Part shown: positions 1 through 64,000 of the stretch, one piece after another
Layout: every line of letters begins with the position of its first letter
Position numbering within the stretch: position 1 is the stretch's first letter
Source: an uncultured Modestobacter sp.
GTDB lineage: Bacteria; Actinomycetota; Actinomycetes; Mycobacteriales; Geodermatophilaceae
Assembly: GCF_947486615.1 (NCBI RefSeq)
Contig: NZ_CANKUD010000010.1
Span: forward strand, 62,001-126,000
Length of the DNA: 64,000 bases
Direction: 5' to 3'
Notes under the pieces: generated by a model
Databases searched by the model: none
What the model saw: the letters and a program-made list of their open reading frames with translations, nothing else
What the model was told of the DNA's origin: nothing
Program-made: the position numbers and the translations under genes

Positions 1-22
1 GCTGGCTGGCGGGGCGCAGCTG

Positions 23-637
23 ATGGCGCAGGTCCTCAAGGAGGCGGTGCGCGCCCGCATCCGGGCCGCCGCGCTGCGGTGCTTCGCCGACCAGGGGTAC
101 GCGGGGACCTCGATGGCCGGCATCGCCGCCGTCGCCGGCACGGCCCCGGGGAACGTCTACCGGTACTTCCCGTCCAAGGAGGCGCTGTTCGCCGAGGTGG
201 TGCCCCCCGAGCTCGCCGCCCGCCACGACGAGCTGCTGGACGGCCGGATCGCGGCCCTCGCCGAGGGGAGCGCCAACCGCTCGGCCGCGGCCGCGGAGCT
301 ACTGGACTTCTGGCTCGCGCACCGGCTGGCCGTCAGCGTGCTGCTGGACCGTGCCGAGGGCACGCCCGTGGCCGGGTACCCCGCCGCCTTCGTGCAGCGC
401 CTGGTCGACCACACCGTGCGCGCGCTGCCGGGCACCCCCCGGCCGGTGCACCGCGACCTGCTCCACCTCGTCTTCGACAACACCCGGCGTGCGGTGGCGC
501 GGATCCTGTCGACCGCCACGGACGCCGAGCACGCTCGCGCGCTCGTCACCGGGTTCTGGAGCTACCAGCTGCCCGGGCTGGACGGTCTGCTGGCCGGGAT
601 CGCGGCGGACCTGTCAGCCGACCCGGTCCGCGAGTGA
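23..637 (+). CDS. TetR/AcrR-family transcriptional regulator
   Basis: This 204-aa protein is a one-component DNA-binding repressor of the TetR family. An N-terminal helix-turn-helix occupies roughly residues 8-55 and carries the family hallmark GNVYRYFPSKEALF, where the YxYFxxKEALF segment ends the DNA-binding domain. The remaining ~150 residues are the variable ligand-binding and dimerisation part, so the inducer cannot be read from sequence. The gene ends about 20 bp before a double palindrome that overlaps the promoter of the acetyltransferase gene at 696, so this protein is a plausible binder of that site, perhaps also of its own promoter, which lies outside the window. The ATG at 23 is the first start visible; only 22 bases lie upstream. 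Confidence 0.9.
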   Translation: MAQVLKEAVRARIRAAALRCFADQGYAGTSMAGIAAVAGTAPGNVYRYFPSKEALFAEVVPPELAARHDELLDGRIAALAEGSANRSAAAAELLDFWLAHRLAVSVLLDRAEGTPVAGYPAAFVQRLVDHTVRALPGTPRPVHRDLLHLVFDNTRRAVARILSTATDAEHARALVTGFWSYQLPGLDGLLAGIAADLSADPVRE

Positions 638-656
638 CCCGCCGCCCGCAGTCGGA

Positions 657-697
657 TGTGTACGCACGTACACAGTGATGTGTACGCTGGTACACAT
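657..697 (+). promoter_or_regulatory. Tandem TetR-type operators over a leaderless promoter
   Basis: Two palindromes lie back to back. Site 1 (657-674) reads TGTGTACG-CA-CGTACACA with perfect 8-bp arms. Site 2 (678-697) reads ATGTGTAC-GCTG-GTACACAT, also with perfect 8-bp arms. A candidate -10 box, TACGCT (683-688), sits inside site 2, and 7 nt later comes the ATG at 696, so the transcript would be leaderless. Bound repressor would cover the -10 box and start codon (site 2) and the -35 region (site 1). Both flanking TetR genes are candidate binders; which one acts is inference. Confidence 0.75.
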
Positions 698-1265
698 GAC
701 CGACGACCCGCGCTCGATGCGCGACCGGATGCTGGCCGGCGACCTCTACATCGCCGACGACCCGCAGCTGGCGGCCGACAGCACCCGGGCGCAGTCGCTC
801 ACCCACCGCTACAACACGATGGACCCCACCGACGGGGCAGCCCGGCGAGCCGTGCTCGAGGAGCTGCTCGGCGCCTTCGGCCCGGGCAGCGAGATCCGCG
901 CACCGTTCCACTGCGACTACGGCCACCAGACCACGGTCGGGTCGCGCACCTTCGCCAACTTCGGGCTGGTCTGCCTCGACGTCGCCCGGATCACCATCGG
1001 CGACGACGTGCAGATGGGCCCGAACGTCCAGCTGCTCACCGCGACCCACCCGCTGGAGCCCGGCCCGCGCCGGGACAAGTGGGAGTCCGCCGAGCCGATC
1101 GTGATCGGGGACAACGTCTGGCTCGGCGGCGGCGTCATCGTCTGCCCTGGCGTCACGATCGGTGCCAACACGGTGGTCGGCGCCGGCTCGGTGGTCATCC
1201 GGGACCTGCCCGCCGACGTCGTCGCGGTCGGCAGCCCGGCCCGCGTCGTGCGACCGCTGCCGTGA
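696..1265 (+). CDS. Maltose/galactoside O-acetyltransferase family (LacA/Maa/NodL type)
   Basis: This 189-aa protein is a left-handed beta-helix acetyltransferase that moves acetyl from acetyl-CoA to a sugar hydroxyl in the cytoplasm. The N-terminal Maa-type cap (MRDRMLAGDLYIADDPQL) is followed by hexapeptide repeats. The catalytic-loop motif TATHPLEPGPR contains the expected histidine, and the C-terminal coil has GDNVWLGGGVIVCPGV and GAGSVV. The length suits the family (about 185-200 aa). No Shine-Dalgarno is visible, so the ATG at 696 is probably the first base of the transcript; an in-frame ATG at 678 would add six residues. The gene sits between two TetR genes behind a double operator, so it is probably repressed until a signal appears. 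The acceptor sugar is not predictable. Confidence 0.88.
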   Translation: MTDDPRSMRDRMLAGDLYIADDPQLAADSTRAQSLTHRYNTMDPTDGAARRAVLEELLGAFGPGSEIRAPFHCDYGHQTTVGSRTFANFGLVCLDVARITIGDDVQMGPNVQLLTATHPLEPGPRRDKWESAEPIVIGDNVWLGGGVIVCPGVTIGANTVVGAGSVVIRDLPADVVAVGSPARVVRPLP

Positions 1266-1287
1266 CCGGCGCCCCCGGCCCGCGCCG

Positions 1288-1887
1288 GTGAGGGCCGCCC
1301 CTGCGTCCGAGGCGGGTGACCGGCCGGTGCGGCGGCACGACCCCGACCGGCGGCAGCGGATCGTCGAGGCGACCGTCGACGTCATCGCCGAGCACGGCGT
1401 CGCCGGCACCACCCACCGGCTGATCGCTGCGGCCGCCGACGTCCCGCTGGGCTCGCTCACCTACCACTTCACCGGCCTGGACGATCTGCGCGCGCAGGCG
1501 TTCGCCCTGCACGCCGAGCGGATGGCGGTGAAGTACGAGGCGCACTTCGCGGCGGTCACGAGCACAGCGGACGTCGTCGACGCGGTCACCGAGCTGGTCC
1601 ACGCCGATGCCGACGCCGACGACCGTGACTGGGCGGTGGCCTACGAGCTGTTCCTCGCCGCCCTGCGCGACCCCGCGCTGCGCACCGTCACGGAGTCGTG
1701 GATGCGCCGCAGCCGCAGCGTGCTCGAGCAGTTCGTCGACCCGACCACCTCGCGCGGGCTGGACGCCCTGATCGAGGGACTGGTCATGCACAAGGTCCTC
1801 TCCACCCGGCCGGTCTCCCGCGCCGAGACCCAGGAGATCATCGCCCGGGCCGTGCGCCCCACCAACTCCCAGGAGCACCGCAGGTGA
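1288..1887 (+). CDS. TetR-family regulator of the adjacent exporter
   Basis: About 199 aa, TetR family. The N-terminal helix-turn-helix includes RQRIVEATVDVIAEHGVAG and PLGSLTYHFTGLDDLRAQAF. The C-terminal half has the conserved tail WMRRSRSVLEQFVD...GLDALIEGLVMHKVL seen in TetR repressors that control linked transporters. Its stop codon overlaps the start of the following MFS gene (GTGA), so the two are translationally coupled, and the simplest reading is that it controls that exporter. The start is uncertain: GTG 1288 and GTG 1327 are both in frame, and neither has a strong ribosome-binding site. The ligand is unknown. Confidence 0.85.
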   Translation: MRAAPASEAGDRPVRRHDPDRRQRIVEATVDVIAEHGVAGTTHRLIAAAADVPLGSLTYHFTGLDDLRAQAFALHAERMAVKYEAHFAAVTSTADVVDAVTELVHADADADDRDWAVAYELFLAALRDPALRTVTESWMRRSRSVLEQFVDPTTSRGLDALIEGLVMHKVLSTRPVSRAETQEIIARAVRPTNSQEHRR

Positions 1888-3092
1888 CCAGCACCGACGT
1901 CCGCCGGTCGCCCGACCCGGCCCAGGTGACCACGGCGATGCGGGCGGTCTACGTCGCGTTCATCGGCGCGGGGTTCGCCTTCGCCAGCTGGGCCAGCCGG
2001 ATCCCGCAGGTGCGGGACCGGCTCGACCTCGACCCGGCCGCGCTGGGCCTGGTGCTGCTGGCCATCGCGGCCGGGTCGGTGATCGCCCTGCCGCTGGCCG
2101 GCACGTTGATCGGGCGGATCGGCTCGCGCGCGACGGTGATCGTCATGGCGCTGGTGCTGGCCGCGGCGATGGGCGTCATCGCGGTCGGCTCGGTCACCTC
2201 GGTGGCGGTGCTGACTGCCGGGTTGTTCGTGATGGGCCTGTCCAACGGCGCCTGGGACGTCGGGATGAACGTCCAGGGTGCGGTCGTCGAGCGGCACCTC
2301 GGCCGGGTCGTGATGTCCCGGTTCCACGCCGGCTTCAGCCTGGGCACGGTCGTGGGGGCCCTCCTGGGGACGGCGATGGTCGCCCTCGACGTGCCGGTGC
2401 CGGCCCACCTGGCCGGGGTCGCCGTGCTGGTCGCGGTGGTCGTGCCGCTCACCACGCGGGGGTTCGTACCCGACGTCGACAACGACCCCGACGGCGTCCC
2501 GGCCGAGCGGTTCAGCGCCCTGGCCGCCTGGCGGGAGCCGCGCACCCTGGTGATCGGGGTCGTCGTGCTGGCGTTCTCCTTCGCCGAGGGCACCGCCAAC
2601 GACTGGCTGGCGGTGGCGCTGATCGACGGCCACGGGACGTCGGAGACGACGGGCACGCTGGGCTTCGCGCTGTTCCTCACCGCGATGACCCTGGCCCGCT
2701 GGTTCGGCGGCGCGCTGCTGGACCGGTACGGCCGGGTGCCGGTGATCCGGCTGCTGGCCGGGCTGGCCGTCGTCGGGCTGCTGCTGTTCGTGTTCGGCTC
2801 CCCGACGGTCGCCTTCGCCGGCGCCCTGCTCTGGGGCGCCGGCGCCTCGCTGGGCTTCCCCACCGGGATGAGCGCTGCCGCCGACGACCCGGCGCGGGCG
2901 GCCGCCCGGGTCAGCGTGGTCGCCTCGATCGGCTACTGCGCGTTCCTGGCCGGGCCGCCGCTGATCGGGCTGCTCGGGCAGCAGGTCACCGTGCTGCGGG
3001 CGCTGACCGTGGTCGCCGTCCTGCTGGGGGTCGCCGTGCTGGTCGCGAGCTCGCTCCGCCAGCCGCCCGGGCCGCTGGACGAGCCGGGCTGA
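1884..3092 (+). CDS. MFS transporter, YbjJ-like
   Basis: This 402-aa inner-membrane protein of the major facilitator superfamily has about twelve predicted transmembrane helices in two halves joined by a hydrophilic loop (DVDNDPDGVPAERFSALAAW). The N-terminal SWASRIPQVRDRLDL segment resembles the YbjJ-type group, whose substrates are poorly known. An AGGAG sequence lies about 9 nt before the GTG at 1884, which itself overlaps the TetR stop. The pairing with a TetR gene suggests an efflux role induced by its substrate; that is inference. Confidence 0.85.
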   Translation: MTSTDVRRSPDPAQVTTAMRAVYVAFIGAGFAFASWASRIPQVRDRLDLDPAALGLVLLAIAAGSVIALPLAGTLIGRIGSRATVIVMALVLAAAMGVIAVGSVTSVAVLTAGLFVMGLSNGAWDVGMNVQGAVVERHLGRVVMSRFHAGFSLGTVVGALLGTAMVALDVPVPAHLAGVAVLVAVVVPLTTRGFVPDVDNDPDGVPAERFSALAAWREPRTLVIGVVVLAFSFAEGTANDWLAVALIDGHGTSETTGTLGFALFLTAMTLARWFGGALLDRYGRVPVIRLLAGLAVVGLLLFVFGSPTVAFAGALLWGAGASLGFPTGMSAAADDPARAAARVSVVASIGYCAFLAGPPLIGLLGQQVTVLRALTVVAVLLGVAVLVASSLRQPPGPLDEPG

Positions 3093-3109
3093 CCGGCCGG
3101 CGGACCCGC

Positions 3110-3115
3110 TACGGT
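3110..3115 (+). promoter_or_regulatory. Leaderless -10 box TACGGT
   Basis: TACGGT lies exactly 6 nt before the ATG at 3122 with no Shine-Dalgarno between, which is the spacing expected for a leaderless actinobacterial transcript. The same pattern recurs before several other genes in the window. Confidence 0.55.
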
Positions 3116-3121
3116 CGCGAC

Positions 3122-3979
3122 ATGGCCGACCCCACGGTCCAGCGGTGGGAGCTGACCGCGCACGGGCTGAGTCACCGCGTGGAGGTCGTCGGCTCGCTGA
3201 CCCGGACGATCACCTGGCACGTCGACGACGTCCTCGTCGCCGCGAAGAAATCGACCGACGACACCGTGCGCCTCACGCCCGGCGACCGGCTGGACCGTGC
3301 GGGCCGCGACGACGAGGACCGCGACGCCGGGCCGGACCTGGGCGCCGTGGCCGTCACGTTCACCGCGCTGGGCCGCCCCAAGCGGGCCACCTGGTACCGG
3401 GCCGGGGGCCGGGCCGGCGCCGGGACGCGGGCCGCGCTCGGCACCGGCGGGATCGACCTCGAGCCCGAGCCCGGCTCCCCCGCGGCACGTCGCGAGGAGC
3501 GGATCGAGCAGCACCCCCGTCGGCACACCGCCCTGGCGGTCGTCGGCGGCGTCGCGAAGGTCGTGCTCCCGCTGCTGCTCGGCCTGCTCGCCGTCCGGCT
3601 GGTGGTCTCCCTCCCGTGGCCGGACTGGAACCTGCCCTCGATCCCCTGGCCGGACTGGGACCTGCCGTCCGTCCCCTGGCCCGACGTGGACCTGCCCGAC
3701 GTCGACCTGCCCGACTGGCAGCTGCCCGGCTGGCTGGCCTGGCTGCTGGACAAGGCCGGGTACGTCTGGCCGGTCGCGCTGGCCTGGGTGGTGGCCCACC
3801 GGGAGGTGCGCCGCCGGCGCCAGCAGCAGGCCCTGCGGGCGGCGGCGCGGGCTGCGGCGCCCGACGCCGACCGCAGCGACGACCCGGACCGGCCGGCACC
3901 CGGCCGGGACGGCGGCCCACCTCCTCCCGGCGGGGGCGGCCCACCCGGCCCCGGCGCCGGCGGCTCGCCGGGGGCCTGA
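3122..3979 (+). CDS. Membrane protein with W-P-D repeat loop, unknown function
   Basis: I do not recognise a family for this 285-aa protein. The N-terminal ~125 residues are soluble and mixed, and include a stretch ending in TFTALGRPKRATWYR. A hydrophobic helix follows (AKVVLPLLLGLLAVRLVVSL), then a loop of near-repeats of the form PWPDWxLPS (DNA 3608-3735), then a second helix (VWPVALAWVVA), an Arg/Gln/Ala-rich segment and a Pro/Gly-rich tail. The repeat units keep Trp, Pro, Asp and Leu at a spacing of 5-9 residues. The start follows a leaderless -10 box. It may be an envelope-associated protein; no function is claimed. Confidence 0.75.
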   Translation: MADPTVQRWELTAHGLSHRVEVVGSLTRTITWHVDDVLVAAKKSTDDTVRLTPGDRLDRAGRDDEDRDAGPDLGAVAVTFTALGRPKRATWYRAGGRAGAGTRAALGTGGIDLEPEPGSPAARREERIEQHPRRHTALAVVGGVAKVVLPLLLGLLAVRLVVSLPWPDWNLPSIPWPDWDLPSVPWPDVDLPDVDLPDWQLPGWLAWLLDKAGYVWPVALAWVVAHREVRRRRQQQALRAAARAAAPDADRSDDPDRPAPGRDGGPPPPGGGGPPGPGAGGSPGA

Positions 3980-4034
3980 CGCCACGGTGCCCCCTCATCC
4001 AGCGGCACCCCGCGGCACCGGCGAGGATCGGGGG

Positions 4035-6059
4035 GTGACCAGCAACGCCGCGCAGCCGAAGCCCACCCCCGACGCCCCGACCACGGACGCCCCGACCGCA
4101 GGCACCCCGGTCACGGATGCCCCGGCCACCGACGCCCCGACCACCGACGCCCCGACCACCGACGCCCCGACCACCGACGCCTGGGGTATCGACGCCAGCT
4201 GGCTCGACGCCCTCGACGAGGTGCACACCGTCGCCGACGCGACGATCGAGCTGCTGCGGGAGGTCATCGGGACCCCGCCGGACGACCTGGTGCACCGCGC
4301 CCCGATCGTCGCCCGCCCCGGCGACGCCCTCGAGGTCGCCGGCGCCGAGGTCGAGTGCGAGGACGGGCAGACCCGGCACGTCGACGGCTCACTGCCGGAG
4401 GACTTCCCGCTCGGTTACCACCGGCTGCGCACCCCCGACGGCCGCGAGCGCCGGCTGATCGTCTCCCCCGGTCGCTGCTGGCTGCCCGAGGGCTGGCGGG
4501 CCTGGGGCTGGGCGGTGCAGCTCTACGCCACCCGCGGCCGGGACAGCTGGGGTATCGGCGACCTGGGCGACCTGCGCACGGTGCGGGAGTTCGCCCAGGA
4601 CCAGGGCGCCGGCTTCGTGCTGGTCAACCCGCTGCACGCGGTCGCCCCCACGCCGGGCCAGGAGGACAGCCCGTACCTGCCGGCGACCCGCCGCTTCCGC
4701 AACCCGGTCTACCTGCGCATCGCCGAGGTGCCCGGCGTCGACGCGGTGGACACCGAGGACGACGCCGGCCGGGCGCTGAACGACGGCGAGCTGATCGACC
4801 GGGACGCCATCTGGGCGCTCAAGCGCCGGGTGCTGCAGCGGGTGTTCGACGCCGGCGTCGACGAGGGCCCGTTCCGCGACTGGTGGTGGCACCAGGGGCA
4901 GCCACTGATGGACTGGGCGACCTGGTGCGCGATCGCCGACGAGCACGGCCCCGACTGGCACACCTGGCCCGCGGAGCTGCGCGACCCGCGCGGCGGCGGG
5001 GTGGCCGACTTCGCCGCCGGTCACGACCGTGAGATCGCCTTCCACGCCTGGCTGCAGTGGCTGCTCGACGTCCAGCTGCGCACGGCCACCGAGGGCATCA
5101 CGGTGATCCAGGACCTGCCGATCGGGGTCGCCGGCGGCGGCGCCGACGCGTGGGCCTGGCAGGACGTGCTGGCCCAGGGCGTCAGCGTCGGCGCCCCGCC
5201 GGACGCCTTCAACAGCCAGGGCCAGGACTGGGGCTCCCCGCCGCTGGTGCCCTGGCGCCTGCAGGCCGCGGACTACGAGCCGTTCATCCAGTCGATCCGG
5301 GCCACCATGGCCGGCGCGGGCGGCCTGCGGGTCGACCACGTGATGGGCCTTTTCCGGCTCTGGTGGGTGCCCTCGGACGGTTCCGCCGCCGACGGCGCCT
5401 ACGTGCGCTACCCGTACGAGGACATGCTCGACATCGTCGCGCTGGAGAGCCACCGGGCCCAGGCCATCGTGGTCGGTGAGGACCTCGGCACCGTCGAGGA
5501 CGGCGTCCGGGAGGCCATGGCCGAGCACGGCATCCTCTCCTACCGCCTGCTGTGGTTCGAGGACGACGCACCCACCGAGTGGCCGGCCGAGGCGATGGCC
5601 GCGATCACCACCCACGACCTGCCGACGGTGGCCGGGCTGTGGACCGGGTCGGACCTCACCGAGCAGCGCGAGCGTTCCCTCGGCACCGACGCCGACCTCG
5701 AGCGCGGGCGCAGCTCGCTGATGGAGCACCTGGCCGGCATCCCCGCGGACGCCACCCCGGCCGAGGCGGTCCTGGAGGCCCACCGGCGGCTGGCGACCGC
5801 GCCGTCCACCCTGCTGTCGGCGACCCTGGACGACGCGCTGGCCGAGGAGCGGCGGCCGAACATGCCCGGCGCGAACGACCGGCCCAACTGGTGCCTTCCG
5901 CTGCCGGTGCCCACCGAGGAGCTGGCGGCCCACGAGGGCGTGCAGGCCCTGGCCGGGGTGCTGGCGGCCGGGCTGCACCCGGTCACCACCAAGGGCAAGG
6001 TCAAGGGCGGCAAGAGCGGCAAGGGCGGGGCGAAGAGCACCCGGACCCGGAAGAAGTGA
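4035..6059 (+). CDS. malQ: 4-alpha-glucanotransferase (amylomaltase)
   Basis: MalQ (674 aa from GTG 4035) transfers maltodextrin segments between glucans in the cytoplasm, disproportionating the oligosaccharides made during glycogen or maltose breakdown. Family GH77 signatures are present in order: RDSWGIGDLGDL, VLVNPLHA, DSPYLPATRRF, the 250s-loop region PDAFNSQGQDWG, the nucleophile block LRVDHVMGLFRLWW, the acid block VVGEDLGTVE, and TTHDLPTVAG with the transition-state Asp. An actinobacterial N-terminal domain precedes the barrel. The first ~50 residues are a low-complexity Thr/Asp/Ala/Pro stretch encoded by 15-bp tandem repeats. The last ~20 residues are Lys/Gly-rich. A GAGG-type ribosome-binding site lies before the start. 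The stop overlaps the next GTG. Confidence 0.95.
   Translation: MTSNAAQPKPTPDAPTTDAPTAGTPVTDAPATDAPTTDAPTTDAPTTDAWGIDASWLDALDEVHTVADATIELLREVIGTPPDDLVHRAPIVARPGDALEVAGAEVECEDGQTRHVDGSLPEDFPLGYHRLRTPDGRERRLIVSPGRCWLPEGWRAWGWAVQLYATRGRDSWGIGDLGDLRTVREFAQDQGAGFVLVNPLHAVAPTPGQEDSPYLPATRRFRNPVYLRIAEVPGVDAVDTEDDAGRALNDGELIDRDAIWALKRRVLQRVFDAGVDEGPFRDWWWHQGQPLMDWATWCAIADEHGPDWHTWPAELRDPRGGGVADFAAGHDREIAFHAWLQWLLDVQLRTATEGITVIQDLPIGVAGGGADAWAWQDVLAQGVSVGAPPDAFNSQGQDWGSPPLVPWRLQAADYEPFIQSIRATMAGAGGLRVDHVMGLFRLWWVPSDGSAADGAYVRYPYEDMLDIVALESHRAQAIVVGEDLGTVEDGVREAMAEHGILSYRLLWFEDDAPTEWPAEAMAAITTHDLPTVAGLWTGSDLTEQRERSLGTDADLERGRSSLMEHLAGIPADATPAEAVLEAHRRLATAPSTLLSATLDDALAEERRPNMPGANDRPNWCLPLPVPTEELAAHEGVQALAGVLAAGLHPVTTKGKVKGGKSGKGGAKSTRTRKK
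4131..4175 (+). repeat. Three perfect 15-bp tandem repeats inside malQ
   Basis: The unit GACGCCCCGACCACC is repeated exactly three times and encodes DAPTT-type pentapeptides. More degenerate copies run upstream to about 4068. The length is a multiple of three, so copy-number change would keep the frame. Confidence 0.9.
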
Positions 6060-6562
6060 GCGCCGGCACCACCCGCACCGCACGGGTCACCGCTCCGGGC
6101 GAGGACGACTGGGCCGTCGTCCGGGCGGTGCGGCTGGCTGCGCTCGCCGACGCGCCGGACGCCTTCGACTCCTCCCTCGACCGGGAGCAGGCGCTGACCG
6201 AGGCGGACTGGCGTGCCCGGCTGGTCGCGGGTGGTCAGCGGCTGGCCTGGCTCGACGGCGACGCGGTCGGGCTGGCGCGTGGTCTGGTGCACGAGACGGC
6301 GCACGGCACCGAGCACCACCTGGTCGGGATGTGGGTGGCCCCGGCCGCCCGCGGGTCCGGCGCCGCCGGCGGGCTCGTCGAGGCCGTCACCGGCTGGGCC
6401 CGCCAACAGGCCGCGTCTCGGCTGTACCTCTGGGTGGTCGGGGAGAACGCGGCCGCCGCCGCGCTCTACCGGCGGCACGGCTTCGCCCCGACCGGCCGCG
6501 TCCAGCCGCTGCCCACCCGGCCCTGGCAGACCGAGCGGCAGTACGCCCGCGACCTGGCCTGA
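6056..6562 (+). CDS. GNAT-family N-acetyltransferase
   Basis: This 168-aa protein uses acetyl-CoA to acetylate an amine, in the cytoplasm. Residues ~20-160 form a GNAT fold. The acetyl-CoA loop is recognisable in MWVAPAARGSGAAGGLVEAV, and the later strand-helix LYLWVVGENAAAAALYRRHGFAPTGR contains the usual Asn and the ALYRRHGF motif. The GTG start overlaps the malQ stop, so the gene is probably cotranscribed, although a functional link to glucan metabolism is not evident. Substrate unknown. Confidence 0.85.
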   Translation: MSAGTTRTARVTAPGEDDWAVVRAVRLAALADAPDAFDSSLDREQALTEADWRARLVAGGQRLAWLDGDAVGLARGLVHETAHGTEHHLVGMWVAPAARGSGAAGGLVEAVTGWARQQAASRLYLWVVGENAAAAALYRRHGFAPTGRVQPLPTRPWQTERQYARDLA

Positions 6563-6599
6563 GACCGCCCGCCGGGAGGCGGCCCCAGGCGCGGCGGTC
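6563..6599. terminator. Hairpin between convergent genes
   Basis: GACCGCC (6563-6569) pairs with GGCGGTC (6593-6599), with a small GCC-GGC hairpin inside. It lies exactly between the convergent GNAT and hydrolase genes. There is no U tract, as is usual in high-GC actinobacteria. Confidence 0.4.
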
Positions 6600-7419
6600 A
6601 GCTGCGGATGAACTCCAGCAGGTCGGCGTTGATCGTCGCCGCCTGCGTGGTCGGCATGCCGTGCGGGAAGCCCGCATAGGTCTTCAGTGTGCCGTTGGGC
6701 AGCAGCTCGGCCGAGAGCGGGCCGGAGTCGGCGTAGGGCACGACCTGGTCGTCGTCCCCGTGCATGACCAGCACCGGCACGGTGATCTTCTTCAGGTCGT
6801 CGGTGAAGTCGGTCTGGGAGAAGGCGACGACGCCGTCGTGGTGCGCCTTGATCCCGCCCATCATCCCCTGGCGCCACCAGTTCTGGATCAGCCCCTCGAC
6901 CGGCTCCACGCCCGGCCGGTTGAAGCCGTAGAACGCGGTCGCGGGCAGGTCGCGGTAGAACTGCGCCCGGTTGGTGGCCACCTGCTCCTGGATGCCGTCG
7001 AACACGCTCTTGGGCAGCCCGCCGGGATTGGCGTCGGTCTGCACCATGATCGGCGGCACCGCGCTGATCAGCGCCGCCTTGGCGACCCGGTCCTCGCCGT
7101 GCCGGGCGATGTAGTGGGCCACCTCACCGCCACCGGTCGAGTGGCCCACGTGCACCGCGTCGCGCAGGTCCAGGTGGGCGGTGAGCGCGGCCAGGTCGTC
7201 GGCGTAGTGGTCCATGTCGTGGCCGTCGTCGGTCTGGGTGGAGCGGCCGTGGCCCCGGCGGTCGTGGGCGATGACCCGGTAGCCCTGGGCCAGGAAGAAC
7301 ATCAGCTGGGCGTCCCAGTCGTCGGCCGACAGCGGCCAGCCGTGGCTGAACACGATCGGCTGACCGGTGCCCCAGTCCTTGTAGTAGGTCTCGATGCCGT
7401 CGTGGCTGAGGACGGGCAT
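6598..7419 (-). CDS. Alpha/beta hydrolase, non-heme chloroperoxidase type
   Basis: This 273-aa protein belongs to the alpha/beta-hydrolase group annotated as cofactor-free haloperoxidases and esterases. The nucleophile elbow GHSTGGGEV places the catalytic Ser near residue 94. The Asp is in [11 protein letters not shown] and the His in FPHGMPTT close to the C-terminus. The oxyanion region is [13 protein letters not shown]. The length is typical (270-280). A strong GGAGGAG site precedes the ATG at 7419. It is divergent from an AraC-type regulator, which may control it. The physiological substrate is probably an ester or lactone; peroxidase activity in this group is often only a side activity. 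Confidence 0.88.
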
Positions 7420-7611
7420 GGCGTCTCCTCCGTCGGTGGTGCGGGCGCTGACGTCGAGCACGCTAGGGACGACGGGACGCCCGTTCTGTGCCGTGGCTGC
7501 CCGGTACTGGCCCCTGCCTGCCGACCCGGCTGGCCTTCCCCCGCCGTCAACCAGGCGACAGGATGTCGGTGCCCACGGCAGCGCCGCCGACCACCCGCAC
7601 AGGGAGGCGCG

Positions 7612-8598
7612 ATGGTCACGCTCCTGGACAGCCGGCAGCTCACCGGCACCGACCGCCGTCCGGCCGCCGTCCTCGCGCGGCTGCAGGCCGGGATGAGCTC
7701 CCGGGTGCGGCTGCGCGACCCGGCGGCACCGCTGGAGGTCCGCCTGGACACCTGGCAGCTCAGCAGCCTGCCGGTGCTGCGCGCCGACGTCGTCGGCCCG
7801 CTGACGGTCAGCCACCGCCGCTCGGTGGCGGACGCCCCGCCGGTGCTGTCGTTCTACGTCCAGGAGCACGGCACCGGCCGGCACGAGCAGGGTGGCCGGC
7901 GGCGGGAACTGCCGCCCGGCGCCCTCACGGTCACCGACGTGACCACCCCCTACGACTTCGCCTGGGGTGACGCGGCAGGCGCCGGCCGGGCGCTGCAGGT
8001 CCCGGTCGCCCGCCTGGGGCTGTCCGTCGACGACGTGCGCCGGGCGGTCCCGCGCGTGGCTGACAGCCCGCTGTACGAGCTGGTCCGGGCGCACGTCGCC
8101 CAGGTGACCCGGGACGCCGAACGGCTGACCGCCGACCCGGGGTGGCCGGCACTGTCGGTGGCGACCGTCGAGCTGGCCCGGGCCCTGGTGGTGTCCGCCG
8201 CCGGCGCCGGCAGCGCGGTGCCGGAAGAGAGCCTGCTGGTCCGGGTCCGCAGCTGGGTCGACCAGCACCTCACCGACCCCGACCTGGACGCCGCCCGCAT
8301 CGCGGCCGAGCACGCGATCAGCGTCCGCCAGCTCTACCGGCTGTGCTCGGCGGCGGGGTTCAGCCTGGAGCAGTGGGTGATCGACCAGCGCCTGGCGGGC
8401 GCCCGGGCCGAACTGGCCCGCCCCGGTGGCCGGCCGATCGCCGCAGTGGCCCGGGCGTGGGGGTTCGGTGACCCGTCGCACTTCTCCCGGCGGTTCCGGT
8501 CGGCGTTCGGCATGACCCCGCGCGAGTGGCGCACCCAGCGCCAGGCCCCACCGCCGCCGTCCGCACCCCTCCCCCGGCCCCGCACCCGTCTCGGGTAG
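7612..8598 (+). CDS. AraC-family transcriptional regulator
   Basis: This 328-aa regulator has an N-terminal sensing domain of the AraC-binding-like type (residues ~20-190) and a C-terminal double helix-turn-helix (~225-315). The latter contains [19 protein letters not shown] and the family signature [20 protein letters not shown] followed by MTPREW. AGGGAGG precedes the ATG. It is transcribed away from the hydrolase gene across a 192-bp divergent region, where an actinobacterial -10-like TAGCGT reads toward the hydrolase. It is therefore a likely activator of the hydrolase; the inducer is unknown. Confidence 0.9.
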
Positions 8599-8633
8599 CC
8601 GGCCCGCCGGCGGCAGCCGCCCTCCGCCGCTAC

Positions 8634-8791
8634 CGAGTGACAGCAGAACGGGGCTTCCGGAGGCGGTCGAGCCCGCTCAGCTGTCACTCGACGACAGCCG
8701 TCGGCGTCCGGGCGCCGCTCACGGCGGCTGGGCGTCGAGTGACAGGTGACCGGGGTTCCTGGAGTGTGGGGGCCCGCTGGGCTGTCACTCG
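8634..8791. repeat. Pair of 56-57-bp repeats with 10-bp terminal inverted repeats
   Basis: Two copies (8634-8690 and 8736-8791) each begin with CGAGTGACAG and end with its exact reverse complement CTGTCACTCG. The 36-37-bp interiors share GGGGnTTCC and GCCCGCT blocks but have otherwise drifted. The start points are 102 bp apart. They fill the gap between the AraC gene and the SOS-box gene and encode nothing. They may be a tandem decayed intergenic palindromic repeat. Confidence 0.8.
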
Positions 8792-8836
8792 GCGCCGGCG
8801 GTGGCGCTCCGCGGCGGTCGATTGCCGCAGCTCCGT

Positions 8837-8852
8837 TCGAACGTGCGTTCGA
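8837..8852 (+). promoter_or_regulatory. SOS (LexA) box
   Basis: TCGAACGTGCGTTCGA is a perfect TCGAAC-N4-GTTCGA palindrome, the LexA-binding consensus of actinobacteria. It ends 21 bp before the GTG at 8874, so it should control the small gene that follows. Confidence 0.85.
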
Positions 8853-8873
8853 TCGGCGTGCGACGATGTGCGG

Positions 8874-9191
8874 GTGGCCGGGGGAATGCAGCGGGGGCGG
8901 CACGCCGGCACGCTGGCCGACCGCGCGGCCCGGTCCGGGTCCACGGCGGCACCGCCTCCGGTGCCCGCGGCCCCGGCCGGTGAGCTGCGCCGGCCGGCCG
9001 GCGGCGGGCACGGGCGGCACTGCTGGGTGCTCGACCCGCCCGACGCGCCAGGCACCTGGCCCGGGCTGCTGGTCGAGTGGCGGCAGCGGGAGGACGGCTG
9101 GCACGGCCGGGTCGCCTACACCGTCGTCGGCGCGCACGGCCCGGTGCTGGTCGAGGCCTGGCTCCCCGCCGACCAGCTCAAGCAGGGCTGA
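8874..9191 (+). CDS. Small SOS-box-controlled protein, unknown function
   Basis: About 105 aa (GTG 8874), or 101 aa if the ATG at 8886 is used. The N-terminal third is Ala/Gly/Arg-rich. The C-terminal ~60 residues are the conserved-looking part, with HCWVLDPPDAPGTWPGLLV, EWRQREDGWHGRVAYTV and VEAWLPADQL. It has no signal peptide or transmembrane helix. From memory, a similar short protein accompanies imuB/dnaE2 mutagenesis genes in other actinobacteria, but neither gene is next to it here. The perfect SOS box upstream implies induction by DNA damage. Function unknown. Confidence 0.7.
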   Translation: MAGGMQRGRHAGTLADRAARSGSTAAPPPVPAAPAGELRRPAGGGHGRHCWVLDPPDAPGTWPGLLVEWRQREDGWHGRVAYTVVGAHGPVLVEAWLPADQLKQG

Positions 9192-9200
9192 CCGCCGGCG

Positions 9201-9228
9201 GTTTGCGGAGGCCCCGTCGCGGGATACC
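9201..9228 (+). promoter_or_regulatory. SigB/SigF-type stress promoter
   Basis: GGTTT (9201-9205) and GGGATAC (9222-9228) are separated by 16 bp, close to the GGTTT-N15-17-GGGTA consensus of actinobacterial general-stress sigma factors. It reads toward the small acidic gene at 9279. Confidence 0.5.
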
Positions 9229-9278
9229 GGAGTGAGGACGACGCCCGGAGCCGCCGGGCCACGAGAGCGGAGGACGCG

Positions 9279-9482
9279 ATGACCAGCCCGCACGACGAGC
9301 CGACGCTCGACGACGTGATCACCCCCGAGGAGCCCGCTCCCCGGGACCGCACCGAGCACGCGAAAGACCCGCACGTGTCCGACGAGGTGCTCGAGCACCG
9401 CACGGAGCTGGAGCGCCAGGCGGTGCAGTCCGACGACGCGGACCCGGCCGGGGCCTACGAGCACGACGCCACCGAGGCCTGA
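9279..9482 (+). CDS. Small acidic hydrophilic protein
   Basis: This 67-aa protein is almost entirely hydrophilic and acidic: Asp, Glu, His and Pro dominate, there is no Cys, and there is no hydrophobic core. It is probably disordered. A GGAGG site lies before the ATG, and a stress-sigma-like promoter lies about 50 bp upstream. A strong terminator follows. I do not recognise a family. The composition and promoter suggest a stress-induced hydrophilin-like protein, which is inference. Confidence 0.65.
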   Translation: MTSPHDEPTLDDVITPEEPAPRDRTEHAKDPHVSDEVLEHRTELERQAVQSDDADPAGAYEHDATEA

Positions 9483-9490
9483 GCCAGCAG

Positions 9491-9524
9491 GGGGCGGTGT
9501 CCCGGGAGACCGGGGCACCGCCCC
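9491..9524. terminator. Bidirectional terminator hairpin
   Basis: GGGGCGGTG (9491-9499) pairs exactly with CACCGCCCC (9516-9524). The interior continues with CCGG-GAGA-CCGG, a tetraloop stem. It lies between convergent genes ending at 9482 and 9532 and can serve both. Confidence 0.8.
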
Positions 9525-9531
9525 TGGCACG

Positions 9532-10743
9532 TCAGGGCTGCAACGAACGGGTGCGGCCCAGCACCGCGGTGAGCAGCAGCGCCGCCAGCGTGCAGCCGCC
9601 GGCCAGCAGCGCCACCGCGGGCCAGCCGGCGTCCTGCCAGGCCCGCCCGGCCAGCGTGCCGCCCACCGAGGAGCCGACGTAGTACCAGAACGAGTACAGC
9701 GAGGCGGCCTGCCCGACCGGCCGGCCACCCAGCTGGGCGCGCGCCGCCACCCAGCCGTTGGCCACGCCGTGTGCGGCGAAGAAGCCGACGGTCAGCACGC
9801 AGAGGCCGGCGATCACGCACCACAGCGGGCTGGGCAGGGTCAGCGCGATCCCGGCGCCCATCACCACCAGGCACAGCGGCACGACCACCCGCCGTCCGGC
9901 CCGGTCGGCCAGCCAGCCGGCGGTCGGTGAGCTCGCCGAGCCCAGCAGGTAGGCCAGGAAGACCAGACCGGTGAGCGCCGGGGTCAGCGAGTACGGCTCG
10001 GACTCCAGCCGGAAGGTCACCGCGTTGTAGACGGCGACGAAGCCGGCCATCAGCAGCGCCGCCACCCCGTAGAGCGCCAGCAGCGCCCGGTCGGTGAACG
10101 CCGCGCCCAGCTGCCGCAGCAACCGGCCCCCGCGCGGCACCCGGGTGAACCGGCGGGACGGCGGCAGCAGCAGCCGGACGGCGACCGCGCAGCCCACCGT
10201 CAGCGCCGCGGCACCGCCCAGCGCCGTCCGCCAGCCGCCGAACTCGGTGAGGAAGCCGCTGACCAGCCGGCCGGAGAGCCCGCCGATCGCGGTGCCGCTG
10301 ACGTACAGCCCGATCGCCCGGGAGCTGACCTGCGGGTGTAGCTCCTCCCGCAGGTAGGCCACCGCGACCGCCGGCAGCCCCGCGAGCGCGAACCCCTGCA
10401 GGCCGCGCAGCACCAGCAGCGCCTCCCAGGACGGCGCGGCGGCGATCAGCACCGCGAGCACCGCCGAGGTGGCCAGGTTGGCGTGCAGGATCCCGGTGCG
10501 CCCGCGCCGGTCCGACAGCGGGCCGAGCACCAGCAGTCCCACCGCGAGCGCCCCGGTGGTGACCGAGATGGCCAGCGTCGAGGCGGCCGGGGAGACCCCG
10601 AACGCGCGGGTCAGCTCGGGCAGCAGCGCCTGCGGGGCGTAGAGGCTGACGAAGACGGCGATCCCGGCCAGGAAGACCCCGGTGGCGGCCCGCCGGAAGC
10701 CCGGTTCACCGACCTGGTGCCCCGGCCACTCCCCCGTCGTCAC
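9532..10743 (-). CDS. MFS transporter, YnfM/AraJ-like efflux protein
   Basis: This 403-aa inner-membrane transporter has about twelve helices. The N-terminal FVSLYAPQALLPELTRAFGVSPA and the loop-2/3 motif GPLSDRRGRTGIL are typical of drug or sugar efflux members of the major facilitator superfamily. The loop between the two halves is short and basic (PPSRRFTRVPRGGRLLRQL). It lies in a monocistronic setting between a terminator and the MurE-like gene, both on the same strand but separated by 42 bp. Substrate unknown. Confidence 0.88.
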   Translation of the reverse strand: MTTGEWPGHQVGEPGFRRAATGVFLAGIAVFVSLYAPQALLPELTRAFGVSPAASTLAISVTTGALAVGLLVLGPLSDRRGRTGILHANLATSAVLAVLIAAAPSWEALLVLRGLQGFALAGLPAVAVAYLREELHPQVSSRAIGLYVSGTAIGGLSGRLVSGFLTEFGGWRTALGGAAALTVGCAVAVRLLLPPSRRFTRVPRGGRLLRQLGAAFTDRALLALYGVAALLMAGFVAVYNAVTFRLESEPYSLTPALTGLVFLAYLLGSASSPTAGWLADRAGRRVVVPLCLVVMGAGIALTLPSPLWCVIAGLCVLTVGFFAAHGVANGWVAARAQLGGRPVGQAASLYSFWYYVGSSVGGTLAGRAWQDAGWPAVALLAGGCTLAALLLTAVLGRTRSLQP

Positions 10744-10785
10744 GCCGCGAGCCTGCCCCTGTGCCCGGGGCCACTGCGGGAGGGG

Positions 10786-12291
10786 TCAGGAGGCCTGTTC
10801 GGCCAGCAGCTGGTCCAGGGCCTCGCGGGCCACCTCGGCGTCGTCGAAGTGCACCGCGGCGCCGTCGTCGGTCATCGTCGTCTCGTGGCCGCGGCCGACG
10901 ACCAGCACCACGTCCCGGCCGCCCGCGGCCTCGACCGCCGCGGTGATCGCCTCCCGGCGGTCCAGGACCGTGTGCACCACGCCGGTGCCGCCGGCCAGCC
11001 CGACGCGCAGCTCGGCGACGATCGCCTCGGGCCGCTCGCCGTGGCTGCCCTCGTTGGTCAGCCACACCTCGTCGGCGGCGCGCGCGGAGACCCCGAGGCC
11101 CTGCCGCTTGTACCGGTCCCGGCGGCCCCGGGCGCCGAGCACCAGGTGCACCCGGCCACCCGGGCGGGTCAGGTCGCGGGCGGTCTGCAGGGCGGCCGCG
11201 AGCGCGTGCGGGGTGTGCGCGTAGTCCACGACGACCAGCGGCCGGCCCGGTGCGCGCAGCAGGGTGTTCCGGCCCGCCGGCGGCTCGGTCGCCGCGATCC
11301 CGGCGGCGACCACCTCCGGCGCCAGGCCCAGCGACCGGCCGGTCGCCCAGGCTGCGGCCAGGTTGGCCACGTGCACCCGGCCGACCAGCGGGGAGCTGAT
11401 CCGGTGCCGGCCGTCGTCGTCCTGCAGCAGCACGCTGGTGCCCGCCGCGCCGGTGCGCCAGCCGAGCACCCGGACGTCGGCGTCGACGTCCGGCGTCGTC
11501 GCCACCCGGGTGACCGGCACCCGCACCTGGTCGGCCAGCCGCCGCCCCCACGGGCCGTCGACCACGACGACCGCACTGTCGGCGCGTTCGGGGGTGAACA
11601 GCAGCGCCTTGCTCGCCCAGTACTGCTCGATGGTGCCGTGGTGGTCGAGGTGGTCCTCCTCGAAGCCGGTGAAGACGGCGACCTCGACGTGCACGCCGTC
11701 GACCCGGCCGACGTCCAGCGCGATCGAGGAGGCCTCCACCACCGCACTGGTGGCGCCGGCGTCGCGCATCCAGCGCAGCAGCTCGTGCAGCTCCGGCGCC
11801 TCCGGGGTGGTCAGCCGGGTGGTCCTGCGCTGCTCGCCGACCCGGGCGCCCAGGGTCGTCACGACCCCGGCGCACTCCCCGGCCGCGGTGAGCACCCCGC
11901 GGACCAGCGTGCTGGTGGTGGTCTTGCCGTTGGTGCCGGTGACGCCGACCAGCCGCAGCCGGTCGGCCGGGTCGCCGGCCAGGAGTGCGCCGAGGGGCCC
12001 GAGCAGGGCCCGGACCGAGGGCACCCGCAGCTGCGGTGCGTCGACGTCCACCGGCCGGTCGGTGAGCAGGGCCGCCGCGCCGGCGGCGAGAGCCGCCTCG
12101 GCGAACCGGTGACCGTCGCTGCTGCCGCCGCGCACGCAGGCGAACAGGCAGCCCGGCGTCACCGCCCGGGAGTCGGTGACCAGGCCGTGCAGCCACAGGT
12201 CGTCGACCACCCCCGAGCGCACCACCGGCCCGAGCGCGACGGCGCGGGCTCGGCGTTCGACGTCGGACCAGCGGACTCCGGCGGGCAGCAC
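10786..12291 (-). CDS. MurE-like Mur ligase lacking the DNPR motif
   Basis: About 501 aa from the leaderless GTG at 12291. The Mur ligase domains are complete: an N-terminal UDP-binding-like domain (LVTDSRAVTPGCLFACVRG), the ATP P-loop GVTGTNGKTTTSTL, TTPEAPELHELLRWM, the VEASS block, FEEDHLDHHGTIEQYWASKALLF with the carbamoylated-Lys position, and a C-terminal domain with VVDYAHTPHALAAAL. In true MurE the C-terminal domain carries DNPR (diaminopimelate) or its lysine equivalent. Here that place reads TNEGSHGERPEAIV, so the third amino acid or even the pathway may differ. It stands alone, not in a dcw cluster. It is probably a MurE paralogue with a changed substrate. Confidence 0.8.
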   Translation of the reverse strand: MLPAGVRWSDVERRARAVALGPVVRSGVVDDLWLHGLVTDSRAVTPGCLFACVRGGSSDGHRFAEAALAAGAAALLTDRPVDVDAPQLRVPSVRALLGPLGALLAGDPADRLRLVGVTGTNGKTTTSTLVRGVLTAAGECAGVVTTLGARVGEQRRTTRLTTPEAPELHELLRWMRDAGATSAVVEASSIALDVGRVDGVHVEVAVFTGFEEDHLDHHGTIEQYWASKALLFTPERADSAVVVVDGPWGRRLADQVRVPVTRVATTPDVDADVRVLGWRTGAAGTSVLLQDDDGRHRISSPLVGRVHVANLAAAWATGRSLGLAPEVVAAGIAATEPPAGRNTLLRAPGRPLVVVDYAHTPHALAAALQTARDLTRPGGRVHLVLGARGRRDRYKRQGLGVSARAADEVWLTNEGSHGERPEAIVAELRVGLAGGTGVVHTVLDRREAITAAVEAAGGRDVVLVVGRGHETTMTDDGAAVHFDDAEVAREALDQLLAEQAS

Positions 12292-12298
12292 GCCGCTG

Positions 12299-12304
12299 AC
12301 GCTA
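12299..12304 (-). promoter_or_regulatory. Leaderless -10 box TAGCGT
   Basis: On the minus strand TAGCGT is followed by 7 nt and then the GTG at 12291, with no Shine-Dalgarno. This supports the chosen start of the MurE-like gene, since longer reading frames would run into the divergent gene at 12399. Confidence 0.5.
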
Positions 12305-12398
12305 GGGGCAACGCGCGAGGTCGGCAGCGCGAGACCGGGACGTGTGCCACCGACCACCGGCCGGGCGGTCCACGGACGTGGCCTGGTTGGCTGGCGCC

Positions 12399-12827
12399 GT
12401 GCCCCGACCGACCTCGCCGGACGTCGCCTGCTGGGTGCTGAAGAGCACCCGGCTCCCCGGTGCGCTGGCACCGGGCTGGCAGCCGGGCGCCACCACCGAC
12501 CTGGCCCGTTGTGTGCGCCCCACCTACCGGCTGGAGCTGATGTCGGCGGGGCAGCCGTGCCTGCTCTGGGTCAGCGGCCGGGACCGGCCGGGCGTGCACG
12601 CCCTCGGGGTGCTGACCGGTGCCCCGCTGCCGGGCGGGGACGGGCCGACCGTCGCCGTCCGCTGGACCCGGCTGGCCGAGCCGGTCGACCGCGCCGACCT
12701 GCTCGCCGACCCCGCGGCGCGCGAAGCGGAGGTGCTCCGGATGCCGGCGGGCAGCAACCCGTCCTGGCTCTCGGCCGGGCAGTACGCCGCCGTGCTGGCG
12801 CACGCCGGGGTGCCGGCCCCGCACTGA
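12399..12827 (+). CDS. EVE/PUA-like domain protein
   Basis: This 142-aa single-domain protein is divergent from the MurE-like gene. The sequence pattern is that of the EVE/PUA superfamily, which binds modified bases in nucleic acid: an opening strand VACWVLKST, a middle block PCLLWVSGRDRPGVHALGVLTG, and a closing block EVLRMPAGSNPSWLSAGQYAAVL. It has a central Trp and a conserved GSNPS turn. The assignment is from pattern recognition and is moderate. The start at GTG 12399 is chosen because the WVLKST strand begins about ten residues later. Its role here is unknown. Confidence 0.6.
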   Translation: MPRPTSPDVACWVLKSTRLPGALAPGWQPGATTDLARCVRPTYRLELMSAGQPCLLWVSGRDRPGVHALGVLTGAPLPGGDGPTVAVRWTRLAEPVDRADLLADPAAREAEVLRMPAGSNPSWLSAGQYAAVLAHAGVPAPH

Positions 12828-12894
12828 GTCGGCATCCCGGCCCGGGCGACGTCCCCGCACCTGGCGCCCCGCACCTGGCGGACCAGCGCCGCGG

Positions 12895-13572
12895 TCAGCC
12901 CTGGCAGCACCCGTCGGTGCAGAACTGCTGGCCGGCGTCCTCCCGGGCCGCACCGGGGGCGCAGCAGCCCTCCCCGCGCCAGGCCTCACGGCCCTCCTTG
13001 ACCGCGACCGCCGCGATGACCAGCGCCGCCAGCGGGTCGGCCCACCACCAGCCCAGCAGGCTGTTGGCCGCCAGCCCCACCAGCAGGACGGCGGACAGGT
13101 ACGTGCACAGCAGCGTCTGCCGCGAGTCGGCGACCGCCGACGCCGAGCCGATCGCCCGGCCCGCCCGGCGCTGCGCGGCGGAGAGCACCGGCATGACGAC
13201 CAGGCTCACCGCGGCCAGCACCAGGCCGACGCCGGAGTGCGCCGGCTCAGCGGCGCCGAGCAGGGCGCGGACGGCGTCCACGGCGACCAGCGCGGCGAGG
13301 GCGAAGAACGCGGTGGCGATCACCCGCAGCGCCACCCGCTCGCGGGCCTCGGGGTCACGACCGCTGAACTGCCAGGCGACCGCCAGCGCCGAGGAGACCT
13401 CGACCAGCGAGTCCAGCCCGAAGCCGATCAGGGCCGAGGAGTCCGCGCGGGTGCCGGCGGACAGCGCCACGACCGCCTCGACCAGGTTGTAGGCGATGGT
13501 GACGCCGACGAGCAGCCGGACCCGTCGGGTCAGCCGATGCCGCCGGGTGGGGTCGGCGGTGAGAGCGGCCAT
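12895..13572 (-). CDS. CDF-family cation transporter with Cys-rich tail
   Basis: This 225-aa inner-membrane metal exporter is of the cation diffusion facilitator type. Predicted helices begin at LLVGVTIAYNLVEAVVAL, and metal-site acidic residues appear in GFGLDSLVEVSSA and SASAVADSRQTLLCTYLS. It is shorter than usual (about 300 aa) because the cytoplasmic ferredoxin-like C-terminal domain is missing. Instead the last ~25 residues hold six Cys in two CC pairs and two single Cys, a likely metal-binding tail. It follows the CadC-like regulator with a 1-bp gap, so the pair forms a metal-responsive efflux operon for Cd, Zn or Pb (inference). Confidence 0.85.
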   Translation of the reverse strand: MAALTADPTRRHRLTRRVRLLVGVTIAYNLVEAVVALSAGTRADSSALIGFGLDSLVEVSSALAVAWQFSGRDPEARERVALRVIATAFFALAALVAVDAVRALLGAAEPAHSGVGLVLAAVSLVVMPVLSAAQRRAGRAIGSASAVADSRQTLLCTYLSAVLLVGLAANSLLGWWWADPLAALVIAAVAVKEGREAWRGEGCCAPGAAREDAGQQFCTDGCCQG

Positions 13573-13573
13573 G

Positions 13574-13939
13574 TCAGACCGCCGCGGGGGCCGGCTCGAT
13601 GTCGGCCCCGAGCACCCGCAGCAGCGCGACGCCGTCGTCGGTCAGCCGGTACATGACCAGCTTGCCGTCCCGGCGGGAGGTCGCGAGCCCCGCCGCCCGC
13701 AGGCTGCGCAGGTGGTGGGAGACGAGGTTCTGGGCGAGTTCGGCGACCCAGGCGAGGTCGCAGACGCAGAGCTCTCCACCGATCGCCAACGCGGCAGCGA
13801 GGCGCAGCCGGGAGGGGTCGCCGAGGGCCTTGGCCCGCTCGGCCAGCCGGCGCGCCTCATCCGCTCCGGCCAGCCGGGCGCGGACCGCCTCGGCGTGCGG
13901 CACGTCCAGGCACAGCAGTTCGCAGTCGTCCGGGGTCAC
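13574..13939 (-). CDS. CadC/SmtB-like ArsR-family metal-sensing repressor
   Basis: About 121 aa from GTG 13939. The N-terminal DDCELLCLDV and the helix-3 ELCVCDLA reproduce the two halves of the CadC Cys4 site that binds Cd/Pb; the winged helix-turn-helix continues NLVSHHLRSLRAAGL and DGKLVMYRL. The track-length ATG at 13966 falls inside a TTGACA -35-like sequence. The GTG at 13939 has GAGGTG six nt upstream and begins just before the Cys motif, so it is preferred. Metal binding should release the repressor and induce the downstream CDF transporter. Confidence 0.88.
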   Translation of the reverse strand: MTPDDCELLCLDVPHAEAVRARLAGADEARRLAERAKALGDPSRLRLAAALAIGGELCVCDLAWVAELAQNLVSHHLRSLRAAGLATSRRDGKLVMYRLTDDGVALLRVLGADIEPAPAAV

Positions 13940-14031
13940 ACCGGCCACCTCATCCCAACACCTCAACGCATGTCAAGACGACCATGCGGCCTGGCAGCGA
14001 TGACCTCGGCGGGCACGTCACCGAGGGGACG

Positions 14032-14364
14032 TCAGGCGCTGCGCGGGGCGTACATGATCAGCGCGACCCCGACCAGGCAGACCGCCGCGCCGGCGACGTC
14101 CCACCGGTCGGGGCGGAAGCCGTCGGCGACCATCGCCCACAGCAGCGAGCCGGCGATGAAGACGCCGCCGTAGGCGGCCAGCACCCGGCCGAAGGCGGCG
14201 TCGGGCTGCAGCGTCGCCACCACCCCGTAGAGCGCCAGGGACACCATCCCCAGGCCCACCCAGACCCAGCCGCGGGAGTCCCGGAGCCCCTGCCAGACCA
14301 GCCAGGCGCCGCCGATCTCCAGCAGCGCGGCGAGCACGAACAGGGCGATCGAGCGGAGGGTCAC
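14032..14364 (-). CDS. UPF0060 (YnfA) family small membrane protein
   Basis: This 110-aa protein has four hydrophobic helices and matches the YnfA pattern throughout: [51 protein letters not shown] and [24 protein letters not shown]. YnfA proteins are small inner-membrane proteins of drug/metabolite-transporter ancestry with possible efflux activity. The GTG at 14364 is chosen because it gives the usual 108-110 length; an in-frame start at 14397 would add eleven residues. It is divergent from the DUF998 gene. Confidence 0.88.
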
Positions 14365-14423
14365 GCCGACACTCTGCCGCCCCGCCCACCACGACACAGC
14401 AACGGCTGGGACGATGGCTCCTC

Positions 14424-15248
14424 GTGACGGACAGCCGGTACCGCCTGGGTGGCCTCCTCTGGCTGCTCACCCTGCAGTTCTTCGTCGTCGAGGCGATCGT
14501 GGCCGCGCAGTTCGACGGCTACTCCTACACCGGCGACGTGATCAGCGACCTCGGGACGGCGGCCTCGCCCGCCCCCCTGCTGATGAACGCCTCCTTCGTC
14601 GTCCAGGGGCTGCTCATCGTCGGCGGGGCGCTCCTGCTGGCTCCGGGGCTTTCGGGCACCGGCGGCCGGCTGACCCGGGTGTTCCTGGGCGTCGCCGGCC
14701 TCGGCGTGCTGCTGGTCGGGGTGTTCCCCTCCGACGGCAACGCCACCGCCCACCAGATCGCCGCCGGGGCGTACTTCGTGGGCGGAGCGCTGGGGCTGAT
14801 CGCGCTGGCCTACGGGGTGCGCCCCCGGTCGGAGGGGCTGGGCACCACGCTGGCCCTGCTCGGGCTGGTCGGGCTGATCGGCACGGTCTTCTTCGGCGCG
14901 GCGGTCTTCCTCTTCCTCGGCGAGGGCGGCATGGAGCGGGTGGGCGGCTACGTCGTCCCGCTCGGGCTGCCGATCGCCGGCGTGGCGCTGTGGCGGCAGA
15001 AGGACGACTGGCTCGCGCTCACCAAGGCCGATGGCACGCCCAGCCGCCGCCAGCTCCGCGAGGACGCCCGGCTCGAGCGCGCCCAGCGCCTCGCCGAGCG
15101 GGACGCCGCCCTGGAGGCCGCCGCTCGGCGCTCCGAGCAGCGCACGGCCGCGGGACAGCCGGCGAACACCGCACAGCCGGACGACGCAGCTGCCGACGAG
15201 GCCGACGACTTCGACCCCGACGACCCCTGGGCGCCCCGCCGCCGCTGA
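14424..15248 (+). CDS. DUF998 membrane protein with charged C-terminal tail
   Basis: This 274-aa protein has about six transmembrane helices across residues 10-195 of the DUF998 type, with the characteristic [16 protein letters not shown] near the N-terminus and [23 protein letters not shown] in the middle. The last ~75 residues are charged: an Arg/Glu/Ala helix likely to form a coiled coil ([19 protein letters not shown]), then an acidic Asp/Glu tail. The function of DUF998 proteins is not established. No Shine-Dalgarno is evident; GTG 14424 is the first start before the first helix. Confidence 0.8.
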
Positions 15249-15284
15249 CCGGCGGGCCCCTCCACGGGCCGAGCCGCGGAGGAG

Positions 15285-16538
15285 CTACCGGGCCGCGAGC
15301 CGCAGCCGGATGGCCCGGTAGGCGATGCCGACGGCGAACACGGCGACGCCGGCGGCGACCGACTGCCACGGCAGCGTGGCGACCAGCACCAGGCAGCCGA
15401 CCAGGCCGAGCACCTGCAGGGCGCGGGGGAACCGGCGGTGCTCCCGGTCCTGGGTGAACGCCGCGGCGTTGGCGACGGCGTAGTAGAGCAGCACGCCGAA
15501 GGAGGAGAAGCCGATCGCGCCGCGCAGGTCCACGGTGAGCACCAGCAGGCAGACGACGATCCCGACGGTGACCTCGGCGCGGTGCGGCACCGAGAAGCGC
15601 GGGTGGACCGCCGCCAGGTACCGCGGCAGGTCGCCCTGGCGGCCCATCGCCAGGCTGGTGCGCCCGATGCCGGCGATCAGCGCCAGCAGCGCACCGAGCG
15701 CCGCGGCCGCGGCACCCACCCGCACGACCGGGCCGGCCCACTCCCAGCTCCCGGCGGCCACCGCGGCGGCCAGCGGCTCCGTCGTCCCGGCGATGCCGTC
15801 GGGGCCCAGCGAGGTCAGCAGCGCCAGCGCGACCACGAGGTACACCACCACGGCCCCGCCGAGGGCCAGCATGATGGCGCGCGGGATGGTCCGGGCCGGG
15901 GCGCGCACCTCCTCGCCCATGGTGGCGATCCGGGCATAGCCCGCGAAGGCGAAGAACAACAGACCGGCCGACTGCAGCACGCCGACCAGCCCGCCCTCGA
16001 CGGCCCAGGCCCCCGGCCCGTCGTCGCCGGCGCCCCGGCCGAGCAGCATCGCCGCCACCGCGACGGCCAGCGCCGTCAGCACGATGGTGACGATCACCCG
16101 GGTGAGCCCGGCGGTGCGGGTCACCCCGCGGTAGTTGGTCGCGGTCAGCGCGAGGACGGCGGCCACCGCCACCGGGCGCTGCCAGCCGGCCGGCGCGGCG
16201 TAGGCGGCGAAGGTGAGCGCCATCGCCGCGCAGCTGGCCGTCTTGCCGATCACGAAGCCCCAGCCCGCGAGGAAGCCCCACCACTCCCCCAGCCGCTCGC
16301 GGCCGTAGACGTAGGTGCCGCCCGAGGCGGGGTACTGCGCGGCCAGCTGGGCCGAGGCGGTGGCGTTGCACCAGGCGACGACCGCGGCGATCGCCAGGCC
16401 GATGAGCAGCCCGGCGCCGGCGGCCTGCGCGGCCGGGGCGAAGGCGGCGAACACGCCGGCGCCGATCATCGAGCCGAGGCCGATGACCACGGCGTCCCCG
16501 GTGCCGAGCCGGCGGGCCAGGTCCGGCGACCCGCTCAT
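15285..16538 (-). CDS. APC-family amino acid permease
   Basis: This 417-aa permease of the amino acid-polyamine-organocation superfamily has about twelve helices. The helix-1 signature GLGSMIGAGVFAAFAPAAQAAG, with its unwound GxG stretch, and the consensus ASGGTYVYGRERLGEWWGFLAGW are clear. FAFAGYARIATMGEEVRAPARTIPRAI is the conserved loop after helix 6. The closest feel is the ethanolamine/basic amino acid transporter group, but substrate cannot be assigned. It is a single gene, convergent with the DUF998 gene. Confidence 0.88.
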   Translation of the reverse strand: MSGSPDLARRLGTGDAVVIGLGSMIGAGVFAAFAPAAQAAGAGLLIGLAIAAVVAWCNATASAQLAAQYPASGGTYVYGRERLGEWWGFLAGWGFVIGKTASCAAMALTFAAYAAPAGWQRPVAVAAVLALTATNYRGVTRTAGLTRVIVTIVLTALAVAVAAMLLGRGAGDDGPGAWAVEGGLVGVLQSAGLLFFAFAGYARIATMGEEVRAPARTIPRAIMLALGGAVVVYLVVALALLTSLGPDGIAGTTEPLAAAVAAGSWEWAGPVVRVGAAAAALGALLALIAGIGRTSLAMGRQGDLPRYLAAVHPRFSVPHRAEVTVGIVVCLLVLTVDLRGAIGFSSFGVLLYYAVANAAAFTQDREHRRFPRALQVLGLVGCLVLVATLPWQSVAAGVAVFAVGIAYRAIRLRLAAR

Positions 16539-16633
16539 CGCCGTCCCCCGCTGCCGGCCAGCCCTGGCGCCGGGATGTGAACCAGGTCACCATGGCGGTG
16601 TCCGCAGGTCGTCGTCCGGATCGGAGCGCGAGG

Positions 16634-17086
16634 ATGCGCCACTGCCTGATCGTCGCCAACCAGACGCTCACCACCGACACCCTCAGCGATGCCGTGCGGC
16701 AGCGGATCGCCGCCGAGCCGCACGAGTTCCACCTCGTCGCCCCGGCCACGCCGCTGCAGGACCAGCCCGATGGCCCCAGCGCGTACGCGAACCTGGGGCC
16801 CTCGACCGCGGACCGCGCCTACGCCCTCGCCTGTCAACGTCTGGAGCACGCGCTGGAACACCTCCGCGGGCTGGGCGCGACCGTGGACGGTGAGGTCGGC
16901 GACCCGGACGCACTCGAGGCGGTCCGCACCGCCCTCGGCCACTTGCCCGCCGACGAGATCATCGTCTCCACCCTGCCAGGCGGCCTCTCCCAGTGGCTCC
17001 GCCGGGACCTCCCGGCCCGGTTGCGCAAGGCGACGGGCCTCCCGGTGACCCACCTGGCGGCCGACCGGCACACCGTCCGCGCCTGA
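16634..17086 (+). CDS. Universal-stress-like Rossmann-fold protein
   Basis: This 150-aa protein opens with a Rossmann-like strand (RHCLIVANQTLTTDTLSDAV) and has the actinobacterial family blocks FHLVAPATPLQ, RLEHALEHLRGLGATVDGEVGDPDALEAV, DEIIVSTLPGGLSQWLRRDLPARL and GLPVTHL. The fold resembles UspA-type proteins without an obvious ATP loop. Such genes are sometimes mislabelled as GABA permeases. A GGAGCGCGAGG sequence precedes the ATG at 16634; an upstream in-frame ATG at 16577 would add 19 non-conserved residues. Function unknown, possibly stress related. Confidence 0.7.
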   Translation: MRHCLIVANQTLTTDTLSDAVRQRIAAEPHEFHLVAPATPLQDQPDGPSAYANLGPSTADRAYALACQRLEHALEHLRGLGATVDGEVGDPDALEAVRTALGHLPADEIIVSTLPGGLSQWLRRDLPARLRKATGLPVTHLAADRHTVRA

Positions 17087-17138
17087 TCGGCCGGCGACCG
17101 CGCGGGCACCTGGCCGGCGCGGACGCCTGCCGGGGAGC

Positions 17139-17549
17139 TCACGGCGCCGTGGACACCTGGAGCTCGGCGAGCAGCCCGCGGATGCGGGTCTCGATCTCGT
17201 CGCGGATGGGGCGCACCGATGCCACGCCCTTGCCGGCCGGGTCCTCCAGCGCCCAGTCCAGGTACCGCTTGCCGGGGAAGACCGGGCAGGCGTCGCCGCA
17301 GCCCATGGTGATGACGACGTCGGAGGCCTCGACCGCCTCGGTGGTGAGCACCTTCGGCTGCTGGTCGGCGATGTCGATGCCGACCTCGGCCATTGCCGCC
17401 ACGGCCGAGGGGTTGACCTGGTCGCCGGGCACCGAGCCGGCCGAGCGCACCTCGACGGCGTCCCCGGCCAGGTGGCGCAGCCAGCCGGCGGCCATCTGGG
17501 AACGGCCGGCGTTGTGCACGCAGACGAACAGGACGCTGGGCGTGGTCAT
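17139..17549 (-). CDS. arsC: Arsenate reductase, LMW-phosphatase type
   Basis: This 136-aa cytoplasmic enzyme reduces arsenate to arsenite for export. The phosphatase P-loop VCVHNAGRSQM holds Cys10 and Arg16 (CX5R). VITMGCGDACPVFPG supplies the later Cys residues that complete the redox relay, and LDWALEDPAGKG contains the conserved Asp-Pro. The length is typical. The ATG overlaps the acr3 stop (ATGA), so the transporter and reductase are translationally coupled. GGAGGAACTC precedes the start. The reductant (thioredoxin or mycothiol/mycoredoxin) cannot be decided from this. Confidence 0.93.
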   Translation of the reverse strand: MTTPSVLFVCVHNAGRSQMAAGWLRHLAGDAVEVRSAGSVPGDQVNPSAVAAMAEVGIDIADQQPKVLTTEAVEASDVVITMGCGDACPVFPGKRYLDWALEDPAGKGVASVRPIRDEIETRIRGLLAELQVSTAP

Positions 17550-18676
17550 GAGTTCCTCCGGGAGGGTTCGGGAGCCGGGACGGTGGGGTCGCCGGGGAAC
17601 CAACGGCGGGCGGCCCAGAGCGAGACGTACACGAGCCCGACCAGCACCGGGACCTCGATCAGCGGACCCACGACGCCGGCCAGCGCCTGCCCGGAGGTGA
17701 CGCCGAAGGTGCCGATGGCCACCGCGATGGCGAGCTCGAAGTTGTTGCCGGCGGCGGTGAAGGCCAGCGTCGCGGTCTTGGCGTAGCCCAGCCGCAGCCG
17801 CATGCCGAGCAGGAACGACCCACCGAACATCAGGGCGAAGTAGGCCAGCAGCGGCAGCGCGATGCGGGCGACGTCCCAGGGGTTGGAGGTGATCGCGTCG
17901 CCCTGCAGCGCGAAGAGCATCACGATGGTGAACAGCAGGCCGTACAGCGCGACCGGGCCGATCTTCGGCAGGAACCGGTCCTCGTACCAGTCGCGGCCCT
18001 TCGTGCGCTCACCGATCGTGCGGGTGAGGAAGCCGGCGAGCAGCGGGATGCCGAGGAAGGCCAGCACCGAGACCACGATCGCCCAGAAGCTGAACTCCGC
18101 CGACGTGGTCGACAGCCCCAGCCAGCCGGGCAGCACCTGCAGGTAGAACCAGCCCAGCACGGCGAAGGCGAGGATCTGGAACACCGAGTTGATCGCCACC
18201 AGCACGGCGCCGGCCTCGCGGTCACCGCAGGACAGGTCGTTCCAGATCAGCACCATGGCGATGCAGCGGGCCAGGCCCACGATGACCAGCCCGGTGCGGT
18301 ACTCGGGCAGGTCGGGCAGCAGCAGCCAGGCCAGGGCGAACATCAGCGCCGGGCCGACCAGCCAGTTCAGCACCAGCGAGGCGCCGAGCAGCTTGCGGTC
18401 GCCGGTCACCCGGTCCAGCTCGGTGTACCGGACCTTGGCCAGCACCGGGTACATCATCAGCAGCAGGCCGATGGCGATCGGCAGGCTCACCTCACCGATG
18501 CGGACGGCGTCCAGGGCGTCGTCCAGGCCGGGGATCCCTCGGCCGAGCAGCAGGCCCAGGACCATCGCGGCGACGATCCAGACCGGCAGGAAGCGGTCGA
18601 GGGTCGAGAGCCGGGCCAGCACCGGGGTCTCCGTGTCGGTGCCGGAGCGGGGGGTCTCCGCGGCGAGATCGCTCAT
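17546..18676 (-). CDS. acr3: ACR3-family arsenite exporter
   Basis: This 376-aa inner-membrane protein has ten predicted helices and exports arsenite. The conserved Cys of helix 4 is present in GLARCIAMVLIWNDLSCGD, and the helix-9 block KTATLAFTAAGNNFELAIAVAIG carries the conserved Asn-Asn-Phe-Glu. The length fits bacterial ACR3. The chosen ATG at 18676 has GAGGAG 12 nt upstream. An in-frame ATG at about 18748 would add a charged 24-residue leader and would overlap the operator region, so it is less likely. It forms an operon with arsC and is divergent from arsR. Confidence 0.93.
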   Translation of the reverse strand: MSDLAAETPRSGTDTETPVLARLSTLDRFLPVWIVAAMVLGLLLGRGIPGLDDALDAVRIGEVSLPIAIGLLLMMYPVLAKVRYTELDRVTGDRKLLGASLVLNWLVGPALMFALAWLLLPDLPEYRTGLVIVGLARCIAMVLIWNDLSCGDREAGAVLVAINSVFQILAFAVLGWFYLQVLPGWLGLSTTSAEFSFWAIVVSVLAFLGIPLLAGFLTRTIGERTKGRDWYEDRFLPKIGPVALYGLLFTIVMLFALQGDAITSNPWDVARIALPLLAYFALMFGGSFLLGMRLRLGYAKTATLAFTAAGNNFELAIAVAIGTFGVTSGQALAGVVGPLIEVPVLVGLVYVSLWAARRWFPGDPTVPAPEPSRRNS

Positions 18677-18716
18677 GTGTGCGGGCTGCTCCTCTGCCCC
18701 GGCGGAACGGGGCGTG

Positions 18717-18774
18717 TATCGACGTCGGTCTATCTCCGCCGTCACCATGCCCGGGGTATCGACACTCGTCAATC
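18717..18774. promoter_or_regulatory. Two ArsR-type operators in the divergent ars promoter
   Basis: Site 1 (18757-18774) is TATCGAC-ACTC-GTCAATC and site 2 (18717-18734) is TATCGAC-GTCG-GTCTATC. Both are 7-4-7 imperfect palindromes of the same form. Site 1 lies next to the arsR -10 box GATACT (18782-18787), which is 6 nt before the arsR GTG. Site 2 lies toward acr3. Confidence 0.6.
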
Positions 18775-18793
18775 CCCGATCGATACTGGCCCG

Positions 18794-19177
18794 GTGAACA
18801 GCAGCCGAACGGCCGACCGGCCCGGCCTGGACCTGGTCGACGTCGGCACGCCCGGCTGCTCCCCGGCCGAGCTCGAGGGCGCGATGGGCGTCGAGCAGGC
18901 CGCCGCTCTCGCCCACACCATGAAGGCGCTGGCCGACCCGGCTCGCCTCCGGGTGCTCGCCCTGGTGGCCGGCAACGAGGGCCGGGAGGTCTGCGTCTGC
19001 GACCTCACCGATCCGCTGGGCCTGTCCCAGCCGACCGTCTCCCACCACCTCAAGGTCCTGGTCGACGCCGGCTTCCTCACCCGCGAGAAGCGGGGCGTCT
19101 GGGCCTACTTCTCCCTGGTGCCCGGCGCGCTGGACGCGGTCGCCGCCGCTCTGCCCGGCGTCGGCACGCCGAGCTGA
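18794..19177 (+). CDS. arsR: Arsenic-responsive repressor ArsR
   Basis: This 127-aa winged-helix repressor has the ArsR/SmtB signature EVCVCDLTDPLGLSQPTVSHHLKVL, where the CVCDL cysteines are the As(III)-sensing pair, and REKRGVWAYFSLVP as the wing. The GTG at 18794 sits 6 nt after GATACT, so the transcript is probably leaderless. It is divergent from acr3-arsC, with two candidate operators between. Arsenite binding should release it and derepress both directions. Confidence 0.92.
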   Translation: MNSSRTADRPGLDLVDVGTPGCSPAELEGAMGVEQAAALAHTMKALADPARLRVLALVAGNEGREVCVCDLTDPLGLSQPTVSHHLKVLVDAGFLTREKRGVWAYFSLVPGALDAVAAALPGVGTPS

Positions 19178-19181
19178 CCGG

Positions 19182-20102
19182 TCAGACCGTCGCCGTCCCG
19201 GCCTCCTGCGGGACCGGCACCGGGCGGCCCGGGCGGCTCCGGCGCCGGGAGACGGCCACGCCGAGCAGGCAGATCCCGCCACCGACCACGGCCAGCGCCG
19301 GGGGCACCTCGTCCAGCAGGGCCCAGCCCAGCAGCACCACGATCGGCGGCACCAGGTAGGTGGTCGCGCCCAGCCGGCCGGCGTCCATCCGGCGCAGCGC
19401 GTAGGCCCAGGTGCTGAAGGCCAGCGCCGTCGGCACCACGCCCAGGTAGACCGTGCCGGCAATCGAGGAGGCCGGCGCCGACCCGAGGTCGGTGACCAGC
19501 GCCCCGGCCCACGGCAGGCAGACCACCGCGCCCATCGCGCAGGCAGTGAAGGTGACCTGCAGCGCCGGCAACCGGCGCAGCAGCGGCTTCTGGGCGACGA
19601 CCCCGGCGGCGTAGGTGACCGCGGCGACCACGCTGAGCAGCACCCCGAGCAGGTCGGCGCCGGCGTCGCGGGTGGCGAAGCCGATCAGCAGCACGCCGCA
19701 GAACGCGACGCCCAGGCCGATGACCAGCCAGCGCGGGAAGCCCTCACCCAGCAGCAGGCCGGCGAAGACCGCGATCATCACCGGGCCGATGTTGACCAGC
19801 ATCGCCGTCGTCCCGGCGTCCAGGTGCTGCTCGGCGGCGTTGAGCGCGAGGTTGTAGACGCCGAACCAGCCGACCCCGCAGACCGCGAGCAGCCGCCACT
19901 CCCCCGCCGTCGGGGGCACCCAGCCGCGGCGGGTCAGCAGCAGACCGAGCACGAGCGTGCCGATCGCCAGCCGGCCCAGCGCCAGGGCGCCGGGTGAGAG
20001 GTCCTCCCCCACCGCGCGGATGCCGATGAAGGCCGAGGCCCAGGCCAGCACGGTGACCGTGACGGCCAGCAGGGTGAGCGGAGAACGCGTCGGGGCGGGC
20101 AC
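19182..20102 (-). CDS. EamA/DMT-family transporter
   Basis: This 306-aa inner-membrane protein has ten helices in two EamA repeats (residues ~8-140 and ~150-290). Typical segments are FIGIRAVGEDLSPGALALGRL, GVYNLALNAAEQHLDAGTTAML and PTALAFSTWAYALRRMDAGRLG. The length is standard for the drug/metabolite transporter superfamily. The GTG at 20102 lies 7 nt after a TAGGGT -10 box, supporting a leaderless start. It is convergent with arsR with only 4 bp between stops. Substrate unknown. Confidence 0.88.
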   Translation of the reverse strand: MPAPTRSPLTLLAVTVTVLAWASAFIGIRAVGEDLSPGALALGRLAIGTLVLGLLLTRRGWVPPTAGEWRLLAVCGVGWFGVYNLALNAAEQHLDAGTTAMLVNIGPVMIAVFAGLLLGEGFPRWLVIGLGVAFCGVLLIGFATRDAGADLLGVLLSVVAAVTYAAGVVAQKPLLRRLPALQVTFTACAMGAVVCLPWAGALVTDLGSAPASSIAGTVYLGVVPTALAFSTWAYALRRMDAGRLGATTYLVPPIVVLLGWALLDEVPPALAVVGGGICLLGVAVSRRRSRPGRPVPVPQEAGTATV

Positions 20103-20109
20103 GAGCAGG

Positions 20110-20115
20110 ACCCTA
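20110..20115 (-). promoter_or_regulatory. Leaderless -10 box TAGGGT
   Basis: On the minus strand TAGGGT lies 7 nt before the GTG of the EamA transporter, with no ribosome-binding site between. Confidence 0.5.
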
Positions 20116-20202
20116 GGGACGACGACCGACGGGATCTGGCGGTTTCCGGCCGCGACACCGGAGCTGGCCGATCCGCTCCGGTGATCGGCTCGATCGTTGC
20201 GA

Positions 20203-20868
20203 TCAGCCGGGACCCGCGCCGCCCTGGCCCGGGTGCTCCGCGAGGAACGCCTCCGCCCGCTGCGCGTCCCGGCGGAGCAGGACCAGGGCCACCGCGAACA
20301 CGACGGAGAGCCCGCCGGTGAGCAGCAGCACGAACGTGGTCGGTCCGCTGATCGCCCGCCCCAGCTGCTGCACGAGGATGCCGGCGACGAACAGGACCTG
20401 GTGGCGTTGCAGCACCAGGCGCTCCGCCAGGTCGCGGGCGAGCGGCAGCCGGGCCGGGTCGACCGCCGCCCGCCCGCGCACCTGGGCGAGGAGCCGACGA
20501 CGCTGCGCCCGGTCGAGCACCGCGGTCGGCTGCGACCACCGGAAGAGCCCCGCCCGCCAGGCGATCACCGCGAAGCCCACGAGCAGCACGATGCCGGCGC
20601 CCTGCACGACCAGGCCGGTCACCACCCACCCGGACGACGGGCCGGGCTCGGGGACCAGCGCGTCGGTGAACAGCAGCGCCAGCAGGGTGGCGCCGGCCGC
20701 GAGCACCACCACCAGGCCGAGCACCCACGACCAGCTGAGCAGCCGCCGGCGGCGCAGCCGCTCCCGGGCACTGCGGTTCGGGGCCCGGTCCAGCACGGAC
20801 ATCGCTGCCGCCCACCGGGACTCCTCGCCGCTGACCAGCCGCCGGGACTCTGCCGAAGTGGGGTCCAT
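20203..20868 (-). CDS. Multi-pass membrane protein, unknown function
   Basis: This 221-aa protein has four hydrophobic helices in two pairs: roughly residues 45-68 and 82-105, then, after a cytoplasmic-looking stretch with VDPARLPLARDLAERLVLQ, residues 150-170 and 175-195. It ends in RRDAQRAEAFLAEHPG. The middle DPARLxLARDLA and terminal AFLAEHP echo the DPGPxLRDxAxxxAR and RWLxDPP motifs of the four paralogues at 33.3-36.1 kb, so it may be a distant relative. The ATG at 20868 follows a short non-conserved upstream extension and is preferred. No function is known. Confidence 0.7.
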   Translation of the reverse strand: MDPTSAESRRLVSGEESRWAAAMSVLDRAPNRSARERLRRRRLLSWSWVLGLVVVLAAGATLLALLFTDALVPEPGPSSGWVVTGLVVQGAGIVLLVGFAVIAWRAGLFRWSQPTAVLDRAQRRRLLAQVRGRAAVDPARLPLARDLAERLVLQRHQVLFVAGILVQQLGRAISGPTTFVLLLTGGLSVVFAVALVLLRRDAQRAEAFLAEHPGQGGAGPG

Positions 20869-20929
20869 GCCGGCGAGGGTGCCGCAGTCGATCTTGGGTT
20901 GCCAGCCGGGCGTGCGGCACGATGCCCGC

Positions 20930-21328
20930 ATGTCCTCCCCGTCGCGTCACCTGTCCGTGCAGATCGATCGCCCCGCTGCCGAGGTCTACTCCTGGGTGCG
21001 CGACCCGGCCAACCTCCCGGCCTGGGCGGCCGGGCTGGCGGCCGGCATCCGGCGGGAGCGCGGCGAGTGGGTCGCCGACTCCCCGATGGGCCGGGTGCTG
21101 GTGCGCTTCGTGCCGGTCAACGAGTACGGCGTGCTGGACCACGACGTGGTGCTCCCCGACGGCACGACCACCACCAACCCGCTGCGGGTGCTCGCCGACG
21201 GGCCGGGCAGCGAGGTGGTGTTCACCCTGCGCCGGGCCGCGGGCACCACCGACGAGCAGCTGGCGGCCGACACCGCTGCGGTCGCCGCCGACCTCGCGAC
21301 CCTGAAGCGGGTGCTCGAGGCCGGCTGA
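20930..21328 (+). CDS. SRPBCC-family (START-like) protein
   Basis: This 132-aa protein has a helix-grip fold of the polyketide cyclase/START-like type. The opening strand-helix is HLSVQIDRPAAEVYSWVRDPANLPAWAAGL, which is the family hallmark, and the C-terminal long helix is DEQLAADTAAVAADLATLKRVLEA. These proteins bind small hydrophobic ligands, but none can be assigned. A CACGAT sequence 6 nt before the ATG suggests a weak leaderless promoter. It is divergent from the membrane protein ending at 20203. Confidence 0.85.
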   Translation: MSSPSRHLSVQIDRPAAEVYSWVRDPANLPAWAAGLAAGIRRERGEWVADSPMGRVLVRFVPVNEYGVLDHDVVLPDGTTTTNPLRVLADGPGSEVVFTLRRAAGTTDEQLAADTAAVAADLATLKRVLEAG

Positions 21329-21359
21329 CCGAGGGGCTGCCCGGGCCCGGTCCCGGTGC

Positions 21360-22013
21360 TCAGCGGGCGAACGGCCCCGACAGCGCCGCCCACTGCAGCA
21401 GCATGATCGTCTTGGCGTCGACGACCCCGGTGCCGATCTGGGCGAGCGCCTCGTCGAACCCCAGCTCGACCAGCTCGATGTCCTCGCCCTCCTCGGCCAG
21501 CCCGCCCCCGCGGCTCCGGCGCGTCCCCGCGTCATAGGACCCGGCGTAGCAGTGCAGCCGTTCGGTGACCGAACCCGGGCTCATGAACACGTCGAACACG
21601 TGGGTCAGCTCGCCGACCCGGTGACCGGTCTCCTCCTCGGCCTCCCGGCGCACCGCGGTGAGGGGGTCGTCGTCGTCCAGCAGGCCGGCCGCGGTCTCCA
21701 CCAGCAGCCCGTCGGGGTGCCCGTTGACGTAGGCCGGGAAGCGGAACTGCCGGGTCAGCAGCACGGTGCGGCGTGCCGCGTCGTACAGCAGCACCGTCGC
21801 GCCGTTGCCCCGGTCGTAGGTCTCCCGGGTCTCCGTCGTCCAGCGCCCGTCCCGGTGTCGCAGGTCGAAGGTGGTCCTGCGCAGCACGTACCAGTCGCTG
21901 GACAGCAGCTCGACGTCACGCACCCGGACGTCGTCGTTGCCGGTCAGGTCTCGGCCCACCTGGTCCAGCCCGGTGCGGCCGCGCCGGTCCGGGGTGTCGA
22001 TCCCCGCGGTCAT
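21360..22013 (-). CDS. Nudix hydrolase, NudK/ADP-ribose pyrophosphatase-like
   Basis: This 217-aa enzyme belongs to the Nudix superfamily and hydrolyses nucleoside diphosphates linked to a sugar or similar group. The Nudix box is at GLLDDDDPLTAVRREAEEETGH, where the REAEEETG core is intact and the usual mid-box Glu is Asp. The N-terminal part (LLSSDWYVLRRTTFDLRHRDG, YDRGNGATVLLYDAARRTVLLTRQFRFP) is that of the NudK (GDP-mannose) group. The C-terminus, DAKTIMLLQWA, is also characteristic. It is followed by a strong terminator belonging to the permease on the same strand upstream. The substrate is inferred only at group level. Confidence 0.85.
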   Translation of the reverse strand: MTAGIDTPDRRGRTGLDQVGRDLTGNDDVRVRDVELLSSDWYVLRRTTFDLRHRDGRWTTETRETYDRGNGATVLLYDAARRTVLLTRQFRFPAYVNGHPDGLLVETAAGLLDDDDPLTAVRREAEEETGHRVGELTHVFDVFMSPGSVTERLHCYAGSYDAGTRRSRGGGLAEEGEDIELVELGFDEALAQIGTGVVDAKTIMLLQWAALSGPFAR

Positions 22014-22056
22014 GGTCGGTCCTCTCGATCGGTCCTATCCGTGGGTCGTGGACGTG

Positions 22057-22094
22057 CGCCGGCCCGACCCCCTGCGAGGGAGGTCGGGCCGGCG
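22057..22094 (-). terminator. Terminator of the NCS2 permease gene
   Basis: CGCCGGCCCGACC (22057-22069) and GGTCGGGCCGGCG (22082-22094) form a perfect 13-bp stem with a 12-nt loop. It starts 12 nt beyond the permease stop codon. Confidence 0.85.
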
Positions 22095-22105
22095 GACGGC
22101 GCGGG

Positions 22106-23554
22106 TCAGGGGGTGCGGTTCACCCGGTCGACGTCGGAGGGGTCGGCGCCGCCCACGTCGACCCGGTGCCCGCCGCTGGCCCCCAGCGCTGGGCCGGTGC
22201 CGGCGGCGAACCCGGTCTCCTGGGTGAGCGCGGCCTTCATCTCCGCCGGCGCCAGGGCCCGGGCGACGTGCCAGCCGGCCACCGCGACGATCGTGCCCAG
22301 GGAGATGCCGCCCAGGGAGAACTCGTCGGAGAAGACCAGGTTCACGTTGCCGATCCCGATGATGATCCCGGCGGCCAGCGGCACCAGGTTGATCGGGTTG
22401 GCGAAGTCGACCCGGTTCTCCTTCCAGATCTTGGCGCCGAGCAGCCCGATCATCCCGTAGAGCACGACGGTGATGCCGCCGAGCACCGCGCCGGGGGTGG
22501 CGTTGACGATCGCGCCGAACTTGGGCACCAGGCCGAGCAGGATGGCCACGATCGCGGCCACGTAGTACGCCGCGGTCGAGTAGACGCGGGTGGCGGCCAT
22601 GACGCCGATGTTCTCCGCGTAGGTGGTGGTCGGCGAACCGCCCACCGAGGTGGCCACGACGGTGGCGACGCCGTCGGCGAACACCGCCCGGCCGAGCACC
22701 GGGTCGAGGTCGCGCTTGGTCATCTCCCCGACCGCCTTGACGTGGCCGGCGTTCTCGGCGACCAGTGCGATCACCGCGGGCAGCACCAGCAGCGAGAAGT
22801 TCACCGAGAACGACGGCCCGGTGAGCTCCGGCAGGCCGAACCACGTCGCCGTCTCGACCCCGCTCCAGTCGACCCGGTCGTGCTCGGTGGCCTCGGCGGC
22901 CCCGGCCAGGACGGAGGTGATCGGGCCGGAGACCGCATCCAGCAGCACCGACAGCAGGTAGCCGAAGACCAGGCCCAGCAGGATCGAGATGCGCGCCCAG
23001 AAGCCGCGCAGCGCCAGCGAGACGACGATGACGAAGGCCATGGTGGCCAGCGCGACCCACTGGTCCTGCGGCCAGTACGTGCCGGCGGCGACCGGGGCCA
23101 GGTTGAAGCCGATCAGCAGCACGACCGCGCCGGTCACCGCCGGGGGCAGCACCCGGTTGACCACCCGTGGTCCGGCCGCCTGGATGAGCAGGCCGACCAG
23201 CGCGAGCACGATGCCCGACACCAGGATCGCGCCGACCACGTCGCTGCTGTCACCGCCCTGCGCCCGGACGGCCGTGACGCCGCCGACGAAGGCGGCGCTG
23301 GTGCCCAGGTAGGAGGGCACCTTCCCCTGCACGATCAGCAGGAAGATGATGGTGGCGATCCCGCTCATCATGATCGCCAGGTTGGCGTCCAGGCCCATGA
23401 TCAGCGGGAACACGAAGGTCGCCCCGAACATGGCGACGACGTGCTGCGCCCCGATGCCGACGGTCAGCGGCCAGGACAGCCGCTCCTCGGGCGCCACCGC
23501 CTCACCCAGTGGCGGGGTCTTGCCGTCCCCGTAGAGCTTCCAGCCGAACGCCAT
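22106..23554 (-). CDS. NCS2 nucleobase permease (uracil/xanthine/urate type)
   Basis: This 482-aa inner-membrane transporter of the nucleobase-cation symporter-2 family has about fourteen helices. Signature blocks are QHVVAMFGATFVFPLIMGLD, VPSYLGTSAAFVGG, VALVAENAGHVKAVGEMTKRD and ADGVATVVATSVGGSPTTTYAENIGVMAAT. The latter two line the substrate site. The ATG at 23554 has GAGGAGG five nt upstream. The next gene upstream on the same strand is a PucR regulator, whose family activates purine catabolism, so urate or xanthine is a more likely substrate than uracil (inference). Confidence 0.9.
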   Translation of the reverse strand: MAFGWKLYGDGKTPPLGEAVAPEERLSWPLTVGIGAQHVVAMFGATFVFPLIMGLDANLAIMMSGIATIIFLLIVQGKVPSYLGTSAAFVGGVTAVRAQGGDSSDVVGAILVSGIVLALVGLLIQAAGPRVVNRVLPPAVTGAVVLLIGFNLAPVAAGTYWPQDQWVALATMAFVIVVSLALRGFWARISILLGLVFGYLLSVLLDAVSGPITSVLAGAAEATEHDRVDWSGVETATWFGLPELTGPSFSVNFSLLVLPAVIALVAENAGHVKAVGEMTKRDLDPVLGRAVFADGVATVVATSVGGSPTTTYAENIGVMAATRVYSTAAYYVAAIVAILLGLVPKFGAIVNATPGAVLGGITVVLYGMIGLLGAKIWKENRVDFANPINLVPLAAGIIIGIGNVNLVFSDEFSLGGISLGTIVAVAGWHVARALAPAEMKAALTQETGFAAGTGPALGASGGHRVDVGGADPSDVDRVNRTP

Positions 23555-23734
23555 CGGTCCTCCTCGCAACCCCGCCGAGCAACTAGCTCAGCGCTGAGGT
23601 ACCGGACAGTGGCAGATCCGGCGGGCGCACACCAGGGGGTCCTGGACACGTTCCCATCACGGACCACGGGGTGAACACAGCCGTAACACCAGCGACACCC
23701 GCCGGCGCCGACAGCGCCCACCCGAGCGTCGTTC

Positions 23735-23794
23735 GGCCCCGCTGCAGGGGCCCGCCCCGAGCCTGCGAGGGGTGGGGGGCAGCGGGGTCCTTCT
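23735..23794 (-). repeat. Post-stop structured element, copy A (after pucR)
   Basis: Read on the minus strand, the element begins with AGAAGGACC directly after the pucR stop. CCCCGCTGC then pairs perfectly over 9 bp with GCAGCGGGG across a 33-nt interior that holds its own CCCC-GGGG hairpin. On the plus strand the arms are 23737-23745 and 23779-23787. The same layout occurs after hisE and rpoZ with different but still paired stem sequence. It can act as a terminator. Confidence 0.75.
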
Positions 23795-25735
23795 TCAGAC
23801 GAGCGACTCGAGCCCGTCGTCCAGGACGGCGGCGGCGACGCTCTCCACCGGCGGGCGGTGCGGCTGGTCAAGACCCCGGATGCGCGCGGCGTGCAGTGCC
23901 AGCAGCAGGTTCAGCCGCAGGGTCGGGTCGGTGGTGAAGGGGCCGAGCAGCCGCTCCAGCTTCCCGATCCGGTACCGCATGGTGTTGTAGTGGAAGTGCA
24001 GCCGGCGCGCGGACTCGGCGACGTTGAGGTTGGTCTCCAGCAGCACCCGCAGGGTGTCGCGCAGGTCGACCGCGTCCGCGTCGCTGGAGTCGGCCAGGGT
24101 GCCGAGCACCTCGTCGACGTAGGACCGCAGCTCGTTGCTGTCCGGGATCAGCGAGAGCAGCCGGAAGACGCCGAGCTGGTCGAAGTGGGTCACCGCGTGC
24201 CCGCCGTGGATCTCCTGGCCGACCACGAGCGCCCGCTGCGCCTGCTGGTAGACCTCGCCCAGACCCGAGAGCGACTCCGCCGGCCGGCCGATGCCGGTGC
24301 CCAGCAGCCGGCCGACCCGCCGCAGCCGGGCGTTCACCCGGGCGGTGACCGCGGCCACCAGGCCGGAGAGCTCCTCGGGGGTGCGCCCGTCCAGCGGCAG
24401 CACGGTGACGATCTCGGTGGCCAGGCCCGCGACCGCGGCACCGGCCACCTCGGCGTCCACGGCCGAGCGCCAGCCGTCGGCCAGCCGGTCGAGCACGTCC
24501 AGGGCCCGGGTGGGGTCGGTCCCGGCGTCGGCCACCGTCTCGGTCGCGGTGACCAGGACGACGACCGGGCCGTCCAGCCGCCAGCCGAAGGAGCGCGCGT
24601 AGGCCAGTGCCCGCTCGGTGTGCGCGAACGTCCCGCCGACCAGCCGGCGCACCATGTCGCCCTGGAAGCGCAGCTCGACCGAGTGCACGGCCTGCGAGCG
24701 GATCTCCGAGAGCGCGGCGATGACGGCAGCCTGCTCGAGCACCGCGCCGGCGCCCAGCAGCATCGGGCCGTGCCGGTTGACCGCGACCAGCCAGCCGTGC
24801 CGCTGGTCACCGGCCATGATCGGTGCGACGGCGTACTCCCCCACGCCGCCGGGGAGCTCGTGGTGGCCGGGGACGAGCAGGATGCCGTCGGCCGGGGACA
24901 TGTCGGCGTCGGCGAACACGTCGGCGGGGGTGACCACGCTCTGGTCGGCGCGGTTGCCCGAGAGGCGGCGAGAGGGGGTGAGGTCGGCGAACGCGTCGTC
25001 GGCCGCGGCGTCCAGCAACCAGAGCCAGTCGCGGATCTCCTCGACCTCCTCCGCCGGACCGGCAGAGGTGGCGACCTCGCGGTCCGGGCCGAGCCCGAGC
25101 ACCGCGGCGCCGGCCAGGAAGGTGGAGACGCCGGTGGTGACCTCGGCCAGTCCACCGCCGCTGAGCGCGACGTCGATGAACTGGTTGTGCATCCGGTTGG
25201 CCAGGCTCAGCGCCTGGGTCTGCTTGTCGATGATCGCGCCGAGCACCTCGGCGACGACCTCGTCGAGCCGGGTGGACGCGGGCAGGGCGAGCACCGGGAA
25301 GCCGCGGCGGTCGGCCTCGGCCAGCACCTCGACCGGCACCTCACCGGCGGCGTTGCCGGCCGAGCCCTCGGCGCGGAAGGCCAACGCGCCGCTGCCGCCG
25401 CGGTGCAGCCGCTCGATCAGCGCCCGGCTCTGCACCGGGTCGCCGGAGGGCAGCCGGGTGGCCAGCACCACCAGCACGTCCGGGCCGGCGCTGCCGACAG
25501 GGTCGGCCGGGTCGTCGACCGTCACGTGCCGGACGATCCGGCGGGTGCCGGTGGCACCACCGACGACGAGGGTGCCGGCCAGGCCGGGCAGCTGCAGGAG
25601 CTGGTCGACCGTGAGGCCCATGCTGTCCTGCAGGGCCGTTCGATCGGCCGGCGGCACCTGCGAGAGCACCGGCTCGATGGAGGGCGGGACGGTGCGTTGC
25701 GTAGCCACCCGATCGCTGTGCGCCGCGTAAGTCAC
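23795..25735 (-). CDS. pucR: PucR-family transcriptional regulator
   Basis: This 646-aa regulator has an N-terminal purine-catabolism sensing domain (about residues 45-180, opening DSMGLTVDQLLQLPGLAGTLVVGG), a central GGDEF-like/GAF-like region, and the C-terminal PucR helix-turn-helix LRVLLETNLNVAESARRLHFHYNTMRYRIGKLERLLG. Members activate or repress urate, allantoin and related catabolic genes. The GTG at 25735 is selected because GAGGT lies six nt upstream. The neighbours are an NCS2 permease downstream and a DUF2877 gene divergent upstream, both consistent with purine or ureide use. Confidence 0.9.
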   Translation of the reverse strand: MTYAAHSDRVATQRTVPPSIEPVLSQVPPADRTALQDSMGLTVDQLLQLPGLAGTLVVGGATGTRRIVRHVTVDDPADPVGSAGPDVLVVLATRLPSGDPVQSRALIERLHRGGSGALAFRAEGSAGNAAGEVPVEVLAEADRRGFPVLALPASTRLDEVVAEVLGAIIDKQTQALSLANRMHNQFIDVALSGGGLAEVTTGVSTFLAGAAVLGLGPDREVATSAGPAEEVEEIRDWLWLLDAAADDAFADLTPSRRLSGNRADQSVVTPADVFADADMSPADGILLVPGHHELPGGVGEYAVAPIMAGDQRHGWLVAVNRHGPMLLGAGAVLEQAAVIAALSEIRSQAVHSVELRFQGDMVRRLVGGTFAHTERALAYARSFGWRLDGPVVVLVTATETVADAGTDPTRALDVLDRLADGWRSAVDAEVAGAAVAGLATEIVTVLPLDGRTPEELSGLVAAVTARVNARLRRVGRLLGTGIGRPAESLSGLGEVYQQAQRALVVGQEIHGGHAVTHFDQLGVFRLLSLIPDSNELRSYVDEVLGTLADSSDADAVDLRDTLRVLLETNLNVAESARRLHFHYNTMRYRIGKLERLLGPFTTDPTLRLNLLLALHAARIRGLDQPHRPPVESVAAAVLDDGLESLV

Positions 25736-26029
25736 CGAAACCTCACGTTCAGTCACTGTACGTACCCCCAGAGCACCGTGCACCCGACATCTGCGCGAGA
25801 TTCTGTCAGACGTCTCTGGACGCCGGGAACGCCGCTTGGCGAGAATCGCCATACAGGCCCCGGGGCGCTCGCCGGGTGGGTGTGCACTCCGGACCTGTGA
25901 CCCGGCACGGAACGGCAGCTCGCCCACTGCACGTCGTGGGCTCCGCGGTCGCCCGGACCGGGGCCGGAGGAGACCGGGACGGGCACGGCCGACCCACTGG
26001 CCGCCGTCCACCGCACGGGTGGAGGTCAC
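25736..26029. promoter_or_regulatory. Divergent control region between pucR and the DUF2877 gene
   Basis: This 294-bp non-coding region is less GC-rich than the flanks in places. It contains a small palindrome GGCGA-GAA-TCGCC (25838-25850) followed by CATACA, a possible promoter toward the DUF2877 gene, and CTGTACGTAC near the pucR end. No operator for PucR could be identified with confidence. Confidence 0.35.
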
Positions 26030-27082
26030 ATGCGCACGATCGACGAGGGCACCGGCGGACAGGGCGACGCCAGGGCCGACGACACCGGCGAGGGCCGGAG
26101 CCGCGCGCCCCGGGCAGGGACGACCACGATCCCGGCGCCGACCCGGCCGGGCCGGGCCGCCCGGGCCGGGATGCCGACCCTGCACCTCCCGCACGCCGGG
26201 AGCGCGCCGTCCCCCCGCGCCGGAGCCGGCGCGTCCGTGCCGTCGCAGGCCAGCACCGGCGTGGCCGAGCTGCTGCGCGGGCCGGTCCGCCAGGCGCGGG
26301 TGCTGCTGTCCGTCCCCGCTGCGGTGTACCTCTCCGTCCCGACGCCGCAGGGCCCCGACGTGGTCGGGGTGCTGACCTCCGACGCCGCCCGGCTGCCGCT
26401 GGGCTGCGTGCTGTTCCGGCCCGCCAACGGCCGCCCGCTGGTGTCGGTCCCCAGCGGGGCGCCGGCCCAGGTCGGCGGCGGCCGGATCGTCGTCGGGGAC
26501 CTCGTGGTCAGCGCGGCCGCCTGGTGGGACCCCCGCCCCAAGCTGCCCACCACCCGCCCCGCGCTCCTCCCCGAGGGCGTGCGGCAGCTGCGGGTGGCGC
26601 TCTACGGCGAGGGCGTCCCGCACAGCGCGTTCGCCCTCCCCGGCCTGCCCGGTGGCCCGAGCGGTCCGCTGGCGGCACTGCGCGGTGCCGTCCGGCGGGC
26701 CGACCTCGACGCCGCGCTGCGCACCGCCACCCGGCTGATCGGCCTCGGCCCTGGTCTGACGCCGGCCGGTGACGACGTGCTGGCCGGCACCACCGCCGGG
26801 CTGGTGCTGCTGGGCCACCCCGCGGCCGAGCGGTTCGGCGCCGGGGTGACCGGCCTGGCCGCCGGGCGCACCACCGAGCTGTCCCGGGCGCTGCTGCGCC
26901 ACGCGGCCGCCGGGCGGGTCAGCGGCGAGTTCGCCGCCGTGCTGCGGGGGCTGGTCGGCGACGGCGCGCTCGCCCCGGCGATCAGTGCGCTGCTGGCCAC
27001 CGGATCGACCAGCGGCCGGGCCCTGGCCCTGGGGTTGTGCACGGCGATCGACCTGGTCGACCGCACCGCCCGGCCGCGCTGA
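26030..27082 (+). CDS. DUF2877 (AllH-like) protein
   Basis: This 350-aa protein has a Pro/Ala/Arg-rich N-terminus (~70 residues) and then a DUF2877 domain. The diagnostic block is LIGLGPGLTPAGDDVLAGTTAGLVLLG near residue 240, preceded by DLVVSAAAWWDPRPKLP. DUF2877 includes AllH (YlbF), tied to oxamate carbamoyltransfer at the end of allantoin breakdown. Divergence from pucR and proximity to an NCS2 permease fit a role in ureide nitrogen use. GGAGGTCAC directly precedes the ATG. The other carbamoyltransferase partners are not in the window, so the exact reaction is unproven. Confidence 0.8.
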   Translation: MRTIDEGTGGQGDARADDTGEGRSRAPRAGTTTIPAPTRPGRAARAGMPTLHLPHAGSAPSPRAGAGASVPSQASTGVAELLRGPVRQARVLLSVPAAVYLSVPTPQGPDVVGVLTSDAARLPLGCVLFRPANGRPLVSVPSGAPAQVGGGRIVVGDLVVSAAAWWDPRPKLPTTRPALLPEGVRQLRVALYGEGVPHSAFALPGLPGGPSGPLAALRGAVRRADLDAALRTATRLIGLGPGLTPAGDDVLAGTTAGLVLLGHPAAERFGAGVTGLAAGRTTELSRALLRHAAAGRVSGEFAAVLRGLVGDGALAPAISALLATGSTSGRALALGLCTAIDLVDRTARPR

Positions 27083-27086
27083 CCCC

Positions 27087-27118
27087 GGTGGCCCGCCGGC
27101 TGCTCCCGGCGGGCCACC
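27087..27118. terminator. Bidirectional terminator hairpin
   Basis: GGTGGCCCGCCGG and CCGGCGGGCCACC form a perfect 13-bp stem with a 6-nt loop, placed between the convergent DUF2877 and SSI-like genes, whose stops are at 27082 and 27121. Confidence 0.85.
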
Positions 27119-27120
27119 GC

Positions 27121-27555
27121 TCAGTCGACGTCGGCGGGCAGCAGCGGGCCGAGCCGGTCCCACTGGGCGATGGCGCACCCGTCGGTGCGGTCCAGCTGCA
27201 GGTCCACGGGCTCACCCGCCCAGCGGCCGGTGACCGTGGCCGTCTGCGGCCCGCCGAACTGCTGGGTGCACATCTGGTCGGCCGGCAGCGGCGCGAACGG
27301 GTCCTCGAGCCCCTGCAGGTGATCGCAGACCGCCGCCGGGTCGGCGTACGTCCCGCCGGGCTCCGGTTCGCAGGTCAGGGTCCGGGTCTCGGCGGAGCCG
27401 CCGTCGCCACGGTCCAGCGAGACCTCCAGGGACGCCTCGGCCGGCCCTTGCTCGGTCAGCTCACCCGGCACCGGGGTCACCGGCCCCTCGGACGCGCCGC
27501 ACGCCCCGACGAACGGGACGGCGAGCAGCAGGACCGGGAGGAGGAGGCGACGCAT
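27121..27555 (-). CDS. SSI-like (subtilisin inhibitor family) lipoprotein
   Basis: This 144-aa exported protein has a lipoprotein signal, with MRRLLLPVLLLAVPFVGAC giving a lipobox ending at Cys19. The mature part has the four-Cys pattern of Streptomyces subtilisin inhibitor: TLTCEPEPGGTYADP, VCDHLQG, QMCTQQFGGPQTATVTGRW and DGCAIAQWDRL. In SSI the reactive-site loop follows the third of these Cys (CPMV). Here it reads CTQQF, so the canonical P1 residue is not kept. It may bind a different protease or have lost inhibition. Confidence 0.78.
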   Translation of the reverse strand: MRRLLLPVLLLAVPFVGACGASEGPVTPVPGELTEQGPAEASLEVSLDRGDGGSAETRTLTCEPEPGGTYADPAAVCDHLQGLEDPFAPLPADQMCTQQFGGPQTATVTGRWAGEPVDLQLDRTDGCAIAQWDRLGPLLPADVD

Positions 27556-27715
27556 GCCCCCAGGATGCCGCCCTCCGTGACTGCCGGTCAGGCGACGCGG
27601 CGGACCAGCGGCGGAACACAGGTCAGCGTTGAGCGGCCGCTCTCACCAGCCCGAGGCGACGGGCACCCCCGCGCACCGGCTCGCGACGTGGCGGGCACCA
27701 GCGCGAGGCGGTGCG

Positions 27716-28582
27716 TCAGAGCCGGGAGGCGGCGATGGTGGTGACCAGGATGGCGCGGGCGCCGAGCTCCCAGAGCTCGTCCATCACCCGGTTGGTGTCG
27801 TCCTTGAGCACCATCGCCCGCACTGCGGACCAGCCCTCGGTCTGCAGCGGGCTGACGGTCGGGCCCTCCAGGCCGGGCGTGCGCGCGGTGGCCTGGGCCA
27901 GCAGCGCGTTGGGGCAGTCGTAGTCGAGCATCACGTAGCGCCGGGCGACCAGGACGCCCTGCAGCCGGCGGCGCAGCTGCGCCACGGCGGGCACCTCGTC
28001 GGCACCGGCCCGCCCGACGAGCACGGCCTCGCTGGCCAGCACCGGGTCGCCGATGATCCGCAGGCCCGCGGCCCGCAGCGTCGTCCCGGTCTCGACCACG
28101 TCGCACACGGCATCGGCCACGCCCAGCCGGCAGGCGGTCTCGACCGCGCCGTCCAGCTTGACCACCGAGGCCTTCATGCCGGTGTCGTCCAGGAACCGCT
28201 GGAGCAGGCCCGGGTAGGCGGTGGCGATTCGTCGGCCCTCGAGCGCGGCCACGTCCCCGATCGCGGAGTCGGCCGGGCTGGCGAACCGGAAGGAGGACCG
28301 GCCGAAGCCCAGCGGCATCACCTCGGCCGCGACCGCTCCCCCACCATCGGTCGGGGTGGTCTCCAGCAGCATGTCGCGGCCGGTGATGCCGACGTCCAGC
28401 GTGCCGGCGGCGACGTAGATCGCGATGTCGCGGGGCCGCAGGTAGAAGAACTCGGTGTCGTTCTCCGGGTCGTACACGGCCAGCTCGCTGGAGGTGCGCC
28501 GCTGCCGGTACCCGCTCTCGACGAGCATCGCCGCCGCGGGCTCGCTCAGGACCCCCTTGTTCGGGACGGCGACGCGCAGCAC
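27716..28582 (-). CDS. hisG: ATP phosphoribosyltransferase
   Basis: HisG (288 aa) catalyses the first step of histidine synthesis, joining ATP and PRPP, and is feedback inhibited by histidine. It is the long form, with an N-terminal catalytic pair of lobes (LRVAVPNKGVLSEPAAAML, GITGRDMLLE, the PRPP loop region CDVVETGTTLRAAGL) and a C-terminal ACT-like regulatory domain (residues ~215-288, ending ALRAILVTTIAASRL in style). It is the last gene of the rib/his operon, 94 bp after hisE, with a structured element in the gap. Confidence 0.95.
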   Translation of the reverse strand: MLRVAVPNKGVLSEPAAAMLVESGYRQRRTSSELAVYDPENDTEFFYLRPRDIAIYVAAGTLDVGITGRDMLLETTPTDGGGAVAAEVMPLGFGRSSFRFASPADSAIGDVAALEGRRIATAYPGLLQRFLDDTGMKASVVKLDGAVETACRLGVADAVCDVVETGTTLRAAGLRIIGDPVLASEAVLVGRAGADEVPAVAQLRRRLQGVLVARRYVMLDYDCPNALLAQATARTPGLEGPTVSPLQTEGWSAVRAMVLKDDTNRVMDELWELGARAILVTTIAASRL

Positions 28583-28609
28583 AGAAGAGCTCCTTCACAG
28601 GGGGCAGGG

Positions 28610-28676
28610 CCTACCGGCCTCGTCCCAGGGGCCCGCGGCGTGCGAAGCGCGTCGTGGGGAGGGACGAGGTCCTTCG
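28610..28676 (-). repeat. Post-stop structured element, copy C (after hisE)
   Basis: On the minus strand CGAAGGACC follows the hisE stop. CCTCGTCCC then pairs over 9 bp with GGGACGAGG across a 34-nt interior, and CCGGTAGG follows. Plus-strand arms are 28618-28626 and 28661-28669. It sits between hisE and hisG and could attenuate or separate hisG expression. Confidence 0.75.
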
Positions 28677-30811
<2,135 letters not shown>

Positions 30812-30815
<4 letters not shown>

Positions 30816-31429
30816 CGTCGGGCTCCCAACAGTCGTTCGACGTACTTGGCGATGACGTCCACCTCCAGGTTGACCGGGTCACCGGGGGCACGCTCGCCCA
30901 GGGTCGTCTCGCGCAGGGTGGTCGGGATGAGGCTGACCTCGAACCAGGGTTCCGGGGAGTCGGACAGGGCACTGACGGTCAGCGAGACGCCGTCGACGGT
31001 GATCGAGCCCTTCTCCACCAGGTAGCGGGCCAGCTCGGCCGGGACGGCGATCCGCACGACCTCCCAGTCGTCGCCCGGCGTGCGGGACACCACGGTGCCG
31101 ACGCCGTCGACGTGGCCCTGCACGATGTGGCCGCCCAGCCGGGTGGTCGGGGTGACCGCGCGCTCCAGGTTCACCTGCTCGCCTGCGCCGACCCGGCCCA
31201 GGCTGCTGCGCCGCAGCGTCTCGGCCATCACGTCGGTGCTCCACACGCCCGCGCCGTCCTCGCCCGGTTCGACGCCGGTGACGGTGAGGCAGACGCCGTT
31301 GACCGCGATCGAGTCGCCGAGGGCGACGTCCTGCAGGGCGGTGCGCGCCCGGATCCGCAGCACGGCGCTGTCCGCGCCGTCCGCGCGCTCGACCAGGGTG
31401 CCGAGCTCCTCCACGATGCCGGTGAACAC
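30812..31429 (-). CDS. ribE: Riboflavin synthase, alpha subunit
   Basis: RibE (205 aa) dismutates two lumazine molecules to riboflavin. Two lumazine-binding repeats are clear: FTGIVEELG to VNGVCLTV in the first, and [13 protein letters not shown] to VDGVSLTV in the second. The GTG (VFTGIVEE) lies 1 bp after the ribD stop. The symbol ribC is used for the same enzyme in some actinobacteria. Confidence 0.96.
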
Positions 31430-31430
31430 G

Positions 31431-32486
31431 TCAGCTCCCTCCGTCGTCGATCGCCGGTCCACCAGTGTGCCGGGTGGGGCGCAGGCGGATCTGCACGTCC
31501 CCGCCCATGCGGGTGACGTCGGTGACCGCCAGGTGCAGCGCGGCGGAGATGGTCGGGATTCCCAGGTCGCCCACCATGTGAGCCCCGGCACCCAGCAGGG
31601 TGGGCGCGACGTGCACCACCGCCTCGTCGACCAGCCCGGCGGCGAGGAACGCCGCGGCCAGCGTCGGACCGCCCTCCAGCAGCACCCGTCGGACGCCCCG
31701 CTCGTACAGCTCCGCCAGCAGCGCGGCCGGGGTGCCCGCTGAGCTGACCAGCGTGGGCGCGGCGGCGTCGTGCACCCGGGCGGTGGCCGGCACCCGGCCC
31801 CGGCGGTCCAGCACCACGCGCAGCGGCTGCCGGTCGAGGGTGCGGCCGTCGGCGTCCCGGACGGTGAGCTGCGGGTCGTCCGCGAGCGCCGTCCCGGAGC
31901 CGACCAGCACCGCGTCGCAGGTCGCCCGCAGGACGTGGACGGCGGCACGGGCGTCGGGGCCGGTGATCCAGCGGCTGGTGCCGTCGGCGGCGGCCACCCG
32001 GCCGTCGAGGGTGGTGGCGACCTTCCAGACCACCTGCGGCCGGTGCTCGCGGACGCCGGTCAGCCACGGCGCCAGGGCACCGTCAGCTGCCTCGGCCTGC
32101 TCGGCGCCCAGCTCGACGTCGATGCCGGCGGCCCGCAGCCGGTCGGCCCCGCCCTCCGCCAGCCGGGTCGGCTCGGGGACGGCGACGACGACCCGGGCCA
32201 CCCCGGCGGCCATCAGCGCGTCGGCGCACGGGCCGGTGCGGCCGGTGTGGGCGCACGGTTCGAGGGTGACCACGGCGGTGCCGCCGCGGGCCCGGTCACC
32301 GGCCTGGGCCAGCGCGTGCACCTCGGCGTGCGGGCCGCCGGGAGGCGAGGTGGCCCCCTCCCCCACCACCTGACCGGCCGCGTCGAGCACCACGGCACCG
32401 ACCGCCGGGTTGGGGCTGGTCGTGCCCAGCACGGCCAGCCCGAGCTCGCGGGCGCGGGCCATCGCCGCGCGCTCCGCCGGGCTCAC
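31431..32486 (-). CDS. ribD: Bifunctional pyrimidine deaminase/reductase
   Basis: RibD (351 aa) carries out the deamination and reduction of the pyrimidine intermediate in riboflavin synthesis. The N-terminal zinc deaminase domain has [18 protein letters not shown] and the zinc ligands in [17 protein letters not shown]. The C-terminal reductase domain has [37 protein letters not shown] and [15 protein letters not shown]. The GTG overlaps the rpe stop. Confidence 0.95.
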
Positions 32487-33142
32487 CGGGCGGCCAGGGC
32501 CCGGAGCGCGGCGATCGCCTGCGCGGGGTCGTCGGCGCCGTAGACCGCCGAGCCGGCCACGAAGACGTCGGCGCCCGCCGCGGCGGCCTGCTCGATGGTG
32601 TCGGCGTTGATCCCGCCGTCCACCTCCAGGAACAGCTGCAGGTGCCCGGTCTGGACCAGCCGGCGCGCCTCGGTGACCTTGGGCAGCACCTCGGGCATGA
32701 ACGACTGCCCGCCGAAGCCCGGCTCCACCGTCATCACCAGCAGGGTGTCGAACTCGGGCAGCACGTCGAGGTAGCCCTCCAGCGGCGTGCCCGGCTTGAG
32801 CGCCAGCCCGGCCAGCGCACCGGCGGCCTTGAGGTCGCGGGCGACCTTCCGGGGGTCGGTGCAGGCCTCGGCGTGCACCGTGACGTTGCGGGCGCCGGCC
32901 TCGGCGTACCCGGGGGCCCATCGCTCCGGGTCCTCGATCATCAGGTGGCAGTCCAGCGGGACCGGGCTGACCGCCTGGATCGCCTGCACCACCGGCAGGC
33001 CGAGGGTCAGGTTGGGCACGAAGTGGGCGTCCATGACGTCGACGTGCACCCAGTCGGCGTCGGCGATCCGCTGCACCTCGTCGGCGAGCCGGGCGAAGTC
33101 CGCGGACAGCAGGCTGGGCGCGATCATGGGTTCCCGGGTCAC
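32483..33142 (-). CDS. rpe: Ribulose-phosphate 3-epimerase
   Basis: Rpe (219 aa) interconverts ribulose-5-P and xylulose-5-P in the pentose phosphate pathway. The TIM-barrel signatures are [31 protein letters not shown] (metal His/Asp), [26 protein letters not shown] and [11 protein letters not shown]. The GTG at 33142 is 6 nt after a TACCAT box and is preferred as a leaderless start; the ATG at 33127 (MIAPSLL) is the alternative. As first gene of the operon it ties ribulose-5-P supply to RibBA, which consumes it. Confidence 0.95.
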
Positions 33143-33148
33143 CCCGCG

Positions 33149-33154
33149 ATGGTA
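33149..33154 (-). promoter_or_regulatory. Leaderless -10 box TACCAT of the rpe-rib-his operon
   Basis: On the minus strand TACCAT stands 6 nt before the GTG at 33142. I saw no FMN riboswitch sequence upstream of this operon. Confidence 0.55.
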
Positions 33155-33266
33155 GGCAGTGCAGCGCTGTGATCGACCTCCGGTCCGACCGCCTCCTGAC
33201 CGGCGCGGGAGACCCCGCGGCTGCTGCAGTGGCACGGGAGAACCCGCAGCTCAGCGCGGTCGCCTC

Positions 33267-33272
33267 TACTCT
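33267..33272 (+). promoter_or_regulatory. Leaderless -10 box TACTCT
   Basis: TACTCT lies 6 nt before the ATG at 33279, at the head of the membrane-protein array. The promoter is divergent from that of rpe. Confidence 0.55.
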
Positions 33273-33278
33273 GCGGCC

Positions 33279-33803
33279 ATGATCGACGATCTCCGCGGCC
33301 GCGGCCTGCGGCGCGTTGCCGCACCCCGTACCGGCGTCGGGCTCCCCTCGGCTGCGCTGGTCATCGTCCTGCTGGTCACTGCCTGGGGCGTGGGCACGCT
33401 GTTCGCCTCCTGGACGGCCGCCGGCCTGTGTGCCGGCGTCGGACTGGTCCTGTGGTGGCGCTGGCTGCCGCCCGCCGCGGAGATCGCCGACCAGCGCCGG
33501 GCGACCGACGTCCTGCGTCACCAGCGGGACCCGGGGCCCGGTCACCGGGACGCCGCCGACCGGGTGGCCCGCGACCTGCTCGCCCGGCCGGCGAGCGACC
33601 TGTGGGGCCCCGCCGCCGTGCTCGCCGGGCTGGCCGTGGCCTGCGGCGTGGCCGCACTGCTGCGGGACGACCTGCTCGTGGCCGCGCCGGTGCTGCCGCT
33701 GCTGGTGGCCGCCGCGTGGGTGCTCGTCACCGGACACCGCGAGCTGCTGCGGGCCTCCCGGTGGCTCGACGCCGCACCGGCCGTGCGGGAGGAGCGCGCG
33801 TGA
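33279..33803 (+). CDS. Type-A array membrane protein, copy 1
   Basis: This 174-aa protein has four hydrophobic helices in two pairs (about residues 25-60 and 108-145). The linker between pairs is cytoplasmic-looking, with RHQRDPGPGHRDAADRVARDLL. The C-terminus carries ELLRASRWLDAAP. It is the sister of the protein at 34878 (DPGPGLRDAATDRARVLL, RAHRWLSDPP). Its stop overlaps the next GTG by 4 nt. I know of no functional assignment for this family. Confidence 0.75.
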   Translation: MIDDLRGRGLRRVAAPRTGVGLPSAALVIVLLVTAWGVGTLFASWTAAGLCAGVGLVLWWRWLPPAAEIADQRRATDVLRHQRDPGPGHRDAADRVARDLLARPASDLWGPAAVLAGLAVACGVAALLRDDLLVAAPVLPLLVAAAWVLVTGHRELLRASRWLDAAPAVREERA

Positions 33804-34420
33804 CCGGCGGCGTCGACGCAACGGTGGCCGACCGATCCCCGGCCTGGCAGGCCTGGGGGCTGCCGCCGCTGCTCACCGGCTACGCCGCGGCGCTCCTCGT
33901 CGCCCAGGGCGGCACGTGGCCGGCGCTGCTCGGCCCGCTGGGCTGGTGGCTGGTCGGCGGCGTCGCCGTCGTGTCGGTGCTGGTCATCGGGGTGACCCGG
34001 CTGCGCGGTCCGGGCGCACGCCAGGTGACGGCCCGGCGGGTCCAGCGCGCGCTGCGGGCCCACGCCGACCCCGGGCCGGAGCTGCGCGGGCGCGTCGACC
34101 GCCAGGCCCGGCACCTGGCCGGTCAGCGCTGGGCGGCGCCGTTCTTCCTGGTCGTCCCGCTGCTCTTCGTCGACTCGGCGCCGTGGGACCGGCCGGTCCT
34201 CGCCGGTGTCGCGGTCGGCGTGCTGGTGGTCACCTTCTGCGTCCTCGCGGCGACCACCGCCCGATCGGGCCGGGACGCCCGACGCTGGCTGGCCGACCCG
34301 CCCGGGCCGCCGCGCCCCCTCCCACCGGCTGCTCCGTGGCAGCGGGTGGCACCGGTGGTCATGACGGTCGGCGGCGCCTGCATCGTCGCCTCGTTCCTCA
34401 TCGGGCTCATCGCGGACTGA
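33800..34420 (+). CDS. Type-B array membrane protein, copy 1
   Basis: This 206-aa protein has four core helices plus a C-terminal fifth (VVMTVGGACIVASFLIGLIA). The linker reads ADPGPELRGRVDRQARHLAG, the next helix pair includes WDRPVLAGVAVGVLVV, and the tail before the last helix reads DARRWLADPPGPPRPL. It closely parallels the protein at 35417 in motif order (DPGPELRDMADVYARRQA, WDRPFLAVPAAV, AARRWVADPPGP). The GTG start overlaps the preceding stop. Function unknown; translational coupling suggests that A and B form a complex. Confidence 0.75.
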   Translation: MTGGVDATVADRSPAWQAWGLPPLLTGYAAALLVAQGGTWPALLGPLGWWLVGGVAVVSVLVIGVTRLRGPGARQVTARRVQRALRAHADPGPELRGRVDRQARHLAGQRWAAPFFLVVPLLFVDSAPWDRPVLAGVAVGVLVVTFCVLAATTARSGRDARRWLADPPGPPRPLPPAAPWQRVAPVVMTVGGACIVASFLIGLIAD

Positions 34421-34593
34421 CCGGCCGGGCTCCGCGACGGCCGGTCCGGCGGACAGCACGACGAGGACCCGACGTCGGACGGACACGTCACCTGATCGGG
34501 CGACAGGGACGCCGTCCACGCGGCCGCTGCGGTGACCGAACGTCACGATCACGGGGCGTCCCGCCGGAGGACGCCCACGAAGAGGAGCACCCC

Positions 34594-34881
34594 GTGTCCC
34601 AGCTCGGTCAGCACCGTGACAGCACCGCAGGCAGCCAGCAGTCCAACGGCCTCGCCACCGCCGGGATGGTCTGCGGCATCATCGCCGCGGCGACGTTCTG
34701 GGTGCCGTTCCTCTACCTGCTCTCCAGCCTGGTGCTCGGCATCGTGGCCGTCGTCCTCAGCCACAAGGCCCGCTCCCGGGCCGGCGGCGCCGGCTTCGCG
34801 CTGACCGGTCTGGTCTGCGGGTACGCGGCGATCGCGCTGTCGATCGCCAACGGCGTGATCGGCGCCCTCGCCGCGAGTTGA
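34594..34881 (+). CDS. DUF4190 small membrane protein
   Basis: This 95-aa protein has two long transmembrane helices. Its blocks NGLATAGMVCGIIAAATFW, LVLGIVAVVLSHKARSRAGG and AGFALTGLVCGYAAIAL are typical of DUF4190 (small two-helix actinobacterial membrane proteins of unknown role). A GAGGAG site precedes the GTG at 34594. The stop overlaps the TTG start of the following gene (TTGA). It splits the A-B-A-B array, with a 173-bp non-coding gap before it in which I see no feature. Confidence 0.85.
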   Translation: MSQLGQHRDSTAGSQQSNGLATAGMVCGIIAAATFWVPFLYLLSSLVLGIVAVVLSHKARSRAGGAGFALTGLVCGYAAIALSIANGVIGALAAS

Positions 34882-35420
34882 CCGGCCCCGACCGGCCCCG
34901 CCGCAGGGCACCCTTCGACGGCGCGCCGCTGCTGCTGCCCTCCTTCGCGGCCGTCGCCGTCACCACGCTGTTGGTCGACGCCGCGCTGGGCTGGGCGCTG
35001 GTCGAGCTGGTCGGACCGCTGGTGCTGGCCGCGCTGGTCCCGGCCGCCCTCGCCTCGCTCGTCGTCGCCTGGTGGCAGAACGGGCGGACGGTGCGCACCG
35101 ATGCCGGTCACCGGGCCGCGGTGGCCGCCCTGCGCAGCTCGACCGATCCGGGGCCGGGGCTCCGGGACGCCGCCACCGACCGGGCCCGGGTGCTGCTGGG
35201 CAGTCCTCGGTCGGACACCTGGCTGCCGCCGGCCCTGCTCGGCGGGCTGGCCCTCGCCTGCGTCGTTGCCGCGCTGGTGCGCAGCGACGTCCCGACCGCC
35301 CTGCCCGCGCTGCCGTTGACCGCCCTGGCGTGCTCGTTCCTCGTCCGCCGCCGGGAGCAGCTGACCCGGGCCCACCGCTGGCTCTCCGATCCCCCGTACC
35401 CCGAGGAGGACCACCCGTGA
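34878..35420 (+). CDS. Type-A array membrane protein, copy 2
   Basis: This 180-aa protein is the second type-A member. It has four hydrophobic helices in two pairs, the linker DPGPGLRDAATDRARVLLGSPRSDTW, and a C-terminal REQLTRAHRWLSDPPYPEED. The start is TTG overlapping the DUF4190 stop, an unusual initiation codon, but it is the only one that gives the full first helix. The stop overlaps the next GTG. It resembles the protein at 33279 over its whole length. Confidence 0.75.
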   Translation: MTGPDRPRRRAPFDGAPLLLPSFAAVAVTTLLVDAALGWALVELVGPLVLAALVPAALASLVVAWWQNGRTVRTDAGHRAAVAALRSSTDPGPGLRDAATDRARVLLGSPRSDTWLPPALLGGLALACVVAALVRSDVPTALPALPLTALACSFLVRRREQLTRAHRWLSDPPYPEEDHP

Positions 35421-36061
35421 CCGGCCTCGAGCCGCCCGTCGACTGGACCGCCGTCGACCGTCGCGGACGCCGTCAGGACGCCGTCGCCGTGGTGTGCCTG
35501 ACTGCCTTCTTCGCGTCGCTCGTCGCGCTGACCGGGGGCCTGGGGTTCGTCGAAGGGACGGCGGCGTGGTGGGCGCTGGCCGGCTATCTCGGGTTCTTCG
35601 CCGTGCTGCTGGTGCTGCAACGGACCGTGCCGCGCATGCGCCGCAACGCCGTCCGCGGCCACCGGTTCATGCATGCTCTCCGGGAGCACATCGACCCCGG
35701 CCCCGAACTGCGTGACATGGCCGACGTGTACGCGCGCCGGCAGGCCCGGCTGCGCGGGGTGGTGTGGCTGTTCCCCCTGCCCGTCGTCGGCATGCTGCTG
35801 GGCGGCCGGTGGGACCGCCCGTTCCTCGCCGTGCCCGCCGCCGTCCTCCTGGCCCTGCTGGCCGCAGCCGGAGCGGGGCTGGTGCACCGCCAGGTGCGCG
35901 CGGCCCGGCGGTGGGTCGCCGACCCGCCAGGACCGATCCGGGACGTCGCGCCGCCGAATGGGCTGGAGCGCTGGACGGGCGGGCGCCGGCTGGTCGGCCT
36001 CGTGGTGGTGTGCATGCTGGTCGCCTTCGCCGCCGGGCTGCTCGCCGCGGTGCTCGACTGA
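35417..36061 (+). CDS. Type-B array membrane protein, copy 2
   Basis: This 214-aa protein is the second type-B member. The first helix pair is at about residues 25-75. The linker reads HIDPGPELRDMADVYARRQARL, the second pair follows, then VRAARRWVADPPGPIRD, and the final helix LVGLVVVCMLVAFAAGLLAAVL ends the chain. It parallels the protein at 33800. It overlaps the preceding stop and is followed after 11 bp by the GPP34-like gene, probably in the same transcript. Confidence 0.75.
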   Translation: MTGLEPPVDWTAVDRRGRRQDAVAVVCLTAFFASLVALTGGLGFVEGTAAWWALAGYLGFFAVLLVLQRTVPRMRRNAVRGHRFMHALREHIDPGPELRDMADVYARRQARLRGVVWLFPLPVVGMLLGGRWDRPFLAVPAAVLLALLAAAGAGLVHRQVRAARRWVADPPGPIRDVAPPNGLERWTGGRRLVGLVVVCMLVAFAAGLLAAVLD

Positions 36062-36072
36062 AGGGCAGCTGG

Positions 36073-36666
36073 ATGACCATGGACCCGTCCGACGGTGTGG
36101 CCGCCCGGCTCGCGGCGGTGTGCGTCGACGCGCGGGGCCGCCTGCGCTCCTTCGACATCTGGGACGCCGCCGCGCGCGGGGCGCTGCTCGTCGACGCTGC
36201 CCACTGCGGCCGCCTCGCCGAGACGGCCGACAGCATCTCCCTCGATCCAGCACCCACCCGCTTCCCACCGCTGGACCGCCTGCTCAGCGCCATGGACGCC
36301 GACCCCGGGCACCCGCTGACCTGGTGGTTGGACCACGGCGACGCCGGGATGTCGCAGGTGGCCGAAGCGTGCGTGGGAGCCGGCGTCTGGAGCGTCCGCC
36401 GCGGCCTGCTGGGCACCCGCTACGGCACCCCGCCCGCACCCGTGGCAGCTGCGTCGGGCGACGTCGTCGCGGCGGCGGTCGCGGTGTTCGTCACCGCCTG
36501 CGGCGCCCGCGGCCGGTGGCCCGAACCGGTGCTCGCGCCGGAGCTGACGCCAACCGGGTCACTCGCGTGGATCTGCACCACCGTGACCGACCACCTCGAG
36601 CTCGTGCACCGGCGGAACCTGCGGGCAGCCGGCGCGGCGGACGGCGGCAGCAGCCCGTACTACTGA
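36073..36666 (+). CDS. GPP34-like protein (probable)
   Basis: This 197-aa soluble protein has the pattern AARGALLVDAAHCGRLAE, then ISLDPAPTRFPPLDRLLSAMD and PLTWWLDHG...VAEACVGAGVW. This resembles the GPP34 (Golgi phosphoprotein 3) fold, whose bacterial members bind phosphoinositide-like lipids or have unknown roles. The similarity is by pattern only, so the call is tentative. The C-terminal half is Ala/Val-rich and less characteristic. It closes the membrane-protein array, which would fit a membrane-surface role. Confidence 0.5.
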   Translation: MTMDPSDGVAARLAAVCVDARGRLRSFDIWDAAARGALLVDAAHCGRLAETADSISLDPAPTRFPPLDRLLSAMDADPGHPLTWWLDHGDAGMSQVAEACVGAGVWSVRRGLLGTRYGTPPAPVAAASGDVVAAAVAVFVTACGARGRWPEPVLAPELTPTGSLAWICTTVTDHLELVHRRNLRAAGAADGGSSPYY

Positions 36667-36717
36667 GTCACCCGCCACCGCGATTCCGTGGCGCACGACC
36701 GGGTACGGCCCGGTCCC

Positions 36718-38196
36718 ATGACGACGGCCACCTCCGCCCCCACCCGCTACGACGGTTTCGACCGGATGCCGATCGCCGGCACCTGGCGCGCCGGCAATGC
36801 CGGCGCGACCGCCACCGACACCGACCCCTACACCGGCGAGACCCTCACCGAGATCCCGCTGGCCAACGCCGAGGACCTGGACGAGGCCTACCGCACCGCG
36901 AAGCAGGCGCAGCGGGACTGGGCGGCCCGGCTGCCCAGCGAGCGCGCCGACGTGATGCGCCGCGCGGCCCGGATCATGGAGGCCCGCAAGGACGAGATCG
37001 TCGAGTGGCACATCCGGGAGAGCGGCGCCGCCGCCCCGGCCGCGGAGTTCGAGTACGCGATCACCCTGCGCGACTTCCACGAGGCCTCGTCCTACCCGTA
37101 CCGGATGGAGGGCCGGATCCTGCCCGCCGACATCGAGGGCAAGGAGAGCCGGGTCTACCGCCGGCCGGTCGGGGTGGTCGCGGTGATCAGCCCGTGGAAC
37201 GTGCCGATGCACCTGTCCAACCGCTCGGTGGCCCCCGCGCTGGCCACCGGCAACGCCGTCGTCCTCAAGCCGGCCGGGGACACCCCGGTCACCGGCGGCC
37301 TGCTGCTGGCCAAGGTCTACGAGGAGGCCGGGCTGCCCGAGGGCCTGCTGTCGGTGGTGATCGGCCGCGGCCGCGACATCGGCGACGCGATCGTGGAGCA
37401 CCCGGTGCCGCGGGTGGTCTCCTTCACCGGCTCGACGCCGGTGGGCAAGGGCATCGCGCAGAAGGCAGGGCTGAAGAAGCTGTCCCTGGAGCTCGGCGGC
37501 AACGGTCCCCTGGTGGTGCTGGACGACGCCGACCTCGACCTCGCGGTGGACGCCGCGGTGTTCGGCAAGTTCTTCCACCAGGGCCAGGTCTGCATGATCA
37601 CCAACCGGATCGTGGTGGACGACTCCGTGCACGACGCGTTCGTGGAGCGCTTCGTCGAGCGGGTCCGCGGCCTCAAGGCCGGCGACCCGAAGGAGGACGA
37701 CACCGTCATCGGCCCGATCATCAACTCCTCGCAGCTGGAGGGCATCCAGGACAAGGTCGCCCAGGCCCGGCAGGACGGCGCCGAGCAGCTGCTCGGCGGT
37801 GACCCGACCGGCCCGATCGGCTCGGTGCTCCCCCCACATGTGCTGCTGGGCACCAACGAGGTGGCCACCGCCCGGCAGGAGGTGTTCGGCCCGGTGGTCA
37901 CCATCATCCGGGCGCAGGACGAGGCCGATGCCCTGGCGATCGCCAACGACACCGAGTACGGCCTGTCCAGCGCGGTGTTCACCGAGAACGTGCTGCGCGG
38001 TGTGGACTTCGCGCTGCAGGTCGAGGCCGGGATGACCCACGTGAACGACTCCCCGCTCAACGACGAGAACAACACCGCGTTCGGCGGGGAGAAGGAGTCG
38101 GGGCTGGGCCGCTTCGGCGGTGAGTGGGCGATCGACGAGTTCACCACCGACCACTGGATCAGCGTCCAGCACACCAAGCGCCAGTACCCCTTCTGA
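36718..38196 (+). CDS. Aldehyde dehydrogenase (NAD(P)+), benzaldehyde/vanillin-like
   Basis: This 492-aa cytoplasmic enzyme oxidises an aldehyde to the acid. The conserved blocks are [34 protein letters not shown] (cofactor site), [35 protein letters not shown] with the general-base Glu, [13 protein letters not shown] with the catalytic Cys, and [19 protein letters not shown]-type residues near the end are present as [12 protein letters not shown]. The full length matches the family. The ATG at 36718 begins [14 protein letters not shown]. It is monocistronic and followed by a perfect palindrome. Substrate range unknown. Confidence 0.92.
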
Positions 38197-38259
38197 CCGC
38201 GCCTGCGGGCAGCCGTCCCGAGGCGGCCCGGGCCCCGAGGGCACTCTGCACTCGCGGCC

Positions 38260-38289
38260 GCGGGGACGGTTCCGCGGAACCGTCCCCGC
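38260..38289. terminator. Perfect 30-bp palindrome between convergent genes
   Basis: The left arm GCGGGGACGGTTCCG (38260-38274) and the right arm (38275-38289) are exact reverse complements with no spacer. It is placed between the convergent aldehyde dehydrogenase and rsmB genes and probably terminates both. The rest of 38197-38366 shows no gene. Confidence 0.75.
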
Positions 38290-38366
38290 CCGGCCGCCCC
38301 CTCGGCGGGCGTTGCCGGGCCGGGTGCATCTCGGCGCACACCCGCCGACGGCGGTGCGCCGGACCG

Positions 38367-39782
38367 TCAGCGGGTGCGGCGGAGCAGCGCCAGGAACATC
38401 GCGTCGGTGCCGTGCCGGTGCGGCCACAGCTGGCCGTAGTCGCCCCGCTGCACGCCCGGCACCTCCGGGAACAGCGGCGCGACCGGCAGCACCTCGACGT
38501 CGTCCCGGCCGGCGACCGCGTCGACCACGTCGACGGTCTCGGCGGTGTGCGGCGAGCAGGTCACGTAGGCGACCACGCCCCCGGGCCGCACCGAGGCAAG
38601 CGCGCTGTCCAGCAGCTGCCGCTGCAGCTCCGCCAGCGGGGCGACGTCCTCGGCCGTCCGCCGCCAGCGCACCTCCGGCCGGCGGCGCAGCGCGCCGAGC
38701 CCGGTGCACGGGGCGTCGAGCAGCACCCGGTCGAACGAGCCGGCCGGCCAGTCCGGGGCGGTGCCGTCGGCGACCCGGACGTCGACGTCGTCGGCACCGG
38801 TGAGCGCGCCGCGCACCAGCTCGGCCCGGTGCTCGCTGCGGTCGGCGGCGGTCAGGTGCACCCCGGCCGGGCGGACGGCGGCGAGCAGCCCGGCCTTGCC
38901 GCCGGGGCCGGCGCACATGTCCAGCCAGCGCTCGTCGGTGCCCTCCAGCGGGGCGCGGGTGAGCGCCAGGGCGGCCAGCTGGCTGCCCTCGTCCTGCACC
39001 GCGGCCGCACCCGAGCGGACGGCGGCGAGCTTGCCGGGGTCACCGCCGGGCAGCCGGACGGCGTACGGCGACCACGGCCCCGGCGTACCTCCGGACTCGG
39101 CGGCGAGCTCGTCGCGGTCGACGTGCCGGGCGACCAGGTGCACCTCCGGTGCGGTGTCGTCGGCCAGCAGTGCGGCCTCGACCTCGTCCTCGGCGCCGAG
39201 GGCGTCGCGCCAGGCCTCGACGACCCAGCGCGGGTGGTCGGTGGTCAGGGTCAGCCGCTCGTCCTCGTCGGCCGGCGCCAGCGCGGCCACCCAGGCGGCG
39301 CGGTCACCGCCCGCGGCGACCTTGCGCAGCACCGCGTTCACCAGGCCGGACGCGCCGGTGCCGACGATCGCCCGGGTGAGCGCGACGGTGGTGTCGACCG
39401 CGGCGTGCGCCGGCACCCGCAGGTCCATCAGCTGGTGGGTGCCCAGCCGCAGCAGGTCCAGCACCCGCGGGTCCAGCTCGGCCAGCGGCCGGGACACCAG
39501 CGTGCCGAGCACCGCGTCCAGCGTGCCGGTGGCGCGCAATGTGCCGTAGGCGAGCTGGGTCGCGAACGCGGCGTCCCGCGGCTCCAGCCGGCGCTCGCGC
39601 AGCAGCTGGGGCAGCAGCAGGTTGGCGTAGGCGGCGCGGCTGGACACGCCGTCCAGCACGTCGTAGGCGGTCAGCCGGGCGCCGTCCAGCACCGGCCGGT
39701 GCCGCCGGGACTGCGGGCGCTGGTTGCCGGTGCCCGGGTCGTTGCGCCGCTTGGCGGCCGCCCGCCGCTCGGGGCCGGTCAC
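38367..39782 (-). CDS. rsmB: 16S rRNA m5C967 methyltransferase
   Basis: RsmB/Sun (471 aa) methylates C967 of 16S rRNA using SAM. The N-terminal NusB-like RNA-binding domain covers about residues 38-165. The C-terminal methyltransferase domain has DMCAGPGGKAGLLAAV (SAM site), LLDAPCTGLGALRRRPEVRWRR (motif IV, PC-x-G), and AYVTCSPHTAETVDVV with the catalytic Cys in TCS. The Lys/Arg-rich first ~30 residues are an extension. It is downstream of fmt by 73 bp in the def-fmt-rsmB order conserved in actinobacteria. Confidence 0.95.
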   Translation of the reverse strand: MTGPERRAAAKRRNDPGTGNQRPQSRRHRPVLDGARLTAYDVLDGVSSRAAYANLLLPQLLRERRLEPRDAAFATQLAYGTLRATGTLDAVLGTLVSRPLAELDPRVLDLLRLGTHQLMDLRVPAHAAVDTTVALTRAIVGTGASGLVNAVLRKVAAGGDRAAWVAALAPADEDERLTLTTDHPRWVVEAWRDALGAEDEVEAALLADDTAPEVHLVARHVDRDELAAESGGTPGPWSPYAVRLPGGDPGKLAAVRSGAAAVQDEGSQLAALALTRAPLEGTDERWLDMCAGPGGKAGLLAAVRPAGVHLTAADRSEHRAELVRGALTGADDVDVRVADGTAPDWPAGSFDRVLLDAPCTGLGALRRRPEVRWRRTAEDVAPLAELQRQLLDSALASVRPGGVVAYVTCSPHTAETVDVVDAVAGRDDVEVLPVAPLFPEVPGVQRGDYGQLWPHRHGTDAMFLALLRRTR

Positions 39783-39855
39783 GCGGCTTCCTCGCCGGCG
39801 CGCGTCAGCCGCGGGCCCGCCGGTGCTGCGTTCGTGCCCGCGTTCGCACGCTCGC

Positions 39856-40797
39856 TCATGCGCCCACCTGCTCGCCGAGTCGCTCGCCGGGCTCGGGCCG
39901 GGCCCCGCGGGCCCAGTCGGTCGCCGGGGTCATCTTCTTGCCGGCCGGCTGCACCTGGGTCAGCCGGACCGCGCCGCGCCCGGTGCCCACCAGCACGCCG
40001 GTCGGGCCGACCGACACCTCGCCGGGCTCCAGTGCGAGCGAGGAGGTCAGCGGCTCCACCGGGGCCAGCCGCAGCCGGTTGCCCCGCCAGGTGGTCCAGG
40101 CCCCCGGCGCCGGGGTGACGCCACGCACCCGCCGGTCCACCACGTGCGCCGGCAGCGCCCAGTCGACCCGGGCGTCCTCGGTCTCGATCCGCGGGGCAAG
40201 GCTGATGCCCTCGGCCGGCTGCGGCTCGGGCCGCAGCGAGCCGTCGGCGATGCCGTCCAGGGTGGCGACCAGCAGCCCGGCGCCGCTGACCGCGAGCCGG
40301 TCGAGCAGGTCCCCGGCGGTGTCGCGGGGGCCGATCGACTCGGTGACGACGCCGAACACCGGCCCGGTGTCCAGGCCGGCCTCCAGCCGGAAGGTGGCCG
40401 CGCCGGTGACCTCGTCACCGGCCATGATCGCGTGTTGCACCGGGGCGGCACCGCGCCAGGCCGGGAGCAGCGAGAAGTGCAGGTTCACCCAGCCGTGCCG
40501 CGGCACGTCGAGGGCGGCCGGCGGCACGAGCGCGCCGTAGGCGACCACCGGTGCACAGTCCACGGCCAGGTCGGCGAGCTGGGCGAGGAACTCCGGCTCC
40601 CGCGGTGACCGGGGCTGCAGCACCGGGATGCCCGCGGCGTCCGCACGCTCGGCCACCGGGGATCGGCTGGTGCGCCGCCCCCGGCCCGAGGGTGCGTCGG
40701 GCCGGGTGAGGACGGCGACGACCTCGTGCGCGGAGCCCAGCAGCGCGTCGAGGGCGACGACGGCCGGCGCCGGGGTGCCGGCGAACAGGAGTCTCAG
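39856..40797 (-). CDS. fmt: Methionyl-tRNA formyltransferase (CTG start)
   Basis: Fmt (313 aa) formylates initiator Met-tRNA. The formyl-transfer domain has [42 protein letters not shown] (catalytic Asn, His) and DTGPVFG. The C-terminal OB-like domain spans about residues 205-305. No ATG, GTG or TTG exists at the expected start. A CTG at 40797 gives exactly the family N-terminus and overlaps the def stop as CTGA, the same geometry as the ATGA/GTGA overlaps elsewhere here. GGTGAG lies a few nt upstream. Confidence 0.93.
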
Positions 40798-41351
40798 TGG
40801 GGGCTCACCTTCACGACGGGGGCCGGCACCGGCGAACCGTCGGGCAGCCAGGACTGCGCGCCCTGCCACTCCGCGTCCTGCAGCACCGACAGCGCGGCCG
40901 CGCGGGCCTCGGCGTCCAGCCGGTCGACGAAGAGGACGCCGTCCAGGTGGTCGGTCTCGTGCTGGATGGCGCGGGCCAGCTTGTGCGAGCCCTCCACCCG
41001 GATCGGGTCGCCGTACATGTTCCAGCCGGTGGCCGCCACGGTCAGGTAGCGGTCGCAGTCGAACCGGAAGCCGGGGATGGACAGGCACCCCTCGGCGTCC
41101 CGCTCGACGTCCTCGCCCACCGGGACGACGTCGGGGTTGACCAGGTGGCCGACCTCGCCGTCGACGTACCAGGTGAAGACCCGCAGGCCGACGCCGATCT
41201 GCGGCGCGGCGATGCCGGCCCCACCGGCGGCGTGCATGGTGTCGGTCAGGTCGGCGACGAGCTGCCGCAGCTCGTTGTCGAAGTCGACGACGGGGGCGGC
41301 CGGGGTGCGCAGCACCGGGTCGCCCATGATCCGGATCGGGGTGACGCTCAC
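40794..41351 (-). CDS. def: Peptide deformylase
   Basis: Def (185 aa) removes the N-formyl group from nascent proteins. All three metal motifs are present: [12 protein letters not shown] (motif I), EGCLSIPGF (motif II, Cys ligand) and [12 protein letters not shown] (motif III, HExxH). The C-terminal tail is longer than in the E. coli enzyme and Pro/Val-rich. The GTG at 41351 is 6 nt after a TACCAT box. It is coupled to fmt. Confidence 0.95.
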
Positions 41352-41357
41352 CCGGTG

Positions 41358-41363
41358 ATGGTA
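41358..41363 (-). promoter_or_regulatory. Leaderless -10 box TACCAT of def
   Basis: On the minus strand TACCAT lies 6 nt before the def GTG, so def-fmt has its own promoter and does not depend on read-through from the low-GC cassette upstream. Confidence 0.55.
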
Positions 41364-41400
41364 GGTGCCCCGGCGGGCGGCGGCCGCAGGGTGACCTGGC

Positions 41401-41406
41401 TACGGT
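41401..41406 (+). promoter_or_regulatory. Leaderless -10 box TACGGT
   Basis: TACGGT is exactly 6 nt before the ATG at 41413. It points away from the def promoter. Confidence 0.55.
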
Positions 41407-41412
41407 GCAGGA

Positions 41413-41907
41413 ATGGCCTCACTCGCCTCGCACCGCGTGCACGCCGTCCTCAGCACCGTCGTCGACGGCCTCACCGTCGGCGCGGCCGAGGCCGCCCTCG
41501 ACCACCCCGCCCGATCAGCTGCCCGGCTGCGCGTCTACCTGGCCATGATGGCCGCGGTCGCGGCGGACACCGTGGCCCACGACCTGCCCTCGCTGCGGCG
41601 CGCCTTCGCCGGCATGCCGGTCGAGCAGGCGGACCCGGCCGACCGGGCGGTGCTGCGCCACCAGGGCCTGGCCACCGTCGGCTGGGGTCTGGGCGCCACC
41701 GCCGTCCACGGCCCGCTCGTGCAGGCGCTGCGCCGGCGTGGCCACCGCCGTCCGCACCTCCTGGTCGGGGTGGTGGCCGGGGTGGGCGCGGCCGCCACCA
41801 CGCTGCCGGTGCGCTGGCGCCGGGCCACCGAGCGGGCCGCCGAGGACCTCGCCGCCGCCCGGCTGGACGACGAGCTCGCCGAGCTGCTGGCCCAGTCCGC
41901 CGGCTGA
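41413..41907 (+). CDS. Helical hypothetical protein
   Basis: This 164-aa protein is Ala-, Arg- and Val-rich and predicted mostly helical. It has one or two hydrophobic stretches ([35 protein letters not shown]) that may be membrane helices, and an amphipathic C-terminal [25 protein letters not shown] recognise no family. It is leaderless by its -10 spacing. GC content is like the core genome. Its stop is only 18 bp from the edge of the low-GC cassette, so it marks the left boundary. Confidence 0.65.
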
Positions 41908-41925
41908 CTGAGCAGCTGCCTGCTT

Positions 41926-42504
41926 CTAATCGTCCGAAAGCAGTCGTCCAACCTCGCTCACTAGCAGGCCAAAGGACGGACAGCGACTCCTTGCCATTTC
42001 AATGTCCATCGCGGCCGCGAAACTTGGCTGGTGCAGAGTCGGACGGTAAGACTCGGTCATTTGCGCACTCAGAGCACCCTTTGCATCTCTCTTGCCTTCC
42101 GGGTCACCTTCAAAAGACGCATCATGTCTGACGCTACGATGCGAACGCAGACTCACAATGGACCCCAGGAACCAGGCTTCAAATTCACGAACGGCGACAG
42201 CGGCTGCGGCTCGCTCCGGGGCCAGCTCGTGCAACAACTGATTGAGACCGCTCCTTGTTTCGTTCGGGTCGTCGTCATCGGCGTCACGGAGGACGATGAC
42301 GCCGCCGGACTCACCTACGCGCTCCGCGAGCACATGAACGATGGGCGCCAACCCCTCTCCGTGCATGAGATTGACAGGCAAACGCCAGGGTGACGAGACG
42401 GTCACATGACACCCGAATACCTCTAACGCGATTCGCCGTAGAAGAACCGGAACCGCCCGCACTTCGCCATGACCCTCCACAATCGGTGCAAGTATCGGGC
42501 TCAT
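41926..42504 (-). CDS. DUF4276 TOPRIM-like protein of a two-gene ATPase cassette
   Basis: This 192-aa protein has the DUF4276 pattern. The N-terminal APIVEGHGEVRAVPVLLRRI gives the TOPRIM-type conserved Glu, GGVIVLRDADDDDP gives the DxD acidic motif, and VREFEAWFLGSI plus GDPEGKRDAKGAL are later family blocks. TOPRIM folds bind metal and act as nucleases or primases, so a nuclease role is plausible but unproven. Its ATG overlaps the ATPase stop (ATGA), so the two are translated together. GC is far below the neighbours and the codon use is less biased. The pair probably arrived by transfer. Confidence 0.8.
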   Translation of the reverse strand: MSPILAPIVEGHGEVRAVPVLLRRIALEVFGCHVTVSSPWRLPVNLMHGEGLAPIVHVLAERVGESGGVIVLRDADDDDPNETRSGLNQLLHELAPERAAAAVAVREFEAWFLGSIVSLRSHRSVRHDASFEGDPEGKRDAKGALSAQMTESYRPTLHQPSFAAAMDIEMARSRCPSFGLLVSEVGRLLSDD

Positions 42505-43694
42505 GTTGTGGGCAGCGGAAGTTCGAATCGCGTCTTGTCAGGTATCAACTGATCCTGTCGCAACATCTCTCCAGCGGTGAATAGGCCGTCCGCAATAGCC
42601 AACCGACCAGCTGAATCGGGCCGCCCAATGACTGTCTCTCCAGCCTCGGAGCGCACAGCAAGGAGCTCGTCCTCTCGAATAGTCGGGTCATCCAGCAGGT
42701 CAGGACTGTGACTCGTAACCAAGACCTGCCGGTTGCCACTCGCATCGCGCAACGCACCCATCAGTACACCAGCGGCCGCCGGGTGCAATGCAATCTCGGG
42801 TTCCTCGATCCCAACGGAGCTAACTACCGGAGACGGGGCGGGGAAGAGTGCCAGTAACACACCGAGCGCGCGCAACGTTCCATCCGACATGGAATTTGCG
42901 GCGAACGACCAGGGCTGCTTAGCGCCAGTAACGTGCTGCCGGAATTCAAGACTCTCCCAAGAGCCCAGGCTGATTCGTTCGACACCGTCGACCCCTGGCA
43001 CGACTTGACCCAGATACTCCTCAATCCTAGCCTTCAGTTCCGGATTCTCTCGGCGCAAACGCTCAATGACGCTGGCGGCATTGCTGCCGTCACGCCGCAA
43101 CTGCTCCCCAGAGTCAGGATTCTGGAGTTTCCGCATGCTATCGGGGTTGAGGCTGTACATAGCGAGCGCACTCAACCCATCAAACAGCGTCCTGAACGGC
43201 TCCACTGCAGAAATTGCAACCAGGCTTAGCCGATCGTCAACTACCGAAGGGAACTCGCGTATCGAAGTCGAAGCAAGCTTTCCGTTCCGGGTTGAATAGT
43301 GATGCCTTTCAGTGTGCCCGAACTCGGCCGACTGAATCATGCAATCTTCATGAGATATGCGATAGTCACCGCCAGAAACGGCAGCTACCTGGAAAGAAAA
43401 AGAACCAGCAAGCAGTCCTTGAACGAAGTCAAGTTCAATGCGGAAGTGGGTTGGGTGACCAGTCGACCTACGCCGCACCTCCGTGATGCCACCACGATCG
43501 CGCAGTGCATGGTCCAGCGTGGTGGTAAGAGCGTCTGATGTTAGTCTAAGTGCGTCAAGGAAGTTCGACTTACCCGACCCATTTGGGCCAACCAGCATAG
43601 CCAGCGGACCAAGTCTCACATCGCACGAAGCGATGCTCTTAAAATGCCGCAGACGCACCCTGCGGATTGAGAAGCTGCTTCCGTAGCCACTCAC
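42501..43694 (-). CDS. SMC/OLD-type ABC ATPase (AAA_21-like) of the same cassette
   Basis: About 397 aa from GTG 43694. The N-terminus is FSIRRVRLRHFKSIASCDVRL and then the Walker A LVGPNGSGKSNFLDAL. A central insert (~residues 70-280) separates it from the signature-like SMSDGTLRALGVLLAL, Walker B SSVGIEEPEIALHP and the H-loop TSHSPDLLD. This is the single-chain ABC architecture of RecF/OLD-like ATPases used in defence systems such as Gabija, PARIS and Septu. A longer frame begins at 43781, but GTG 43694 has GGGGTG five nt upstream. Low GC; it lies between priA and def, where no such gene is expected. Confidence 0.85.
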   Translation of the reverse strand: MSGYGSSFSIRRVRLRHFKSIASCDVRLGPLAMLVGPNGSGKSNFLDALRLTSDALTTTLDHALRDRGGITEVRRRSTGHPTHFRIELDFVQGLLAGSFSFQVAAVSGGDYRISHEDCMIQSAEFGHTERHHYSTRNGKLASTSIREFPSVVDDRLSLVAISAVEPFRTLFDGLSALAMYSLNPDSMRKLQNPDSGEQLRRDGSNAASVIERLRRENPELKARIEEYLGQVVPGVDGVERISLGSWESLEFRQHVTGAKQPWSFAANSMSDGTLRALGVLLALFPAPSPVVSSVGIEEPEIALHPAAAGVLMGALRDASGNRQVLVTSHSPDLLDDPTIREDELLAVRSEAGETVIGRPDSAGRLAIADGLFTAGEMLRQDQLIPDKTRFELPLPTT

Positions 43695-43849
43695 GTTTCC
43701 ACCCCGATCGTCTGGTAACCGAATCTTGATTGTGCCACTGCCGCCGCATCGACCTAAGCAGCTGTGATCGCCAGTCGTCACCCACCTGTCCGCAGCGAAG
43801 TCAAAGAGTGACTGCGGCGACTGAATCAGTGGCCGCCCCGGCGGCCGCC

Positions 43850-45799
43850 TCAGGCCAGCTCGAGCGGGTCCAGCTGCACCCGGACGTGCTCGGCGACCTT
43901 CTTGGCGCTGCGCACCCCCTGCACGTCGTGCAGCGCGCGGGCCAGGGCGACGCCGTCGCTGCGGCGCACCCGCACCAGGTACCGCTCCCGCTCGCCGTCC
44001 TGGCCCGGCCGCGGCGGCTCGGGCACCGGCCCCAGGACGTCGGCGCCCCCGGGCAGCCGCAGCGCGTCCAGGAAGTCGGCCAGCGCCGCGGGTGAGGCCG
44101 ACAGCGAGGCCATCCGGGTGACCGGCGGGAAGCCCAGCTCGCGCCGGTCGGCCAGCTCCCGGGCGGCCAGGCCGGCCGGGTCCCAGCGGACCAGGGCCTG
44201 CACCACCGGGTGCCCGGCGTCGGCGCTGACCACCACCTGCCCGCCGGCACGCACGAGCGCAGCCGCGTTCATCCAGCGGCGCAGCGTCTCCTCCCCCGCC
44301 CGCAGGTCGGCCCGGCCCAGCAGCGCCCAGGAGTCCAGCAGCAGGGCCGCGCCGTAACCGCCCTCCGCCACCGGCTCGGCCCCCGGGGTGGCGACCACGA
44401 TCGCCGGGTCACCGGAGACGGTGGCCAGCACCGAGCCCCGGCCGGAGACCCGCACCGCCGCGCCCGGGAAGGCCCGGCCCAGCTCCTCGGCGGTGCGCGA
44501 GGCACCGACCACCGCGGCCCGCAGCTTGGTGCCGTGGCAGTGCGGGCAGTCGAAGGTGGCGGCCGGGCGGGCGCACCACCGGCAGGCCGCGATCCGGACG
44601 CCGTTCGGCCCGGGCGCCGGGGCGATGCCCAGCGGGCCGGCGCAGTGCGCGCAGCGGGCCGGGGCCCGGCACCGGTCGCACACCAGCGAGGGGACGTAGC
44701 CCGACCGCGGCACCTGGATCAGCACCGGTGCGCCGGCCTGCAGCGCCTTGCGGGCAGCCGTGAAGCCGAGCGTGGGCAGCCGGGCCGAACGGGCGGCCGG
44801 GTCGCGGGCCAGCTCGAAGTCGCTGCCCAGCGCCTCCACCCGGGGGGCCGCCGCGCGCAGCGTCGCCCGGTCGGCGACCAGCTCGTGCGCCCACCCGGAC
44901 TCCACCAGCAGCGCCGCCTCCGCGGTGCGCGCGGTGCCGGCCACCACGGCCGCGCAGGAGGCCAGGTGCGCCCGGTGGACCAGCACGTCGCGGGCGTGCG
45001 GGTAGGGCGCCCGGGGCTCGGCGTGCAGGTCGTCGCCGTCGTCCCAGATCACCACCAGACCCAGGTCACGGACCGGCGCGAAGACCGCCCCGCGGGTGCC
45101 CAGCACCACCTGTGCGGTGCCCCGGGCCGCGCTCAGGAACCGGCCGTACCGGGTGTCGGGGGTGGAGTCGGCACGCAGCACGGCCACCGAGCCGGCCGGC
45201 AGCAGCCGTTCCGCGGCCGCGGCGAGCCGGTCCAGGTCCTTGCCGTCGGGGACGACCACCAGCGCCCCGCGACCACCGGACAGGGCGGCCTGGGCCAGCT
45301 CGGCCAGCCGGGTGGGCCAGTCCTCGCCGGGCAGCGCCGTCCACACGGCGCGGGCCGGGTGGCCCTCGGCGACGGCGGCCAGCAGCTGCGGCCCGGTCGG
45401 GTACCGGGCGAACCCGGCCGGGTCGGGGGCCTGCGGCGGTGGCGGCGGGTCGAGCCGGGGCCGCTTCTCCGGCGCACCCCGCCGCGGGGGCAACGCGAGC
45501 CGCAGCACGTCGGTCATCGACCCGGCGTAGCGGTCGGCGACCGACCGGGCGACCTCGGCGACCTCCGGGGTGAGCACCGGCTCGGCGGAGACCACCTTCG
45601 CCAGCGGGGCGAGCTTCCCGGTGTGGTCGGTGCTGCCGGCCAGCTCCAGCACGACGCCGTCCACCAGTTTGCCGGCGAACCGCACCCGCACCCGGCAGCC
45701 GGCGACCACCTGCTCGGCCAGCTCGTCGGGCACGGCGTAGTCGAAGGGCCGGTCCAGGTGGGCCAGCGGTACATCGACGACCACCCTGGCGACCCGCAC
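43850..45799 (-). CDS. priA: Primosomal protein N' (PriA), helicase-inactive actinobacterial form
   Basis: This 649-aa replication-restart protein keeps the N-terminal 3'-DNA-binding domain (VRVARVVVDVPLAHLDRPFDYAVP), the zinc-binding block CDRCRAPARCAHCAGPLG...CRWCARPAATFDCPHCHG with eight Cys, and the C-terminal domain. The helicase motifs are degenerate. Where Walker A GxGKT should be the sequence reads VVVPDGKDLDRLA, and the DEEH box is replaced by VVIWDDGDDLHAEPRAPY. It can therefore bind forks but should not unwind DNA, as generally seen in actinobacteria. The GTG at 45799 starts the conserved region. Confidence 0.93.
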   Translation of the reverse strand: MRVARVVVDVPLAHLDRPFDYAVPDELAEQVVAGCRVRVRFAGKLVDGVVLELAGSTDHTGKLAPLAKVVSAEPVLTPEVAEVARSVADRYAGSMTDVLRLALPPRRGAPEKRPRLDPPPPPQAPDPAGFARYPTGPQLLAAVAEGHPARAVWTALPGEDWPTRLAELAQAALSGGRGALVVVPDGKDLDRLAAAAERLLPAGSVAVLRADSTPDTRYGRFLSAARGTAQVVLGTRGAVFAPVRDLGLVVIWDDGDDLHAEPRAPYPHARDVLVHRAHLASCAAVVAGTARTAEAALLVESGWAHELVADRATLRAAAPRVEALGSDFELARDPAARSARLPTLGFTAARKALQAGAPVLIQVPRSGYVPSLVCDRCRAPARCAHCAGPLGIAPAPGPNGVRIAACRWCARPAATFDCPHCHGTKLRAAVVGASRTAEELGRAFPGAAVRVSGRGSVLATVSGDPAIVVATPGAEPVAEGGYGAALLLDSWALLGRADLRAGEETLRRWMNAAALVRAGGQVVVSADAGHPVVQALVRWDPAGLAARELADRRELGFPPVTRMASLSASPAALADFLDALRLPGGADVLGPVPEPPRPGQDGERERYLVRVRRSDGVALARALHDVQGVRSAKKVAEHVRVQLDPLELA

Positions 45800-45861
45800 C
45801 GGACCAGTCTCCCCGGTGGCACCGACAGTCCTCCGCCACGCCCCCGACCCCTGGCACGACA

Positions 45862-45901
45862 GAGCCCGCCCCTCCACCACGCGTGGTGGAGGGGCGGGCT
45901 C
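45862..45901. terminator. Perfect 40-bp palindrome after metK
   Basis: A 20-bp arm (45862-45881) is followed directly by its exact reverse complement (45882-45901), centred on CACGCGTG. It lies 18 bp beyond the metK stop and upstream of priA on the same strand, so it should terminate metK transcripts. Confidence 0.85.
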
Positions 45902-45919
45902 GGTGCGGCGCCCGTGGGG

Positions 45920-47155
<1,236 letters not shown>

Positions 47156-47317
47156 TCGGTTCTCCCTGAGGTCGGCTGCCGAGCGCGGTGGTCGCGTTCG
47201 GTGGGCACGGCGCCGCGCTGATGGGACGTCGGGGTGGTGCTGACGTCGGCATGGCGGTGCGGCCCGTCGACGAAGGCTACCGGCGGTCGCCGCCGGCCGT
47301 CGGGTGTGGCGGCTGGA

Positions 47318-48541
47318 TCACCCCTGGGGAGTGAGGCGGGCGCCGATCACGTCCCACACGGCCGAGGCGACGGCGTCCTTGCGCCCTGCCGGCACCGGGG
47401 TCGTCGTGCCGTCGGCGCCGAGCACCGTGACCTCGTTCTCGGCGCGGCCGAAGACCCGGCCGGCGGAGACGTCGTTGACCACGAGGAGGTCCGCGCCCTT
47501 GCGGGCCAGCTTGGCGCGGGCGTGGGTGAGCACGTCGCCCTCGGCGTCGCCGGTCTCGGCGGCGAAGCCGACCACCAGCTGCCCGGGCGGCCGGGAGCCG
47601 ACCAGCTCGACCAGGACGTCGGGGTTGCGCACCAGCTCGATCGAGCTGGGCTCGCTGGCCGCGCCCTTCTTCAGCTTGCTGCCGGCGACGGCGGCGGGGC
47701 GGAAGTCCGCCACCGCTGCCGCCATCACCACGACGTCGGCCCCCTGTCCGGACTCGGCCTGCACCGCGGTGCGCAGCTCCTCGGCGGACTCGACCGGGAC
47801 CACCCGCGACCCGAACGGCGCCGGCTGGTCGACGTTGGCCGCGACCAGCACGACCTCGGCGCCGCGGGCGGCGGCGACCCGGGCCAGCGCCCAGCCCTGC
47901 ATGCCGGAGGACCGGTTGCCCAGGAAGCGCACCGGGTCCAGCGCCTCACGGGTCCCGCCGGCGGTGATCACCACCCGGCGGCCGGTGAGGTCCTGACGCA
48001 GGGCGCCGGCGCCGGTGGTGAGCACCAGCTCGGCCAGCGCCGCGACGTCGGCGGGCTCGGGCAGCCGGCCGGGTCCGGAGTCGGGTCCGGTCAGCCGGCC
48101 GACCGCCGGGGGCAGCACGATCGAACCCCGCCGGCGGAGCGTCGCGACGTTGTCCTGGGTGGCCGGGTGCAGCCACATCTCGGTGTGCATCGCCGGCACG
48201 AAGACGACCGGGCAGTGCGCGGTCAGCAGGGTGGCGGTGAGCAGGTCGTCGGCCCGGCCGGCGGCGGCCCGGGCCAGCAGGTCGGCGGTGGCCGGGTTGA
48301 CCAGCACCAGGTCGGCGGTCTGGCCGATCCGCACGTGGGCGACCTCGGGGACGTCGTCCCAGACCTCGGTGGACACCGGGTTGCCGCTGAGCGCCTCGAA
48401 GGTCGCCGCGCCGACGAAGCGCAGCGCCGAGGCGGTCGGCACGACGCGCACGTCGTGGCCGGCCTCGGTCAGGGCACGCAGCAGCAGCGCCGACTTGTAG
48501 GCCGCGACGCCGCCACCCACGCCGAGCACGATCTGGCTCAT
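47318..48541 (-). CDS. coaBC: Bifunctional CoaBC (coenzyme A synthesis)
   Basis: CoaBC (407 aa) performs phosphopantothenoylcysteine decarboxylation and synthesis. The N-terminal CoaC flavoprotein half has VLGVGGGVAAYKSALLLRAL, PTASALRFVG, MHTEMWLHPATQDN and the PAxGxL-type block PPAVGRL. The C-terminal CoaB half has ITAGGTREALDPVRFLGNRSSG, AAAVADFRP, KLKKG with the catalytic Lys, and NDVSAGRVFG. Two in-frame ATGs lie 9 nt apart; GGAGG sits at a proper distance only from the second, at 48541. It is separated from rpoZ by a strong terminator and element B. Confidence 0.95.
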   Translation of the reverse strand: MSQIVLGVGGGVAAYKSALLLRALTEAGHDVRVVPTASALRFVGAATFEALSGNPVSTEVWDDVPEVAHVRIGQTADLVLVNPATADLLARAAAGRADDLLTATLLTAHCPVVFVPAMHTEMWLHPATQDNVATLRRRGSIVLPPAVGRLTGPDSGPGRLPEPADVAALAELVLTTGAGALRQDLTGRRVVITAGGTREALDPVRFLGNRSSGMQGWALARVAAARGAEVVLVAANVDQPAPFGSRVVPVESAEELRTAVQAESGQGADVVVMAAAVADFRPAAVAGSKLKKGAASEPSSIELVRNPDVLVELVGSRPPGQLVVGFAAETGDAEGDVLTHARAKLARKGADLLVVNDVSAGRVFGRAENEVTVLGADGTTTPVPAGRKDAVASAVWDVIGARLTPQG

Positions 48542-48561
48542 GGGCTCCATCCTCCACGCAC

Positions 48562-48595
48562 GACGAAACCCCCGGCACCAGCCGGGGGTTTCGTC
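48562..48595. terminator. Strong 15-bp hairpin terminator
   Basis: GACGAAACCCCCGGC (48562-48576) pairs perfectly with GCCGGGGGTTTCGTC (48581-48595) around an ACCA loop. Its GTTTCGTC end gives a short T run in the minus direction. It lies between rpoZ and coaBC. Confidence 0.85.
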
Positions 48596-48620
48596 ATCAG
48601 TTCTGGGCAGGCATCGGTGC

Positions 48621-48686
48621 CCTACCGGCCCCGGTCCAGAGGCTCGTCCCCGAGCTCGCGAGGGGATGAGGAGGACCGGGGTCCTT
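48621..48686 (-). repeat. Post-stop structured element, copy B (after rpoZ)
   Basis: On the minus strand GAAGGACC starts in the last base of the rpoZ stop codon. CCCCGGTCC then pairs over 9 bp with GGACCGGGG across a 35-nt interior containing a TCCCC-GGGGA hairpin with CTCGCGAG, and CCGGTAGG follows. Plus-strand arms are 48629-48637 and 48673-48681. Confidence 0.75.
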
Positions 48687-48950
48687 CTAGTTCTCGCCGG
48701 CGGTGTGGGTCAGCAGGCCCTCGTTGATCTCGCGGAGCGCGATCGAGAGGGGCTTCTCCTGGGGCGCGGTGTCGACCAGCGGGCCGACGTACTCCAGCAG
48801 GCCCTCGGAGAGCTGGCTGTAGTAGGCGTTGATCTGGCGCGCGCGCTTGGCGGCGTAGATGACCAGCCCGTACTTGCTGCTGGTGCGCTCGAGCAGCTCG
48901 TCGATCGGCGGGTTGGTGATGCCCTCAGGGGCGGGTGCGACTCCGGACAC
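48687..48950 (-). CDS. rpoZ: RNA polymerase omega subunit
   Basis: RpoZ (87 aa) helps assemble and stabilise RNA polymerase by binding beta-prime. The conserved core is [33 protein letters not shown], and [16 protein letters not shown] is the second conserved helix. The length is typical of actinobacteria. GTG start; a GAGGAG lies 13 nt upstream. It is downstream of gmk, as in other actinobacteria. Confidence 0.95.
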
Positions 48951-49034
48951 GGGCGGGCGTGCTCCTCAACTCGGTGTGCGGGCGGGCGGCGGAACCAGTC
49001 CGCTCGGTCGCCTCGGGTGCGCCTTCGGCAGCGG

Positions 49035-49583
49035 TCAACGACCAGCGGGCGGAGGCGCAGTCAGCAAGCCTACCAACTCGTCCGCCGCTCTGGCCACGTC
49101 GTCGTTGACGACGACCACGTCGAACTCCCCGGAGGCGTCCAGCTCGGCCTGCGCCAGGGCCAGCCGGCGCTCCTGGACGTCGGGGTGCTCGGTGCCCCGG
49201 CCGGCCAGCCGGCTGACCAGCTCCGCCCAGGACGGCGGGGCCAGGAAGACCAGCTGCGCCTCCGGTGCCCGGCTGCGGACCTGCCGGGCACCCTGCAGCT
49301 CGATCTCCAGCAGCGCAGGTGCCCCCGAGGCCAGTTGCTCCTCCACCGGGGCGACCGGGGTGCCGTAGCGGTTGCCGGCGTACTCGGCCCACTCGAGCAG
49401 CCCGTCGTTGGCGATCAGCCAGTCGAAGTACTCGTCGTCGACGAACCAGTAGTGCTCGCCGTCGACCTCGCCCGGCCGGGCGGCCCGGGTGGTCACCGAC
49501 ACCGACACCCAGACCTCCGGGTGCCGCCGCCGGACCTCCGCGACGACCGTGCCCTTCCCCACCCCGGAGGGTCCGGAGAGCAC
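49035..49583 (-). CDS. gmk: Guanylate kinase, start codon uncertain
   Basis: Gmk (182 aa from GTG 49583) phosphorylates GMP to GDP. It has the P-loop [12 protein letters not shown], the GMP-binding [37 protein letters not shown], and [13 protein letters not shown]. The GTG at 49583 leaves only one residue before the P-loop strand. In-frame codons just upstream read GRARLTV, which is the natural strand, but they contain no ATG/GTG/TTG. A CTG at 49589 or 49604 may be the true start, as in fmt. AGGTGAG lies near 49605-49611. The downstream end and function are secure. Confidence 0.93.
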
Positions 49584-49660
49584 GGTCAGCCGCGCGCGGC
49601 CCAGCTCACCTGCTCGGCGCCCCTCGGCCCGGGGTGGCCGGAGACCACCGCGGGGTCCGC

Positions 49661-50017
49661 TCAGAGGAGGCCCTCGGTGGGCACCTGGTCCGGCTCGACC
49701 TGCTCGCCGGCGAACTCGGACTCCAGCGCCCGGCGCTGGTTGGCACCCAGGCCCCGCACGCGGCGGGTGGGCGAGATCTCCAGGCGCTCCATGATCTTGG
49801 CCGCGCGGGCCTTGCCGACGCCGGGGAGGGACTCCAGCACGGCGGAGACGCGCATCTTGCCGATGATCTCGTCGGTCTCGCCCTGCTTGAGGACGTCACC
49901 GACCGTGGTGCCCTTGCTCTTCAGTCGCTCGCGCAGCTCGGCGCGGGCCTTGCGGGCCGCGGCGGCCTTCTCCAGGGCGGCGGCGCGCTGTTCGGGGGAC
50001 AACTCGGGAAGGGGCAC
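49661..50017 (-). CDS. mihF: Actinobacterial integration host factor
   Basis: mIHF (118 aa from GTG 50017) is a nucleoid-associated DNA-bending protein specific to actinobacteria. The family pattern is clear: [32 protein letters not shown], then [27 protein letters not shown] (helix-two-turn-helix) and [22 protein letters not shown] at 50029 would add four residues. A promoter lies about 100 bp upstream. It heads the mihF-gmk-rpoZ block. The C-terminal tail [11 protein letters not shown] is not part of the fold. Confidence 0.93.
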
Positions 50018-50115
50018 GGAGCAACCCAATCGTGTTCATGCCGGCGCAGCGACCGGCGTGGTTCTTCGGTGTGGAGCTTGCCTGCAGGGCGGCCCTCGGT
50101 ATGAGCCTGGCCGCC

Positions 50116-50144
50116 AACCTAGTCACCCGGAACGCGCTGGTCAC
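50116..50144 (-). promoter_or_regulatory. Candidate promoter of mihF
   Basis: On the minus strand GTGACC (-35-like, 50139-50144) and TAGGTT (-10, 50116-50121) are separated by 17 bp. This would give a leader of roughly 90 nt before mihF, in the 217-bp gap after the pyrimidine operon. Confidence 0.5.
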
Positions 50145-50234
50145 CCTGGACCCCGTGTCATCTGCGCCGGGGCGGTGTGCTGCACGGACACGCGATCGGA
50201 CCGGACGGTGCCGTAACCGGACCGTCACCGCTGG

Positions 50235-50513
50235 TCAACCGGCTGGTCGGGCACCCAACGACCAGCCGGCCACCCCGGCCAGCAGCAGCCCGCCCAGAGC
50301 CGCCACCCCACCGCCGGTCACCTGCACGCCGCTCAGCGACGTACGCCACGGGCCCCCGCCGCAGGACGGCCCGTCCGGGCAGAGCGGCTCGTAGCTGCCC
50401 TCGTACACGACGACCGGGTCGACGGCTCCGGTCACCACGAGGACGACGCCGGCGACGAGCAGCAGGGTCCCGAGGGCTGCGGCGGCCAGCACGGTGCGGG
50501 GCGCCCGGCTCAC
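50235..50513 (-). CDS. Small two-helix membrane protein 2 of the pyr operon
   Basis: This 92-aa protein has helix 1 (LAAAALGTLLLVAGVVLVVTGAV), then an extracytoplasmic loop with two Cys (PLCPDGPSCGGGPW) that may form a disulphide, then helix 2 (GGGVAALGGLLLAGVAGWSLGARP). It shares layout and the WSLG/WALGRR ending with the gene just upstream, so the two look like diverged duplicates. The GTG overlaps the previous stop. No known function; the position makes it the last gene of the pyrimidine operon. Confidence 0.7.
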   Translation of the reverse strand: MSRAPRTVLAAAALGTLLLVAGVVLVVTGAVDPVVVYEGSYEPLCPDGPSCGGGPWRTSLSGVQVTGGGVAALGGLLLAGVAGWSLGARPAG

Positions 50514-50812
50514 CGGCGGGCCCGCCGCCGGCCCAGCGCCCAGCCGGACAGCCCGGCGAGCAGGAGCAGTCCGGCGACGACCAGGGCCGCACCGGCGACG
50601 TGGCCGGCGGTCCAGAGCACCGACCAGCGGTCGTCGAACGACAGCGTCAGGCTGCTCTGGAAGGCAGCGGTGTCGGCCGGCAGGGGTGTGTAGGACGCCC
50701 AGCCGCCGTCCGTCGGAGGCCCTGGCCGGTTGGCCCGCCGGAAGAGCGCGACGCCCAGCGCGCACAGCACCGCCCCGAGGGCGAGCACCAGCCGGGGCGC
50801 CGCGCGCCTCAC
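50510..50812 (-). CDS. Small two-helix membrane protein 1 of the pyr operon
   Basis: This 100-aa protein has helix 1 (RLVLALGAVLCALGVALF), a ~40-residue loop without Cys (YTPLPADTAAFQSSLTLSFDDRW), and helix 2 (GAALVVAGLLLLAGLSGWALGRRRARR). The GTG overlaps the pyrF stop (GTGA), so it is translated with the pathway genes. I recognise no family. It may be a passenger, or a membrane component connected with nucleotide supply (speculative). Confidence 0.7.
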   Translation of the reverse strand: MRRAAPRLVLALGAVLCALGVALFRRANRPGPPTDGGWASYTPLPADTAAFQSSLTLSFDDRWSVLWTAGHVAGAALVVAGLLLLAGLSGWALGRRRARR

Positions 50813-51690
50813 GCGGTGAGCTCCGCGGTCCAGCGGTCCGCGGCGCCGCGCAGGGCTGACGCGTCCGGACCTGCCTGCAGCACGTCCCGGGAGACGGTGG
50901 GGACGACGGCCCGGCCGCTGCCGAACAGCCGGCGCAGGTCGGCCACCGAGCCGCCCTGTGCCCCCAGTCCCGGGGCGAGCACCGGGCCGCCCAGCCCGTC
51001 GAGGTCGACGTCCAGGTCGGGCAGCGTGGCGCCCACGACGACGCCGAAGGAGCCCGTGGTCGCACCCCAGCGGCCCTGCAGGTCCCGCACCGCGGCGACG
51101 TCGGGCAGCGGGTCGCCCACCACCCAGCCGGGCGTGTTCCAGCCGCGCACGGTGTCCACCACGACCTGGGCGGCGGTCCGCTCCCCCACCAGCGCGTGCT
51201 GCAGCGTCCCGGCGTCCGGGTTGGAGGTGCGCGCCAGCACGAACAGCCCACCTCCGGTCCAGCGCGCGGTGTCCACCGCCGGCTGCAGCGAGCCGGGGCC
51301 GAGGAACGGGCTGACCGTCAGGGCGTCGACCGCCAGCGGGTGGTCGGGGCGCAGGTAGTCGGCGTAGGCGTCCATCGTGGAGCCGATGTCGCCGCGCTTG
51401 GCGTCCAGCAGGACCAGCGCCCCGGCGGCCCGGGCGCGGGCGACGGCGTCCTCCAGCACGGCGAGCCCGCGGGAGCCGTGCCGCTCGTAGAAGGCCAGCT
51501 GCGGCTTGAGCACCGCGACCTGGCCGGCCAGCGCGTCCACCACCGTGTCGGTGAACCGGGCCAGGCCCTCGGGGCTGTCGGGCAGGCCCCAGCGCTCCAG
51601 CAGCGGCACGTGCGGGTCGATGCCGACGCAGAGCGGCCCGCGGGCGGCGACGGCGTCGGCCAGCCGCTGCCCGAACGCCGACGCGCTCAC
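50809..51690 (-). CDS. pyrF: Orotidine 5'-phosphate decarboxylase
   Basis: PyrF (293 aa) makes UMP, the last de novo step. It is the long type-2 subfamily found in actinobacteria. The active-site motif LLDAKRGDIGSTMDAYADY has the DxKxxD charge network. CVGIDPHVPLLERWGLPD and PGLGAQGGS (phosphate gripper) are also present. The GTG overlaps the pyrD stop. Confidence 0.95.
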   Translation of the reverse strand: MSASAFGQRLADAVAARGPLCVGIDPHVPLLERWGLPDSPEGLARFTDTVVDALAGQVAVLKPQLAFYERHGSRGLAVLEDAVARARAAGALVLLDAKRGDIGSTMDAYADYLRPDHPLAVDALTVSPFLGPGSLQPAVDTARWTGGGLFVLARTSNPDAGTLQHALVGERTAAQVVVDTVRGWNTPGWVVGDPLPDVAAVRDLQGRWGATTGSFGVVVGATLPDLDVDLDGLGGPVLAPGLGAQGGSVADLRRLFGSGRAVVPTVSRDVLQAGPDASALRGAADRWTAELTA

Positions 51691-53065
51691 GCCGGCACCG
51701 CCCGGGGCAGGGTGCCGCCCAGCCCGGCAGCGCAGGCGCCGGCGAGGAAGGGGTCGGAGAACGCCCCGGACGCGGTCTGCACGGCGTCGGCACCCAGGTC
51801 GTACAGCGCGGAGAACGAGGCGGCGTCGGTGACCCCGCCCATCGCCAGCACGTCGAACCGGGCGCTGCCGGCGTCGCGGAGGGCGACCAGCCGCCGGGTG
51901 AAGTCCAGCGCCGAGTCGCGGACCGCGATCCCGGAGAGCCCGGCGAGGTCGCGGCCGGGGAAGGTCGACTGCCCGTCGCTGCGCCGCACCCGGCTCTGCA
52001 GCGTGTTGATCCCGGCGATGCCGTCGACCAGCGGCGCCAGCCGGGGCACCAGCGCCGCCAGGGCCGGCTCGTCCAGCCAGGAGAGCTTGGCCACCAGGCC
52101 GGTGCGGTCGTCCAGCGCCCGCCGCACGCCGGCGACCACGGCCAGGGTCGCCTCCGGGTCCAGGCACAGCGGCGGCTTGACCCCGGACGACGTCCGGCTC
52201 AACGAGTTCGGGCAGGACAGGTTGAGCTCGATGACCGGGGCGCCGGCCTCCTGCGCCAGCAGCGCGGTGCGCGCGAAGTCGGCGACCAGCGCGTCCAGCT
52301 GCGGCGTGGGCGAGTCGTAGTCGTCGCCCATCACGCTGACCAGCATCAGCTGGTCCTCGGCCAGCACGGCGAGGGCGCGGGCGAGGTCGGCCGTCCACTC
52401 CTCCGGCGGCAGCGAGGGCACGCCGAAGGAGTTGACCGTGCTCACCGCCGGCGACCCGGGCGGCACCCAGTCCCAGGGGTCGGCGGTCACCTCACCGGCG
52501 GCGCCGGGCGGCAGACTCGTCGTCTCCCGGGCCGCGTACACCCAGTTCGGCTGGGCGTTGGGCTCGTGCGCCCGGCTGCGCACCGTCTTGTAGCTGAGCA
52601 CGTTGAACCCGTTGCCGGCCAGGTAGCGCACCCACTCCTCGCCGCCGGTGAGCACGCAGGCGGGCACCCCCACGGGGAAGCCGATGTCGCGGCCCAGCAA
52701 CCGCCACCGCCGCCCGGCGACCACCGGACGGGCGGGCAGCCGCGGCCCCGGCGGGGTGGCGATGTTCTCCCGGAACCCACCCCGGACGTCGTAGGCCGGG
52801 GAGCGCACGCCGGAGGCCGCGAGCACGTCGTGGTGGCCGGCGAAGTACAGGGCCCGCACCAGCAGCAGCTCGTCGTCCACGCTGACCGTGCCCGCCTCGA
52901 GCCGGGCGGCCAGCCCCGCGACCGCATCGGCCAGCGCGGCCCGCTCGCCCTCCGGCGGCGACCCGAACCGGGTGGCCCCGGCCAGGAACGCCGCCGGCAG
53001 CCCGGCAGTCAGCCCGCGGCCGAGCAGCTCGCCACGCAGCTGCGCGACCACGCCGTCCGGGGTGC

Positions 53066-53069
<4 letters not shown>
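51687..53069 (-). CDS. pyrD: Dihydroorotate dehydrogenase-like protein, divergent and long
   Basis: At 460 aa it exceeds the usual 310-370. The FMN barrel is recognisable at [48 protein letters not shown] and [29 protein letters not shown]. The N-terminal ~130 residues are an extra helical region. Around the expected catalytic loop the sequence ([16 protein letters not shown]) is not the usual GFNNxG type. The position between carB and pyrF and 4-nt overlaps on both sides support a pathway role. It may be a distinct dehydrogenase subgroup; electron acceptor unknown. Confidence 0.82.
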
Positions 53070-56385
<3,316 letters not shown>

Positions 56386-56386
<1 letters not shown>

Positions 56387-57546
56387 CAGGCCTTCTCCCC
56401 CGTGCTCGACTCGACGACGGGTGCAGGAGTCACCGCGCTGCCCTCCTTGTTGGCTTCCATCAGGTCGACGAAGCGACCGAACAGCGGGTTGGCGTCGTGC
56501 GGGCCGGCCGCGGCCTCCGGGTGGAACTGCACGCTGAACGCCGGGGTGTCCAGCAGCCGCAGGCCCTCGACGACCTGGTCGTTCAGGCCCACGTGGCTGA
56601 CCTCGACCGGGCCGAACGGCGTGTCGGTGGGCCGGTCGAGCGGGGCGTCGACGGCGAAGCCGTGGTTGTGGCTGGTCACCCGCACCGTGCCGCTGACCCG
56701 GTCGAGCACCGGCTGGTTCAGGCCGCGGTGGCCGAAGCGCAGCTTGTAGGTGCCCAGGCCCAGCGCCCGGCCCAGGATCTGGTTGCCGAAGCAGATGCCG
56801 AACAGCGGGCGCCGGGCCGCCAGCACCCCGCGCACCGCCTCGACCGCGTAGTCGGCGGCCGCCGGGTCACCGGGACCGTTGGAGACGAAGACGCCGTCCA
56901 CGCCGTGCTCGAGCAGCTGCTCGGCGGTCGCGGTCGCGGGGAGCACGTGGGTCTCGACACCCAGCTCGGCCAGGTAGCGCGGCGTGGCGGTCTTGATGCC
57001 CAGGTCGAGCGCGGCGATGGTGAAACGCTTCTCCCCCACCGCCGGGACGACGTAGGGCTCAGCCGCGCTGACGCCGGGCGCGAGGTCGGCACCGGTCATG
57101 CTCGGGCTGCCGGTGACCTTCGCGAGCAGCTCGTCGGCGCTCAGCTCGGTGCTGATCCCGGCGCGCATCGCACCGCGGTCGCGCAGGTGCCGGGTCAGCG
57201 CGCGGGTGTCGATGCCGCTGATCCCCACCACGCCCTGGGCGACCAGCTCGTCGTCCAGGCTGCCGGTGGCCCGCCAGTTCGCCGGGCGCCGGGCGGGGTC
57301 GCGCACGACGAAGCCGGCCACCCACATCCGGCGGCTCTCGTCGTCCTCGTCGTTGACGCCGGTGTTGCCCACGTGCGGGGCCGTCATGGTGATGATCTGG
57401 CCTGCGTAGCTGGGGTCGGTCAGCGTCTCCTGGTAGCCGGTCATCCCGGTGGAGAACACCGCCTCGCCGACCGTCGTGCCGGTCGCGCCGTAGGAGTCGC
57501 CGGAGAACGTGCGTCCGTCCTCGAGCACGAGGATCGCCTCTGTCAC
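56386..57546 (-). CDS. carA: Carbamoyl-phosphate synthase small subunit
   Basis: CarA (386 aa) releases ammonia from glutamine for CarB. The N-terminal domain has [37 protein letters not shown] and THVGNTGVN-like residues. The class-I glutaminase triad is visible as [11 protein letters not shown] (Cys) and [15 protein letters not shown] (His, Glu). The GTG overlaps the pyrC stop; some actinobacteria have a small PH-like gene here, which is absent. Confidence 0.97.
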
Positions 57547-58829
57547 TTCTGTGCCTTTCCGTCGAGCACGGTCGGCACGCCCCGCAGGAACGTGGCGACC
57601 ACCCGGCCGGGGAGCTCCCGGCCGGCATAGGGGCTGTTGCGGCTGCGGCTGGCCAGCGCGGCCGGGTCGACGGTGGCCCGGTGCGTGGGGTCCAGCAGCA
57701 GCAGGTTGGCCGGCTCGCCGACGGCGAGCGGGCGGCCGTGGGAGTCCAGACGGCCGATGCCCGCCGGGCGGACCGACATGCGGTCGGCGACGCCGCGCCA
57801 GTCGAGCAGGCCCGGCTCGACCATGGTCTGGACGACGATCGCCAGCGCCTGCTCCAGCCCGAGCATGCCCGGGCGGGCGGCGGCCCACTCGCTCTCCTTG
57901 TCCTCCACCGCGTGCGGGGCGTGGTCGGTGGCGACGGCGTCGATCGTGCCGTCGGCCAGCCCGGCCCGCAGCGCCTGGACGTCGGCGTCGGTGCGCAGCG
58001 GCGGGTTCACCTTGTAGACCGGGTCGTAGGTCTCGGCGAGGGCGTCGGTGAGCAGCAGGTGGTGCGGGGTGACCTCGGCGGTCACCTGCACACCGCGGGA
58101 CTTCGCCCAGCGCAGGATCTCCACCGACCCGGCGGTGGAGACGTGGCAGACGTGCAGCCGGGCGCCGACGTGCCCGGCCAGCAGGACGTCGCGGGCGATC
58201 ACCGCCTCCTCGGCGGCGGCCGGCCAGCCGGTGAGCCCCAGCCGCGCCGAGCGGTCGCCCTCGTTCATCTGCGCGCCGACGGTGAGCCGCGGCTCCTCGG
58301 CGTGCTGGGCGACGACGCCGTCCAGTGCCTTGACGTACTCCAGCGCCCGGCGCATCAGCGCGGGGTCGGCGACGCAGTGCCCGTCGTCGGAGAACACCCG
58401 GACCCGGGCGGCGGAGTCGGCCATCGCGCCGAGCTCGGCCAGCCGCTCGCCGCGCAGGCCGACGGTGACCGCCCCGACCGGGACGACGTCGACCAGCCCG
58501 GCCTGCTGGCCCAGCCGCCAGACCTGCTCGACGACGCCGGCGGTGTCGGCGACCGGGTCGGTGTTGGCCATCGCGTGCACCGCGGTGAACCCGCCGAGTG
58601 CGGCGGCCCGGCTGCCGGTCTCGACCGTCTCGGCGTCCTCCCGGCCCGGCTCGCGCAGGTGGGTGTGCAGGTCGACCAGGCCCGGCAGCGCGACCAGCCC
58701 GGTGCCGTCGACCACGTCGGCGTCCCCGGCGTCCAGGCCGGTGCCGATCTCGGCGATGACGCCGTCGGCGATGCGGATGTCGACGGCGTCCTCGCCGTAG
58801 GGGCGGACGTTCGTGATCAGCAGACTCAT
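57543..58829 (-). CDS. pyrC: Dihydroorotase
   Basis: PyrC (428 aa) cyclises carbamoyl aspartate to dihydroorotate. It is a class-I, zinc-dependent amidohydrolase. Metal and catalytic motifs are [18 protein letters not shown] (HxH), the later His in [10 protein letters not shown] and [10 protein letters not shown], and the catalytic Asp in [13 protein letters not shown]. The ATG overlaps the pyrB stop (ATGA). Confidence 0.97.
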
Positions 58830-59746
58830 TCGGGAGCCCCTCCCAGCAGCAGGTACAGGACGGCCATGCGCACGCTGACGCCGTTGCCGACCTGGTCGAC
58901 GATCGTGGAGCGGGCGGAGTCGGCCACCTCGGCGGCGATCTCCATGCCGCGGTTCATCGGGCCCGGGTGCATGACGATCGCGTCGTCGGGCAGCACCGCC
59001 ATCCGGCGGGCGTCCAGGCCGTAGCGGCGGCTGTACTCGCGGGCGCTGGGGAAGAACGAGGCGTTCATCCGCTCGGCCTGCACCCGCAGCATCATCACCA
59101 CGTCGGCCTTGGGCAGGACGGCGTCCAGGTCGTAGCTGACCTGGACCGGCCAGCTGCCCACCCCGACCGGCAGCAGCGTCGGCGGGGCGACCAGGGTGAC
59201 CTCGGCGCCCAGCGTCGACAGCAGCCAGACGTTGGAGCGGGCCACCCGGCTGTGCAGCACGTCGCCCACGACCACCACCCGGACGCCGTCGAGACGGCCC
59301 AGCCGCTGCCGGATCGTGTAGGCGTCCAGCAGTGCCTGGGTGGGGTGCTCGTGCGTGCCGTCGCCGGCGTTGACCACGCTGCCGCGGACCCAGTGCGCCA
59401 GCCGGTGCGGCGCCCCGGAGGCCCCGTGCCGGACGACGATGCCGTCGGCGCCCATCGCCTCCAGGGTGAGCGCGGTGTCCTTGAGGCTCTCGCCCTTGGA
59501 GACGCTGCTGCCCTTGGCGGAGAAGTTGATGACGTCCGCGGAGAGCCGCTTGGCGGCCAGCTCGAAGCTGATCCGGGTGCGGGTGGAGTCCTCGTAGAAG
59601 AGGTTGACCACGGTGCGCCCGCGCAGGGTGGGCAGCTTCTTGACCTCGCGGCCGGCCAGCGCCTGCTCGATCTGCGCCGCGGTGTCGAGCACGAGGGTGG
59701 CGTCGTCCCGGTCGAGGTCGCCGGCCTCCAGCAGGTGCCGCTTCAC
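58826..59746 (-). CDS. pyrB: Aspartate carbamoyltransferase catalytic chain
   Basis: PyrB (306 aa) condenses carbamoyl phosphate and aspartate. The full set of transcarbamoylase motifs is present: [52 protein letters not shown] (HPxQ), [11 protein letters not shown] and [11 protein letters not shown]. No pyrI regulatory gene is nearby, as usual in actinobacteria. The GTG overlaps the pyrR stop. Confidence 0.97.
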
Positions 59747-60348
59747 CGGTCGCCCCCGGCGACGCCGCCGGTCACGAGGACCTCGTCGAGGCCGTCGATC
59801 TCGGCCAGGTGGACCTCGACCTTCTGGCTGCGCGCGGTGGGCAGGTTCTTGCCCACGTAGTCGGCGCGGATCGGCAGCTCGCGGTGGCCGCGGTCGACCA
59901 GCACCGCCAGCTGCACCGCCCGCGGCCGGCCCAGGTCGCGCAGCGCGTCCAGCGCCGCACGCACCGACCGGCCGGAGAACAGCACGTCGTCCACGAGGAC
60001 GACGAGCCGGCCGTCGATGCCGGACTCGGGCAGCCGGGTGTCCTCCAGCGCACGCACCCCGCGCAGCCGCAGGTCGTCGCGGTAGAGGGTGATGTCGACG
60101 GTGCCGACCTCGACGGGCTGCTGGGAGAACGACTCGACCCGGGCGGCCAGGCGGCGGGCCAGCGGGGCGCCGCGGGTGGGGATGCCGACCAGCACCAGGT
60201 CGGCGAGGGAGTCCCCGGCCTTCTCGATCAGCTGGTGGGCGATCCGGTCGACGACGCGCGCGACGTCGTCCGCGGTCAGCAACGGCGCCTGCTGGGACGG
60301 CGCAGGTGGTGCGGGCAGCTCTGATGACGGCGCCGGGCGCTCGGTCAT
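59743..60348 (-). CDS. pyrR: Pyrimidine operon regulator / uracil phosphoribosyltransferase
   Basis: PyrR (201 aa) binds pyr mRNA when UMP is high and has weak uracil phosphoribosyltransferase activity. The PRPP loop [21 protein letters not shown] is intact, with [16 protein letters not shown] and [10 protein letters not shown]. The Pro-rich first ~25 residues are extra. The ATG at 60348 has AAGGAGG upstream and lies just behind a PyrR-binding hairpin, so PyrR probably represses its own translation and, by coupling, that of the operon. Confidence 0.96.
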
Positions 60349-60354
60349 CGCAGC

Positions 60355-60391
60355 CTCCTTCCCCGCCTCACGGGACGGGTCGTTAAAGGAG
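60355..60391 (-). promoter_or_regulatory. PyrR-binding leader hairpin that can hide the ribosome-binding site
   Basis: On the minus strand CTCCTT (60386-60391) can pair with AAGGAG of the pyrR ribosome-binding site (60355-60360). Between them CCCG-CGGG closes a loop reading CGTCCCGTGAGGCG (60364-60377), a match to the PyrR-binding consensus UCCNGNGAGGY. Binding of PyrR should stabilise the hairpin and block translation, as described for mycobacteria. Confidence 0.75.
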
Positions 60392-60603
60392 TTCGCCGTC
60401 ATCGGCCGGGACGGCCGGCGACGGAGGTGGACCGACGGCGACGGTACTGCACCCCCGGAGGTGACCCGCATCGCGCCCGCCGCCGCGGCCTCCGGCGGGA
60501 GATCTGACCCGAAGGGGGCTCCTGACTGTCGCCCGTCTCAGAAGCCAAGTACTCTGCGTGACCAGCACGGTCCCATTACGACGACAGTCAGTGAGCAGAG
60601 GTC

Positions 60604-61149
60604 ATGAGCACCGACTACTCCAGGGCGCTGGGCGCCCGCCTGCGGGCCATCCGCAACCAGCAAGGGCTGTCGTTGCAGGGCGTGGAGGACAAGTCCCACG
60701 GCCGGTGGAAGGCCGTCGTCGTCGGCTCCTACGAGCGCGGCGACCGCGCGGTCACCGTGCAGCGGCTGTCCGAGCTGGCCGTCTTCTACGGCGTCCCGGT
60801 CTCCGAGCTGCTGCCCGACCCGCGGCCCAGCTCCGCGGTCACCAAGAGCACCAAGATCGTGCTCAACCTGGAGTCGCTGGGCTCGCTGCCCGCCGACGAG
60901 GCCGGCCCGCTGGCCCGCTACGCCTCGACCATCCAGGCCCAGCGGCACGACTACAACGGCAAGGTGCTCTCGATCCGCGCCGAGGACCTCAAGTCGCTGG
61001 CGATCATCTACGACATGAGCCCCGACGAGCTGACCACCCGGCTCATCGAGTGGGGCGTGCTCTCCCCCGGCGCCGACGGCGTCGGCTACGCCACCGAGGA
61101 CGACGACGAGCCGTCCTGGGGCGGCGACCGCCGCCGCACTCCGCGCTGA
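60604..61149 (+). CDS. bldD: Developmental regulator BldD
   Basis: BldD (181 aa) is a global actinobacterial repressor with an N-terminal helix-turn-helix (ALGARLRAIRNQQGLSLQGVE, GRWKAVVVGSYERGDRAVTV) and a C-terminal c-di-GMP-binding domain. In Streptomyces that domain uses RGD-X8-RxxD. Here R114-H115-D116 and R125-A126-E127-D128 occupy the same positions, so the glycine is replaced by histidine. GAGCAGAGG precedes the ATG. It is divergent from the pyr operon and followed by a terminator. Confidence 0.96.
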   Translation: MSTDYSRALGARLRAIRNQQGLSLQGVEDKSHGRWKAVVVGSYERGDRAVTVQRLSELAVFYGVPVSELLPDPRPSSAVTKSTKIVLNLESLGSLPADEAGPLARYASTIQAQRHDYNGKVLSIRAEDLKSLAIIYDMSPDELTTRLIEWGVLSPGADGVGYATEDDDEPSWGGDRRRTPR

Positions 61150-61165
61150 CCTGACCGACGCACAC

Positions 61166-61196
61166 GAGGCCCCACCCGCTCAGCGGATGGGGCCTC
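61166..61196 (+). terminator. bldD terminator
   Basis: GAGGCCCCA (61166-61174) pairs with TGGGGCCTC (61188-61196), and the interior adds a CCGC-TCA-GCGG stem. It lies 16 bp after the bldD stop. Confidence 0.85.
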
Positions 61197-61295
61197 TGCG
61201 CGTCGCGGCGCACCCGAGATCTGCGAGCTCGTGCCCTCCCACCGGCCGATGCCTCCGAGACCGCAGGACCGGGCGGGCCGTGGGCGACGACAGGT

Positions 61296-61344
61296 TGAAC
61301 GCGAACGGCCCACTCTGCGGGGCAGAGTGGGCCGTCCGCGTTCA
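61296..61344 (-). terminator. nusB terminator
   Basis: TGAACGCG (61296-61303) pairs with CGCGTTCA (61337-61344). The interior continues with ACGGCCCACTCTGC and its complement, separated by one mismatch, giving a stem of over 20 bp. It lies 11 bp beyond the nusB stop. Confidence 0.85.
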
Positions 61345-61355
61345 GCGCTGGGACG

Positions 61356-61760
61356 TCAGGTGGGGATCTCGGCGCGGACGATGCCGCCGAGGACGCCGTT
61401 GACGTAGGCCGGGGAGTCGTCGGTGGACAGCGCCTTGGCCAGCTCCACCGCCTCGTCGATGACGACCGCGTCGGGCACGTCGTCGACCCACAGCAGCTCG
61501 TAGACCGCCATCCGCAGGATCGCGCGGTCCACGTCGGGCAGCCGGTCCAGCGACCAGCCGGAGGCGTGGGCCTCGATCAGCTCGTCGATCCGGGCACGCT
61601 CCTCGACCGCCCCCTCGACCAGCCGGACGGCGTGCTCGGGGACCGGCGGGTTGCCGTCGGCGACGCGGTCACGCAGCACCGCGACCGGGTCGTCGCCCCG
61701 CAGGTCGGCCTCGTAGAGGACGTCGACCGCGCGCTTGCGTGCCTTGGAACGGGCGGCCAC
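61356..61760 (-). CDS. nusB: Transcription antitermination factor NusB
   Basis: NusB (134 aa) binds boxA RNA with S10 in rRNA antitermination. It is all-helical, with KARKRAVDVLYEADLRG at the start and LPDVDRAILRMAVYELLWVDDVPDAVVIDEAVELAKALSTDDSPAYVNGVLGGI, the family's signature C-terminal part, here intact. It lies 31 bp after efp in the aroQ-pepQ-efp-nusB operon. Confidence 0.96.
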   Translation of the reverse strand: MAARSKARKRAVDVLYEADLRGDDPVAVLRDRVADGNPPVPEHAVRLVEGAVEERARIDELIEAHASGWSLDRLPDVDRAILRMAVYELLWVDDVPDAVVIDEAVELAKALSTDDSPAYVNGVLGGIVRAEIPT

Positions 61761-61791
61761 TAGCGGGTGGGCCGGGTGGGCGTGTGCAGCA

Positions 61792-62352
61792 TCAGCTGAC
61801 CCGGCCGAGGTAGCGGCCGTCGCGGGTGTCGACCTTCAGCTTCTCGCCGGTGGTGATGAACAGCGGGACCTGGATCTCCGCGCCGGTCTCCAGCGTCGCC
61901 GGCTTCGTGCCACCGGTGGAGCGGTCGCCCTGCAGTCCCGGGTCGGTGTGCGACACCACGAGCTCCATGGTCACCGGCAGCTCGACGTACAGCGGGGTGC
62001 CGTCGTGCACCGCCACGATGACCTCGGTGTTGTCCAGCAGGTAGTCCGCGCCGCCGCCGACGGTCACCTCGGGCACGTAGATCTGCTCGAAGGTGTCGCC
62101 GTCCATGAAGACGAAGTCGGTGCCCTCCTTGTACAGGTAGGTCATCGAACGCTTGTCGACCGTCGCCGTCTCGACCTTGGTGCCGGCGTTGAAGGTGCGG
62201 TCGACGACCTTGCCCGAGAGCACGTTCTTCAGGGTGGTACGGACGAACGCCCCGCCCTTGCCCGGCTTCACGTGCTGGAAGTCGGTGACGGTCCAGAGCT
62301 GACCGTCGAGGTTGAGGACGATGCCGTTCTTGAGGTCGTTGGTGGTAGCCAT
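61792..62352 (-). CDS. efp: Elongation factor P
   Basis: EF-P (186 aa) relieves ribosome stalling at polyproline stretches. Three domains are present: KOW-like N-terminal ([21 protein letters not shown]) with the tip loop VKPGKGGAF whose Lys reaches the peptidyl-transferase centre, then two OB domains, the last ending [18 protein letters not shown]. No EpmA/EarP-type modifying gene is next to it. It begins directly at the end of pepQ with no gap. Confidence 0.97.
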
Positions 62353-63459
62353 CTAGAGGACCAGCAGTTCCTTGCTCGTGAGGGTCAACAACTCGGGCTC
62401 GTCGTCCGTGACGATCAGGGTGTCCTCGATCCGGACACCGCCGTGGCCGGGCAGGTACACCCCGGGCTCCACGGTGACGGCCATGCCAGCGGCCAGGGTA
62501 CCTGCGCCCAGGGCCGAGATGGCCGGAGCCTCGTGGATCTCCAGCCCGACCCCGTGCCCGAGGCCGTGGGTGAAGTGCTCGCCGTGGCCCGCGGCGACGA
62601 TGACGTCGCGGGAGGCGGCATCGACCGCGGTGACGTCCGCGCCGACGGCGAGGGCCGCCCGGCCGGCGGCCTGGGACTCCTGGACCAGCTGGTAGACCTC
62701 GCGCTGCCAGTCCGCGGCGTGGCCGAGCACCAGGGTGCGGGTCATGTCGGAGTGGTAGCCGTCGACGGTGGCGCCGAAGTCGAGCTTGAGGAAGTCGCCC
62801 TCGCGCAGCTCGGTGCCGTCGGGTCGGTGGTGCGGGATCGCCGAGTTGGCGCCGGCGGCCACGATCGTCTCGAAGCTGGGTGCCTCCGCGCCGAGGGCGA
62901 GCATCCGGGCGTCGAGCTCGCGGCCCACCTGCAGCTCGGTGCGCCCCGGTCGCAGCGCCCCCTCGGCGGCGAGCTCGGCCAGCGCCTGGTCGGCGACCGC
63001 GCAGGCCCGGCGCAGGGCCTCGACCTCGCCGTCGTCCTTGATCGCGCGCAGCGTCTCGACCGTCCGGCGGACGCTGACCAGCTCGACGGCGGAGCCGCCC
63101 TCGCCGATCAGCCGCTCCAGGCCGCGCAGCTCGTCGACGGTCACGACGTGGGACTCGAAGCCCAGCCGGGTCGCCCCACCGGCCAGCGCGGCCCGGGCCA
63201 GCGCCGGCATCGTGCCGCGGTCCACCAGCACCTCGACGTCGGGGACCTGGCTCGCCGCCTGCGTGGTGTACCGGCCGTCGGTGCCGAACAGGTCGCGACC
63301 GTCGGTGCGCAGCAGCAGCCCGCCGTTGGAGCCGGTGAAGCCGGTCAGGTAGCGCACGTTGAGCAGGTTGGTGACCAGGACGGCGTCCAGGCCGTTCGCG
63401 GCCGCGACCTGGCGCAGCCGCTCCCGCCGGGCGGCCTCGCGCGAGGTGTCCCGGGTCAT
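62353..63459 (-). CDS. pepQ: Xaa-Pro aminopeptidase / prolidase (M24 family)
   Basis: This 368-aa metallopeptidase removes residues next to proline. An N-terminal creatinase-like domain (to about residue 130, [22 protein letters not shown]) precedes the pita-bread catalytic domain. Metal ligands are visible in [19 protein letters not shown] (two Asp), [16 protein letters not shown] (His), [10 protein letters not shown] (Glu) and [10 protein letters not shown] (Glu). The ATG overlaps the aroQ stop. Linkage to efp, which handles proline-rich synthesis, is conserved in actinobacteria. Confidence 0.94.
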
Positions 63460-63890
63460 CGGACGCCCTTGCCGGCCAGCCAGCGCAGCGCCAGCTCGTA
63501 GCCGGTGACCCCGAGTCCGACGATCGTGCCGTCGGCGACGGCGGAGACGTAGGAGTGGTGCCGGAAGGCCTCGCGGGCGTGCACGTTGCTGATGTGCACC
63601 TCGACCACCGGCGCGGTCACCGCGGCGAGCGCGTCGCGCAGCACCACCGAGGTGTGCGACCAGCCGCCGGGGTTGATCACCACGGCGTCCCCGGTGTCGG
63701 TCGCGGCGTGCACCCAGCCGAGCAGCTCGGCCTCGGAGTCGGTCTGCCGGACGACCACGTCCAGGCCCAGCTCGCGGGCGGCCGCACCGATCAGCTCGAC
63801 CAGCTCGGCGTGCGTGGTGGAGCCGTAGACCTCGGGCTCGCGGGTGCCGAGCCGGCCGAGGTTGGCGCCGTTGAGCACCTGGACGGTCAT
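63456..63890 (-). CDS. aroQ: 3-dehydroquinate dehydratase, type II
   Basis: AroQ (144 aa) dehydrates 3-dehydroquinate in the shikimate pathway. It has [23 protein letters not shown] with the catalytic Tyr, [19 protein letters not shown], and [21 protein letters not shown] with the catalytic His. The dodecameric type-II length (about 145) fits. The ATG overlaps the stop of the upstream partial gene (ATGA). Confidence 0.97.
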
Positions 63891-64000
63891 CTGTTCTCCT
63901 CGTTCGGTGGGGCGGCGGGGTGGGCCGAGGACACGTGGGCTTGCGACACGGCGGCCCAGGCGGCGTCGAGCCAGGCCTGGTCGGGGTCGGTCAGGATCGT
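63887..64000 (-). CDS. C-terminal fragment of an upstream gene, probably aroB
   Basis: Only the last 37 codons are inside the window. They read [20 protein letters not shown] and then an Ala/Pro-rich tail ending NEENR, in frame to a TGA that overlaps the aroQ ATG. The usual actinobacterial order places aroB (3-dehydroquinate synthase) directly upstream of aroQ, so that is the likely identity, but no AroB motif is visible in this piece. Confidence 0.55.

Follow-up and report, generated by a model that had tools for sequence, protein, structure and literature searches.

A stand-alone HEC-01 gene pair between priA and def: a candidate defence module of an ABC-type ATPase and a Toprim-like DUF4276 protein

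The gene pair in the priA-def interval

The window analysed here is the whole 64,000-nucleotide stretch from an uncultured Modestobacter sp., and all coordinates refer to it. Two minus-strand open reading frames, 42501-43781 and 41926-42504, lie between priA (43850-45880, Pfam PriA) and the peptide deformylase gene def (40794-41351, Pfam), joined by an ATGA overlap at 42501-42504 in which the stop codon of the ATPase gene meets the start codon of the DUF4276 gene. The first-pass annotation had described the overlapping genes correctly and their location in part; an extra plus-strand gene at 41413-41907 separates the pair from def, and the cassette therefore lies between convergent 3′ ends. The stretch that holds the pair extends from the 3′ end of priA to the 3′ end of this small convergent gene (41908-43849); the small gene encodes 164 aa with no Pfam match and is regarded as host background outside the system.

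The longest reading frame of the ATPase is 426 aa counted from the first GTG; a shorter version of 397 aa begins at a GTG at 43694, which is preceded by GGGGTGG. Residues 1-30 of the structural model are of low confidence (block means 45, 40 and 41) and homologue matches mostly begin at residues 32-39, so the GTG at 43694 is the likelier start and the gene is placed at 42501-43694. The ATPase is ABC/SMC-like and matches Pfam AAA_21 (E 3e-26); its partner, a 192 aa protein encoded at 41926-42504 on the minus strand, matches DUF4276 (E 4e-14; 53.8 bits against a cut-off of 30.2), and each match is over the curated cut-off. All motifs listed in the first-pass annotation are found in the translations, and all are encoded on the minus strand: the ATPase contains a Walker A motif GPNGSGKS (43566-43589), an ABC signature-like SDGTL (42873-42887), a Walker B motif IEEPE within IEEPEIALHP (42795-42809) and a switch/H-loop TSHS within TSHSPDLLD (42705-42716), and the DUF4276 protein contains EGHGE and DADDDD.

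The GC content of the pair is 57.0% (ATPase) and 58.9% (DUF4276) as against 79.0% in priA and 73.3% in def, and GC at third codon positions is 0.59 and 0.61 as against 0.96 (priA) and 0.98. The sequence lines beginning at 42001, 43141 and 43321, for which a low GC content had been claimed, measure 58.3, 58.3 and 48.3%, and no other 1.77-kb stretch of the window has a GC content as low as that of the cassette, whose composition is foreign relative to the host flanks. A promoter scan returned no promoter-like site, a terminator scan returned one terminator-like site where 2.0 are expected, and attachment or target-site repeats sought at both ends yielded none that was convincing. An 18-nt repeat of 83% identity is found at 43322-43339, in the ATPase gene, and at 43811-43828, in the gap between priA and the ATPase gene; it may be due to chance.

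Relation to HEC-01 and other catalogued systems

Both proteins are named HEC-01 by the profiles of PADLOC-DB v2 (2023). The ATPase matches the HEC-01A profile PDLC04178 (E 5.4e-156) over residues 36-419 of 426, corresponding to profile positions 6-387 of 399, and the DUF4276 protein matches the HEC-01B profile PDLC04196 (E 4.4e-59) over residues 1-190 of 192; all 15 PADLOC families matched by the small protein at E ≤ 0.1 are named HEC-01, and the HEC-01B profiles PDLC04196 and PDLC04200 match 59/59 members of the DUF4276 alignment. The first-pass annotation had called the pair a candidate undescribed system and knew of no named one with this exact pair; in view of the near full-length profile matches the former is wrong and the latter is not supported. 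Judged by these matches, the pair is a new copy of HEC-01, a catalogued but uncharacterised defence candidate. HEC stands for Hma-embedded candidate, and several HECs, including HEC-06, are described as active in assays (PMC12988326); HEC-01 is among the systems reported from Desulfovibrio piger (PMC12724379). A literature search for DUF4276 found no paper, and a search for HEC-01 found no experimental study or mechanism in its sources, which were available in part. The window pair resembles the family in that both profiles are matched nearly end to end by adjacent proteins encoded on one strand; it differs in standing alone between priA and def, whereas the family is named for its embedding in Hma clusters. 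The pair is considered to lie outside an Hma cluster because its three neighbours are PriA, peptide deformylase and a protein with no Pfam match.

Three other systems were compared with the pair. PARIS, whose components AriA and AriB have been proposed as a Class 4 OLD system, likewise consists of an ABC ATPase and a Toprim nuclease encoded by adjacent genes (PMC10568477, PMC12409363); however, the window ATPase matches the AriA profile at 1.9e-27 as opposed to 5e-156 for HEC-01A, and the AriB profiles of PADLOC-DB give no match to the small protein at E ≤ 0.1, so membership in PARIS was rejected for want of an AriB-type Toprim effector. OLD and the Gabija protein GajA share with the pair an ABC ATPase, a Toprim-like fold and the same order of catalytic-type residues; in these systems ATPase and Toprim form one polypeptide, whereas the window encodes them in two separate reading frames, which sets the pair outside both, and the Pfam results for the three neighbours tested contain no GajB-like helicase family. 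For want of an AriB match and of gene fusion, the pair is a member of neither PARIS nor OLD. The ATPase also matches MAD3 of the MADS system (NCBIfam, 105.4 bits), and mad4 is weakly matched by 2/59 DUF4276 members; the MAD3 score is far under the equivalog cut-off of 420 bits, and MADS was likewise discarded.

Predicted folds and the putative active site

The AlphaFold2 model of the DUF4276 protein is of high confidence (pLDDT 96.9, pTM 0.92). Its top match in Foldseek is the C-terminal Toprim region of the OLD protein from B. pseudomallei (BpOLD, 6nk8; E 4.9e-4, prob 1.00, TM 0.46); in VIA the similarity is less distinctive, as the alignment to OLD (Z 8.4, rmsd 4.7, 168 aligned residues) scores only about one Z unit above unrelated Rossmann-like folds, which reach Z 7.4. 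Residue 1 of the model falls at OLD chain residue 391 in the VIA alignment. The single sequence has no match among PDB chains, and the DUF4276 profile has one (E 0.86). Comparison with OLD-Toprim profiles by hhalign gives probabilities of 0.5-10% and a best E of 0.003 for a short match that covers the first motif only, a result that does not establish sequence-profile homology.

Conservation was assessed in an alignment of 59 DUF4276 sequences, comprising the window protein and 58 of 61 references (L175, L177 and L193 were dropped). The EGHGE motif (42463-42477), the first Toprim-type acidic motif, contains E10, kept in 58/59 sequences, and E14, which is Glu in 51/59 and Asp in 8/59; the DADDDD motif (42268-42285), of the DxD type, contains D74, kept in 58/59, and D76, which is Asp in 53/59, Glu in 3/59 and Gly in 3/59. 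A third motif, EFEAW (42172-42186), holds E107, E109 and W111; E109 and W111 are invariant (59/59), and a helix predicted at 109-114 begins with E109. Position 142 is Lys in 58/59 sequences, and K142 (42079-42081) is proposed as the counterpart of the OLD catalytic lysine. In BpOLD, metal A is bound by E400 and D455, with D457 holding the metal A waters; metal B is bound by E508, in helix 1 of the helical domain, with the help of E404 and T506; and K562 is required for processive cutting (PMC6755086). The residues E10, E14, D74, D76, E109 and K142 occur in the same order as E400, E404, D455, D457, E508 and K562 of BpOLD, and the DUF4276 protein is considered to carry a putative OLD-type catalytic set on the grounds of order, spacing and conservation rather than of superposed side chains.

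The model of the 426-aa ATPase (pLDDT 90.9) resembles the ABC heads of SMC and Rad50 (Z up to 22.9) as well as PtuA (Z up to 21.0). The ATPase alignment includes the window protein and 70 of 74 references (L164, L166, L181 and L192 were dropped). The catalytic residues of the ATPase are conserved among the aligned loci, in part through the bait-based selection of these loci: at least 80 were collected with the patterns N[GA]SGKSNF and GIEEPE[IAT]A, for which reason Walker A and B conservation is partly by construction and the spread over phyla is a sample. DUF4276 did not serve as bait.

Distribution, proposed function and alternative readings

The pattern scan found at least 80 ATPase loci in many phyla; a same-strand DUF4276 gene comes next in 65 of the 80 listed, and 40 of these 65 pairs share the 4-base overlap. 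The 15 listed loci with no confident DUF4276 gene comprise three at contig edges (L152, L164, L192), four with a fitting motif downstream (L174, L185, L200, L201) and eight in which none was accepted, chance pattern matches in L154 having been rejected by eye; among the eight is L197, where a remnant reading frame (7923-8393) joins the N-terminal part of the ATPase to the tail of DUF4276. This remnant reflects an internal deletion and is a trace of pair loss. Linkage also holds in reverse: at 14 of 18 other DUF4276 places among 393 genomes of the class, a full match to the ATPase (E ≤ 1e-50) lies directly upstream, and at the other four the ATPase is weak or fragmentary (L259, L270) or there is none within the 1.5-kb flank (L263, L271). 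The DUF4276 type itself is present in 18 of the 393 genomes, the window's own counted. The GC content of the pair is under that of its flanks in 54 of 64 listed loci (median -4.7 points), a count that includes the remnant L197 and L200. In a quick ATPase tree the labelled rows of the matches listed bear 14 phylum labels; these are clustered, with 24 changes against a shuffled mean of 41.5, the Poribacteria forming one clade and the Planctomycetota, Myxococcota and Chloroflexota being scattered.

Three Streptomyces plasmids carry the pair. The sole match in a phage collection, MT835995 (L252, MT835995.1), contains an intact pair with 53% and 46% identity to that of the window; it is not counted as phage-borne because it is an unannotated faecal scaffold marked 'UNVERIFIED', bacterial-looking near the pair, with an adjoining reading frame that is DapD-like by eye. 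A scan of viral contigs found at least 29 relatives of the ATPase, the best among the matches listed being 31% identical.

Within the host family, the DUF4276 type is found in 3 of 112 genomes, the window's own counted, as searched with the A3 profile at E 0.001; this profile misses distant ATPase and DUF4276-like pairs such as L008 (G059), in the same family, and L005 and L007, in the order. Comparison of the priA-def interval, which the first-pass annotation had suggested as a way to find empty sites, did reveal them: the pair is absent from 19 same-genus intervals, and at two empty sites, L075 and L062, about 9 and 18 bp separate the priA stop from that of the small gene. The small gene at 41413-41907 is found by tblastn in the interval of 15 of these 19 genomes, with 45-81% identity. 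Only one of 60 relatives' stretches, that of G071 from another genus, carries the pair between priA and def; its proteins are 67% (ATPase) and 45% (DUF4276) identical to those of the window, and its ATPase is the sister of the window ATPase in the quick tree (SH-aLRT 98). In G071 the DUF4276 stop codon overlaps the def start codon by GTGA (L003:852-855), and the pair was therefore spliced in directly before def. Both one old insertion with many losses and two arrivals by exchange fit the shared site of G071 and the window. The remaining family genome with this DUF4276 type, G171, carries a distant pair at another place. The length of the priA-def interval varies from 25 to 2603 bp in 57 relatives (L062-L121, leaving out L083, L092 and L095, with negative lengths), with other small genes inside; by eye, some resemble an HTH regulator paired with an SRPBCC-type gene (L063, L065-L067), others a racemase (L084, L097). 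The interval was rejected as a general insertion site, as 78 of 80 listed distant loci lack the six flanking genes; at L132, def and fmt are in the flanks about 5 kb away, and at L176, metK.

The first-pass annotation had proposed a transferred two-protein defence module; a two-gene ATPase/Toprim-like unit stands, and its foreign GC and patchiness in relatives fit a horizontally acquired defence module, while defence is to be understood as a candidate label. We consider it probable that the stand-alone HEC-01 pair is an anti-phage or anti-plasmid module in which an ATPase-gated, Toprim-like nuclease stops infection. The ATPase, with its SMC/Rad50/PtuA-like ABC head, is likely the sensor and gate, and the DUF4276 protein would be a small Toprim-like metal-dependent nuclease. 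We infer that the two form a complex in which the ATPase probably keeps the nuclease inactive until a component of the invader or a DNA state acts as trigger; the freed or licensed nuclease would then cut nucleic acid, either invader DNA or host RNA such as the tRNA targeted in PARIS, and this cleavage would stop the infection. In PARIS the Toprim nuclease AriB is bound by the ATPase AriA until AriA senses a phage protein and lets it go; the released AriB then cleaves tRNA (PMC12409363). The anatomy of the window pair is the same in kind, a tight two-gene unit of an ABC ATPase and a Toprim-like partner with a putatively full catalytic set, and by analogy it is probably a mobile module of ATPase sensor and nuclease effector that operates in the manner of PARIS or of a split OLD. 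A more specific form of this proposal is put forward tentatively, its chances falling slightly short of even: DUF4276 would be a stand-alone OLD-type Toprim-plus-helical nuclease with a complete two-metal site, an SMC-like ATPase would silence it just as AriA silences AriB, and the two genes would have spread across many phyla as a solo cassette. If true, this would link a Pfam domain of unknown function to OLD, Gabija and PARIS under one theme, an ABC ATPase gate with a Toprim nuclease. The residue-level mechanistic hypothesis is the main addition to the catalogued HEC-01; the mechanism is directly testable because the alignment supplies six target residues for mutation and the tight two-gene unit lends itself to expression.

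Evidence for defence from neighbouring genes is moderate and uncontrolled. Among the neighbours scanned, no constant third gene is seen beside the pair. At five actinobacterial loci (L122, L123, L124, L165, L196; 8 proteins) a type I specificity subunit occurs at L123 and L196, the latter also with a Fic protein, and the others have an HTH protein, a dehydrogenase or nothing. The PADLOC tally (204/409 neighbour ORFs) gives a few methyltransferases, single profile matches to GajB, IetA and an RT-associated helicase, and generic kinases; it lacks a background control, and defence profiles are matched by generic kinases and helicases as well. Many scanned neighbours are ordinary housekeeping genes; the ORFs were crudely called, and the second set left out Poribacterial and some overlapping ones. 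On a Streptomyces plasmid (L253:7760-14572, NZ_CP107915.1), HEC-01 adjoins a full Gabija operon (GajA 6e-189, GajB 1e-176), with an annotated Fic-family toxin gene close by; another Streptomyces plasmid copy is near transposase, recombinase and transfer genes.

The copy beside Gabija would also suit a possible but unlikely alternative, a restriction-like module: the ATPase would recognise DNA ends or topology and guide the Toprim protein to cut the DNA of the invader, while the cell survives. DNA ends or topology are sensed by Rad50/SMC heads, to which the ATPase head is nearest; the 426-aa model, however, lacks the long coiled-coil helices of SMC. The Toprim of OLD is a DNA nuclease (PMC6755086), yet RNA cutting is equally possible for the small protein, as for AriB (PMC12409363). 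It is improbable that the pair is instead a selfish toxin-antitoxin system, a nuclease with an ATPase antidote kept by addiction, for which defence would be a mere side effect: two overlapping genes, often unrelated neighbourhoods and plasmid copies would agree with it, but near relatives almost all lack the pair and its loss is visible at L197, which is unexpected under strong addiction, and the ATPase catalytic residues are conserved (partly by locus selection). A further alternative is that the pair serves housekeeping, in DNA repair or the cell cycle, in the manner of the archaeal OLD-family ATPase Cran1; ATPases of the Cran1 type are reported as apparently uninvolved in antiviral defence (PMC12796447). 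Such a role would suit the seemingly stable Poribacterial neighbourhood but is very improbable given the foreign GC, the three Streptomyces plasmids and the 109 of 112 family genomes with no match, even with more distant DUF4276-like pairs there (L008).

Several observations weigh against the favoured reading: the short OLD-Toprim profile match, the narrow VIA margin over unrelated folds, the many housekeeping neighbours and the clustered phylum labels of the ATPase tree. The Poribacterial clade, with its flank-like GC and seemingly shared PhyH/sulfatase setting, is also less typical of a mobile defence gene. The Poribacterial copies (L153, L156, L160, L168, L187 and others) seem to share neighbours, judged by position and length; at L153, the one locus tested with Pfam, PhyH lies upstream and a sulfatase downstream.
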